Shown here piece by piece: positions 1-34,860 of a DNA stretch of 34,860 bases. Source of the DNA: an uncultured Eubacteriales bacterium. GTDB lineage: Bacteria; Bacillota; Clostridia; Christensenellales; Aristaeellaceae. How positions within the stretch are numbered: position 1 is the first letter of the stretch; each line of letters begins with the position of its first letter. The position numbers and the translations under genes were made by a program. A model generated the notes under the pieces. It saw only the letters and a program-made list of their open reading frames with translations, was not told the origin of the DNA and did no database searches. The stretch lies in the NCBI GenBank assembly GCA_902798105.1, contig CADBVG010000011.1, positions 1 through 34,860 of the forward strand. The letters are read 5' to 3'.

Positions 1-60
1 AAACCTTGACTGCCCGCCAGGCAGCCTGCGCCTTTTGCAAGTCAAATCTGACTAAAATTC
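1..60 (-). repeat. Partial copy C of the hairpin repeat family (cut by window start)
   Basis: Read on the minus strand, this stretch aligns with the centres of the two complete elements at 24643-24812 and 25905-26086. It shares GAATTTTAGTC, then TTGCAAAA, then a 19-nt hairpin at 8-26 with 7-bp arms and loop TGGCG, then AAGG. The hairpin arms differ in sequence from those of the other copies but still pair. The rest of the element would lie before base 1, so its ends cannot be judged. No CTTAAGGAAA terminal repeat is visible on the inner side. Confidence 0.6.
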
Positions 61-130
61 ATCTCGTCGGGCGACGCGATAGTTTTTAGAGGTACCCTAT
101 CGGAGAATATGAACGACGAGGAGGAAGCCC

Positions 131-952
131 GTGACTTCCCTGATGGAACTCGTTAAGGCTGTCTATGCGATATGCATGGAAAAGATGGTGCCCCGCGCGG
201 CGGCGGCACTGTCCTATTACCTGACCATGACCATCTTTCCGCTGATCATCTGCCTGTACGCGCTGTTTGGCCAGAACTACGATGTGGCGATGAACCTCAT
301 CAATTACCTGGAGCAGTTTTTGACCCCTTCGGCCAGCGAGCTGATTCGGTCTTTCCTGCTGCACGTGGCGGGGACCGGCGGCAGGACGGTGCTGGTGGCG
401 GCGATTACAATGCTGGTACTGTCCGCCTCCTCGGCGGTGCGGGTGCTCCAGGGCACCATTGGCGAGATGCAGGGCGGTCACCGCTTTCGCGCCTCTACGG
501 ACCTTCTGGTCAGCTTCGCGTTTGCGGTGGCGCTGCTGCTGGCGGTTTACTTCGCGATGGTGGTGCTGCTGACCGGGCATCAGTTCCTGACGTGGGCGGA
601 GCAGACCTTCAGCCTCAAGCGCGCGGACCGCTCATGGCTTTGGGCGAGGTTTATATTGCTGGGCGGCATCGCGCTGTTGCTGTTCTGGGGGCTGTTCGGC
701 TTTACGCGCCCCCGCTACGACCGCTACCAGGTGTTTCCCGGCGCCGTGCTTGCGACGGCGGGCGTGGTGGCGGTGAGCACGATCTTCTCCAAGCTGATCG
801 CGTCCTCTGCCCGGTATTCTCTGGTGTACGGGTCGCTTGCTTCGCTGATCCTGCTGATGCTGTGGCTGTACATGATCTGCCAGGCCATATTCGTCGGCGC
901 GGCGCTGAACATCGCGCTGCGGGACAGGAAGGCGCTGAGAAACAGGACATAG
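131..952 (+). CDS. YihY/BrkB family inner membrane protein
   Basis: This is a 273-residue polytopic membrane protein of the YihY/BrkB family, once mis-described as ribonuclease BN. Its molecular role is not firmly established. An amphipathic N-terminus containing PRAAAALSYYLTMTIFPL is typical of the family, and about six hydrophobic segments follow (near residues 30-50, 90-105, 125-150, 175-195, 205-225 and 235-260). The C-terminus is short and basic. The start is a GTG at 131, chosen because GAGGAGG at 118-124 sits 6 nt upstream; the in-frame ATG at 143 is too far from it. The length is normal for the family. It is read toward a minus-strand tRNA gene, with a shared hairpin terminator between them. 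Confidence 0.88.
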   Translation: MTSLMELVKAVYAICMEKMVPRAAAALSYYLTMTIFPLIICLYALFGQNYDVAMNLINYLEQFLTPSASELIRSFLLHVAGTGGRTVLVAAITMLVLSASSAVRVLQGTIGEMQGGHRFRASTDLLVSFAFAVALLLAVYFAMVVLLTGHQFLTWAEQTFSLKRADRSWLWARFILLGGIALLLFWGLFGFTRPRYDRYQVFPGAVLATAGVVAVSTIFSKLIASSARYSLVYGSLASLILLMLWLYMICQAIFVGAALNIALRDRKALRNRT

Positions 953-982
953 AAAGATCCCCGGGGCATTGTCCCGGGGATC
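953..982 (-). terminator. Rho-independent terminator of tRNA-Leu, probably bidirectional
   Basis: Ten paired bases, GATCCCCGGG at 956-965 and CCCGGGGATC at 973-982, surround a 7-nt loop. On the minus strand the stem is followed by TTTCT, so it ends the tRNA transcript. It also lies 3 nt after the stop codon of the YihY gene and may block read-through from both sides. Confidence 0.75.
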
Positions 983-990
983 CTGCCAAG

Positions 991-1070
991 TGCCGGTGGC
1001 CGGACTCGAACCGGCATGGTTTCCCGCCGCATTTTGAGTGCGGTGCGTCTGCCAATTCCGCCACACCGGC
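991..1070 (-). tRNA. tRNA-Leu (anticodon CAA)
   Basis: The minus strand folds as a complete class II tRNA. It has a 7-bp acceptor stem (GCCGGTG/CACCGGC), a 3-bp D stem around GAATTGGCAGA, an anticodon stem CCGCA/TGCGG with loop CTCAAAA giving anticodon CAA, an 11-nt variable region, and a T arm GCCGG-TTCGAGT-CCGGC. The discriminator base is A, as expected for leucine tRNAs. The CCA end is not encoded, since CTTG follows. It reads UUG codons. The total length of 80 nt is a little short for a leucine tRNA because the variable arm is small. Confidence 0.95.
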
Positions 1071-1103
1071 GCATAATCGCGCGCGTGCGATCAAACAATA
1101 AGC

Positions 1104-1132
1104 AGTATAACCTATTTTTAGAAAAAAATCAA
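1104..1132 (-). promoter_or_regulatory. Sigma-A promoter for tRNA-Leu
   Basis: On the minus strand, TTGATT (1127-1132) and TATACT (1104-1109) are 17 bp apart and sit about 35 bp upstream of the tRNA 5' end. The spacer is very AT-rich, as is common at tRNA promoters. Confidence 0.7.
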
Positions 1133-1183
1133 CCCCTTATCGAAAAAGATTTCAGAACCGGACGAATGACCGATAAACTATGC

Positions 1184-1213
1184 TTTACAATATTTGCCCG
1201 TATGGTGTATAAT
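1184..1213 (+). promoter_or_regulatory. Sigma-A promoter for the ECF sigma operon
   Basis: TTTACA (1184-1189) and a perfect TATAAT (1208-1213) are separated by 18 bp. Transcription would start near 1220 and give a leader of about 30 nt. This is a housekeeping-type promoter. No second, ECF-type promoter was recognised. Confidence 0.75.
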
Positions 1214-1250
1214 GGTTTGCAGGTTGAATTTGAGCGGAGGTGAGGCGGCC

Positions 1251-1823
1251 ATGGAGGAGAGCAGACTGATCCAGCGCGCGAGCGATGGCGATGCGTCGGC
1301 GTTCAATACGCTGATGGGGATGCACGAGCGGCGCATGTACGCGGTCGCGCTTCGCATGTGCGGCAACCCGGAGGACGCGCAGGACTGCCTTCAGGAGGCG
1401 ATGTTGCGTATTTACCGCGCCATCGACGGATTCAAGGCCCAGTCGTCCTTCTCGACATGGGTCTATCGCATTACGATGAATACCTGCCTGGACGAGCTGC
1501 GCAGGCGCAAGAATCGCCCGAACACCTCGCTGGACGGCCTGTATGACGCGGGCTGGTCGCCGGTGGATCCGGGCCAAACCCCGGAAAAGCACGCCCTGCT
1601 GGGCGACATGCGGCGGCAGCTGCAGGCCTTCATCCGCGAATTGCCCGAGGATATGCGGGCCGCTATCGTGCTCAGGGACATCGAGGGCTATTCCTACGAT
1701 GAGATCGCCACGATGCTGGACGCCAACGTGGGCACCATCAAATCCAGGATCAGCCGGGGCCGGGAAAAACTGAGGGAAAAAATCGCGTCCAGACCGGAAC
1801 TTTTTGACAGGCTGGACGTCTAA
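1251..1823 (+). CDS. ECF-type RNA polymerase sigma factor (SigW-like)
   Basis: This is a 190-residue extracytoplasmic-function sigma factor that would direct RNA polymerase to a small stress regulon. The sigma-2 region lies in the first half, around FNTLMGMHERRMYAVALRM with GNPEDAQDCLQEAMLRIYR, and the sigma-4 helix-turn-helix near residues 125-180 contains LPEDMRAAIVLRDIEGYSYD and ANVGTIKSRISRGREKL. ATG 1251 is chosen because GGAGGTGAG (1236-1244) sits about 6 nt upstream. An upstream in-frame ATG at 1194 lies inside the promoter region, before the TATAAT box, and cannot be used. The next gene encodes a matching zinc-finger anti-sigma factor 54 nt downstream. Confidence 0.93.
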   Translation: MEESRLIQRASDGDASAFNTLMGMHERRMYAVALRMCGNPEDAQDCLQEAMLRIYRAIDGFKAQSSFSTWVYRITMNTCLDELRRRKNRPNTSLDGLYDAGWSPVDPGQTPEKHALLGDMRRQLQAFIRELPEDMRAAIVLRDIEGYSYDEIATMLDANVGTIKSRISRGREKLREKIASRPELFDRLDV

Positions 1824-1877
1824 GCATTGAAACATGAAATACAGCCGATACTATGATGGGGAAAGGAGGGGCTTTCA

Positions 1878-2711
1878 ATGAATTGTAACCAGGTCAACGG
1901 CATGCTGGATTTGCTGATGGACGGCGCGTTGGACGAGGGGGAGCGCAGCGCCCTGGAGGCACACGGGCGGGAATGCCCGACATGCGCGGCGGATATTCGC
2001 GCGACGCTGCAAATGAAAGCCCTGTTTGAACAGATGGAACCGGAGGCCGATGTGCCACTGGAGGCCCAGGCCAGGTGGCGGGGCGCGGTAAAGACCGAGG
2101 CGAAGCAACAAAGGCAGAAGCGCATGCGCCGCTGGATCGCCTCTGTAGCGGCCGCAGCCGTGGTGCTGGTGGGCATCGGCGCCGCCTTTACGCTGAGGGG
2201 CGCGCCGAAGCAGGGCGACGCGCTGTATGCCCGGGAGGAAAGCGCCGCGGCGCCGATGGCAGAGAGCGCGGCTGAGCCCGTCCTGGCGTCCAACGGCACT
2301 TTGACCAACACACGTTCAGATGCCGCGCCCGGCGCGGTGGTTGAGGCCGACGGCATGGCCGACGAGGTCGTCGCCATTGAGGACACAACCGCGGGCCTGG
2401 TGGCGGCGGAGGAAGAGGCAGAAATCCCGGCTGCTGGCCAGCGGGCCCCGGCCTGCGAGCTGGCGCTCAGGGTAGAAGACGTGGAGACCGCCTGCAATCG
2501 CGTATGCGACTTGGCCCAGGAATACGAAGCGAACGCGGATGTGCAGAGCGTGGATGATGGCAGCGCGAACGTATACGTGGAGATCGACGCGGAAAACGCG
2601 GGGGATTTCCTGAATGCGGTCGCGCCGATGGACAAATCCGAAAAGTCGACCGATGTTCCCGCGCTGTCGGGCAGCGGGCGGGTGCTGGTGTTGCTGGTGC
2701 TGCACAGCTGA
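1878..2711 (+). CDS. Membrane-anchored zinc-finger anti-sigma factor
   Basis: The protein has 277 residues. The N-terminal cytoplasmic domain carries the ZAS-type zinc motif H29-x3-C33-x2-C36, with C3 near the start. One transmembrane helix follows at about residues 86-106 (WIASVAAAAVVLVGIGAAF). The remaining 170 residues would lie outside the membrane: a low-complexity Ala/Glu stretch, then a small domain (about 180-255) resembling the DUF4349-type modules of such proteins. It should hold the preceding sigma factor inactive until a surface signal releases it. A strong AAAGGAGGGG (1861-1870) precedes ATG 1878. The C-terminus ends in the hydrophobic run SGRVLVLLVLHS, which is slightly odd and could reflect a late frameshift. 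Confidence 0.87.
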   Translation: MNCNQVNGMLDLLMDGALDEGERSALEAHGRECPTCAADIRATLQMKALFEQMEPEADVPLEAQARWRGAVKTEAKQQRQKRMRRWIASVAAAAVVLVGIGAAFTLRGAPKQGDALYAREESAAAPMAESAAEPVLASNGTLTNTRSDAAPGAVVEADGMADEVVAIEDTTAGLVAAEEEAEIPAAGQRAPACELALRVEDVETACNRVCDLAQEYEANADVQSVDDGSANVYVEIDAENAGDFLNAVAPMDKSEKSTDVPALSGSGRVLVLLVLHS

Positions 2712-2865
2712 AAAAGTCGGATACCTTCTGGCGACGGCATGGCAGCCGCTGCTGAGGACAGCGATAATCATTTGGCTCTTCGCGTTATCCCGTGGGATGA
2801 TCACCCGACCGGGGAGACGTTATCCCACAGTGCGCGACGGGCCAATTATTGTGGAGGATACAACC

Positions 2866-3570
2866 ATGAAAATGACTCGAATTGCTGCAATCATTCTGGC
2901 GGTACTGATGCTGCTGACCGCCCCGATGGCCCTGGCCGAGAGCACCATGACGGTGCAGGGCGTGGGCACCGTCAAGGTGAAGTCCGATCGCGCTGGCATC
3001 AGCCTTGGGGTACGGGAGACCGACAGGGAGCTTATGGCGGCCCAGACCCGGGTGAACGAGAAGATCGCCGACATCATCAAGGCGCTGAAGGCCATGGGCG
3101 TGGCTGAAGAGGCCATCACCACCAACGGCATCAGCATCTATCCCAACTATAACTACGACGTGGAGGAGACGATCAGCGGCTATACCGCCAGCAACACCCT
3201 CTACGTGTTGGTAGCGGACGTGGACAACACCGGCGCTTACATCGACGCCGCCTTTGCCGCGGGAGCGAACAGCCTGGACTATGTGGAGTTCAGCGCCGTC
3301 GAAACCGATGATGCCGCCGCGAGGGCGCTGCAGCTGGCGGTGGACAGCGCGAGGGCCAAGGCGCAGGTGCTCGCCGACGCCGCGGGCATGAAGCTGGGCG
3401 GTGTTTTGGAGATTCGCGATGACGGCAGCTCCGGCTATGTCAGCGGCGACTTCTACGCAAAGACCAACGCGGCAGAGGCCGACGCGGGCGCAGGCACCGG
3501 CGTGATGGCCGGGATGCAGACCGTTTACGCCAGCGTGAGCATCACCTTTGCGCTGGAGGACGCGGAATAA
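2866..3570 (+). CDS. Secreted SIMPL-domain (DUF541, YggE-like) protein
   Basis: The 234-residue protein starts with a clear signal peptide (MKMTRIAAIILAVLMLLTAP, cleavage expected after ALA at residue 24). The mature part is one SIMPL domain: STMTVQGVGTVKVKSDRA at its start, TTNGISIYPNYNY near residue 85, and the typical long helix ALQLAVDSARAKAQVLADA. E. coli YggE, a relative, has been linked to oxidative stress; no enzyme activity is known for the family. ATG 2866 is preceded by GTGGAGG at 2851-2857. It follows the sigma/anti-sigma pair by 154 nt and may be one of its targets, which is inference from position only. Confidence 0.85.
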   Translation: MKMTRIAAIILAVLMLLTAPMALAESTMTVQGVGTVKVKSDRAGISLGVRETDRELMAAQTRVNEKIADIIKALKAMGVAEEAITTNGISIYPNYNYDVEETISGYTASNTLYVLVADVDNTGAYIDAAFAAGANSLDYVEFSAVETDDAAARALQLAVDSARAKAQVLADAAGMKLGGVLEIRDDGSSGYVSGDFYAKTNAAEADAGAGTGVMAGMQTVYASVSITFALEDAE

Positions 3571-3647
3571 GCGCCGCGTAAAGCTGTGGGGCCCTCTGTA
3601 AAAAGAGAGGTCAGCCACTTGCGCAATGGGAGCCCATCGACTATAAT

Positions 3648-3677
3648 ATCAGTGCAGGGCGAAAGCCCTGCACTGAT
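3648..3677. repeat. Perfect 13-bp inverted repeat with GAAA loop, upstream of the DUF1292 gene
   Basis: ATCAGTGCAGGGC (3648-3660) and GCCCTGCACTGAT (3665-3677) pair perfectly around a GAAA tetraloop. It starts directly after a TATAAT (3642-3647), so the predicted transcription start would fall inside it. It could be a DNA operator at the start site, or, if transcription starts further upstream, a leader hairpin just before the ribosome binding site. Confidence 0.7.
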
Positions 3678-3691
3678 AATGATTGGAGGCC

Positions 3692-3994
3692 ATGAACAAC
3701 ATGGATGAGGAAAGGGATCTTGTCGTATTTGAGGACGACGCCGGCAATGAACTGACCATGGAGGTTCTGGATTACCTGAACTACGAGGGCAAGGAATACG
3801 CCATGCTCACCGATTACGTGGAGGATGACAAACGCAGCGAGGACGACCCCGTTGAGGTGTTCTTCATGGAGGTCGTGCCTGTGGGCGAGGACCAGGAGGA
3901 GTTTGTGCCCATCGACGAGGCGCTGGCCGAGAAGCTGATCAAGATTGTCGAGACCAGCGACTTTGACGATGAAGTCCTGGAGGACGAGGAATAA
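3692..3994 (+). CDS. DUF1292 family protein (YrzB-like)
   Basis: A very acidic small protein of 100 residues (97 if the next ATG is used). The core RDLVVFEDDAGNELTMEVLD followed by YLNYEGKEYAML matches the DUF1292 family of Bacillota, small cytoplasmic proteins of unknown function that often sit beside yrzL/yrrK or peptidase genes. Here those neighbours are absent. The start is uncertain: TTGGAGG (3683-3689) is 2 nt from ATG 3692 and 11 nt from ATG 3701, so neither spacing is ideal, and 3701 (MDEERDL) is a fair alternative. The C-terminus is a run of Asp and Glu. Confidence 0.85.
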   Translation: MNNMDEERDLVVFEDDAGNELTMEVLDYLNYEGKEYAMLTDYVEDDKRSEDDPVEVFFMEVVPVGEDQEEFVPIDEALAEKLIKIVETSDFDDEVLEDEE

Positions 3995-4021
3995 CGCGAC
4001 AGGGATTGGTCCCACACACAG

Positions 4022-4050
4022 TACAGGGGCGCCGATACGGCGCCCCTGTA
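4022..4050. terminator. GGGGCGCC palindrome between converging genes (repeat copy R1)
   Basis: TACAGGGGCGCC (4022-4033) pairs perfectly with GGCGCCCCTGTA (4039-4050) around a 5-nt loop. It lies between the stop codons of the DUF1292 gene and cysE and probably ends both transcripts, although the T-tracts are weak. It is also the shortest member of the dispersed palindrome family described at 5431, 13885, 22242, 25804, 27530 and 34046. Confidence 0.65.
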
Positions 4051-4067
4051 TTGCGTATGGGCCTGTC

Positions 4068-5021
4068 TCACATGATCCGTGCCGGGTCGTTCTCCGGGTC
4101 CTCTGGCTGAATCACGAAGCCTCTGCCGCTCTTGAACAGGAGCTCCTGGTTCTTGACGCTCACGCGGGTGCCGGGGGCGATGGGGTGGGTGATGAACACG
4201 TTACTGCCTATCACGGAGTCGTGGCCGATGACCGTGTCGCCGCCCAGTATCGAGGCGCCGGCGTAGATGGTGACGTTGTCCTCGATGGTGGGGTGGCGGC
4301 GCTTGCCGTGCAGCTTTTGTCCGCCCCGGGTGGACAGCGCGCCCAGGGTGACGCCCTGGTAGATCTTTACATTGTCGCCGATGACGGTGGTCTCGCCGAC
4401 CACGATGCCGGTGCCATGGTCGATGAAGAAATAGCGGCCGATCTGCGCGCCGGGGTGGATGTCGATGCCGGTGCGGCTGTGGGCGTATTCCGTCATGATT
4501 CGGGGAATCAGTGGTACCTCGAGCTGGTAGAGCACGTGGGCCAGGCGATAGACGGTGATGGCGTAAAGGCCGGGATAGGCGATGATGACCTCGGCCTTGT
4601 CGGAGGCGGCGGGGTCGCCGTCGTAGGCGGCCTGAAGGTCCGTTTCGACATAGGCGCGAATCTCCGGCAGCTTTTCAAGAAAGGCGGCGGTCAAGTCCTC
4701 GGTGGCCCGGTCGATGCCGTCGCCGTAGGCCTGGCCGCTGCCCCGCAGGGCGATGCCGATTTGACGGTTCAGGTGAAAGGCGATGTCCTCGATCAGCGCC
4801 GAAAGGTTATTCTTGGGATTATATATGCGATAGGTATAGTCGCGGTAATAGCCGGGAAACACCAGGCGGAAGAGCTTTTCGATCAGCGCCTCTATCACCA
4901 GCCGATCGGGTTGGGTGAACATCTCCAGCCGGTCGATGACCCGTTCATTGCCGTAATCGGCGAGTATGCGGTCCGTCAGCGCCTGAATGCGCGCTTCAAA
5001 GGGTACGTATTGCTGGCTCAT
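4068..5021 (-). CDS. cysE: Serine O-acetyltransferase (EpsC-type CysE)
   Basis: The 317-residue enzyme transfers acetyl from acetyl-CoA to L-serine, the first step of cysteine synthesis. A long helical N-terminal domain (residues 1 to about 170) precedes the left-handed beta-helix, where hexapeptide repeats run from GIDIHPGAQIGRYFFIDHG through VVGETTVIGDNVKIYQGV to the C-terminal SILGGDTVIGHDSVIGSNVF. The histidines of DIHPG and the DHGTG loop are the expected active-site region. ATG 5021 is chosen; a TTG 39 nt further upstream is also open. The gene follows a small HTH gene at 54 nt in one operon. The stop codon TGA is the first three bases of a TGAGACAG sequence that resembles the outer arm of the repeat at 13844. 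Confidence 0.92.
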   Translation of the reverse strand: MSQQYVPFEARIQALTDRILADYGNERVIDRLEMFTQPDRLVIEALIEKLFRLVFPGYYRDYTYRIYNPKNNLSALIEDIAFHLNRQIGIALRGSGQAYGDGIDRATEDLTAAFLEKLPEIRAYVETDLQAAYDGDPAASDKAEVIIAYPGLYAITVYRLAHVLYQLEVPLIPRIMTEYAHSRTGIDIHPGAQIGRYFFIDHGTGIVVGETTVIGDNVKIYQGVTLGALSTRGGQKLHGKRRHPTIEDNVTIYAGASILGGDTVIGHDSVIGSNVFITHPIAPGTRVSVKNQELLFKSGRGFVIQPEDPENDPARIM

Positions 5022-5075
5022 GACAAAGGCCTGCCTTTCGTCAAAATGGGACCGTTTCAATGTATGACAGGGGAT

Positions 5076-5282
5076 TCAATGGTAATCCTGGAAGCTGCAC
5101 ACATCGCCGATATCCACCTTCAGGGCAGCACAGATGCGTCCCAGCACATCCAGGCGGGTCGCGTCTCCGGCCAGCAGCTTTCGGTAGGTGCTCTCGCTGA
5201 TTCCGGCGAGCCAAATAATATCCTTGCGGGTGTATCCCCGGCGCTCCATCAGACGCCACAGCCTGGAATAGGTAAGGGTCAT
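5076..5282 (-). CDS. Small Cro/CI-type helix-turn-helix regulator
   Basis: The 68-residue protein is a single HTH domain (HTH_26/XRE group). The recognition region is RKDIIWLAGISESTYRKLL, and LDVLGRICAALKVDIGDV follows as in YozG-like regulators. CAGGGAGA precedes ATG 5282. It lies directly upstream of cysE on the same strand, so it may regulate this operon, for example in response to cysteine supply; that is inference from position. It has no added domain that would bind a ligand. An extended -10 promoter lies 33 nt upstream. Confidence 0.85.
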   Translation of the reverse strand: MTLTYSRLWRLMERRGYTRKDIIWLAGISESTYRKLLAGDATRLDVLGRICAALKVDIGDVCSFQDYH

Positions 5283-5314
5283 GGTATCGTCTCCCTGATG
5301 ATGTGGTAGCCTCT

Positions 5315-5323
5315 ATTATAGCA
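5315..5323 (-). promoter_or_regulatory. Extended -10 promoter for the HTH-cysE operon
   Basis: On the minus strand TATAAT (5315-5320) is preceded by TGC, a TGn extended -10. No convincing -35 is seen at 17 bp. It sits 33 bp upstream of the HTH start codon. Confidence 0.6.
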
Positions 5324-5430
5324 CCTTACCGGCTGACGATAGTGACGCAAATGCGACGGCCAAAAGACGATGTTCCGACAAATGAAACGTGACGGGCTCA
5401 AAAGGCATCAACCGACGAAGGGTATGCTCT

Positions 5431-5547
5431 TGTAGGGGCGCCGATGCGCCGCCCGCCGGGTGCAACGTGCATTTCGTACCCGGGCGGACGCCGTATCGGC
5501 GCCCCTACAGCTGTTTTATGCAGCGATATTCAATTTGAGACAGCCCC
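5431..5547. repeat. Long GTAGGGGCGCC palindrome plus TGAGACAGCCCC end (repeat copy R2)
   Basis: Arms at 5431-5461 and 5478-5509 form an imperfect inverted repeat of about 31 bp, beginning TGTAGGGGCGCC and ending GGCGCCCCTACA, with a short central spacer. TTTGAGACAGCCCC at 5534-5547 equals the right outer arm of the complete nested element at 13844-13974, but the matching left outer arm is missing here. The element lies 13 nt downstream of the isomerase stop codon and could help end that transcript. Confidence 0.8.
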
Positions 5548-5559
5548 GTTGAGTTCTTT

Positions 5560-6984
5560 TTATCGGGTGATGATGTCCACCGGCACGTTGAAGATCTTGG
5601 CGACCTTCAGGATGGTGTCGATGTGCCTGCCCACGCCCGCGGCCATGTGGTGGGTGGGGCCGGCCTCGCTCCACTTGTCGCAGAATTCCGTGGCGGAGCA
5701 GGAGAAGCGCATGCGCATGTTTGTGTCGCCGAACATGAAGATGGGGCCTTCCTCGTTCACGCCCTCGGCCACCACGAACTTGAAGTGGCCGTCCCGGTCC
5801 TGGGTGATGCCCAGGAAGGTGATGGGCTGGTTCGTGGGCGGGTAGAACTGGGTCAGGTAGCCGCCGCCGGTCTTGCCGTGGAATACCGGCACGATCTTCA
5901 TCGTGGGCTTCCTGGCCTGGGAGATGTCCGCGTCGCCGGAGCCGGAGTGGCCGATGATGCAGATGTCCTCGTTGAAGTCGATGGAGTACATCTCGGAAAG
6001 CTGGCCGGTCCCGCTGATGGTCTTCATGATGCTCATGGCCATGGCCACCTTGATGTCGCCCTCCACGGCACAGGCGGTGCCCTGCTTGATGAGCATCGAG
6101 AACGCCGGGATCAGCATGGAATCCAGCTTGCCGGCCACGCCCTGGGCGAAGCCGTCGTAGTGGCTGGCCACCAGGCCCAGCTGCTCGTCCTTGACCCACT
6201 GCTCGAAGGCCACGACGTACTTCGCCATGTCCCAGACCTTTTCCACGGTGCCACCGCCTTCAATGTCGAAGGTGTTGATGATGTCCTCGGCCTTGGCGCG
6301 GATGGCGGCCTCGTCGGTGATATCATCGGCGATGGCCCACATTTTCTCCCAGTCGAACTGCTTGGTGTACAGCCACATGCGGTGGTACAGGTTCGTCTCG
6401 TCGATGTACAGGTCCATCATGCCGGGATAGGGCCGGCCGATCTGGGCGATGTTGGTGTCGCGGAAGCGGCGGCGCACCTGGGCAGCGCGGCACCAGTCCT
6501 CGATCTCGGCCTGCAGGTGGGGGTCGCCGCCCTCGTCCACGCCGGTGATGACCGCGTGGCGCTTGCCGGCGCGTTCAAGGTCGGCGACCATCTCGCCCAC
6601 CGCGCCGCAGGCGTACAGCTCGCCCAGCCAGGTGGGGGTGTCGGTGGTGGCGTACTCGGGGGCGCGTTTCTTCTGGATGTTCACCAGCACCACGGGTACG
6701 TCCAGGTCCCGCACGGCGGGCAGCATGTTGTAGCTGGTGGCGTAAGTCAGCAGCTGGAGTATCACCAGGTCCACGTCCGCGGCGCGGAACTTGTCGCCCG
6801 CCGCCATCGCCAGCTCCTTGGTGGTGACAATGCCGCCGTCGATCAGCTCCACCGAATCGGGGATTCGGGTCTTGAACTTGGCGTACTGGCCCTCGAACTC
6901 GGGCACAAGGGACGGGAACTGGGGCAGGTAGGCCCCCAGGGCGATGGCGAATACGCCCACTCTTGCCTTGGTATTGACCAACAT
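5560..6984 (-). CDS. L-fucose/L-arabinose isomerase family protein
   Basis: This 474-residue cytoplasmic protein belongs to the ketol-isomerase superfamily that includes L-arabinose (AraA) and L-fucose isomerases, which are metal-dependent aldose-ketose isomerases. Candidate metal and substrate residues are E308 (in ACAVEGDIKVAM), H346 (in IIGHSGSGDAD) and H445-H446 (in GPTHHMAAGVG), spaced as in AraA. The N-terminal 250 residues form the expected Rossmann-like part with LVILQLLTYATSYNMLPAV. Substrate cannot be read from sequence. ATG 6984 follows AAGGAGG by 8 nt. It stands alone on the minus strand, divergent from the gene at 7182. No kinase, aldolase or transporter is nearby to name a pathway. 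Confidence 0.82.
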   Translation of the reverse strand: MLVNTKARVGVFAIALGAYLPQFPSLVPEFEGQYAKFKTRIPDSVELIDGGIVTTKELAMAAGDKFRAADVDLVILQLLTYATSYNMLPAVRDLDVPVVLVNIQKKRAPEYATTDTPTWLGELYACGAVGEMVADLERAGKRHAVITGVDEGGDPHLQAEIEDWCRAAQVRRRFRDTNIAQIGRPYPGMMDLYIDETNLYHRMWLYTKQFDWEKMWAIADDITDEAAIRAKAEDIINTFDIEGGGTVEKVWDMAKYVVAFEQWVKDEQLGLVASHYDGFAQGVAGKLDSMLIPAFSMLIKQGTACAVEGDIKVAMAMSIMKTISGTGQLSEMYSIDFNEDICIIGHSGSGDADISQARKPTMKIVPVFHGKTGGGYLTQFYPPTNQPITFLGITQDRDGHFKFVVAEGVNEEGPIFMFGDTNMRMRFSCSATEFCDKWSEAGPTHHMAAGVGRHIDTILKVAKIFNVPVDIITR

Positions 6985-7061
6985 TCTCTTTTTTCCTCCT
7001 TGCCGGGTGGGTTTTGATGTTAGCATACGATATTGCGACAGCCTCTGCCGCTCCATACAAA

Positions 7062-7090
7062 AGCATAACACAGAATCGCTGCTGTGTCCA
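7062..7090 (-). promoter_or_regulatory. Probable sigma-A promoter for the isomerase gene
   Basis: On the minus strand TGGACA (7085-7090) and TATGCT (7062-7067) are 17 bp apart, with a TGT extension before the -10. The leader would be about 70 nt. It lies only about 20 bp from the divergent promoter at 7112-7140, so both may share control. Confidence 0.5.
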
Positions 7091-7111
7091 GTGAAAAATT
7101 ATCAGGGATAT

Positions 7112-7140
7112 TGGACAACGGGCGAGCGATCGTGTATAAT
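7112..7140 (+). promoter_or_regulatory. Sigma-A promoter for the gene at 7182
   Basis: TGGACA (7112-7117) matches the -35 consensus at five of six bases and stands 17 bp from a perfect TATAAT (7135-7140). The leader would be about 35 nt. Confidence 0.72.
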
Positions 7141-7181
7141 ACTGACAGATTGAAAAATGCAGATGATCTGGAGGGAAAGCG

Positions 7182-7811
7182 ATGGTATCGGACAAATTCA
7201 TGGTCAACAGCGACGCCGGGCGCATGGCGGCGGCGCGGTACGCGACGGAAAACTTCGCATGGCAGGCCGGGCTGGACAAGCGTGACACGCTGCGACTGAG
7301 CCTGCTGGTGGAGGAGACCCTGGGCATGATGAAGGCCATGGTGGAGGACTTCTACGGCCGCCTGTGGTTCTCCGGCGATGCCAGCGCCTGCGAGATCCAT
7401 CTCGAGGCCACGGCCAATGTGGATTCCGATCGCAAGCAGGCGCTGCTCTCCGTGTCCAGCACCGGAAAAAACGCCGCGGTGAAGGGGTTTATGGGGATGC
7501 TGGGCGACGTGATCTCCAGGGCGTTGAACAACGTCGGACACGCGATGGACGAGGCCTACGGTGAGACCGCCGTGACGGGCAGCGTGGTGGCTCCCGCCGG
7601 GTTGGGCACGCCGAACCTGTACGACCTGACCCCGGTGTGGACGCTGGAGCAGTATCGGGAGAACGTGGAGAAGGGCCGCATGGAAGCCGATGCCCTGGAA
7701 CGGGCCAAGGAGGACCTGGAAAAGTCCATCGTGGCCAACCTCGCCGACGACGTGGTGGTGGGCGTGAAGGGCGACCGGATCGAGCTGGTGATAAAGAAGA
7801 AGTTCAGGTAA
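7182..7811 (+). CDS. Uncharacterised protein, possibly a degenerate GHKL-ATPase-like regulator
   Basis: I do not firmly recognise this 209-residue protein. It is soluble, with no signal peptide or membrane helix. The first part (SDAGRMAAARYATENFAWQ, then LRLSLLVEETLGMMKAMVED) resembles the start of anti-sigma-type GHKL ATPases such as RsbW/SpoIIAB, where a similar helix carries E and N. Here the Asn of the N box is absent and no glycine-rich ATP lid is clear. The C-terminal third is a charged helix followed by a beta-like DDVVVGVKGDRIELVIKKKF. ATG 7182 is preceded by GGAGGG at 7171-7176. The divergent neighbour is a sugar isomerase; no partner gene hints at its role. Confidence 0.6.
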   Translation: MVSDKFMVNSDAGRMAAARYATENFAWQAGLDKRDTLRLSLLVEETLGMMKAMVEDFYGRLWFSGDASACEIHLEATANVDSDRKQALLSVSSTGKNAAVKGFMGMLGDVISRALNNVGHAMDEAYGETAVTGSVVAPAGLGTPNLYDLTPVWTLEQYRENVEKGRMEADALERAKEDLEKSIVANLADDVVVGVKGDRIELVIKKKFR

Positions 7812-7833
7812 GGCTGGTTTGGCGGTGTAACAA

Positions 7834-7866
7834 ATTCTGATTTGTCGCTACGCGGTAAATCAGAAT
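7834..7866. repeat. ATTCTGATTT inverted repeat (family T, copy 1)
   Basis: ATTCTGATTT (7834-7843) and AAATCAGAAT (7857-7866) flank a 13-nt centre. The sequence lies 22 nt after the stop of the gene at 7182. The same arms recur at 17643-17723 and 34704-34740. Confidence 0.75.
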
Positions 7867-7888
7867 CTGTATTCACGAAATAAACCAG

Positions 7889-7927
7889 AAAAACAACAAC
7901 AGCTGGGAGCGCAAATGCGCTCCCAGC
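7889..7927 (-). terminator. Rho-independent terminator of the flavin reductase gene, bidirectional
   Basis: GCTGGGAGCGCA (7902-7913) pairs with TGCGCTCCCAGC (7916-7927). On the minus strand the tail is TGTTGTTGTTTTT; on the plus strand CATCGTTTTT follows, so it can also stop transcription from 7182. Confidence 0.85.
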
Positions 7928-7952
7928 CATCGTTTTTGGGGATTATCTGCGA

Positions 7953-9860
7953 TTACGCCGCGGGCGCCAGCTCGGTGGCAGCCTGTTCCGCGTAGGCGGC
8001 GGCCTGCGCGCCGGCGATGCGGCCGAACACCACGAAATCAGCTACGGCGTTGCCGCCCAGGCGGTTGCCGCCGTGGACGCCGCCGGTGACCTCGCCCGCC
8101 GCAAACAGGCCGGGGATGATCTCGCCGGACTCATTGATGACGTGGGTCTCGGGGTCGATCTTCAGGCCGCCCATGGTGTGATGGATGCCCGCAGTCACCT
8201 TCACGGCATAGAAGGGGGCGGTGTCCAGGGGCTGGGCGAAGGAGGTGCGGCCGAAGTCGGGATCGTTCTTCTCGGCCACGTAGCCGTTCCACTTCTCCAT
8301 GGTGGCGGCGAAGGTGTCGGCGGGGATCTCCAGCGCCTCGGCCAGCGCCTCGTAGGTGTCGCCGGAGAGCATCAGGTTACGCTTGATATAGCCCTGGATG
8401 ACGGAGGAGGCGTCCACCATCTTCTGGTCGACGATCAGCCAGCTGAAGGAATCGGGCTGGGCGATCTCGGCAGCGGAGACCACGTCTCGGGTACCCACCT
8501 CGTCGATGAAGCGCTCGCCGTTCTTGTTCACCAGGATCGCGCCGTCGCCGCGCAGGCCTTCGGTGATCAGGGAAGCGGTGTCATACTGCACGGTGGGATG
8601 GATCTGGATCTGATCCATGTCCACGGTGGCCGCGCCCAGCTCCTGGGCCATCAGGATGCCCTGGCCCTGGATGCCGGCGGCGTTGGTGGTCATGAAGCCC
8701 TTCAGCTCGGGCTTGAACGCCTCGACCATCTCCAGGTTCGCGCCGAAGCCGCCGGTGGTCAGCACCACGGCCTTGGCGGTGACGGTGACGGTGTTGCCAC
8801 CCTTGCCGGTGGCGATGACGCCGTTGCACGCGCCGGATTCATCGGTGGTCAGCTCGGTGGCGCAGGTGTCGGTCAGCAGGGTGATGTTGTCGCGGGACTT
8901 CACGCCCTCCTCCAGCAGCGGTACGGTGTACGCGCCTACGGAGATGACCTTGCCATCCTCGTCGGTGGGGCGATGGATGCGCTTGACGGACGCGCCGCCG
9001 AAGGCCGCCACGTCGAACAGCTCAATGCCCTCGGAGCGCAGCCAGTCGATGGCGGCGGCGGAGTTGTTCACCAGGGTGTTGACCAGCTCGGGATCGTTGA
9101 TGCCCTTGCCGCCGATCATGGTGTCCAGCGCGAACAGCTCGGCGGAGTCAAAGTAACCCTGGGGGTCGGCCTTGTAGGCGTCCCACTGCTCCTGTACCGT
9201 GGCGGCCAGGGCGGTGATGGTCTCGTTGTCGGCCCAGTTCTCCTTGGCGGCGGCCAGGGTCTTTTCCACGCCGGCCTCCTCGCCAAAGTCGTTGGCCTGC
9301 TGGTAGTTGGTGGGCGCGGCGTTCATGCCGCCGGTGGACTTGACGGAGTTGCCGCCCACGGCGGGCTGGCTCTCCAGAACGACCACGTTCAGGCCCTCGG
9401 TCGCGGCGGTAATGGCAGCGGTCATGCCCGCGCCGCCCGCGCCGATGATCAGCACGTCGGTGTCGAGGGTCATGTCCTCGGCGCCTTCCTCGACGTAATC
9501 GCGGATGTAGTCGTCGGGGTTCACGCCCGCGTCGGACAGCGCCAGGCGCGCGGCTTCTTCAAAACCCGCGCGGGTAAAGGAAGCGAAGGTCGCACCGGTG
9601 TAGGTGTCCACGATGCCGTTGGCATCGACAAAGGCCTGGGGCCACTCGGCAATGATGTTTTTGCCGATGCCGTCCGTCTCGTCGTCGCCGGTGGCCTCGA
9701 CCTTGGTGATGACGCCGTCATTCAGCGTGATGGTCACGGTGATGTCGCCGCCGTAGCCCTTGGCGGTGCCGGTGCCGGTCACCTCTTCGGCCAGGGCTGC
9801 GGGGACCAGGGCCAGCAGCATGGCTACGGCCACCAGCAGCGCAAAGATGCGGTTCTTCAT
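7953..9860 (-). CDS. Secreted FMN-binding/FAD-dependent fumarate-reductase-like flavoprotein
   Basis: This 635-residue extracytoplasmic reductase has a signal peptide (MKNRIFALLVAVAMLLALVP, cleavage after ALA near residue 24), an FMN-binding domain (about 25-110) and a FAD domain (about 133-620). D85-TY-TGA-T91 fits the ApbE flavinylation motif Dxx(S/T)GA(T/S), so FMN is probably attached to T91. GAGGAG (140-145) is the FAD Rossmann motif. Residues equivalent to the fumarate reductase active site are all present: H296 in IHRP, R458 in GTRDVV, H560/H561 in HHTMGG, R600 in HGGNRLGGNA. It would reduce fumarate, urocanate or a similar unsaturated acid outside the membrane; the substrate is not decided. 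AAGGAGG precedes ATG 9860. No lipobox, haem motif or ApbE gene is nearby. Confidence 0.9.
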   Translation of the reverse strand: MKNRIFALLVAVAMLLALVPAALAEEVTGTGTAKGYGGDITVTITLNDGVITKVEATGDDETDGIGKNIIAEWPQAFVDANGIVDTYTGATFASFTRAGFEEAARLALSDAGVNPDDYIRDYVEEGAEDMTLDTDVLIIGAGGAGMTAAITAATEGLNVVVLESQPAVGGNSVKSTGGMNAAPTNYQQANDFGEEAGVEKTLAAAKENWADNETITALAATVQEQWDAYKADPQGYFDSAELFALDTMIGGKGINDPELVNTLVNNSAAAIDWLRSEGIELFDVAAFGGASVKRIHRPTDEDGKVISVGAYTVPLLEEGVKSRDNITLLTDTCATELTTDESGACNGVIATGKGGNTVTVTAKAVVLTTGGFGANLEMVEAFKPELKGFMTTNAAGIQGQGILMAQELGAATVDMDQIQIHPTVQYDTASLITEGLRGDGAILVNKNGERFIDEVGTRDVVSAAEIAQPDSFSWLIVDQKMVDASSVIQGYIKRNLMLSGDTYEALAEALEIPADTFAATMEKWNGYVAEKNDPDFGRTSFAQPLDTAPFYAVKVTAGIHHTMGGLKIDPETHVINESGEIIPGLFAAGEVTGGVHGGNRLGGNAVADFVVFGRIAGAQAAAYAEQAATELAPAA

Positions 9861-9933
9861 GGGGGGTTCCTCCTTATAATGAAGATGGTGCAGGGCAGGC
9901 CCATTATCTGCAACAGGCCTGTCGCGCAATGCC

Positions 9934-9962
9934 ATTGTAACATATAAACGGCTCAAATACAA
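9934..9962 (-). promoter_or_regulatory. Probable promoter of the flavin reductase gene
   Basis: On the minus strand TTGTAT (9957-9962) and TACAAT (9934-9939) are 17 bp apart. The leader would be about 67 nt. The -35 is weak. Confidence 0.5.
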
Positions 9963-9971
9963 TAAGCGCGC

Positions 9972-10006
9972 AAAACAAAACCCGCGGGAAATGTTTTTCC
10001 TGCGGG
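9972..10006 (-). terminator. Rho-independent terminator of the greA-lysS operon
   Basis: On the minus strand CCCGCAGGAAA pairs with TTTCCCGCGGG (one mismatch) and is followed by TTTTGTTTTG. It lies 17 nt after the lysS stop codon. Confidence 0.85.
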
Positions 10007-10022
10007 CTTTGTTTGCAATGTT

Positions 10023-11507
10023 TTAGTCCAAAGGCTTCATCGTGGGGAACAGCAGCACGTCCCTGATGGAATCGCTGTTGGTGAGCAGCATCACCAGCCG
10101 GTCGACGCCGAAGCCGAGGCCGCCGGTGGGGGGCATACCGTACTCCAGGGCGTTGACGTAGTCGTAATCCACCTGGGCACCGCTGTTGGGGTCGAGGCTC
10201 TTGCGCTCGGCCACCTGCTTTTCAAAGCGGGCGCGCTGGTCCAGCGGGTCGTTCAGCTCGGAGAAGGCGTTGCCGAATTCGGTGGCGTTGATGAAGTACT
10301 CGAAGCGCTCGGTGAACATCGGGTCGTCGGGCTTGCGCTTGGCCAGGGGGCTGATCTCCACCGGGTAATCGTAGATGAAGGTGGGCTGGATCAGCTTGTC
10401 TTCCACGTAGGCATCGAAGAATTCCGCCAGGATCGCCCCTTTGGTGGGGATTTCCGGCAGCTCCACGTGGTGGGCCTTGGCGCAGGCAATGGCGTCTTCA
10501 TCCGTCTTCCAGTCGGCGAAGTCCACGCCGCTGTACTTTTTCACGGCTTCCACCATGGTCAGCCGCTCCCAGTGGCCGATGTCGATGTCGTTGCCCTGGT
10601 AGGGGATCACCAGACTGCCGCAGACCTTTTGGGTCACGGTCTTCATCATGTCCTCTACAAGGTCCATCATGCCGTGGAAGTCGGTGTAGGCCTCGTACAG
10701 CTCAATGGTGGTGAATTCGGGGTTGTGCTTGGTGTCCATGCCCTCGTTGCGGAAGATGCGGCCCACCTCGTAGACCCGGTCCAGGCCGCCCACGATCAAG
10801 CGCTTCAGGTACAGCTCCGTCTCGATGCGCAGCACCATGTCCATGTCCAGGGTGTTGTGGTGGGTGTAAAAGGGCTTGGCTGCAGCGCCGATCTCAAAGG
10901 GGGTCAGTATGGGGGTATCCACCTCCAGGTAGCCCCGGCCGTCCAGGAACGCCCGCAGCTCCCGCAATATCAGGCTGCGCTTGATGAAGGTGTCCTTTAC
11001 CTCGGGGTTCACGATCAGATCGACATAGCGCTGGCGGTAGCGGGTGTCGGTGTCGGTCAGGCCGTGGAACTTCTCCGGCAGCGGATGCAGGCTCTTGGTC
11101 AGCAGCGCCAGCTTCGTAGCGTGCACGGAAATTTCGCCGGTTTTGGTCTTGAAAACCGTGCCCTCCACGCCGATGATGTCGCCGATGTCCAGTTGCTTGA
11201 AATCCTTGTATTCATCCTCGCCCACGTCGTCGCGCTTGACGTAGATCTGCATGGTGCCGTCCGGATCCTGGATGCGGGCGAAGCTGGCCTTGCCCATGAT
11301 GTGCTTGCCAAGTATGCGGCCCGCGATGCGAACGGCCTTGCCCTCCAGCGCGTCGTACTGATCGCGAATGACGCCGGAGGTGTGGGTGCGGTCATAGGTG
11401 GTGATCTCGTAGGGATTCCTGCCCTGCTCAATCAGCGCGTTCAGCTTGCCCAAGCGAATGGTGTCCTGTTCGGTGAAGCTCGACGGCGCCTGGTAGGTCT
11501 GGGCCAT
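10023..11507 (-). CDS. lysS: Lysyl-tRNA synthetase, class II
   Basis: The 494-residue enzyme charges tRNA-Lys with lysine using ATP. The N-terminal OB-fold anticodon domain (about 60-150) contains VRIAGRILGKHIMGKASFAR. The class II catalytic core follows: motif 2 in RIFRNEGMDTKHNPEFTTIE, the amino-acid pocket near PTFIYDYPVEISPLAK, and motif 3 in GGLGFGVDRLVMLL with the ending SIRDVLLFPTMKP. The length is normal. ATG 11507 is preceded by GAGAGGAG. It is the second gene of an operon with greA, 39 nt behind it, an arrangement common in Bacillota, and is followed by a clear terminator. Confidence 0.97.
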   Translation of the reverse strand: MAQTYQAPSSFTEQDTIRLGKLNALIEQGRNPYEITTYDRTHTSGVIRDQYDALEGKAVRIAGRILGKHIMGKASFARIQDPDGTMQIYVKRDDVGEDEYKDFKQLDIGDIIGVEGTVFKTKTGEISVHATKLALLTKSLHPLPEKFHGLTDTDTRYRQRYVDLIVNPEVKDTFIKRSLILRELRAFLDGRGYLEVDTPILTPFEIGAAAKPFYTHHNTLDMDMVLRIETELYLKRLIVGGLDRVYEVGRIFRNEGMDTKHNPEFTTIELYEAYTDFHGMMDLVEDMMKTVTQKVCGSLVIPYQGNDIDIGHWERLTMVEAVKKYSGVDFADWKTDEDAIACAKAHHVELPEIPTKGAILAEFFDAYVEDKLIQPTFIYDYPVEISPLAKRKPDDPMFTERFEYFINATEFGNAFSELNDPLDQRARFEKQVAERKSLDPNSGAQVDYDYVNALEYGMPPTGGLGFGVDRLVMLLTNSDSIRDVLLFPTMKPLD

Positions 11508-11546
11508 TTTCTCGTTCTCCTCTCGGTGGATGTAGGTGGTTTTATA

Positions 11547-12056
11547 TCAGCGCTTGCGGATGGAGAGCACCTTCAGCTTGACGATGCCGCCGGGGGTGTC
11601 GGCTTCCACGATGTCGCCGACCCTCGCCGGGGCTACGTAATCGCTCTTGCCGGGCTCGCCCTTGCCGATCAGCGCCATGCCGATGGGGGATTCGTTGGAG
11701 ATGAACAGCTTCGCCGGGTCGGCCTCGGTGAAGCCCACGAGGGTGTATTCATCCTCCTCGTCGTATTCCATGTCCAGCACGCGCACCACGGTGCCCAGCG
11801 CGGCGGTATTGGAATCAGCGGAGGAATCGTCAACAAAGGTGGCGGTGCGCAGCTCGGCCTCGATGCGGGCGATGTTGCCATAGACCTCGGCCTCCTTGGC
11901 CTTGGCGGCGTCGTACTCGGCGTTCTCGCTGAGATCACCGAAGCCGCGGGCGACCTGGATCTCCTCGGCCACGCGCTTCTTTTCCTCGTTCAGCTGGGCC
12001 AGCTGTTCCTCCAGCTTCTTCTTATCTGTAAATGTGAGTATTCGGGTGTCTGCCAT
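11547..12056 (-). CDS. greA: Transcription elongation factor GreA
   Basis: The 169-residue factor rescues backtracked RNA polymerase by stimulating transcript cleavage. Residues 1-80 form the antiparallel coiled coil, whose tip carries the conserved GDLSENAEYDAAKAKE with the acidic pair that supports cleavage. The C-terminal FKBP-like domain includes FISNESPIGMALIGKGEPG. It is about ten residues longer than most GreA proteins, through an insertion near DDSSADSNTAALG. ATG 12056 follows AGGAGG by 8 nt. It is the first gene of the greA-lysS operon, behind a consensus promoter. Confidence 0.96.
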   Translation of the reverse strand: MADTRILTFTDKKKLEEQLAQLNEEKKRVAEEIQVARGFGDLSENAEYDAAKAKEAEVYGNIARIEAELRTATFVDDSSADSNTAALGTVVRVLDMEYDEEDEYTLVGFTEADPAKLFISNESPIGMALIGKGEPGKSDYVAPARVGDIVEADTPGGIVKLKVLSIRKR

Positions 12057-12117
12057 GGTGAAACCTCCTGGGTGATGGTCCTTTTCCGTCACATGAATTT
12101 AGCCGAATAAGAATCGA

Positions 12118-12139
12118 CACTGCGCGAACCTACGCAGTG
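12118..12139 (-). other. Leader hairpin upstream of greA
   Basis: CACTGCG and CGCAGTG form a perfect 7-bp stem with an 8-nt loop, inside the untranslated leader between the promoter at 12162-12190 and greA. No T-tract follows on the minus strand, so it is not a standard terminator. Its role is unknown. Confidence 0.5.
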
Positions 12140-12161
12140 CCTGCTTATCCGGACCGCAACC

Positions 12162-12190
12162 ATTATACATCAAGGGTCGGGCGTTGTCAA
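12162..12190 (-). promoter_or_regulatory. Consensus sigma-A promoter for greA-lysS
   Basis: On the minus strand a perfect TTGACA (12185-12190) and a perfect TATAAT (12162-12167) are exactly 17 bp apart. This is the strongest promoter seen in the window. The leader is about 100 nt. Confidence 0.88.
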
Positions 12191-12251
12191 CCGCGGCGAG
12201 ACGCATTTTTTGCCTGGATTTTCACGGCAATTGCGATGGTGAACGGGAGGT

Positions 12252-12308
12252 ACAATATCAAAAAGATACCATATTGTCGGGGAAATGTCATATTTTAAGC
12301 GAAATATG
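12252..12308. other. Two AT-rich inverted repeats upstream of the LCP gene
   Basis: ACAATAT (12252-12258)/ATATTGT (12271-12277) and CATATTT (12289-12295)/AAATATG (12302-12308) stand out as AT-rich palindromes in GC-rich DNA. They lie in the 338-nt gap between the divergent greA and LCP genes, upstream of the LCP promoter, and could be regulator binding sites. The rest of the gap, apart from the two promoters and the greA leader hairpin, shows nothing I recognise. Confidence 0.4.
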
Positions 12309-12321
12309 AACCCCTTTGCGG

Positions 12322-12350
12322 TTGCATGGGAAATAGAATACCATTATAAT
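12322..12350 (+). promoter_or_regulatory. Sigma-A promoter for the LCP gene
   Basis: TTGCAT (12322-12327) and a perfect TATAAT (12345-12350) are 17 bp apart. The leader would be about 38 nt. Confidence 0.75.
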
Positions 12351-12394
12351 GACTCTGTCTGTATGTATTTACACAGGAAGGAGAACACTGTAAA

Positions 12395-13801
12395 TTGGCG
12401 ACGAGATATCCTTCAGAATACGATAACCGAAGCCGCGTTGAACCGGGCATCAGCCGTTCCGGTCGCAGCGGCAGCTATTCCGGCCAGCGCCCCGCAAACA
12501 GAAGCGGCGCGTCCCGCCCGGCCTATTCCGGCCAGCGGACCTCCGGTGGCCAGCGTCCGCCCCAGCGCAGGCCTTCTTCCCAGCGCCCCTCGAGCGGGCA
12601 GAGGCCACCCCAGCGCCCGGACTATCCGCCCCGCAGGAACAACCGGCGGCGCAAGCCCAACCGCGCGCCCCTCTTTGCCGCGCTGGCGGCGGTGCTGGTG
12701 GTTGTGCTGGTGCTGGTGATCGTGAAGCCCTTTGGGCGGCGCGGCAATGACGTGGTGGCGAATCCGGACGTGGTTCCGGCCTCCAACCCGGTGTCCGCCA
12801 ATGCGCCCGCCACGGCCTCCGACCCGCTGCTTTCCAGCAATGCCGACGAGGGGGAGGCCACGCCCGAGTATGACAACATCGCCGACAAGCTGGCCGACGC
12901 CGACTACAACGTGGGCAGCCTGTCCGCGGACCAGATGGCCAAGGTGTCGGATTTGCGCATGAACACCAATTTGCCCACCGATTGGTTGAACATACTGCTG
13001 CTGGGCACGGACGAACGCACGCTCAGCGAGAGCGCCCGTACCGACGCGATGCTGATCTGCTCCATCAACCGCAACACCGGCGAGGTGAAGCTGTCCTCCA
13101 TCATGCGCGACCTGGCCATCGAGTACACCGACATCGGCGAGTACAACGGCACCTACCGCATCAACGCCGCCAACTACTTCGGCGGGCCGAATCTGGCCAT
13201 GCGCACCATCAACGAGAAGTTCGGCATGAACATCCAGTACTACGTGCTGGTGAACTTCTTCGGCTTCCAGAAGATCGCCCAGCGCGTGGGCGGCGTCGAG
13301 ATCGATATCACCGAGGCTGAAAAGGACAAGATTAACAAGATGATCGTGCAGCAGGCCAAGTTCGCCTACAGGGAGGGCATCGACGAATCCGACCAGGAGA
13401 ACGTGTACCTGGAGACTTACGGCGAAAATACCCACCTGAACGGACGACAGACGCTGGCCTACGCCCGCATCCGAAAGCTGACCGGCGGCGACGCCATGCG
13501 TACCGAGCGCCAGCGCCTCGTGCTGGAGAAGCTGCTGCAAAAGGTGAAGAACCTCGACGCGATACAGCTGGCCGCACTGGCCAAGGACATGATCGACCAG
13601 GTCAAGACCAACCTGCCCTTCGAAGATCTGTTCACCATCGCGATGCAGGTCTGCGGCAATGGCATCGGCAGCGTGAAGAGCATCCGCCTGCCCATCAGCG
13701 GCTCCTACAAGGAGGAGGTACGCAACGAGCAGTCCATGCTCTACGATTGCGACTTTCAGGCCAACGCCCTGGAGCTGTATAACTTCATCTACCAGGGCTG
13801 A
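12395..13801 (+). CDS. LytR-CpsA-Psr (LCP) family wall-polymer ligase
   Basis: The 468-residue membrane protein should attach lipid-linked anionic polymers or polysaccharides to peptidoglycan. The first 90 residues are a disordered cytoplasmic tail rich in Arg, Pro, Ser and Gln, with repeated SGQRP-like units. One membrane helix lies at about 91-110, and the outer LCP domain starts near residue 195 with LNILLLGTDER, then ARTDAMLICSINRNTGEVKL, SSIMRDL, and the arginine-rich LAYARIRKLTGGDAMRTERQ. These residues bind the pyrophosphate of the lipid donor in the family. The start is TTG 12395, behind GGAAGGAG 11 nt upstream; no nearer ATG exists. It opens the glycan cluster. Confidence 0.92.
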   Translation: MATRYPSEYDNRSRVEPGISRSGRSGSYSGQRPANRSGASRPAYSGQRTSGGQRPPQRRPSSQRPSSGQRPPQRPDYPPRRNNRRRKPNRAPLFAALAAVLVVVLVLVIVKPFGRRGNDVVANPDVVPASNPVSANAPATASDPLLSSNADEGEATPEYDNIADKLADADYNVGSLSADQMAKVSDLRMNTNLPTDWLNILLLGTDERTLSESARTDAMLICSINRNTGEVKLSSIMRDLAIEYTDIGEYNGTYRINAANYFGGPNLAMRTINEKFGMNIQYYVLVNFFGFQKIAQRVGGVEIDITEAEKDKINKMIVQQAKFAYREGIDESDQENVYLETYGENTHLNGRQTLAYARIRKLTGGDAMRTERQRLVLEKLLQKVKNLDAIQLAALAKDMIDQVKTNLPFEDLFTIAMQVCGNGIGSVKSIRLPISGSYKEEVRNEQSMLYDCDFQANALELYNFIYQG

Positions 13802-13843
13802 TATCAGCAAGTGTTCCAAAGCGCTGTTTGAATCGATTGGACA

Positions 13844-13974
13844 GGGGGCTGTCTCATAACACGCTTCGATTCGCGGATTACACGTGTAGCGGCGCCGGTC
13901 AGGCGCCGCCTGACGGCAGATTGCCGCCGCTACATAACAGTATTCCCGCCGTGGCGTTGTTTTGAGACAGCCCC
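13844..13974. repeat. Nested palindromic element (complete copy R3)
   Basis: Outer arms GGGGCTGTCTCATAACA (from 13845) and TGTTTTGAGACAGCCCC (to 13973) enclose an inner palindrome at 13885-13934 that begins TGTAGCGGCGCC and ends GCCGCCGCTACA. The whole is about 130 bp, contains no reading frame and lies 43 nt after the LCP stop. It is MITE-like in shape. The outer arm recurs at 5534-5547, and a shorter version overlaps the cysE stop codon. Confidence 0.8.
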
Positions 13975-14049
13975 TTATTTGACGTGAATACCCATTATTT
14001 AACGCTCCTCCAGTGATAGTTGTGGTATAATTATGATGGAGGTTGATGT

Positions 14050-14682
14050 ATGTACATCCATGTCAAGCGTATACTGGACTTTCTTCTGTCCCTGATAGCG
14101 CTGGTGGTGCTGTCTCCGCTGCTGCTGGTGCTGGCGGTCATCATCCGCACCACGTCGCCGGGACCCGTGTTCTTCCGACAGAAGCGGGTGGGGCAGGGCA
14201 AGACCCATTTCATGATCTATAAATTCCGGACGATGCGAACCGACGCCCCCAAGGACCAGCCCACCCACCTGCTGAAGGACCCGAACGCCTATATCACGCC
14301 TGTGGGGCGCTTCCTGCGCCGCTCCAGCCTGGACGAGCTGCCCCAGCTGATCAACATTCTCAAGGGCGAGATGGCCGTAGTCGGGCCCCGGCCGGCGCTG
14401 TGGAACCAGTTCGACCTGATCGCCGAGCGGGACAGGTATGGCGCGAACGACGTGCGACCCGGCCTGACCGGCTGGGCCCAGATCAACGGCCGCGACGAGC
14501 TGCCCATCGACGTGAAGGCCCGGTTGGACGGCGAATACGTGAAACGGATGGGCTTTTTCTTCGATGCCCGGTGCATACTGGGCACGGTGTTCAAGGTGAT
14601 GCGCTCCGAGGGCGTCGTGGAGGGCGTACAGGCTGAAACTCAAACCCAGAGGGAAAATACCAATGCAGACACAAAGCAATAA
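14050..14682 (+). CDS. Initiating sugar-phosphate transferase (bacterial sugar transferase family)
   Basis: The 210-residue monotopic membrane enzyme is of the PglC/WcaJ catalytic type. It transfers a sugar-1-phosphate from a nucleotide sugar to undecaprenyl phosphate and so starts a glycan chain. An N-terminal re-entrant hydrophobic helix (FLLSLIALVVLSPLLLVLAV, about residues 11-30) is followed by PVFFRQKRVGQGKTHFMIYK, the FRTMR motif, the RRSSLDELPQLINIL helix, the VVGPRP loop and RPGLTGWAQINGRD. The Asp-Glu pair in SLDELPQ is the expected catalytic dyad. The size fits the small single-domain class. A TATAAT at 14026-14031 lies upstream, but with no clear -35. It overlaps the next gene by 20 nt. 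Confidence 0.93.
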   Translation: MYIHVKRILDFLLSLIALVVLSPLLLVLAVIIRTTSPGPVFFRQKRVGQGKTHFMIYKFRTMRTDAPKDQPTHLLKDPNAYITPVGRFLRRSSLDELPQLINILKGEMAVVGPRPALWNQFDLIAERDRYGANDVRPGLTGWAQINGRDELPIDVKARLDGEYVKRMGFFFDARCILGTVFKVMRSEGVVEGVQAETQTQRENTNADTKQ

Positions 14683-15571
14683 CAATGCGCCTTTCTGTCC
14701 GCGCGGGACGGCTCCGGGCCATATGAACCGCGCCTTCCTGACCGTGGACCTGGAGGAGTGGTACCACTTGGACTACCTGAAGGGCTACGACTGCCGGGGA
14801 ACCGGCGTGCGCGTGCTGCCCCAGATCTTCGATTTCCTGGATATGCTGGACGACGAAGGCGTGAAGGTCACCTTCTTCTGTGTGGGTGAAATTGCCGACG
14901 AGAACGCCGGCATCCTGCGGGAGATCCTGCGCCGGGGCCACGCCCTGGGCTGCCACGGGCTGGACCACGAGCTGCTGACCAACAAGAGCCTTGAACAGTT
15001 CGTGGACGAGACCCGCCGCGCGCGGGAGATGATCGAAGCCGCCGCCGGACAGAAGATTACCGGCTACAGGGCCAGCTGCTTCACCATGGAGCGGGACAAG
15101 CTGGATGCCCTGCGCGCACTGGGCTTCACCTACGACAGCAGCAAAATCCGTTTCGCCCAGCACCCGCTGTATCGCAACCTGGACCTGTCGGGCTTCACAC
15201 AGGCCGAGGATCTGGTGTATATACAGGACGGCTTTTCCGAATACGAGATACCCACGCTGGAAATCATGGGCTATTCTATCCCTGTCTCCGGCGGCGGTTA
15301 CCTGCGGCTGTTCCCGTTCTGGCTGCTGCGGATACTGCTGGGCATGTACGCCCGCAAACATGAAAACTTCACGCTCTACGTGCACCCCTTCGAGCTGACG
15401 GACCTGCCGCTGCCCCTGCCGAAGGGACTGGGAAAGGCCACGCGCTTTCGCTGCCTGGTGGGCCGACGGGGCAACCTGAAGAAGCTGCGCAGGGTGATCC
15501 GCTGGCTGAAGAAGCGGGGCGCCCGGTTCATCACCCTGGAGACGGACCGAAAGGAGCGTGGGCTGTCATGA
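14663..15571 (+). CDS. Polysaccharide deacetylase family protein (DUF3473-type)
   Basis: The 302-residue protein has a NodB-like fold expected to remove N-acetyl groups from sugars of a surface polysaccharide. Motif 1 is TVDLEEWYH (metal-binding acid near residue 30), motif 2 is CHGLDHELLT with the HxxxH pair near 97-101, and YRASCF is motif 3. The late YVHPFEL (about residue 237) is the DUF3473 signature found in exopolysaccharide cluster deacetylases. There is no signal peptide, so it probably acts on a lipid-linked precursor inside the cell. ATG 14663 lies inside the end of the sugar transferase gene; a later ATG (MNRAFLTVD) is an alternative start. Its last 4 nt overlap the next gene (ATGA). 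Confidence 0.9.
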   Translation: MQTQSNNNAPFCPRGTAPGHMNRAFLTVDLEEWYHLDYLKGYDCRGTGVRVLPQIFDFLDMLDDEGVKVTFFCVGEIADENAGILREILRRGHALGCHGLDHELLTNKSLEQFVDETRRAREMIEAAAGQKITGYRASCFTMERDKLDALRALGFTYDSSKIRFAQHPLYRNLDLSGFTQAEDLVYIQDGFSEYEIPTLEIMGYSIPVSGGGYLRLFPFWLLRILLGMYARKHENFTLYVHPFELTDLPLPLPKGLGKATRFRCLVGRRGNLKKLRRVIRWLKKRGARFITLETDRKERGLS

Positions 15572-17643
15572 CGCATACCGTACTGCTCACCGGCGCGTCC
15601 GGCATGCTGGGCAGCCGCGCGGCCCTGGCGCTTTGCCAACGGGGTCACAGGGTCGTGGGTGTGGACATCGCCGACAGTAAGGTGATCCATGAGAACTACA
15701 CCCATGCCCCCTGCGACCTGACCCGCCCCGACGATGTGGCCGCGCTGTTCGCAGCCCATCCCGCGGACCGGGTGGTCCACCTGGCGGCGCTGGCCCATGT
15801 CACCAATGAGACGGACCTGAGCTGGAATCGCTACTTCATGCTGAACGTGCTGGTCAGCCAGCACGTATTCGAACAGGCGGCAAGCGCCGGCATCCCCGTG
15901 TTCTTTGCCAGCACGGTGGACGTGTACGGCATGCAGCGGCAAACCATCACCGAGGCCACGCCGCCCGCGCCGGTGGGGGGCTACGCACGGTCGAAGTACG
16001 AAGCAGAGCAGCGGCTTTTGAAGCTGATGGGGGATACCCCGGCGTTCATTGCCCGCTTCGCCCCGGTGTATACCGCCGAGGACATGCACGACGTACAAAA
16101 GCGCTACTACCTGAAATACCCGTCGGTGGCCTTTACCGTGGGTGGGGGCACCGACTACGCCTTTTTGAACCTGGACCGGGTGGTGGAGGTCATATGCGCC
16201 TGGGCAGACCGGGCGGTCGCGCCTTCGGGCCTTGTGAACTTCTGCGACGACGCGCCCTTCAATTCCGCCGACATGGTGGCCAAGGAGAAGCAAAACGGCA
16301 GGGCGAAGCGAACCCTCCGCCTGCCGGGGTTAGTGGGAAAAGTGGGCCTTGGCGTTTCCCGAGTCTGCCCGCCGATGCTGCGCCTGAACGTAAACAAGGT
16401 GCTCAATCCCTACCGCTTCGATACCGCCGAAATGAAGCGCTTCTTCCTGGGCGGTGACGGCGCGGCCCGTTACAATGAAAAGCCCGACCTGCGGGGCGTA
16501 CGGGTGCTGTTGCTGGAAGGCTTTGCCCGCCAGAATATGGCGCTGATGCCCGCGCTGAAGGCGCTGGGCTGCCACCTGACCACCTACAACAGCAGCAGGC
16601 TGGACGTGGGCTATGCCTCCCGCTGGCCGGACGTGAAGCTGATCCGGCACTGGGACCGGGAGGACCCGGACAGCTCCTTCACGGCATTGATGGAAGTGCT
16701 GCGGGAGGGCCGCTACGACATCGTCATCCCAATGACCGACTTCTCCGCTACGCTGCTCTGCGCGCACATCGACGAGGTGCGGCCCCTGGCCTGGCCCGCG
16801 GTGAACGAGCCCGAGGCCTTCTGGCAGGCGGCGGACAAGCAACGGACCATGCAGGCCTGCGAAAGGGCCGGGGTGCCCTGCCCGAGGACGCTGTACGACA
16901 TGCGAAGCGCCGACGACGTACTGGCCGCGGGGCTGCCGTTCCCGTTCATCATCAAGCCACGGGTGGGCTACGGCTCCATCGGCTTCCACGTCATCCGGGA
17001 CGAGGCCCAGCTTCGGGAAGTATTTCCAAAGGCGCTGGAGCGCTTCGGCGGCATGGTGGTGCAGGAGTACATTCCCCAGACCGGTACCCAGTACAAGTGC
17101 GAGGTGTTCCTGGACGAAGGCGGCAATCCGAAGAGCGCCGTGGTGTTCGACAAGACCCGCTGGTATCCGGTGGACGGCGGCAGCACCTGTTGCAGCTGTA
17201 GCGTGCACCGGCCGGACATCGCGGAAAATTCCATCAAATTGCTGAAGACCATCGGTTGGCGGGGCTATGGCGACGTGGACCTGATCGAGGATCCCCGGGA
17301 CGGCGTGGCCAAGGTGATGGAGATCAACCCCCGCATCACCGCCAGCGTGAAGGTGTGCTTCGCCGCGGGGGTGGACTTCGCCCGCCAGATCGTGGAGCTG
17401 GGCATGGGCTATCCCGTGACCGAGTACCCCGACTATCAGGACGGCGTGCGCCTGCGCTACATGCACACCGACGTACTTTGGTTTATGCAATCCCCGAACC
17501 GCTTTAATACAAAGCCCGGCTGGTTCGACTTCCGGCATACCACCGACCAGATCTTCAACCCCAGGGATCCGCTGCCGTGGTTCACGTATACGATCCAGGG
17601 GCTGAGGAAGCGGAAGACGGAGATGGCGAAAAGGAAAAGGTAG
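15568..17643 (+). CDS. Fusion of NAD-dependent sugar epimerase and ATP-grasp ligase
   Basis: Two enzymes are joined in 691 residues. Residues 1 to about 300 are a short-chain epimerase/dehydratase: GASGMLG nucleotide loop, FFASTVDVYG with the catalytic Ser/Thr, and Y-x3-K in GGYARSKYEAEQ. From about residue 310 a second start-like region (VRVLLLEGFARQNMALMPAL) begins an ATP-grasp enzyme like CarB/PylC ligases, with IIKPRVGYGSIGFHVI near 458, VVQEYIPQTGTQYKCEVF near 496, and metal-binding EINPRITASVK near 585. Such ligases join a carboxylate to an amine or similar group through an acyl phosphate. Placed between a deacetylase and a glycosyltransferase, it may make a sugar and then attach an amino acid to it. 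That is inference. It is translationally coupled (ATGA) to the gene before it. Confidence 0.85.
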   Translation: MTHTVLLTGASGMLGSRAALALCQRGHRVVGVDIADSKVIHENYTHAPCDLTRPDDVAALFAAHPADRVVHLAALAHVTNETDLSWNRYFMLNVLVSQHVFEQAASAGIPVFFASTVDVYGMQRQTITEATPPAPVGGYARSKYEAEQRLLKLMGDTPAFIARFAPVYTAEDMHDVQKRYYLKYPSVAFTVGGGTDYAFLNLDRVVEVICAWADRAVAPSGLVNFCDDAPFNSADMVAKEKQNGRAKRTLRLPGLVGKVGLGVSRVCPPMLRLNVNKVLNPYRFDTAEMKRFFLGGDGAARYNEKPDLRGVRVLLLEGFARQNMALMPALKALGCHLTTYNSSRLDVGYASRWPDVKLIRHWDREDPDSSFTALMEVLREGRYDIVIPMTDFSATLLCAHIDEVRPLAWPAVNEPEAFWQAADKQRTMQACERAGVPCPRTLYDMRSADDVLAAGLPFPFIIKPRVGYGSIGFHVIRDEAQLREVFPKALERFGGMVVQEYIPQTGTQYKCEVFLDEGGNPKSAVVFDKTRWYPVDGGSTCCSCSVHRPDIAENSIKLLKTIGWRGYGDVDLIEDPRDGVAKVMEINPRITASVKVCFAAGVDFARQIVELGMGYPVTEYPDYQDGVRLRYMHTDVLWFMQSPNRFNTKPGWFDFRHTTDQIFNPRDPLPWFTYTIQGLRKRKTEMAKRKR

Positions 17644-17723
17644 ATTCTGAATTGTCGGGGAGACGCCCGTTTGAAGGGGAACCCGTCCCCCTTCAAACGG
17701 GCGATAGTCCGATAAATCAGAAC
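17643..17723. repeat. Nested inverted repeats after the fusion gene (family T, copy 2)
   Basis: Outer arms GATTCTGAATTGTCGG (17643-17658) and CCGATAAATCAGAAC (17709-17723) enclose a perfect 16-bp stem: CGCCCGTTTGAAGGGG (17664-17679) with CCCCTTCAAACGGGCG (17688-17703). The element begins on the last base of the fusion gene's stop codon and ends 16 nt before the glycosyltransferase start, so it sits inside the operon and may reduce expression of the downstream gene. Confidence 0.8.
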
Positions 17724-17739
17724 ATGGAAAGGAGCCCCC

Positions 17740-18591
17740 ATGGCCGACATCACCGCGATCATATTGACCCGCAATGAAGAGAAGAACATCGAGCGCTGCC
17801 TGCAATCGGTGCGGGGGTTGTGCCGCCGAATGGTCGTGGTGGACAGCGGCAGTACCGACCGGACCCTGGAGCTGGCGAAGGCCAACGGCGCGGAGGTGTA
17901 CTTTCACACGTTCGAATACTACGCGCGCCAGTTCAACTGGGGCCTGGACAACTGCGACATCGACACCAAATGGGTCATCCGCATCGATGCCGACGAACAG
18001 TTCCCTCCGGCGCTGTGCGCGGAGATCGAGCGTGAAATGGCGGCCCACGACGCCGACGACGTGAACGGCATGACCCTGGAGGCTACCTATTTCTTCATGG
18101 GACGGGCGCTGACCCACGGCAGCAAGAAGCGCAAGCTGATGGTGTTCAAGAACGGCATCGGCCGCATCGAGGACCGCCGCCGGGACGCCCATACGATCCT
18201 GTCCAGGGGCGAGAGCATCTCCCTGAAGGAGAACTTCCTGCACTACGACTTCAAGGACCTGGACAACTTCATCGGACGCTATAACTGGTACGCCACCCGA
18301 GAGGCCATGGATTACATGGACTGGAAAAACGGCCATGTGGATGCCAGCGTGGACGACCCGGAGATCGAGAAGAAGCGCAAAAAGAAATACGGCGTGTACT
18401 ACAAATTCCCGAAGTTCCTGCGGGCGTTCCTGTGGTTCAACGTGAACTACTTTCTCCGGGGCGGGTTTTTGGACGGCAAGGAGGGCTTCATCTACCACGT
18501 GCTGTCCTCGTTCTGGTACCGCTTTGTGGTGGACGCGAAGATCTACGAGTACGAGCACGGCAAGGAATTTGAGGAATTGAAGGCGTATTAA
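17740..18591 (+). CDS. Family 2 glycosyltransferase (WaaE/KdtX-like)
   Basis: The 283-residue cytoplasmic enzyme transfers a sugar from a nucleotide donor to the growing lipid-linked glycan. The GT-A fold shows ITAIILTRNEEKNIERCL at the start, VVDSGSTDRT near residue 35 (donor binding), and the metal-binding RIDADEQF near residue 80. The FFMGRALTHGSKKRKLMVFK and FLHYDFKDLDNFIGRYNWYA segments resemble lipopolysaccharide-core beta-1,4-glucosyltransferases. The C-terminal third is basic and hydrophobic (YKFPKFLRAFLWFNVNYFLR), suggesting membrane association. AAGGAG precedes ATG 17740. It closes the cluster; a 7-bp hairpin (18579-18585/18594-18600) spans its stop codon. Confidence 0.9.
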   Translation: MADITAIILTRNEEKNIERCLQSVRGLCRRMVVVDSGSTDRTLELAKANGAEVYFHTFEYYARQFNWGLDNCDIDTKWVIRIDADEQFPPALCAEIEREMAAHDADDVNGMTLEATYFFMGRALTHGSKKRKLMVFKNGIGRIEDRRRDAHTILSRGESISLKENFLHYDFKDLDNFIGRYNWYATREAMDYMDWKNGHVDASVDDPEIEKKRKKKYGVYYKFPKFLRAFLWFNVNYFLRGGFLDGKEGFIYHVLSSFWYRFVVDAKIYEYEHGKEFEELKAY

Positions 18592-18603
18592 AGCGCCTTC
18601 ACT

Positions 18604-18730
18604 CCGCTCAGGATAACAACCACACGGGCAGGTCGGTTCTGTCAGCCTGAGCGGATTCAAAAGATGACGAACGCTCGAGCGCGCCGATTCTGTCATCCTG
18701 AGCGGAGCGAAGCGGAGTCGAAGGACCTTG
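18604..18730. repeat. Cluster of GTCATCCTGAGCGG repeats (family S, locus 1)
   Basis: Three related copies fill most of the gap before addA: an inverted CCGCTCAGGATA at 18604-18615, GTCAGCCTGAGCGG at 18641-18654, and a full copy GTCATCCTGAGCGGAGCGAA that runs from 18692 to GTCGAAGGACCTT at 18729. The same sequence recurs at 28566-28652. No reading frame is present. Confidence 0.8.
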
Positions 18731-18764
18731 TCCCGTATCGAAAGGCCAAATCGGAGGTGATCGC

Positions 18765-21700
18765 ATGCCCAACTGGACCGATGAACAACTGCGGGCCATC
18801 GAGGCGCGGGGCGGCAACATACTCCTCAGCGCGGCGGCGGGCTCCGGCAAGACCACCGTGCTGGTGGAGCGGGTGCTGCGGCTGATCGCGGACGACGGGG
18901 CCGACGTAAGCCGTATGCTTGTGGTCACGTTCACCCGCGCCGCCGCGTCGGACATGCGCGCCAAGCTGTCGCGGCAGCTGAACGAGCGGGCCGCGGCGGG
19001 GGATGAGCGCTGCAGGGAGCAGCTGTTGAAGCTGGACCAGGCGAACATTTCCACACTCCATGCCTTCTGTTCCGACTTCCTTCGCACGAATTTTGAATCC
19101 GCCGGGGTGGACCCGGCGTTTCGCGTATTGGATGACGCCATGGATGCCCGCCTGCGGGACGAGGCCCTGGACGCCGCCCTGGAGGAAACCTACGCCGCAG
19201 GCGGCGAGGCGCTGCTGGCACTGGACTACGGCAGGGGGCCAAAGGGCGTGCGGGCTGCGGTGGAGCTGCTGTTTCGGCGGATGGAGGACCGGCCGGACCC
19301 GGAGGCCTGGTTGAGGGATGCCGCCCGTTGCGACGCCGCCGCGCTTTCGATGTGGCAGGACGAGCTGAAGCGGGATGCCCGCCGCGCCATTCACACGGCG
19401 CTGGTCCATCTTCGCCACGCCATGGCGCTGCCGGGGTGCCCGCTGAACTACCAGGCGGCCATGCAAACGGATATACAGGCGCTCACCAACATGCTGGCCC
19501 TGGAGGACTACGACGGGCTTTACCGGGCGCTTTCCGAATACAAGAGCGCCTCCGCGGCCCGGGGCAAACGGGACCCGGACGCCGATCCGGACGCCGCCGA
19601 GGCGGTGAAGCGCCTGCGGGAGTCGGTCAAGAAGGTCCTGGCCGACATCCGGCTGCGGGACCTGCCCCTGTTGCAGGCCAGGAAAGACGCCATCGCGCTG
19701 AGCGGCGAGATAAAAACGCTGGCCGGGATAGCCCTGCGGACTTCTGAGCTGTATGAAGCTGCCAAGGCCGAACGTTCCGGCCTGACCTATGCCGACCTGG
19801 AGCATCGGACTCTTCGGGCGCTTAATAATCCCGCGGTGGCGCGCAGCATGCGGGAGCGCTTCGATTATGTGTTTGTGGACGAGTACCAGGACACCTCCGA
19901 CATCCAGGAGGCATTGATCGGCGCGCTATGCCGGGGAGACAACCGGTTCATGGTGGGGGACGTGAAGCAGTCCATCTACCGCTTCCGGCTGGCCGAGCCG
20001 CGGCTGTTTTTGGAAAAGTACGCGGCCTATGGCCGGGGCGAGGGCGGTACGCTGCTCCCGCTGACCCGCAATTTCAGGTCACGGAAGGGCATACTGGACT
20101 TTGTGAACCTGGTGTTTGAGCGGGTGATGACCGGCGGTGACGCCGAAATCACCTACGACGCCCTGGCCCGGTTAAACCCGGGCCTGCCGGACGCGGGGGC
20201 GGGCGAGGAGCATGACGTGGAGCTGCTGCTGGTGGACGCCGACGCCGAGCCGGAGGACGTGGACGACAACGCAGCCTCCGAGGCGGGCATCGCCCGGCTC
20301 CAGGCCCTGGAGCGGGAGGGCATCGTGATCGCCAAGACCATCCGGGAAATGATGGCCGCGGACCCGACCCTGCGCTACCGGGACTTTGCCATACTGACCC
20401 GAAGCAAGGCCGCGGCCTTCTCGGCCATGATGCCGGTCATGCTGGCCCACGGCATACCCGCTTTCGCCGACGGACAGTCGGGCTACTATGAATCGTTGGA
20501 AATCCGCTGGCTGATGTCGATGCTGCGGCTGATCGAGAATGCCCGGCGGGATGTGGAGCTGATCGCAATGCTGCGTTCGCCGGTGGTAGGGCTCACCGCC
20601 GACGAGCTGGCCCGCATACGCATCGCCTACCGGACGGCGCCCTATGTGGACGCCGCGACCGCCTATGCCGATGAGGCGGAGGACGACACCGCCGGGAAGC
20701 TGCGCGCGTTCTTTGCGCAAATGGACGGCTGGCGGCTGAAGGCGGGTAGCCTGAGCCTGGGCGAATTTGTCCGCCTGGTGCTGGACGAGAGCGGGTTCTA
20801 CACCTATGCCGGGGCCCTTCCCGGCGGGGCGCAGAGACAGGCGAACCTGGACCAGTTTGTCGTCAGCGCCTGCGGCTTTGACGGCGAATACTCCGGTTCG
20901 CTGACCCGGTTCCTGTTCTACACCGAGCACATGCGCAAGCGCAGCGATGGCGACGCGGCCCACCTGCTGGGGGAGAACGACAATGTTGTGCGCATGATGT
21001 CGGTCCACAAGAGCAAGGGACTGGAGTTCAGGGTGGTGTTCGGGGCGCAGCTGGCGAAGAAGTACCGCAACGAGCGCAGCGACGCGCCGCTGCTGACCCA
21101 CCGGGATCTGGGCGTGGGCATGAATTACTATGACCCTGAGCTGCGTACCCGGCGGCTGACGCTGCCCCAGGCGGCTATAATGGCACGTCAGTGCCGGGAG
21201 GACGCCGCCGAGGAGATGCGTATACTCTATGTGCTGTTGACCCGCGCCCAGCAAAGGCTGGTGCTGGTGGGCACGGTGAAGGACGCCGACAAGGCGATGA
21301 AGCGCTGGCAGGCGCTGTCCGCCGCGCCGGTGGCCGCGACCAGCCACCTGGACCTGGTCATGGCCGCCCGCTGCGCCGCCGAGGCCGATGGCCTGCCGCT
21401 GTATTCAAGCCTGCGGATGATTCCGGCGGCATCCATCCGTATTGAGGCGGAGGGGACGGTAAACGACGCCAGGGCGCTGTTCAACCGGGTGATGGCGCAT
21501 CCCGGTGAATACGCCAATCCCGAACTGGACATCCAGCTGGCCTGGCAGTATCCGGATCCACTGGCCGCGGGCCAGCCGCTGAAGCTGACGGCCTCGGGCC
21601 TGCTGCGGGAGATCGAGGGACCCGGCCAGCTCCCCGCGCTGGTGGAGCGCCCGGCCTTCCTGTCCGGCGACGCCAGGCGCATGACCGGCGCGGAGCGGGG

Positions 21701-22223
21701 CACGGCGTATCACCGCTGTATGCAGCTTCTGCGGCTGGACGCGCTGGAGGGCTTGTCCGGCGGGGCGCTCACCGACGCCGTGGCGCGGCAGCTGGACGAC
21801 TGCGCCAATCGACGGCTGCTCACCGACGGCCAGCGCGAGGTGGTGGAGCCCTGGCGGCTGTCCCGGTTCCTGGAGGGCGACGTGGGCCTGCGGCTGCGCT
21901 CGGCAAGTGAAGTGCGCCGGGAGTGGCCCTTCAACGTGATGCTGCCCATAGATGAAGCCCTGACTGCCGAAGAGGCCAGCCGCTTTGGCCGCGGCGAGCT
22001 GCTGGTGCAGGGCACCATCGACTGCTGCTTCATCGAGGGCGGGGAATGGGTGCTGCTGGATTACAAGACCGATCGCACCGACGACATGGACGCCCTGCGC
22101 GCTCACTACGACAAGCAGCTGAAGGTGTACGCTCTCGCCCTGGAGCGCATCACCGGCATGAAGGTGAAGCAAAGGACGCTGTGCCTGCTGGAGAGCGGGG
22201 GAACGCTGGAGCTGGGTTCATAA
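18765..22223 (+). CDS. addA: AddA subunit of the AddAB helicase-nuclease
   Basis: The 1152-residue protein is the helicase/nuclease subunit that, with AddB, processes double-strand breaks for RecA. It has the UvrD-type motifs: Walker A AAAGSGKTT (about 23-31), Walker B DEYQDTSD (about 371), GDVKQSIYRFR (about 399), NFRS (about 433) and SVHKSKGLEF (about 746). The C-terminal RecB-type nuclease domain shows GTIDCCFIEGGEWVLLDYKT near 1083-1102, with the catalytic Asp, Asp and Lys. The length is near normal. ATG 18765 is preceded by GGAGG. Upstream lies the glycan cluster rather than addB, which usually precedes addA, so the partner must be elsewhere. Confidence 0.95.
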   Translation: MPNWTDEQLRAIEARGGNILLSAAAGSGKTTVLVERVLRLIADDGADVSRMLVVTFTRAAASDMRAKLSRQLNERAAAGDERCREQLLKLDQANISTLHAFCSDFLRTNFESAGVDPAFRVLDDAMDARLRDEALDAALEETYAAGGEALLALDYGRGPKGVRAAVELLFRRMEDRPDPEAWLRDAARCDAAALSMWQDELKRDARRAIHTALVHLRHAMALPGCPLNYQAAMQTDIQALTNMLALEDYDGLYRALSEYKSASAARGKRDPDADPDAAEAVKRLRESVKKVLADIRLRDLPLLQARKDAIALSGEIKTLAGIALRTSELYEAAKAERSGLTYADLEHRTLRALNNPAVARSMRERFDYVFVDEYQDTSDIQEALIGALCRGDNRFMVGDVKQSIYRFRLAEPRLFLEKYAAYGRGEGGTLLPLTRNFRSRKGILDFVNLVFERVMTGGDAEITYDALARLNPGLPDAGAGEEHDVELLLVDADAEPEDVDDNAASEAGIARLQALEREGIVIAKTIREMMAADPTLRYRDFAILTRSKAAAFSAMMPVMLAHGIPAFADGQSGYYESLEIRWLMSMLRLIENARRDVELIAMLRSPVVGLTADELARIRIAYRTAPYVDAATAYADEAEDDTAGKLRAFFAQMDGWRLKAGSLSLGEFVRLVLDESGFYTYAGALPGGAQRQANLDQFVVSACGFDGEYSGSLTRFLFYTEHMRKRSDGDAAHLLGENDNVVRMMSVHKSKGLEFRVVFGAQLAKKYRNERSDAPLLTHRDLGVGMNYYDPELRTRRLTLPQAAIMARQCREDAAEEMRILYVLLTRAQQRLVLVGTVKDADKAMKRWQALSAAPVAATSHLDLVMAARCAAEADGLPLYSSLRMIPAASIRIEAEGTVNDARALFNRVMAHPGEYANPELDIQLAWQYPDPLAAGQPLKLTASGLLREIEGPGQLPALVERPAFLSGDARRMTGAERGTAYHRCMQLLRLDALEGLSGGALTDAVARQLDDCANRRLLTDGQREVVEPWRLSRFLEGDVGLRLRSASEVRREWPFNVMLPIDEALTAEEASRFGRGELLVQGTIDCCFIEGGEWVLLDYKTDRTDDMDALRAHYDKQLKVYALALERITGMKVKQRTLCLLESGGTLELGS

Positions 22224-22241
22224 AACGGATAACGCATAATA

Positions 22242-22313
22242 TAGCGGCGGTGTCTGCGCCGCCACAGTACCTCCGCAAAGGGGATACCGTGGCGGCACAG
22301 GCACCGCCGCTGC
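22242..22313. repeat. GTAGCGGCGG-type palindrome between converging genes (copy R4)
   Basis: Arms TAGCGGCGGTGTCTGCGCCGCCA (22242-22264) and TGGCGGCACAGGCACCGCCGCTGCA (22289-22313) form an imperfect long stem with a central spacer. It lies 19 nt from the addA stop and 20 nt from the stop of the converging phosphoribosyltransferase gene, and may end both transcripts. Confidence 0.75.
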
Positions 22314-22332
22314 AAAACTTGATTACACTGTA

Positions 22333-22896
22333 TCAGTCGATCGGGTTCCCCTCACTGTCGAACAGGGGCAGCTTCTCCAGGTAGATGATGTCCCCGCGCT
22401 TCGTGGCGTCGCCCTCGGCGAGGATGGCCATGCGCCCCACGATGTTGCCGCCGGCCTTCTCTACCAGAGTCTCCAGTGCCCGCAGGGATTCGCCGGTGGA
22501 GATTACGTCGTCCACGATTACCACGCGCTTGCCCTTCATGTATTCGGCGTCGCCGCCGTCCAGGCACAGGGTCTGCTTGTGGTCGGTGGTGATGGAGCGC
22601 ACCTCCACCGACAGCACGTCGCGCATGTACAGCTTCGGGGCCTTCCGGGCCAGCACATAGCGCTCGTTGCCGTTCAGGCGAGCCATCTCGCAGATCAGCG
22701 GAATGCCCTTGCTTTCGGCGGTGATCAGCACGTCGTGCTCAGGACACCTGGCCAACAGCTCCCGGGCGCAGGCGGTGGTCAACTCGGGGTCGCCGAAGAT
22801 CACAAACGCGCCGATTTTCAGCTTGTCCGATATGGGGCACAGGGGAAGGTCGCGATCCAGGCCGGCAATGTTCATCCTGTAAGCCTGTTTGCTCAT
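22333..22896 (-). CDS. Purine-type phosphoribosyltransferase
   Basis: The 187-residue enzyme of the type I phosphoribosyltransferase fold transfers ribose-5-phosphate from PRPP to a purine base. VVIVDDVISTGES (125-137) is the PRPP-binding motif, and AESKGIPL near 60-67 forms the second loop. The layout is closest to adenine/xanthine phosphoribosyltransferases, but KAPKLYMRDV in place of the usual APRT RKPGKLP region makes the base uncertain; a role in regulation as in PurR is less likely because no DNA-binding domain is present. GAGGTG precedes ATG 22896. It is divergent from the hydrogenase gene. Confidence 0.83.
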   Translation of the reverse strand: MSKQAYRMNIAGLDRDLPLCPISDKLKIGAFVIFGDPELTTACARELLARCPEHDVLITAESKGIPLICEMARLNGNERYVLARKAPKLYMRDVLSVEVRSITTDHKQTLCLDGGDAEYMKGKRVVIVDDVISTGESLRALETLVEKAGGNIVGRMAILAEGDATKRGDIIYLEKLPLFDSEGNPID

Positions 22897-22933
22897 ATGG
22901 AAACACCTCGTTTTTCAATATTTCACTGAGTGA

Positions 22934-22962
22934 ATTCTATCATTATTCAGGGGCTTTGTCAA
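22934..22962 (-). promoter_or_regulatory. Sigma-A promoter for the phosphoribosyltransferase gene
   Basis: On the minus strand a perfect TTGACA (22957-22962) and TAGAAT (22934-22939) are 17 bp apart. The -35 box is only 16 bp from the -35 box of the divergent hydrogenase promoter. Confidence 0.82.
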
Positions 22963-22978
22963 ATTATTAAACGCGGTA

Positions 22979-23008
22979 TTGCATATTGAATCAATTACAT
23001 GTTATAAT
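22979..23008 (+). promoter_or_regulatory. Sigma-A promoter with extended -10 for the hydrogenase gene
   Basis: TTGCAT (22979-22984) and a perfect TATAAT (23003-23008) are 18 bp apart, and TGT directly precedes the -10. The leader would be about 34 nt. Confidence 0.78.
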
Positions 23009-23048
23009 ACGCATGTATTTGAAACACATAATGCGGGGAGGAATGGAC

Positions 23049-24488
23049 ATGACGCCGAAATTCGACACCGATGTTCAGGAACTGAAATATAAAGTATTGA
23101 AAGAGGTTGCCACGCTGGCGCTGGAGGACGCGATGACCCCGGAAAACACCCTGGGTATCGCAGAAAAGATCATCCCGGACGAGGCCAAGCCCACCATGCG
23201 TTGCTGCATCTACAAGGAGCGCGCCATCATCAACCAACGGGTCAAGCTGGCCCTTGGCGGCAATCCACGCAACCCCAACGTGGTTGAGGTGTTGCCCATC
23301 GCCTGCGACGAGTGTCCCGTGGATGGCATTACCGTCACCCAGGCGTGCCGCGGCTGCATCGCCCACCACTGCATGAATGCCTGCCCGAAGAACGCCATCA
23401 CCATCGTCAACCGCCACGCCACCATCGACAAGTCGAAGTGCATCGAGTGCGGGCGCTGCGCCGCGGCTTGCTCCTACGGCGCGATTCTGAAGCTGGAACG
23501 CCCCTGCATCAAGGCCTGCAAGATGAAGGCCATCAGCATCAACCCCGATAACCAGAAGGCCATGATCAAGCTGGAGAAGTGCGTCTCCTGCGGCGCCTGC
23601 GTATACCAGTGTCCCTTCGGCGCGATTTCGGACAAGTCCTTCCTGACCAAGGCCATACAGATCATCAAGGGCTCGATGGACAACAAGCTCTACCACACCT
23701 ACGCCGTAGTGGCCCCGTCTATCGGCGCGCAGTACGCGGATGTGAAGGCTGACAAGGTCTACGAGGCGCTGCTGAAGCTTGGCTTCTTCCGGGTGGAGGA
23801 GGCAGCCTGGGGCGCGGACGCCGTGGCCTACCACGAAGCCAAGGAGCTTGTGGAGGAGGGCTTCCTCACGTCCTCCTGCTGCCCGGCGTTCGTCAGCTTC
23901 GTGCAGAAGAACTATCCCACCGTCGCCCCCCACGTGTCCCAGAACCCCTCGCCGATGGCGATGATGGCCTACCAGATCCGCAAAAAGGATCCCACCGCCG
24001 AGATCGTGTTCATAGGGCCGTGCATCGCCAAGAAGTACGAGACGATCTACACCCGCAGCAAGAACGTGGTCTCCTGCGCCATCACCTTCGAGGAGATGCA
24101 GGCCTGGATTGACGCCGCGGAGATCGACCTGCGCGCCCTAAAGGGCGTGGAGCTGACCAACTCCTCCGCCTTCGGCCGGGGCTTTGCCCGTTGCGGCGGG
24201 CTGGCGGATGCCGTGGCCGAGGCCATCAAGGAGATGGAGGGCATGGAGGACTTCCAGCTGTCGGCCGTGTCCTGCAACGGCCTGGCGGAGTGCAACGCCG
24301 CGCTTTTGAAGAAGAGCAAGGGCGTGCTGAAGGAGAACTTCATCGAGGGCATGGCCTGCGACGGCGGCTGCATCGGCGGCCCTGCGTGCCTGAGCCACAG
24401 CGCCCGCAACCGCGCCCAGTTCGCGAAGTATGAAAAGCAGGAGAGCGAGCGCACCATCGTCGGCGCGCTGGGCGAGTTCGAACAGTAA
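23049..24488 (+). CDS. Monomeric [FeFe] hydrogenase, group-B-like
   Basis: The 479-residue cytoplasmic enzyme should interconvert protons and H2 with ferredoxin as partner. Cys-rich iron-sulfur domains come first: C100-x2-C-x4-C-x3-C112, C131-x2-C-x2-C-x3-C141, an extra C153/C157 pair, and C178-x2-C-x2-C-x3-C188. The H-cluster domain follows with L1 TSSCCPAF (proton-relay C277, ligand C278), L2 GPCIAKKYE (C325) and L3 EGMACDGGCIGG (C437, C441). TSSCCPAF rather than TSCCPGW and the compact size suggest group B, whose physiological direction is unsettled. ATG 23049 is chosen because GGGGAGG is 7 nt upstream; ATG 23043 is also possible. The HydEFG maturases are not in the window. Confidence 0.94.
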   Translation: MTPKFDTDVQELKYKVLKEVATLALEDAMTPENTLGIAEKIIPDEAKPTMRCCIYKERAIINQRVKLALGGNPRNPNVVEVLPIACDECPVDGITVTQACRGCIAHHCMNACPKNAITIVNRHATIDKSKCIECGRCAAACSYGAILKLERPCIKACKMKAISINPDNQKAMIKLEKCVSCGACVYQCPFGAISDKSFLTKAIQIIKGSMDNKLYHTYAVVAPSIGAQYADVKADKVYEALLKLGFFRVEEAAWGADAVAYHEAKELVEEGFLTSSCCPAFVSFVQKNYPTVAPHVSQNPSPMAMMAYQIRKKDPTAEIVFIGPCIAKKYETIYTRSKNVVSCAITFEEMQAWIDAAEIDLRALKGVELTNSSAFGRGFARCGGLADAVAEAIKEMEGMEDFQLSAVSCNGLAECNAALLKKSKGVLKENFIEGMACDGGCIGGPACLSHSARNRAQFAKYEKQESERTIVGALGEFEQ

Positions 24489-24513
24489 TGCCAATATAAC
24501 GGGAAACGACATA

Positions 24514-24555
24514 AAGACGACGGGGGACGGAATGTATTCCGTCTCCCCGTCGTTT
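24514..24555 (+). terminator. Rho-independent terminator of the hydrogenase gene
   Basis: A long stem pairs GACGACGGGGGACGGAAT (from 24516) with ATTCCGTCTCCCCGTCG (to 24552; one bulge), around a 2-nt turn, then TTTATT. It lies about 25 nt after the stop codon. Confidence 0.85.
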
Positions 24556-24642
24556 ATTGGAATTGCGCGTGGTGAGGACGTGATTCTAAAACCCTGAACA
24601 TGCAATTCCGGCGTCTTTTCCGCCAAAACTGCGTTGTCAAAC

Positions 24643-24812
24643 CTTAAGGAAATGCCGCATAATCGAGTGGTTCAGTAGCGGAGGGAATTTTAGTCGATTG
24701 CGAACTGCAAAAAACGAAGGTTACCTGACGGGTAATCGAGATTTTTGCAGGCAGCAAGCGGCTGAAATTCTCCCGCTAATGGGCCGCGAGCATTGTGCGG
24801 TGTTTCCTTAAC
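24643..24812 (+). repeat. Hairpin element A (170 bp) with CTTAAGGAAA terminal repeats
   Basis: The terminal inverted repeats are CTTAAGGAAATGCCGCATAAT (24643-24663, one base beyond the quoted 20) and its counterpart at 24792-24812, with three mismatches. Inside, a second imperfect stem pairs TAGCGGAGGGAATTTTAG with the region at 24761-24778. A third pairs CTGCAAAAA (24705-24713) with TTTTTGCAG (24742-24750). At the centre a 19-nt hairpin (24719-24737, loop TGACG) closes it. The whole folds into one extended hairpin. It contains no reading frame. It lies in the 503-nt gap between the hydrogenase and hemolysin-III-like genes; besides this element, copy D, the terminator and one GTAGCGGCGG half-site, nothing else in that gap was recognised. 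Confidence 0.8.
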
Positions 24813-24860
24813 TTGCCGCCAGTAAGCCTGCGGTTTTCCGCCTTGTTTTGACGGAAATCC
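24812..24860 (-). repeat. Copy D of the hairpin core, abutting element A
   Basis: On the minus strand it reads ATTTCCGTCA, then GCGGAAAACCGCAGG, then CTTACTGGCGGCAAG. This matches element B (ATTTTCCGTCA, CGCAGGCTTGCTGGCGGCAAG) in the same order. Its inner hairpin has one A-C mismatch and two G-T pairs. It starts exactly at the right terminal repeat of element A, so two insertions or a rearrangement may be stacked here. Confidence 0.6.
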
Positions 24861-24961
24861 ACTCGAACTTGCATATCCCGGACTTAGCAACACATCCAGG
24901 AAAACAGAATGTTTTCCAGGTCGGCGGGTTTCGACGGAACCTATCGACAATTATTCAAAGA

Positions 24962-24976
24962 TGTAGCGGCGGCGCC
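24962..24976. repeat. Half copy of the GTAGCGGCGGCGCC palindrome (R8)
   Basis: TGTAGCGGCGGCGCC at 24962-24976 equals the left arm of the element at 34046, but no right arm follows. It lies 15 nt beyond the stop codon of the hemolysin-III-like gene. Confidence 0.65.
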
Positions 24977-24991
24977 CGCGTTGCCATTGTA

Positions 24992-25666
24992 TCATATCAC
25001 ATACAACAATATGCACAGGAAGTGCAGCAAACTGCCGATTACCGTAAACACATGGAAGGCCGTGTGTGCGTAGCGGCGCTTTTTTCCCACGAGGTAAAGC
25101 GCGGCGCCCACGGTGTAGGCGACGCCGCCCGACAGCAGCAGCCAGAACCCGGATGGGGTGATCAGCCTGTAGATCAGGTCGATGCGCACCACGATGGCCC
25201 AGCCCATCAGCAGGTAGCAGATCATCGAGAATGTGGCGTACTTCTTCAGGTCGATGGCGTTGAAGGTGATGCCCAGGGCCGCCAGCGCCCAAATCACGCC
25301 GAACAGCACCCATCCCAGGGCGGAGTTGTAGGGGCGAATGGCACACAGGGCCATGGGGGTGTAGGTGCCCGCGATGAGCAGGAAGATGCTGCAATGGTCC
25401 AGCACTTGCATCACCCGCTTGCCGTGAAGCTTCGGGCTCAGGCCGTGGTAGACGCTGGATATGGCGTACAGCACCAGCATGCAGAAGGCGAATACCGAAC
25501 CGCAAACCACGCTCCAGGCGTTGTGATGCCGCGCGCCAAACACCGGGCACAGCACCAGCGCCAATATCCCCAGCGCGCCGCCGAGGATGTGGGTGATCAT
25601 GTTCCAAATCTCCTCGCCCCGGGTGTAGTCGGGAAGCGCGCGTTCAATCAGCGGCGTTCGTTTCAT
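24992..25666 (-). CDS. Hemolysin III / PAQR family membrane protein (YqfA-like)
   Basis: The 224-residue protein has seven predicted membrane segments from about residue 25 to 222. Family signatures are present: WNMITHILGGALGI at the first helix, YAISSVYHGLS, LDHCSIFLLIAGTYTP, and the late AFHVFTVIGSLLHF, which together supply the conserved Ser, Asp and three His of the metal site shared with PAQR receptors. Despite the name, haemolysis is not the established role; a link to lipid or membrane homeostasis is suggested. ATG 25666 follows AAAGGAGGT by 8 nt, so the open frame upstream of it is not used. It stands alone, flanked by repeat elements on both sides. Confidence 0.93.
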   Translation of the reverse strand: MKRTPLIERALPDYTRGEEIWNMITHILGGALGILALVLCPVFGARHHNAWSVVCGSVFAFCMLVLYAISSVYHGLSPKLHGKRVMQVLDHCSIFLLIAGTYTPMALCAIRPYNSALGWVLFGVIWALAALGITFNAIDLKKYATFSMICYLLMGWAIVVRIDLIYRLITPSGFWLLLSGGVAYTVGAALYLVGKKRRYAHTAFHVFTVIGSLLHFLCILLYVI

Positions 25667-25803
25667 GGACGACCTCCTTTCGGATAAATGATGGCGGATA
25701 ATGCGGGCAGAACCCCTCGGGTGCTTCGCACCAGCGCCCCTTTCAGGCAATGTCGTCAAATAAGCGGATAGGGTGAAAAAACAGATGTAGGAAGGAAGCC
25801 CGG

Positions 25804-25881
25804 TGTAGGGGGGCCGTTGCGGCGCCTACCCTTCAACGACACGAAAAACGTACTTGGCGGGCGGCGCAACGCCGCCCCTAC
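25804..25881. repeat. GTAGGGGGGCC/CCGCCCCTAC palindrome (copy R5)
   Basis: Arms GTAGGGGGGCCGTTGCGGCGCC (25804-25825) and GGCGGCGCAACGCCGCCCCTAC (25860-25881) pair imperfectly around a spacer of about 34 nt. It lies beside element B in the 478-nt gap between two minus-strand genes. Confidence 0.75.
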
Positions 25882-25904
25882 GGGGCATTCGCGTCTAATC
25901 ATTC

Positions 25905-26086
25905 CTTAAGGGAATACCGCATAATAAGGGTGGTTGGCTGGCGAGTGAATTTTCCGTCAGGCGCGCCTGCAAATTTCGCAGGCTTGCTGGCGGCAAGTCA
26001 AGGAATTTGCAAAGGAATTTGCAGGATGTGCATGGCGGAAATGGCACCGCCAGACATGCCGCCCGTTTGTGCGGTATTTCCTTAAG
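25905..26086 (+). repeat. Hairpin element B (182 bp) with CTTAAGGAAATACCGCA terminal repeats
   Basis: The terminal repeats (CTTAAGGGAATACCGCATAA at 25905-25924 and its inverse, 26066-26086) match those of element A. The interior again forms a second stem (TGGCTGGCGAGTGAATTTTC with the region near 26036-26056) and a third (CCTGCAAATT at 25966-25975 with AATTTGCAGG at 26016-26025). The central 19-nt hairpin is at 25981-25999 with loop TGGCG. A 12-bp unit AAGGAATTTGCA is tandemly doubled at 26000-26023. No reading frame is present. The rest of this 478-nt gap holds only repeat R5 and a short palindrome at 26112. Confidence 0.8.
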
Positions 26087-26111
26087 TTGACATTGCCCTG
26101 AAAGGGGAGCT

Positions 26112-26128
26112 GTCACGCGCAGCGTGAC
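26112..26128. repeat. GTCACGC palindrome near the 3' end of the secreted-protein gene
   Basis: GTCACGC (26112-26118) and GCGTGAC (26122-26128) form a 7-bp stem, preceded by GGGGAGCT and followed by TGAAGGG. No T-tract is close. It lies 16 nt beyond the stop codon at 26145 and may be a 3' end stabiliser or another dispersed repeat. Confidence 0.5.
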
Positions 26129-26144
26129 TGAAGGGTTCTTCTTG

Positions 26145-26828
26145 TCATACTTTCTTCATGTCATCAGGCTGCGGCGTGGATTGAGGATCGCCCGGCAGGG
26201 GAGCGGAAAGCTGTCCGGTAAGGGTAAACCTGAACGGGGTAGCGGGGATATCCAGTGTCGCCGCCGTGTCGCCGGAAGCCATGTCCAGGGAGATCAGGCT
26301 GGCCGAGAGCGTGCCCGCGTATCTGACCATGCCGTTCTCGTCGCTGATGCTGTCGATGGAGATGGTGAAGCCGGAGCCCTCCGGGTACACGCTGCCGTCC
26401 AGCAGGCTTGAGAAATAGTAGGTCTCCTGGCTGTCGGCGGACACGATCAAAACCACGGAGCTTTCCTCGTTGGTCAGCGAGGCATATTCGGGGGTGATCA
26501 CCATGCCTGCCCGGGCTGTCTCCGGGAAGGTGATATACAGCTCGTACAGCGTCTTGCCGTCCGCGCCGTAGGCGTAGTAGGACGCCTGCACGGTGCCGCC
26601 CTGGATCGATGAATACTGGGGCGAGGCGTCGTAGGCCAGCTTGACCGATTCGCCGTTGACCTGTAGCGTGATGCCCTCAGAGGACCCGTCATCGCTGTGA
26701 GGCGGGGTTTCGCTTCCGGGTTCGCCGGGCAGCGTGTCGAACACGTTGCCAAAGGGGGCTTCGGCCAGGGACAGCGCTCCCAGCCCTGCCAGCAACGCGC
26801 ATAGTATGATCGCCAGGATCTTCTTCAT
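26145..26828 (-). CDS. Secreted protein of unknown function
   Basis: I do not recognise this 227-residue protein. It has a clear signal peptide (MKKILAIILCALLAGLGALS, cleavage near ALAEA at residues 21-24; the Cys at position 10 lies inside the hydrophobic core and is not a lipobox). The mature part begins with a Pro/Gly/Ser/Asp linker and then shows beta-strand-like stretches such as GITLQVNGESVKLAYD and KTLYELYITFPETARAGMVI. Ser, Thr and Tyr are abundant and Lys is scarce, as expected for an exported beta-sandwich. It ends with a Pro-rich tail. AAAGGAGCGG precedes ATG 26828. It is alone on its strand. Confidence 0.8.
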   Translation of the reverse strand: MKKILAIILCALLAGLGALSLAEAPFGNVFDTLPGEPGSETPPHSDDGSSEGITLQVNGESVKLAYDASPQYSSIQGGTVQASYYAYGADGKTLYELYITFPETARAGMVITPEYASLTNEESSVVLIVSADSQETYYFSSLLDGSVYPEGSGFTISIDSISDENGMVRYAGTLSASLISLDMASGDTAATLDIPATPFRFTLTGQLSAPLPGDPQSTPQPDDMKKV

Positions 26829-26875
26829 GTCAATCCGCTCCTTTGTCGCGGTCGTTATACATTACTCCAGTTTTT

Positions 26876-26904
26876 ATTTTAGCGTCAATGCGGGTGATTG
26901 TCAA
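26876..26904 (-). promoter_or_regulatory. Sigma-A promoter for the secreted-protein gene
   Basis: On the minus strand a perfect TTGACA (26899-26904) and TAAAAT (26876-26881) are 17 bp apart. The leader would be about 40 nt. The 342-nt gap from here to 27170 also holds the promoter and leader of the zinc-ribbon gene. Confidence 0.75.
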
Positions 26905-27018
26905 GGCAAATGCCGGATGTTGTCCCATGAGATGGATAAAACAGGGGTGACAATCACCCAAACCCGGCTTCAAATTATGAAATAATAAAATTTTGTGGCG
27001 AAAATGTTCGGAAAGGGC

Positions 27019-27047
27019 TGTACAAAATTGCTCCACTGTGTTATAAT
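27019..27047 (+). promoter_or_regulatory. Sigma-A promoter with extended -10 for the zinc-ribbon gene
   Basis: TGTACA (27019-27024) and a perfect TATAAT (27042-27047) are 17 bp apart, and TGT precedes the -10. The resulting leader is long, about 117 nt (27054-27170), and contains the small stem CCGAT/ATCGG. Confidence 0.72.
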
Positions 27048-27170
27048 ATTTCCAGCCCCGATTAGAGCGCTTCGAAACCGTATCCCTCCGGTGGAACCCT
27101 ACCGATGACAGGAATCGGCAACAGAGACTATACATCGCATGGGCACATACTATTAGGAGGGTTTTTTTCC

Positions 27171-27467
27171 ATGTTCGAAGACAAGACTTTGGTATGCCGT
27201 GAGTGCGGCAACGAGTTCGTTTTCACCGCGTCCGAGCAGCAGTTCTACGCCGATAAGGGCTTCCAGAATGAGCCCGGCCGCTGCAAGGCCTGCCGTGACA
27301 AGCGCAAGGCTGCCAACGGTGGTTTCAACCGCAGCGATCGTCCGATGTACGATGTCATCTGCGCCGAGTGCGGCCAGCCCACTCAGGTGCCTTTCCAGCC
27401 CCGCGGAGATCGCCCGGTGTATTGCCGTGCTTGCTTCGACAAGCAGCGCATGGAGAACCGCTGGTAA
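27171..27467 (+). CDS. Small two-zinc-ribbon protein (CxxC-x17-CxxC type)
   Basis: The 98-residue protein has two zinc ribbons in tandem. The first is CRECGNEFVF with CKACRDKR about 27 residues on, the second is CAECGQPTQV with CRACFDKQ. The second half (CAECG, about 17 residues, CRAC) fits the CxxC-x17-CxxC family, and the first fits the zinc-ribbon family PF13451-like proteins, often found together in Bacillota. The role is unknown; nucleic-acid binding is plausible from the basic, aromatic character between the ribbons. ATG 27171 follows AGGAGG by 10 nt, so the longer open frame upstream is ignored. A strong terminator follows, so the gene is a single-gene transcript with a long leader. 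Confidence 0.88.
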   Translation: MFEDKTLVCRECGNEFVFTASEQQFYADKGFQNEPGRCKACRDKRKAANGGFNRSDRPMYDVICAECGQPTQVPFQPRGDRPVYCRACFDKQRMENRW

Positions 27468-27478
27468 TCCAGCGCTGA

Positions 27479-27519
27479 ACGAAAATCCCCTTCCGAACAG
27501 GAAGGGGATTTTCGTTTTT
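27479..27519 (+). terminator. Rho-independent terminator of the zinc-ribbon gene
   Basis: AAAATCCCCTTCC (27482-27494) pairs with GGAAGGGGATTTT (27500-27512), followed by CGTTTTT. The stem is perfect. Confidence 0.92.
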
Positions 27520-27529
27520 GCGGTGCGCA

Positions 27530-27557
27530 GTAGCGGCGGCGTCTGTGCCGCCACTAC
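27530..27557. repeat. Short GTAGCGGCGGC hairpin (copy R6)
   Basis: GTAGCGGCGGC (27530-27540) and GCCGCCACTAC (27547-27557) form a 10-bp stem with one mismatch. It ends 5 nt from the stop codon of the converging degV gene and may end that transcript. Confidence 0.7.
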
Positions 27558-27562
27558 GCTTA

Positions 27563-28414
27563 TCAAATCTTCTTCATCAATCCCAGGGCGATGACGCCGG
27601 GACCGACGTGGCAGGCGATGCTGATGGGCAGCGGGTCGCCGGTGACTTCATATTCCGGGAAGCACTCCTGCACCTGGGCGTTCCAGGCCTTGCCGATGCC
27701 CTCGTCGCCGGTGTAGGCGGTGCGCAAGATCATCGGCACGCCGGCGAAGCGGGTGTCCAGGTCCTTGCGAATGGCCTCCAGCATGGTGTGCTGGGCCGCG
27801 TGCAGCCCCCGCACCTTCTTGTAGGTGTCCAGCTTGCCGCCCTGGATTTGCAGCACCGGTTTGATGTTCAGCACCATGCCGATGGTGGCGACCGAGGGGG
27901 TGATCCTGCCACCCCGCTTCAGGTATTTCAGGTCGTCCACGGTCAGGTAGATGCTGGCGTCCATTGCGGTGTCCAGCAGCTTTTGCAGGATTTCTTCCGC
28001 CGAAAGGCCCAAATCGCGCCAGTGCAGCGCGTCGTACACCGATTGCTTCTGGCTGATGGAGATGCGGTGGTTATCCGCCACCAGCACCCGGCCGTCAAAG
28101 TCCTCCGCGAACAGCTTTGCGCTCTGGCAGCTGCTGCTCAGCGCGCTGGACATGGGAATATAGATGATCTTTTCGTAGTCCTCCAGCACTTTCTTCCAGC
28201 AGCCCATCACATCCTCGGGGGAGGGCTGGGAGGTGGCGACCTGCGCGCCGCTGGCCAGGTGGTCGAAGAACTCCATATAGCTCATGTTCACGTTTTCGAT
28301 GTAGTCCTTGCCGTCAACGGTGAAGGGCATGGGCATGAGTATGACGCCGCATTCCCGGGCTTCGGCCTGAGTCATGCCGGAATTGGTATCGGTGATAATG
28401 CCTGTAGCTTGCAT
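27563..28414 (-). CDS. DegV family fatty-acid-binding protein
   Basis: The 283-residue protein matches the DegV/FakB family. The start GIITDTNSGMTQAEARECG is the typical first strand and loop, followed by ATSQPSPEDV near residue 60 (the conserved Thr-Ser-Gln-Pro that holds the fatty acid carboxylate), IYIPMSSALSSSCQSA near 90, and DDLKYLKRGGRI near 165. FakB proteins present fatty acids to the kinase FakA for phosphorylation and membrane lipid synthesis; whether this copy does so is not shown, since no fakA is nearby. AAGAGGTAT precedes ATG 28414. Confidence 0.93.
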   Translation of the reverse strand: MQATGIITDTNSGMTQAEARECGVILMPMPFTVDGKDYIENVNMSYMEFFDHLASGAQVATSQPSPEDVMGCWKKVLEDYEKIIYIPMSSALSSSCQSAKLFAEDFDGRVLVADNHRISISQKQSVYDALHWRDLGLSAEEILQKLLDTAMDASIYLTVDDLKYLKRGGRITPSVATIGMVLNIKPVLQIQGGKLDTYKKVRGLHAAQHTMLEAIRKDLDTRFAGVPMILRTAYTGDEGIGKAWNAQVQECFPEYEVTGDPLPISIACHVGPGVIALGLMKKI

Positions 28415-28455
28415 GAATATACCTCTTTTTACGCAAAAACATTGTTTTATTTGCT

Positions 28456-28484
28456 ATTCTATTGTATTCACGGCGGGCTGTCAA
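28456..28484 (-). promoter_or_regulatory. Sigma-A promoter for the degV gene
   Basis: On the minus strand a perfect TTGACA (28479-28484) and TAGAAT (28456-28461) are 17 bp apart; the leader would be about 35 nt. Confidence 0.8.
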
Positions 28485-28522
28485 GTCAATGTACTTTAGC
28501 AGAGTATTGCGTAAAAAGTAAC

Positions 28523-28694
28523 GCCCCGGCAGTTCTGTTCAACGGCTTCATTCAGAACGCGCAGAACCTTCGACTTCGGCTTTGCCCCCGCTCAGGATGA
28601 CGCGAAACGGGTGTGTCATCCTGAGCGGAGCGGAAGCACGGTCGAAGGATCTGTAGGATTGACTGAACGATGTCATTGGCAAAACTGCCGGGGC
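28523..28694. repeat. Nested inverted repeat with GTCATCCTGAGCGG copies (family S, locus 2)
   Basis: Outer arms GCCCCGGCAGTT (28523-28534) and AACTGCCGGGGC (28683-28694) are a perfect 12-bp inverted repeat. Inside, two facing copies of family S lie at 28566-28601 (ACCTTCGA ... CCGCTCAGGATGAC) and 28615-28652 (GTCATCCTGAGCGG ... TCGAAGGATCT). The whole could fold into one large hairpin downstream of the corrinoid gene, 15 nt after its stop codon. Confidence 0.8.
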
Positions 28695-28709
28695 TTACAG
28701 GGCGGTCGA

Positions 28710-29339
28710 TCAGGCCACCAGCTCCTTGGCCTTCTGGGCGGCGGAGGCGGCGTCCTCGGTGTAGGCATCCGCGCCGATCTTGTCGGCGAATTCCTGGGTG
28801 ATGGGTGCGCCGCCCACCATGACCTTCACCTTGTCGCGCCAGGGCTGCTGGTTGATGGTGGCCACGGTCTGCTCCAGGGCAGGCATCGTGGTGGTCAGCA
28901 GCGCGGAGCAGCCGATGATCTTGGTGTCGGGGTTTTCCTCGTAGGCGGAGATGAAGCGGTCGATGGGTACGTCCACGCCCAGGTCGATGACCTCGAAGCC
29001 GGCGGACTCGATCATCATGATGACCAGGTTCTTGCCGATGTCATGCAGATCGCCGGCCACGGTGCCCATGATCATCTTGCCCATGCTGCCCACGCTGCCG
29101 TCGGACAGGTGGGGTTTCAAAACGTCTACGCCCTTCTTCATGGCCTTGGCGGCTACCAGCATCTCGGGCACGAAGATCTCGTTCTTCGAGAAGCGCTCGC
29201 CGACCACGCTCATGGCCTCGATCATCGTGTTCAGGATGTCGGCGGCGGCAATGCCGTCGTCCAGAGCTTCGCTCACCGCGCCGGGAACCAGGCGGGTCTT
29301 GCCGTTGCAAACCAGATCATGGATGTTTTCAAGCGTCAT
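28710..29339 (-). CDS. Corrinoid (B12-binding) protein of a methyltransferase system
   Basis: The 209-residue protein has a helical cap domain (about 1-85, with GIAAADILNTMIEAMSVVGE and FVPEMLVAAKAMKKGVDVL) and a Rossmann-like cobalamin domain. GDLHDIGKN (near residues 96-104) is the DxHxxG lower-ligand motif, followed by CSALLTTTMPALEQ and VMVGGAP. Proteins of this MtbC/MttC type carry a methyl group on cobalt between a substrate-specific methyltransferase and an acceptor. ATG 29339 follows AAGGAGAG by 7 nt. No MttB-type methyltransferase or reactivating protein lies in the window, so the substrate is unknown. A PucR regulator is read divergently from it. Confidence 0.92.
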   Translation of the reverse strand: MTLENIHDLVCNGKTRLVPGAVSEALDDGIAAADILNTMIEAMSVVGERFSKNEIFVPEMLVAAKAMKKGVDVLKPHLSDGSVGSMGKMIMGTVAGDLHDIGKNLVIMMIESAGFEVIDLGVDVPIDRFISAYEENPDTKIIGCSALLTTTMPALEQTVATINQQPWRDKVKVMVGGAPITQEFADKIGADAYTEDAASAAQKAKELVA

Positions 29340-29404
29340 AGTGAATCTCTCCTTATTATCAAGCATTGCGGGCGTCGACCTGTGAACACCCTTTTCTGTC
29401 AATA

Positions 29405-29433
29405 ATAGTAGCATTTGCGGGTTTTGCTGTCAA
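29405..29433 (-). promoter_or_regulatory. Sigma-A promoter for the corrinoid protein gene
   Basis: On the minus strand a perfect TTGACA (29428-29433) and TACTAT (29405-29410) are 17 bp apart. The leader would be about 60 nt. Confidence 0.68.
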
Positions 29434-29483
29434 TTATTCGGGATAAATCCCGGTGATTTTCCACGCTTTCAGTGTTTTGATAC

Positions 29484-29512
29484 TTTACATTCCTCATTTT
29501 TGAGGATATAAT
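29484..29512 (+). promoter_or_regulatory. Sigma-A promoter for the PucR gene, with a palindrome in the spacer
   Basis: TTTACA (29484-29489) and a perfect TATAAT (29507-29512) are 17 bp apart. The spacer carries TCCTCA-TTTT-TGAGGA (29491-29506), a 6-bp palindrome ending right at the -10, a likely operator position. The leader is about 93 nt. Confidence 0.75.
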
Positions 29513-29611
29513 TTTGGTAGTACAACTCAAGGCGAACGGTGGCCGCGACGGCCTCCGGGCCGCTGCATATCACGCATGACTGGAGCGCAATGAGAACGGG
29601 AGGGACTGCCC

Positions 29612-31141
29612 ATGGAGGAGCGGGAACTGAAGCACCTGTACCCGACGCTGGAAATGGTGGCGGAGGAATTGAACCAAGCGGGGTTTACCTGCCGCATCGC
29701 GCGCGAGACGGGAGAACGGCGCTTTCGGGGGGCGCGGCTCTTTTCCGGAAATGGCCTGCCCGCCCCGGACGTACTGTGCGTGGTTGGCCCCGAGGAAGTC
29801 GCCGCCTTTCGGGGCAGCGATCACGCCTGCGTCAGCGCCGTCCCCGTCCAGGGGAAGGGCGGTTGCATATTGTGCATGAACCGCACGCCACAGGCGCTGC
29901 TGGATGCGCTCATGGACATCTTTGAGCGCTGCCGGGAGATGGAGGCGCGCATCGACGAGCTGGTCTATCGCAACGCCGACCTGCGACAGCTTTGTGAGCT
30001 GGGCGCAACCCTGCTGGAGAATCCCATCTGCATACACGACGACTGGTTCGTTATGGTGGCGCGGTCGGCGGAGCTGGCGGAGGTCATGCCGCCGGACTAT
30101 GTGATGTCCTCCTCGAAGGAGTTCATTCCCCGGGCCATCGTCGAAGATTTCAAAAACGACGGGGAGTACCTGGAGACCTACGTACACCGGGACGCCCGGA
30201 TCTGGGATGCCACCCCCCAGGGGCTGCGCTGCCTGTACGCCAATCTGTGGGAGGGCAGCGTCTACCGGGGAAGGCTTCTGGTGGTGGAGTACAGGCGGCC
30301 GTTCAGGAAGCTGGACCTGGCCCTGGCGGAGCTGCTGGCCCAGCGTGCGCTGATGCTGTTGAGCTACAGCCGCGCGGGCCAGGATCGGGCCTATCGCAGC
30401 ATGGACGACGTTGTATTGGACCTGCTCAACGGCAAAGCCCCCGCGCCCCAGGAGGAGGCGCAGCTGCTGGCCATGCTGGGCTGGAAGCGGGACGAGCGGC
30501 TGCTGTGCATGCGGCTGGAATCCCAGATGCAGTCCGAAGCCGGGGTGGTGGATCACGCACTGCACAGCGACCTGTTCCAGGTGTTTCCCCAGGGCTATAT
30601 ACTGTTCTCCGGCCACCAGCAGTGCGTGCTGCTGAACCTGGACCGGCAGGCGCTGACTCTGCCGATGCTGCGCCACAAGCTGTCGCCGCTGTGCCGGGAC
30701 TATTGCCTCTATGCAGGCATATCATCCCCGGTGCGGGGGACGGGGGAACTCAACGTCGCCTATTTGCAGTCCCGGGTGGCGCTGGAGAAGGCGTTCCAGC
30801 TGGGCGGTGAGCGCTGGGCGATTCCCTTCTCTGATTGCGCCCTGGAGTACATGCTCAGCCGAACCCGGGAGGCGATGCCGCTGCGGCATTTGGTGGCCCC
30901 GGAGCTGAACGCGCTGCTCGAGCACGACAAGCAGAAGGGCACCCAGTACTACCAGACCCTACGGGCCTTCCTGCTCAACGAGCGGGAGATCACCCGCACC
31001 GCCGACGTGCTGATCATCCATCGCACCACGCTGCTGTACCGACTGCGCAAGATGCAGGCCGTGGCGTCCATCGACCTGGACGACCCCAAGCGCCGTCTGG
31101 ATTTGCTGATCTCACTGTGGATACTGGACAGCCAGGGGTAA
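29612..31141 (+). CDS. PucR/CdaR family transcriptional regulator
   Basis: The 509-residue regulator ends with the HTH_30 domain of the PucR family: TLRAFLLNEREITRTADVLI with HRTTLLYRLRKMQ forms the helix-turn-helix near 455-490. A GGDEF-like middle region (about 270-400, with RDERLLCMRLESQMQ and YCLYAGISSPVRGTGEL) precedes it as in CdaR. The first 130 residues (with YPTLEMVAEELNQAGF, then a helix MEARIDELVYRNADLRQL) are a sensor-like part I do not recognise. GGGAGGG sits 7 nt before ATG 29612. It is divergent from the corrinoid gene and may regulate that gene or its own operon. Confidence 0.88.
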   Translation: MEERELKHLYPTLEMVAEELNQAGFTCRIARETGERRFRGARLFSGNGLPAPDVLCVVGPEEVAAFRGSDHACVSAVPVQGKGGCILCMNRTPQALLDALMDIFERCREMEARIDELVYRNADLRQLCELGATLLENPICIHDDWFVMVARSAELAEVMPPDYVMSSSKEFIPRAIVEDFKNDGEYLETYVHRDARIWDATPQGLRCLYANLWEGSVYRGRLLVVEYRRPFRKLDLALAELLAQRALMLLSYSRAGQDRAYRSMDDVVLDLLNGKAPAPQEEAQLLAMLGWKRDERLLCMRLESQMQSEAGVVDHALHSDLFQVFPQGYILFSGHQQCVLLNLDRQALTLPMLRHKLSPLCRDYCLYAGISSPVRGTGELNVAYLQSRVALEKAFQLGGERWAIPFSDCALEYMLSRTREAMPLRHLVAPELNALLEHDKQKGTQYYQTLRAFLLNEREITRTADVLIIHRTTLLYRLRKMQAVASIDLDDPKRRLDLLISLWILDSQG

Positions 31142-31165
31142 AGCGGTACAAAATCGCCGCAACGG

Positions 31166-31194
31166 TTGCAATATCGCCCGCGATCTGTTATAAT
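31166..31194 (+). promoter_or_regulatory. Sigma-A promoter with extended -10 for the gene at 31230
   Basis: TTGCAA (31166-31171) and a perfect TATAAT (31189-31194) are 17 bp apart, and TGT precedes the -10. The leader is about 28 nt. It shows that the gene is not simply cotranscribed with the PucR gene. Confidence 0.8.
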
Positions 31195-31229
31195 GGGATT
31201 AAGATTAATAAGTATGAGGAGGCATTGGC

Positions 31230-32021
31230 ATGGCTGGTTTGATGGACGAATTGGGCAAGGCGGTCGGCAAGGCCGTGGATGGCGCGAAGGACCTGTTTGA
31301 AAAGGCGAAGCCCGGCATTGAGGAGACCTTCGACAAGGTATCCGACGGGGCAAGGGATCTGATCGAAAAGGCGAAGCCCGCCGTGGCGGGCGCGCTGGAC
31401 AAGATGGGGGACGGTGCGAAGAACCTGGCCGATAAGGCAAAGGGCGCGGCCGAGGGCAAGCCCGACCTGAAGGGAGAGATTTCCGACGAGGTCAGAGCCC
31501 AGGTGGAGCAGATTCGCAGCGCCGCGGCCACCGGCACCGATTCCATCCACGATTACATACAGGGCAAGTTTGCCAAGACCGAGGAAAAGATGGGTGAGGC
31601 CAAGGAAGAGGCCGACAAGGCGATCAAGGAGATTGCCGACGACGCCAAACAGGAAGCCGACAAGACGATGAAGGATTTCGCCGAAGGCGCCAGGCAGGCT
31701 GCCGACAAGGCGGAGACCGCCACCAAGGATGTGCTGAAGGCGGTGGGCGACGGCGTGCGCACGCTGGCCGACAAGGTCAAGGATACCTTTGAGCAGGTCA
31801 AGGGCGAAGCCGCCAAGGCCGTGGAAACGGCGAAGCAGGAGGCCGACGCGCAGACTGAAGCCGCCGCAGAAGCTGCGGAGACGGTCGCTGACAAGGCTGA
31901 AGCCGCTACCGAAGCGGCGAAGGAGATCATCGTCGAGGGTCCCTCCGCCGACACGCTCTCCGAGGTGCTCGAGACAGAGGCCGCCGAGGAACCCACTCCC
32001 GAGGAGACCGGGGAGGAATAA
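31230..32021 (+). CDS. Ala/Lys/Glu-rich amphipathic repeat protein (LEA/apolipoprotein-like)
   Basis: The 263-residue protein has no signal peptide and no membrane helix. It is almost entirely charged amphipathic helix. Residues 16-72 hold about two and a half copies of a 22-residue unit with the pattern DGA(K/R)(D/N)L-x2-KAK(P/G), the first pair being VDGAKDLFEKAKPGIEETFD and VSDGARDLIEKAKPAVAGAL. Later repeats are shorter (AKEEADKAIKEIADDAKQEA). The tail from about 230 is acidic and Pro-rich. Such composition is typical of LEA-like, apolipoprotein-like or phasin-like surface-coating proteins. A specific role cannot be assigned. TGAGGAGG precedes ATG 31230. Own promoter and terminator make it a single-gene unit. 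Confidence 0.8.
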   Translation: MAGLMDELGKAVGKAVDGAKDLFEKAKPGIEETFDKVSDGARDLIEKAKPAVAGALDKMGDGAKNLADKAKGAAEGKPDLKGEISDEVRAQVEQIRSAAATGTDSIHDYIQGKFAKTEEKMGEAKEEADKAIKEIADDAKQEADKTMKDFAEGARQAADKAETATKDVLKAVGDGVRTLADKVKDTFEQVKGEAAKAVETAKQEADAQTEAAAEAAETVADKAEAATEAAKEIIVEGPSADTLSEVLETEAAEEPTPEETGEE

Positions 32022-32031
32022 GCAACATTAT

Positions 32032-32075
32032 AAAACGCCGTTCAAATCCGGTTGGGATTTGAACGGCGTTTTATT
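32032..32075. terminator. Bidirectional terminator between converging genes
   Basis: AAAACGCCGTTCAAATCC (32032-32049) pairs perfectly with GGATTTGAACGGCGTTTT (32055-32072): an 18-bp stem with A-tract and T-tract on its two sides, ideal for ending both the repeat-protein and ABC-F transcripts. Confidence 0.93.
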
Positions 32076-33996
32076 ACTGCTCCGCGACCGCCTCGCTGAG
32101 TTCCTCCCAAGCCTCGTACAGCGCGTCCAGCTGCGCCTGGGCATCCCGGTGCTCCCGGGCCACCCGGGCGGACTCGGCGGGGTTGGAATAGATCTCGGGC
32201 TGGCCCATCTGATGCTCCAGGTCGGCGATGCGCTGCTCGGTGGTGGCGATGTCGTCCTCGGCCTTCTTCAGCTTCGCCTGTAGGGCCTTGGCGGATTCCT
32301 TTGCCAGCCGCTGTCGGCGCTTTTCCTTGTCGATCTGGGTGCGGGTCGCGCCTTCGGCGCCCCATTCCGCCTCGCCGGCGGCCTGTACCCGCTTCTTTTC
32401 CAGGTAGTCGTCGTAGTTGCCAAGGTACTCCATTGCGCCCTCGGGGCTCATTTCGATAACCTTGGTGGCGACCCGGTTGATGAAATAGCGGTCGTGGCTG
32501 ACGGTGAGCAGCGTGCCCTCGAAGTCCTCCAGGGCGGCTTCCAGCACCTCGCGGCTGTCCATGTCCAGGTGGTTGGTGGGCTCGTCCAGCAGCAGCAGGT
32601 TGTCCTGCTTCAGCATCAGCTTCGCCAGCGCCACCCGGCCGCGTTCGCCGCCGGAGAGGGTGCCCACCGGCTGAAACACGTCGTCGCCGGTCAGCAGGAA
32701 CAGCGCCAGCACGCCCCGCACCCGGTCGGGCTCCAGGCGGGGAAAGTCATCCCACACCTCGTTCATTACGTCCTTCTCCGGGTGCAGGCCGGCGTGCTGC
32801 TGGTCGTAGTAGCCCAGGTCCACGTTGCTGCCGAAGTTCACCGTGCCGTGGTCGGCGGGCAGCTTTCCGGCGATGATGTTCAGGAGGGTGGACTTGCCCA
32901 CGCCGTTGGGGCCGATGATGGCCACCCGGTCCCCGGCGCGCAGGTGCAGGTTGAAGTGCTCGAACAGCGTGCGGCCCTCGAAGCCCTTGGAGAGGTCGCG
33001 CAGCATCAGCACGTCGTCGCCGGTGCGGCGGCGGGCGGTGAAGTTGAAGCGCACCTTCTGCTCGCTGACGGGCCGATCGATCCGCTCCAGCTTCTCAAGC
33101 CTGCGCTCCCGGCTCTCCGCCGCCTTGATGGACTTCTCCCGGTTGTACATGCGGTAGCGGGCGATGATGGCCTCCTGGCGGGCGATCTCAGCTTGTTGCA
33201 GCTTATATTCCTTTAGTTGGCGCTCCAGGTTGGCCTGGCGCTGTACGGCGAAGCGGTCGTAGTTGCCGGCGTACTGGGTCAGCCGCTTCATGGACAACTC
33301 GGCCATGCAGTCGCACACGGCGTTCAGGAAGTAACGGTCATGGCTGATGACCAGCACCGTGCCCCGGTATTTCTTGAGCGTCTCCTCCAGCCACTGGGTG
33401 GAAGTCAGGTCCAGGTGGTTGGTGGGCTCGTCCAGCATCAGCAGGTCCGGCTGGGTCAGCAGCAGCCGCGCCAGGCACAGCCGGGTCTTTTCGCCGCCGG
33501 AGAGCAGGCTGGCGGGCTGGGTCTCCCTGCCCCGGGCGAAGCCCAGGCCGGCCAGCACGCCCTGTATGCGGCTGGGCCATTCATAGCCCCCGGCGTCCTC
33601 GAAGCGGTCCACCAGCCGTGAATAGGCCTTCGACAGCTGTTCAAAGGCCTCAGCGTCGCCGTGCTTCTCGGCCATCTCATGCTCCATCTGGCGCATCCGG
33701 GCTTCCATCTGCCGCACCGGCTCGAAGACCCGCTCCAGCTCCTGCTGGATGGTCAGTTCGCTTTGAATGTCGGCGTCCTGGGTCAGCATGCCCACGCGCA
33801 TACCCTTTACCAGCGATATCGTGCCGGAATCCGGGGCCATGTCGCCGTTGATCAGTCGAAACAGCGTGGATTTGCCGCTGCCGTTCACGCCCACCAGACC
33901 CATGCGCCCTCCGGCCTGCAGGGTCAGGTTCACATCCTTCAGGATTTCGTTCATCCCGAAGGACTTATTCACATTTTGAAGGGTCAGGAGTATCAT
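32074..33996 (-). CDS. ABC-F family ATPase (YdiF/Uup-like)
   Basis: The 640-residue soluble protein has two ABC domains and no membrane segments. ABC-F proteins act on ribosomes, to relieve stalls or protect against drugs. Domain 1 has Walker A GVNGSGKST (36-44), signature LLSGGEKTRL and Walker B LLMLDEPTNHLD. The interdomain linker (the P-site tRNA interaction motif) follows with YAGNYDRFAVQRQANLERQL and the helices after it. Domain 2 has GPNGVGKST, LSGGERGRVA and LLLLDEPTNHLD. A C-terminal coiled coil (about 555-640) is typical of YdiF/Uup. Nothing marks it as a dedicated resistance factor. ATG 33996 follows AAAGG by 9 nt; the frame is open further upstream but has no start signal and crosses repeat R7. 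Confidence 0.93.
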   Translation of the reverse strand: MILLTLQNVNKSFGMNEILKDVNLTLQAGGRMGLVGVNGSGKSTLFRLINGDMAPDSGTISLVKGMRVGMLTQDADIQSELTIQQELERVFEPVRQMEARMRQMEHEMAEKHGDAEAFEQLSKAYSRLVDRFEDAGGYEWPSRIQGVLAGLGFARGRETQPASLLSGGEKTRLCLARLLLTQPDLLMLDEPTNHLDLTSTQWLEETLKKYRGTVLVISHDRYFLNAVCDCMAELSMKRLTQYAGNYDRFAVQRQANLERQLKEYKLQQAEIARQEAIIARYRMYNREKSIKAAESRERRLEKLERIDRPVSEQKVRFNFTARRRTGDDVLMLRDLSKGFEGRTLFEHFNLHLRAGDRVAIIGPNGVGKSTLLNIIAGKLPADHGTVNFGSNVDLGYYDQQHAGLHPEKDVMNEVWDDFPRLEPDRVRGVLALFLLTGDDVFQPVGTLSGGERGRVALAKLMLKQDNLLLLDEPTNHLDMDSREVLEAALEDFEGTLLTVSHDRYFINRVATKVIEMSPEGAMEYLGNYDDYLEKKRVQAAGEAEWGAEGATRTQIDKEKRRQRLAKESAKALQAKLKKAEDDIATTEQRIADLEHQMGQPEIYSNPAESARVAREHRDAQAQLDALYEAWEELSEAVAEQ

Positions 33997-34045
33997 TTGG
34001 GAGACCTTTCTTTCTCGGGTGGAAAACATGTTCCCCGCATGGATA

Positions 34046-34114
34046 TGTAGCGGCGGCGCCTGCGCCGCCATAAATACCCGGTAATACCGTGGCGGCCTGG
34101 AGGCCGCCGCTACA
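34046..34114. repeat. GTAGCGGCGGCGCC palindrome overlapping a stop codon (copy R7)
   Basis: Arms TGTAGCGGCGGCGCCTGCGC (34046-34065, continuing CGCCA) and TGGCGGCCTGGAGGCCGCCG (34090-34109, continuing CTACA) pair over about 25 bp. The right arm contains the TAG stop codon (34110-34112) of the DUF3267 gene, so the insertion or its spread may have set that gene's 3' end. Confidence 0.8.
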
Positions 34115-34685
34115 AAGTCATTGTGCGCCGCATGATCCGCATTCTTACGCCGGTGTCCTGGATCAGCAAATCGCCCTTCAAACGGGCCAAGGCCCAAGCG
34201 GTGTAAATATCGCCCGCAGAGCCGGACAGATTGGAGATCTGTATGATCCACAGCGGCCAGAACCACGCCTGTGGCAGCATGGCGATGGCGATTTGCAGCG
34301 CCGCGCCCCAGACCACCACCGGCGCGAGGGCGGTGATGATGTGTGATTTTTTGTCAAACCACACCGTGCTGCCCGCATAGGCGTAGGGCAGCTTCAGGCC
34401 ATAGATGGGCTTCACGCTTGACAGGGCGAACATGGCGATGCCGTGGGTCAGCTCGTGCAGCGGTATATAGGCGAGCAGCGCCAGCCCCAGGCAGGGCCAC
34501 ATATACCATTTGGAGGCCATCAGCCGCCAGGAGGGCCCCACTGGCACGGCCAGCAGCCCGACGATCACCGGTACGACGATCAGCGCCAGCGACAGTATCA
34601 CCAGCGCCTTCACCTGCCTGCGGTTGCGCATGAAGTCCAGCGTCCCGGCGTAGCGATAGCCCGGGGGAAGGGTTTTGTGGTTCAT
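34110..34685 (-). CDS. DUF3267 family membrane metalloprotease-like protein
   Basis: The 191-residue membrane protein has about four hydrophobic segments (near 28-48, 62-82, 118-135 and 138-155). The second ends in PLHELTHGIAMF, whose HELTH is a zinc-binding HExxH. The segment PYAYAGSTVWFDKKSHIITA follows, as in the DUF3267 family, which resembles site-2 protease-like peptidases. The substrate is unknown. AAAGGAC precedes ATG 34685. The last codon and stop lie in repeat R7, and an ATTCTGATTT hairpin stands 19 nt upstream of the start. It is followed at 113 nt by the ABC-F gene on the same strand. Confidence 0.87.
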   Translation of the reverse strand: MNHKTLPPGYRYAGTLDFMRNRRQVKALVILSLALIVVPVIVGLLAVPVGPSWRLMASKWYMWPCLGLALLAYIPLHELTHGIAMFALSSVKPIYGLKLPYAYAGSTVWFDKKSHIITALAPVVVWGAALQIAIAMLPQAWFWPLWIIQISNLSGSAGDIYTAWALARLKGDLLIQDTGVRMRIMRRTMTL

Positions 34686-34703
34686 GATTGTCCTTTCGGG
34701 TAA

Positions 34704-34740
34704 ATTCTGATTTATCGAGCAGGGCTCGATAAATCAGAAT
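34704..34740. repeat. Perfect 17-bp ATTCTGATTTATCGAGC hairpin (family T, copy 3)
   Basis: ATTCTGATTTATCGAGC (34704-34720) pairs perfectly with GCTCGATAAATCAGAAT (34724-34740) around AGG. It is the cleanest copy of the repeat also at 7834 and 17643. It lies in the leader of the DUF3267 gene on the minus strand. Confidence 0.82.
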
Positions 34741-34749
34741 CGAGTGATT

Positions 34750-34792
34750 AGTGGCTAGTGGCTAGTGGTGGAGCAAATCCCTACGGGATTTG
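34750..34792. repeat. TAGTGGC tandem triplet and CAAATCCC hairpin at the window end
   Basis: TAGTGGC is repeated two and a half times from about 34749 to 34769, and CAAATCCC (34774-34781) pairs with GGGATTTG (34785-34792). The last 70 nt after this show a loose TTTGATT/AATCAAA inverted pair but no gene; an element may continue past the window. Confidence 0.5.
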
Positions 34793-34860
34793 TTTGATTC
34801 AATGGGAACGGCAGAGGTTTCAATGTTTCTCGGTTCTTTCAATCAAAGAAATCCGCAAGG

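Follow-up and report, generated by a model that had tools for sequence, protein, structure and literature searches.

What kind of sequence keeps a hairpin paired while the letters of its arms change? The window (the whole stretch of DNA that was analysed, 34,860 nucleotides from an uncultured Eubacteriales bacterium) raises this question with two similar elements, A and B, and a third related one, C. A first-pass annotation described a 19-nt hairpin in each of the three and proposed either a family of structured RNAs or a mobile element that depends on the hairpin. Read by eye, the three hairpins have the positions, arms and loops described; pairs 3/17, 5/15 and 6/14 do change on both sides, and pair 2/18 is a G-T wobble in each. 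Both halves of the proposal find support below, though the dependence of mobility on the hairpin does not.

A dispersed family and its copies in the window

The hairpin family is real, but the 19-nt centre was too small a unit. A and B fold end to end, and the hairpin is the entire element (Table 1). B consists of 160 bp plus a 12-nt internal duplication, which is the sole reason for its extra length over A. The whole-length fold of A has an energy of -99.6 kcal/mol (z -13.2) and that of B -109.8 kcal/mol (z -11.7); in neither case did any of 200 shuffles fold as well. C had been taken for a partial copy of A and B. It has their core but different ends, and is a relative rather than a truncated copy. 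It is preceded by ATAG on its own strand, and its kind of end is also present in relatives in the rumen Clostridiales genome RUG340 (L112).

Table 1. Features of the elements; positions are those of the window unless a locus is named.
Feature	Position	Strand	Remarks
Element A	24648..24807	+	imperfect hairpin over its full 160 bp; ends GGAAATGCCGCA / TGCGGTGTTTCC
Target duplication TTAA, left of A	24644..24647	.	single TTGA at the matching place in RUG340 (by eye)
Target duplication TTAA, right of A	24808..24811	.	
Apical hairpin of A	24719..24737	+	19 nt, the hairpin first described
Element B	25910..26081	+	172 bp; ends GGGAATACCGCA / TGCGGTATTTCC
Target duplication TTAA, left of B	25906..25909	.	
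Target duplication TTAA, right of B	26082..26085	.	
Apical hairpin of B	25981..25999	+	
Element C, cut by the contig edge	1..96 (about)	-	core of A and B, other terminal repeat GGTACCTCTAAAAACTATCGC; exact end putative
Apical hairpin of C	8..26	-	
Putative left portion of the older, similar element hosting A	24604..24643	.	resembles RUG340 L112 (by eye); boundary approximate
Putative right part of the older element hosting A	24812..24850	-	boundary approximate
Long-form copies	L112 (RUG340) 3195-3424; L028 1501-1713; L054; L136; L205; L208; L143		

RUG340 is 88-92% identical over the longer matches. At the site of A it reads CCC-TTGA-CTTGCCGCC, and the window reads CC-TTAA-A-TTAA-CTTGCCGCC (placed by eye, the automatic alignment having been misplaced). 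The sequence that follows A resembles the tip of B (positions 24804-24832 are 93% complementary to the apical part of B), which suggests that the target of A was an older, related element. At the site of B, RUG340 carries a different subfamily of the element in a longer form.

The annotation had suggested a covariance-model search of the genome and its relatives, and this was productive. A model built from 15 copies gave 133 matches in the own draft genome, 120 of them full length (150 of 1279 candidates were scored); the remainder were cut at contig edges or internal. The same model matched in 10 of 297 genomes of the order, from five families. As expected of Miniature Inverted-repeat Transposable Elements (MITEs), the ends form terminal inverted repeats: the end pattern TTAAGGRAATRCCGCA has 167+138 matches in the genome at up to two mismatches and its reversed control 2+4 (305 versus 6). 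The many dispersed copies of about 160 bp are also free of transposase inside, a further MITE property. Candidates are most often 160 bp long (18 of 121), a length shared (168 bp with both flanks included) by 14 copies in eight other genomes, one of them from another family of the order. An unrelated false pair (L053 2775-2942) was excluded from all counts.

Within the bacterial family, the end pattern at one mismatch occurred in 20 of 150 genomes and the reversed control in 14, so that most single end matches are due to chance. The own genome had 123+106 matches in this draw and six congeners had 0, 7, 0, 0, 2 and 0. The burst of copies is thus recent in this species. Contigs C14, C27, C29, C50 and C100 of the own genome, G000 (L044, L049, L050), start inside the element, whose outer end lies some 95 bp further in. 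Because several draft contigs begin within the palindrome, the repeat explains some of the assembly breaks.

Ends, target duplications and a partner transposase

The elements end in GGAAATACCGCA and are bordered by 4-bp duplications of NTAN targets. Among 121 distinct own candidates, 55 have identical palindromic flanks (mostly TTAA), 25 have identical non-palindromic flanks (TTAG, ATAA, TTAC, GTAA, CTAA and others), none has flanks identical by inversion, and 41 have neither. The identity is direct and not inverted, and therefore reflects target duplication, which MITEs are expected to show and which is seen here as identical 4-bp flanks in 80 of the 121. An end is common to another candidate in 22 candidate pairs, so part of the 41 are false pairs. 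One copy is nested within another at a TTAA (L023). Inverted ends, target duplications of 4 bp, nested insertion and an empty site together uphold the mobile half of the original proposal. A and B belong to the non-autonomous transposons (MITEs), and their ends are of the IS5 type.

Several unusual copies were seen. A miniature of about 36 bp (L109 3430-3474, G071) has the same ends with almost nothing between them, and is flanked by TTAA and CTAA. One copy (L106 1185-1544, G128) is split by a different palindromic repeat (CTCCCTCAGTCAAGCT...). In MT837850.1 (L290), a human faecal contig labelled bacteriophage, positions 584-752 hold a complete copy between two TTAA sites. This contig was matched by A, and a phage origin was considered and rejected; its long open frame presumably belongs to a protein resembling DNA polymerase I, and on this ground the contig is interpreted as bacterial. 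A search of viral_contigs gave no exact match to one end pattern, and a plasmid search with B gave no match.

The ends led to a transposase family. In G094 (L108) the same end, TTAAGGAAATACCGCACA, lies about 50 nt before the start of a 346-codon transposase, which matches the IS5 family model NF033581 at 300 bits and contains the PF01609 and PF05598 domains. A similar end (at least 12 of 14 bases) is found in seven of the eleven loci that carry this type of transposase or its relatives; in the other four (L169, L171-L173) the best end reaches at most 11 of 14 bases. The IS5 ends in G055, G070, G054 and G425 match GG[CA]AA[CT]ACCGC, and those in G079 and G010 are one base off. A complete IS of 1138 bp in G055 (L166) has CTAA on both sides and ends in GGCAACACCG[TC]ACAA, and the IS in G079 is flanked by TTAA and ATAA. 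The elements thus resemble the IS5 family (NF033581) in ends up to GGCAACACCGCACAA and in the 4-bp target duplication. They differ in that the IS carries a transposase, and the stretch common to IS and MITE extends up to about 15 bp, after which the sequences diverge.

No element core was found in 24 loci with a transposase or a lone end. The own draft genome (89.7% complete) gave no match to PF01609 and none to the L108 transposase. Its single match to PF05598 (DUF772) was rejected as the partner because the locus is without the ends. A relative of the L108 transposase is present in four of 17 chosen carrier genomes, and is close in two. As the kind of enzyme that mobilises the family, an IS5-type transposase is well supported. 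We infer that A and B were moved in trans by an IS5_4-type transposase that was lost from, or is missing in, the draft genome. IS5-type DDE transposases act on double-stranded DNA.

The fold and its strand

The compensatory changes first noticed in three hairpins are real and extend along the element. In an alignment of 26 copies from the own genome and twelve others (A5), whose rows are related so that the counts are not independent, 41 of 46 predicted pairs show double changes that keep the pair, against 25.6 in shuffles, and none of 500 shuffles scored as high. Paired cells make up 92.3% in these 26 copies, compared with 72.1% when shuffled; sliding the partner by one to three columns lowers the figure to 38-47%. 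Such covariation beyond controls is characteristic of structured RNA. In 27 further loci, which like all class-wide loci were chosen by a model that rewards pairing, the pair cells comprise 480 Watson-Crick, 67 G·U, 19 A·C, 56 other and 134 gapped.

A process that keeps DNA complementary could also maintain a palindrome, so the strand is what matters. Under a DNA process, G·T and A·C should be equally frequent on a given strand. In a strand-blind self-alignment of 38 copies (relatives oriented by the covariance model), G·U outnumbers A·C by 212 to 71, with 150:62 in 28 relatives and 62:9 in ten own copies. When only the sequence is used to set orientation, it is always one homologous strand that gives the better fold, in 112 of the 114 own copies free of N; an earlier count gave 113 of 115, its two exceptions being a nested and a composite candidate. 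The same holds for all ten clusters below 75% identity and for all 27 loci oriented in this way from other families, a 28th locus (L268) being missed by the sequence-only profile. With wider flanks and orientation by the model, the figure is 25 of 26, and the exception (L269) folds slightly better on the other strand. The consensus energy is -49.2 forward and -31.2 for the reverse complement. Strand-specific pairing of this kind is a second property of structured RNA.

Fixed non-canonical features point in the same direction. A G·U wobble at columns 81/99 is present in 24 of the 26 copies and recurs in 20 of the 27 further loci; a U·G at model pair 8/80 is present in 17 of 19. Beneath the apex lies a 3x2 internal loop (CGMAG facing CRAG), with CGAAG or CGCAG in 22 of 26 copies and CGAG or CAAG opposite in 21 of 26. 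The internal loop further down has a tandem G·A in only 7 of 26. Selection on a single strand, most likely RNA, would predict both the strand bias and the fixed wobbles, which DNA palindromy alone would not.

These results bear directly on one alternative, an ordinary hairpin MITE with no single-strand function, whose arms are kept complementary by template switching in DNA or by the repeated birth of palindromes. Its IS5-type ends and target duplications would account for the spread, and its young copies would drift as observed. MITE transcripts in general are said to form stable stem-loops (PMC10969869). Under this alternative one would not expect the better fold to fall on the same strand in 10 of 10 clusters and in 27 of 27 loci, nor G·U to exceed A·C, and correction between the arms would erase the wobbles and mismatched loops that are fixed across families. 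We regard it as unlikely.

If the fold is selected, the next question is where. Private changes were collected from 103 own copies in four subfamilies, with the group L022 (four copies) and elements longer than 235 bp left out (the latter also from the gene-context count below) and clustered or gap-flanked differences skipped. In these young copies the ratio of G·U to A·C is 10:10, or 18:14 and 23:15 under other filters, which also contain 21 and 24 other pair-breaking changes, respectively. At paired sites 35 of 53 private changes break the pair. Ten old clusters, represented by a single copy each, show 68:22 strand-blind (summed by hand) and 47:10 at the structure columns. Old and young copies differ with a Fisher p of 0.007 to 0.09; without the three fixed wobble columns the ratios are 27:10 and 10:10 (p 0.14). 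Changes in the arms that break pairing had been named in advance as evidence against the family. On this criterion the result is split: young copies carry mostly such changes, and old lineages keep their pairing. That copies drift and source lineages are constrained is supported by these modest numbers but not proven.

Gene context was assessed for 92 copies from crude gene calls, without comparison to a genome baseline; a further 18 lay too close to the end of a locus. Convergent gaps hold 29 copies and divergent gaps 8, and between tandem genes 21 copies are sense and 34 antisense. The elements could be cis-acting mRNA elements (RNase III sites, stabilisers or attenuators) selected at each insertion, as proposed for the Correia and ERIC repeats. 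An extremely stable hairpin adjoining genes would suit such a role, and the excess in convergent over divergent gaps, read without a genome baseline, has the direction given for the BOX, RUP and SPRITE repeats (PMC3049150). The lack of sense preference, on crude gene calls, speaks against selection in place on read-through mRNA, and regulation in the sense direction was rejected on this count. The mostly pair-breaking changes of single copies also argue against it, and we consider this role very improbable.

Folded single strands of DNA are familiar from integron attC sites and from IS200/IS605 and REP ends. The folded strand here could likewise be DNA, the plus strand being exposed in replication, conjugation or transformation and acted on by a hairpin-reading enzyme. 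G·T wobbles and a choice of strand would leave the same signature. The duplicated NTAN targets and terminal repeats, on the other hand, are those of a DDE transposon. Insertion that depends on the lagging strand would probably give an orientation bias, and none is marked relative to the neighbouring genes (79 co-directed versus 105, p 0.065). A DNA fold is in our judgment quite improbable.

Reach of the core, comparison with known repeats and proposed role

An 87-nt core model matched in 38 of 391 genomes of the class, from 15 families, and several genomes reach 11 matches, the most that could be counted; with up to 9 candidates scored per genome in the order search and up to 11 in the class and phylum searches, all per-genome copy numbers there are lower bounds. 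The structured half of the original proposal, recast as a single-strand family, is supported by this distribution together with the covariation and strand asymmetry. In a draw from the phylum the core was found in 4 of 398 genomes: the own genome, one other of the class and two from outside the class. At least four kinds of end surround the same core: GG[AC]AA[CT]ACCGCA; GTAGACGATGATTCA; GGAGAGACTGATTAAAT and its like; and GGTACCTCTAAAAA. Ends of the GTAGACGATGATTCA type in L143 have GTAA on both sides. In three loci (L264, L269, L270) the model finds the core in both orientations, the two separated by about 34 nt, and predicted folds suggest a similar arrangement inside one larger element in L260 and L263. 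The double-core elements have ends like GGCGGTGCTTCTTAGGGA, and a multi-arm structure is predicted for them.

MITEs are thought to need their ends only. A fold kept on one strand in 15 families, inside different ends, indicates that the interior matters as well.

The family was compared with the available catalogues. At the gathering score of Rfam 15 no family covers the window elements, and a search with 20 of the 28 class-wide loci yielded tRNAs only. Permissive searches of eight loci (E<=1), a double-core locus (E<=5) and the A-B region (E<=5) gave only sub-threshold, chance-like matches. The sX2 family was rejected as a match to A because its score, 14.6 bits, lies far under the cut-off of 40. 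The element resembles Rfam families in its compensatory pairs and fixed non-canonical loops, and would add a widespread RNA family to those in Rfam 15. The available portions of open-access literature on MITEs, structured repeats and end sequences contain no description of this repeat family, and a search for the end sequences themselves gave one unrelated paper.

The pneumococcal BOX and RUP repeats, like the element here, are multi-copy MITEs with a tight predicted RNA fold that includes the ends (PMC3049150). The same account reports that their ends match those of an IS (ISSpn2 and IS630-Spn1), and that BOX, RUP and SPRITE are overrepresented between convergent genes. BOX is modular in this account (PMC3049150), and here one locus (L051) has its apical hairpin twice. 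BOX and RUP are described there from S. pneumoniae, S. mitis and, rarely, other streptococci, whereas the core here spans 15 families of a class. Features here that are not met in the available part of the account are strand asymmetry and the occurrence of one core within several kinds of end, and the paper does not use the word 'compensatory' (PMC3049150). BOX repeats are the nearest in kind.

The Correia and ERIC repeats belong to other hosts and have other ends than the element here, which in contrast to them shows no sense-strand preference. They resemble it as short mobile repeats with long stems, and their transcripts can be cut by RNases (PMC10969869).

Taken jointly, the observations are probably best read as IS5-ended MITEs in which the folded plus-strand transcript of the source copies aids persistence or spread. 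An IS5_4-type transposase acting in trans on the element ends would spread the copies. The plus-strand transcript of active source copies is predicted to fold into a rod, and the rod may help the element to persist or spread. Single copies would decay without clear constraint, and the lineages that produce new copies would keep the fold. From general biology, the likeliest partners of the rod would be a double-strand-specific enzyme such as RNase III, which might process it, or a protein of host or transposon origin that recognises the internal loop below the apex. The family lends itself to asking whether an RNA promotes the spread of a DNA transposon or makes it tolerable to its host.

A bolder reading extends this to a class-wide mobile structured RNA, with one rod core in at least four kinds of end and with single cores or two opposed cores, so that either strand carries one. 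The fold would be required by the source copies, and DDE-type spread would therefore depend on the structure of the element's own transcript. This extension is tentative.

Two other repeats were encountered in the course of this work. In the long form of the element the apical loop is extended by about 64 nt (GTTCGAGCGCCCGGAAAACnnTCCnGTGGAnnGTTTTC...), with varying hairpins of their own. This module is not confined to the element: L129 has it in tandem and L232 as a lone copy, and it is thus another small repeat. A different dispersed repeat, with inverted arms of about 30 nt (GTAGCGGCGGCGCC or TGTAGGGGCGCC), lies in the window at 5431-5509, 22239-22316, 25804-25881 and 34039-34121.
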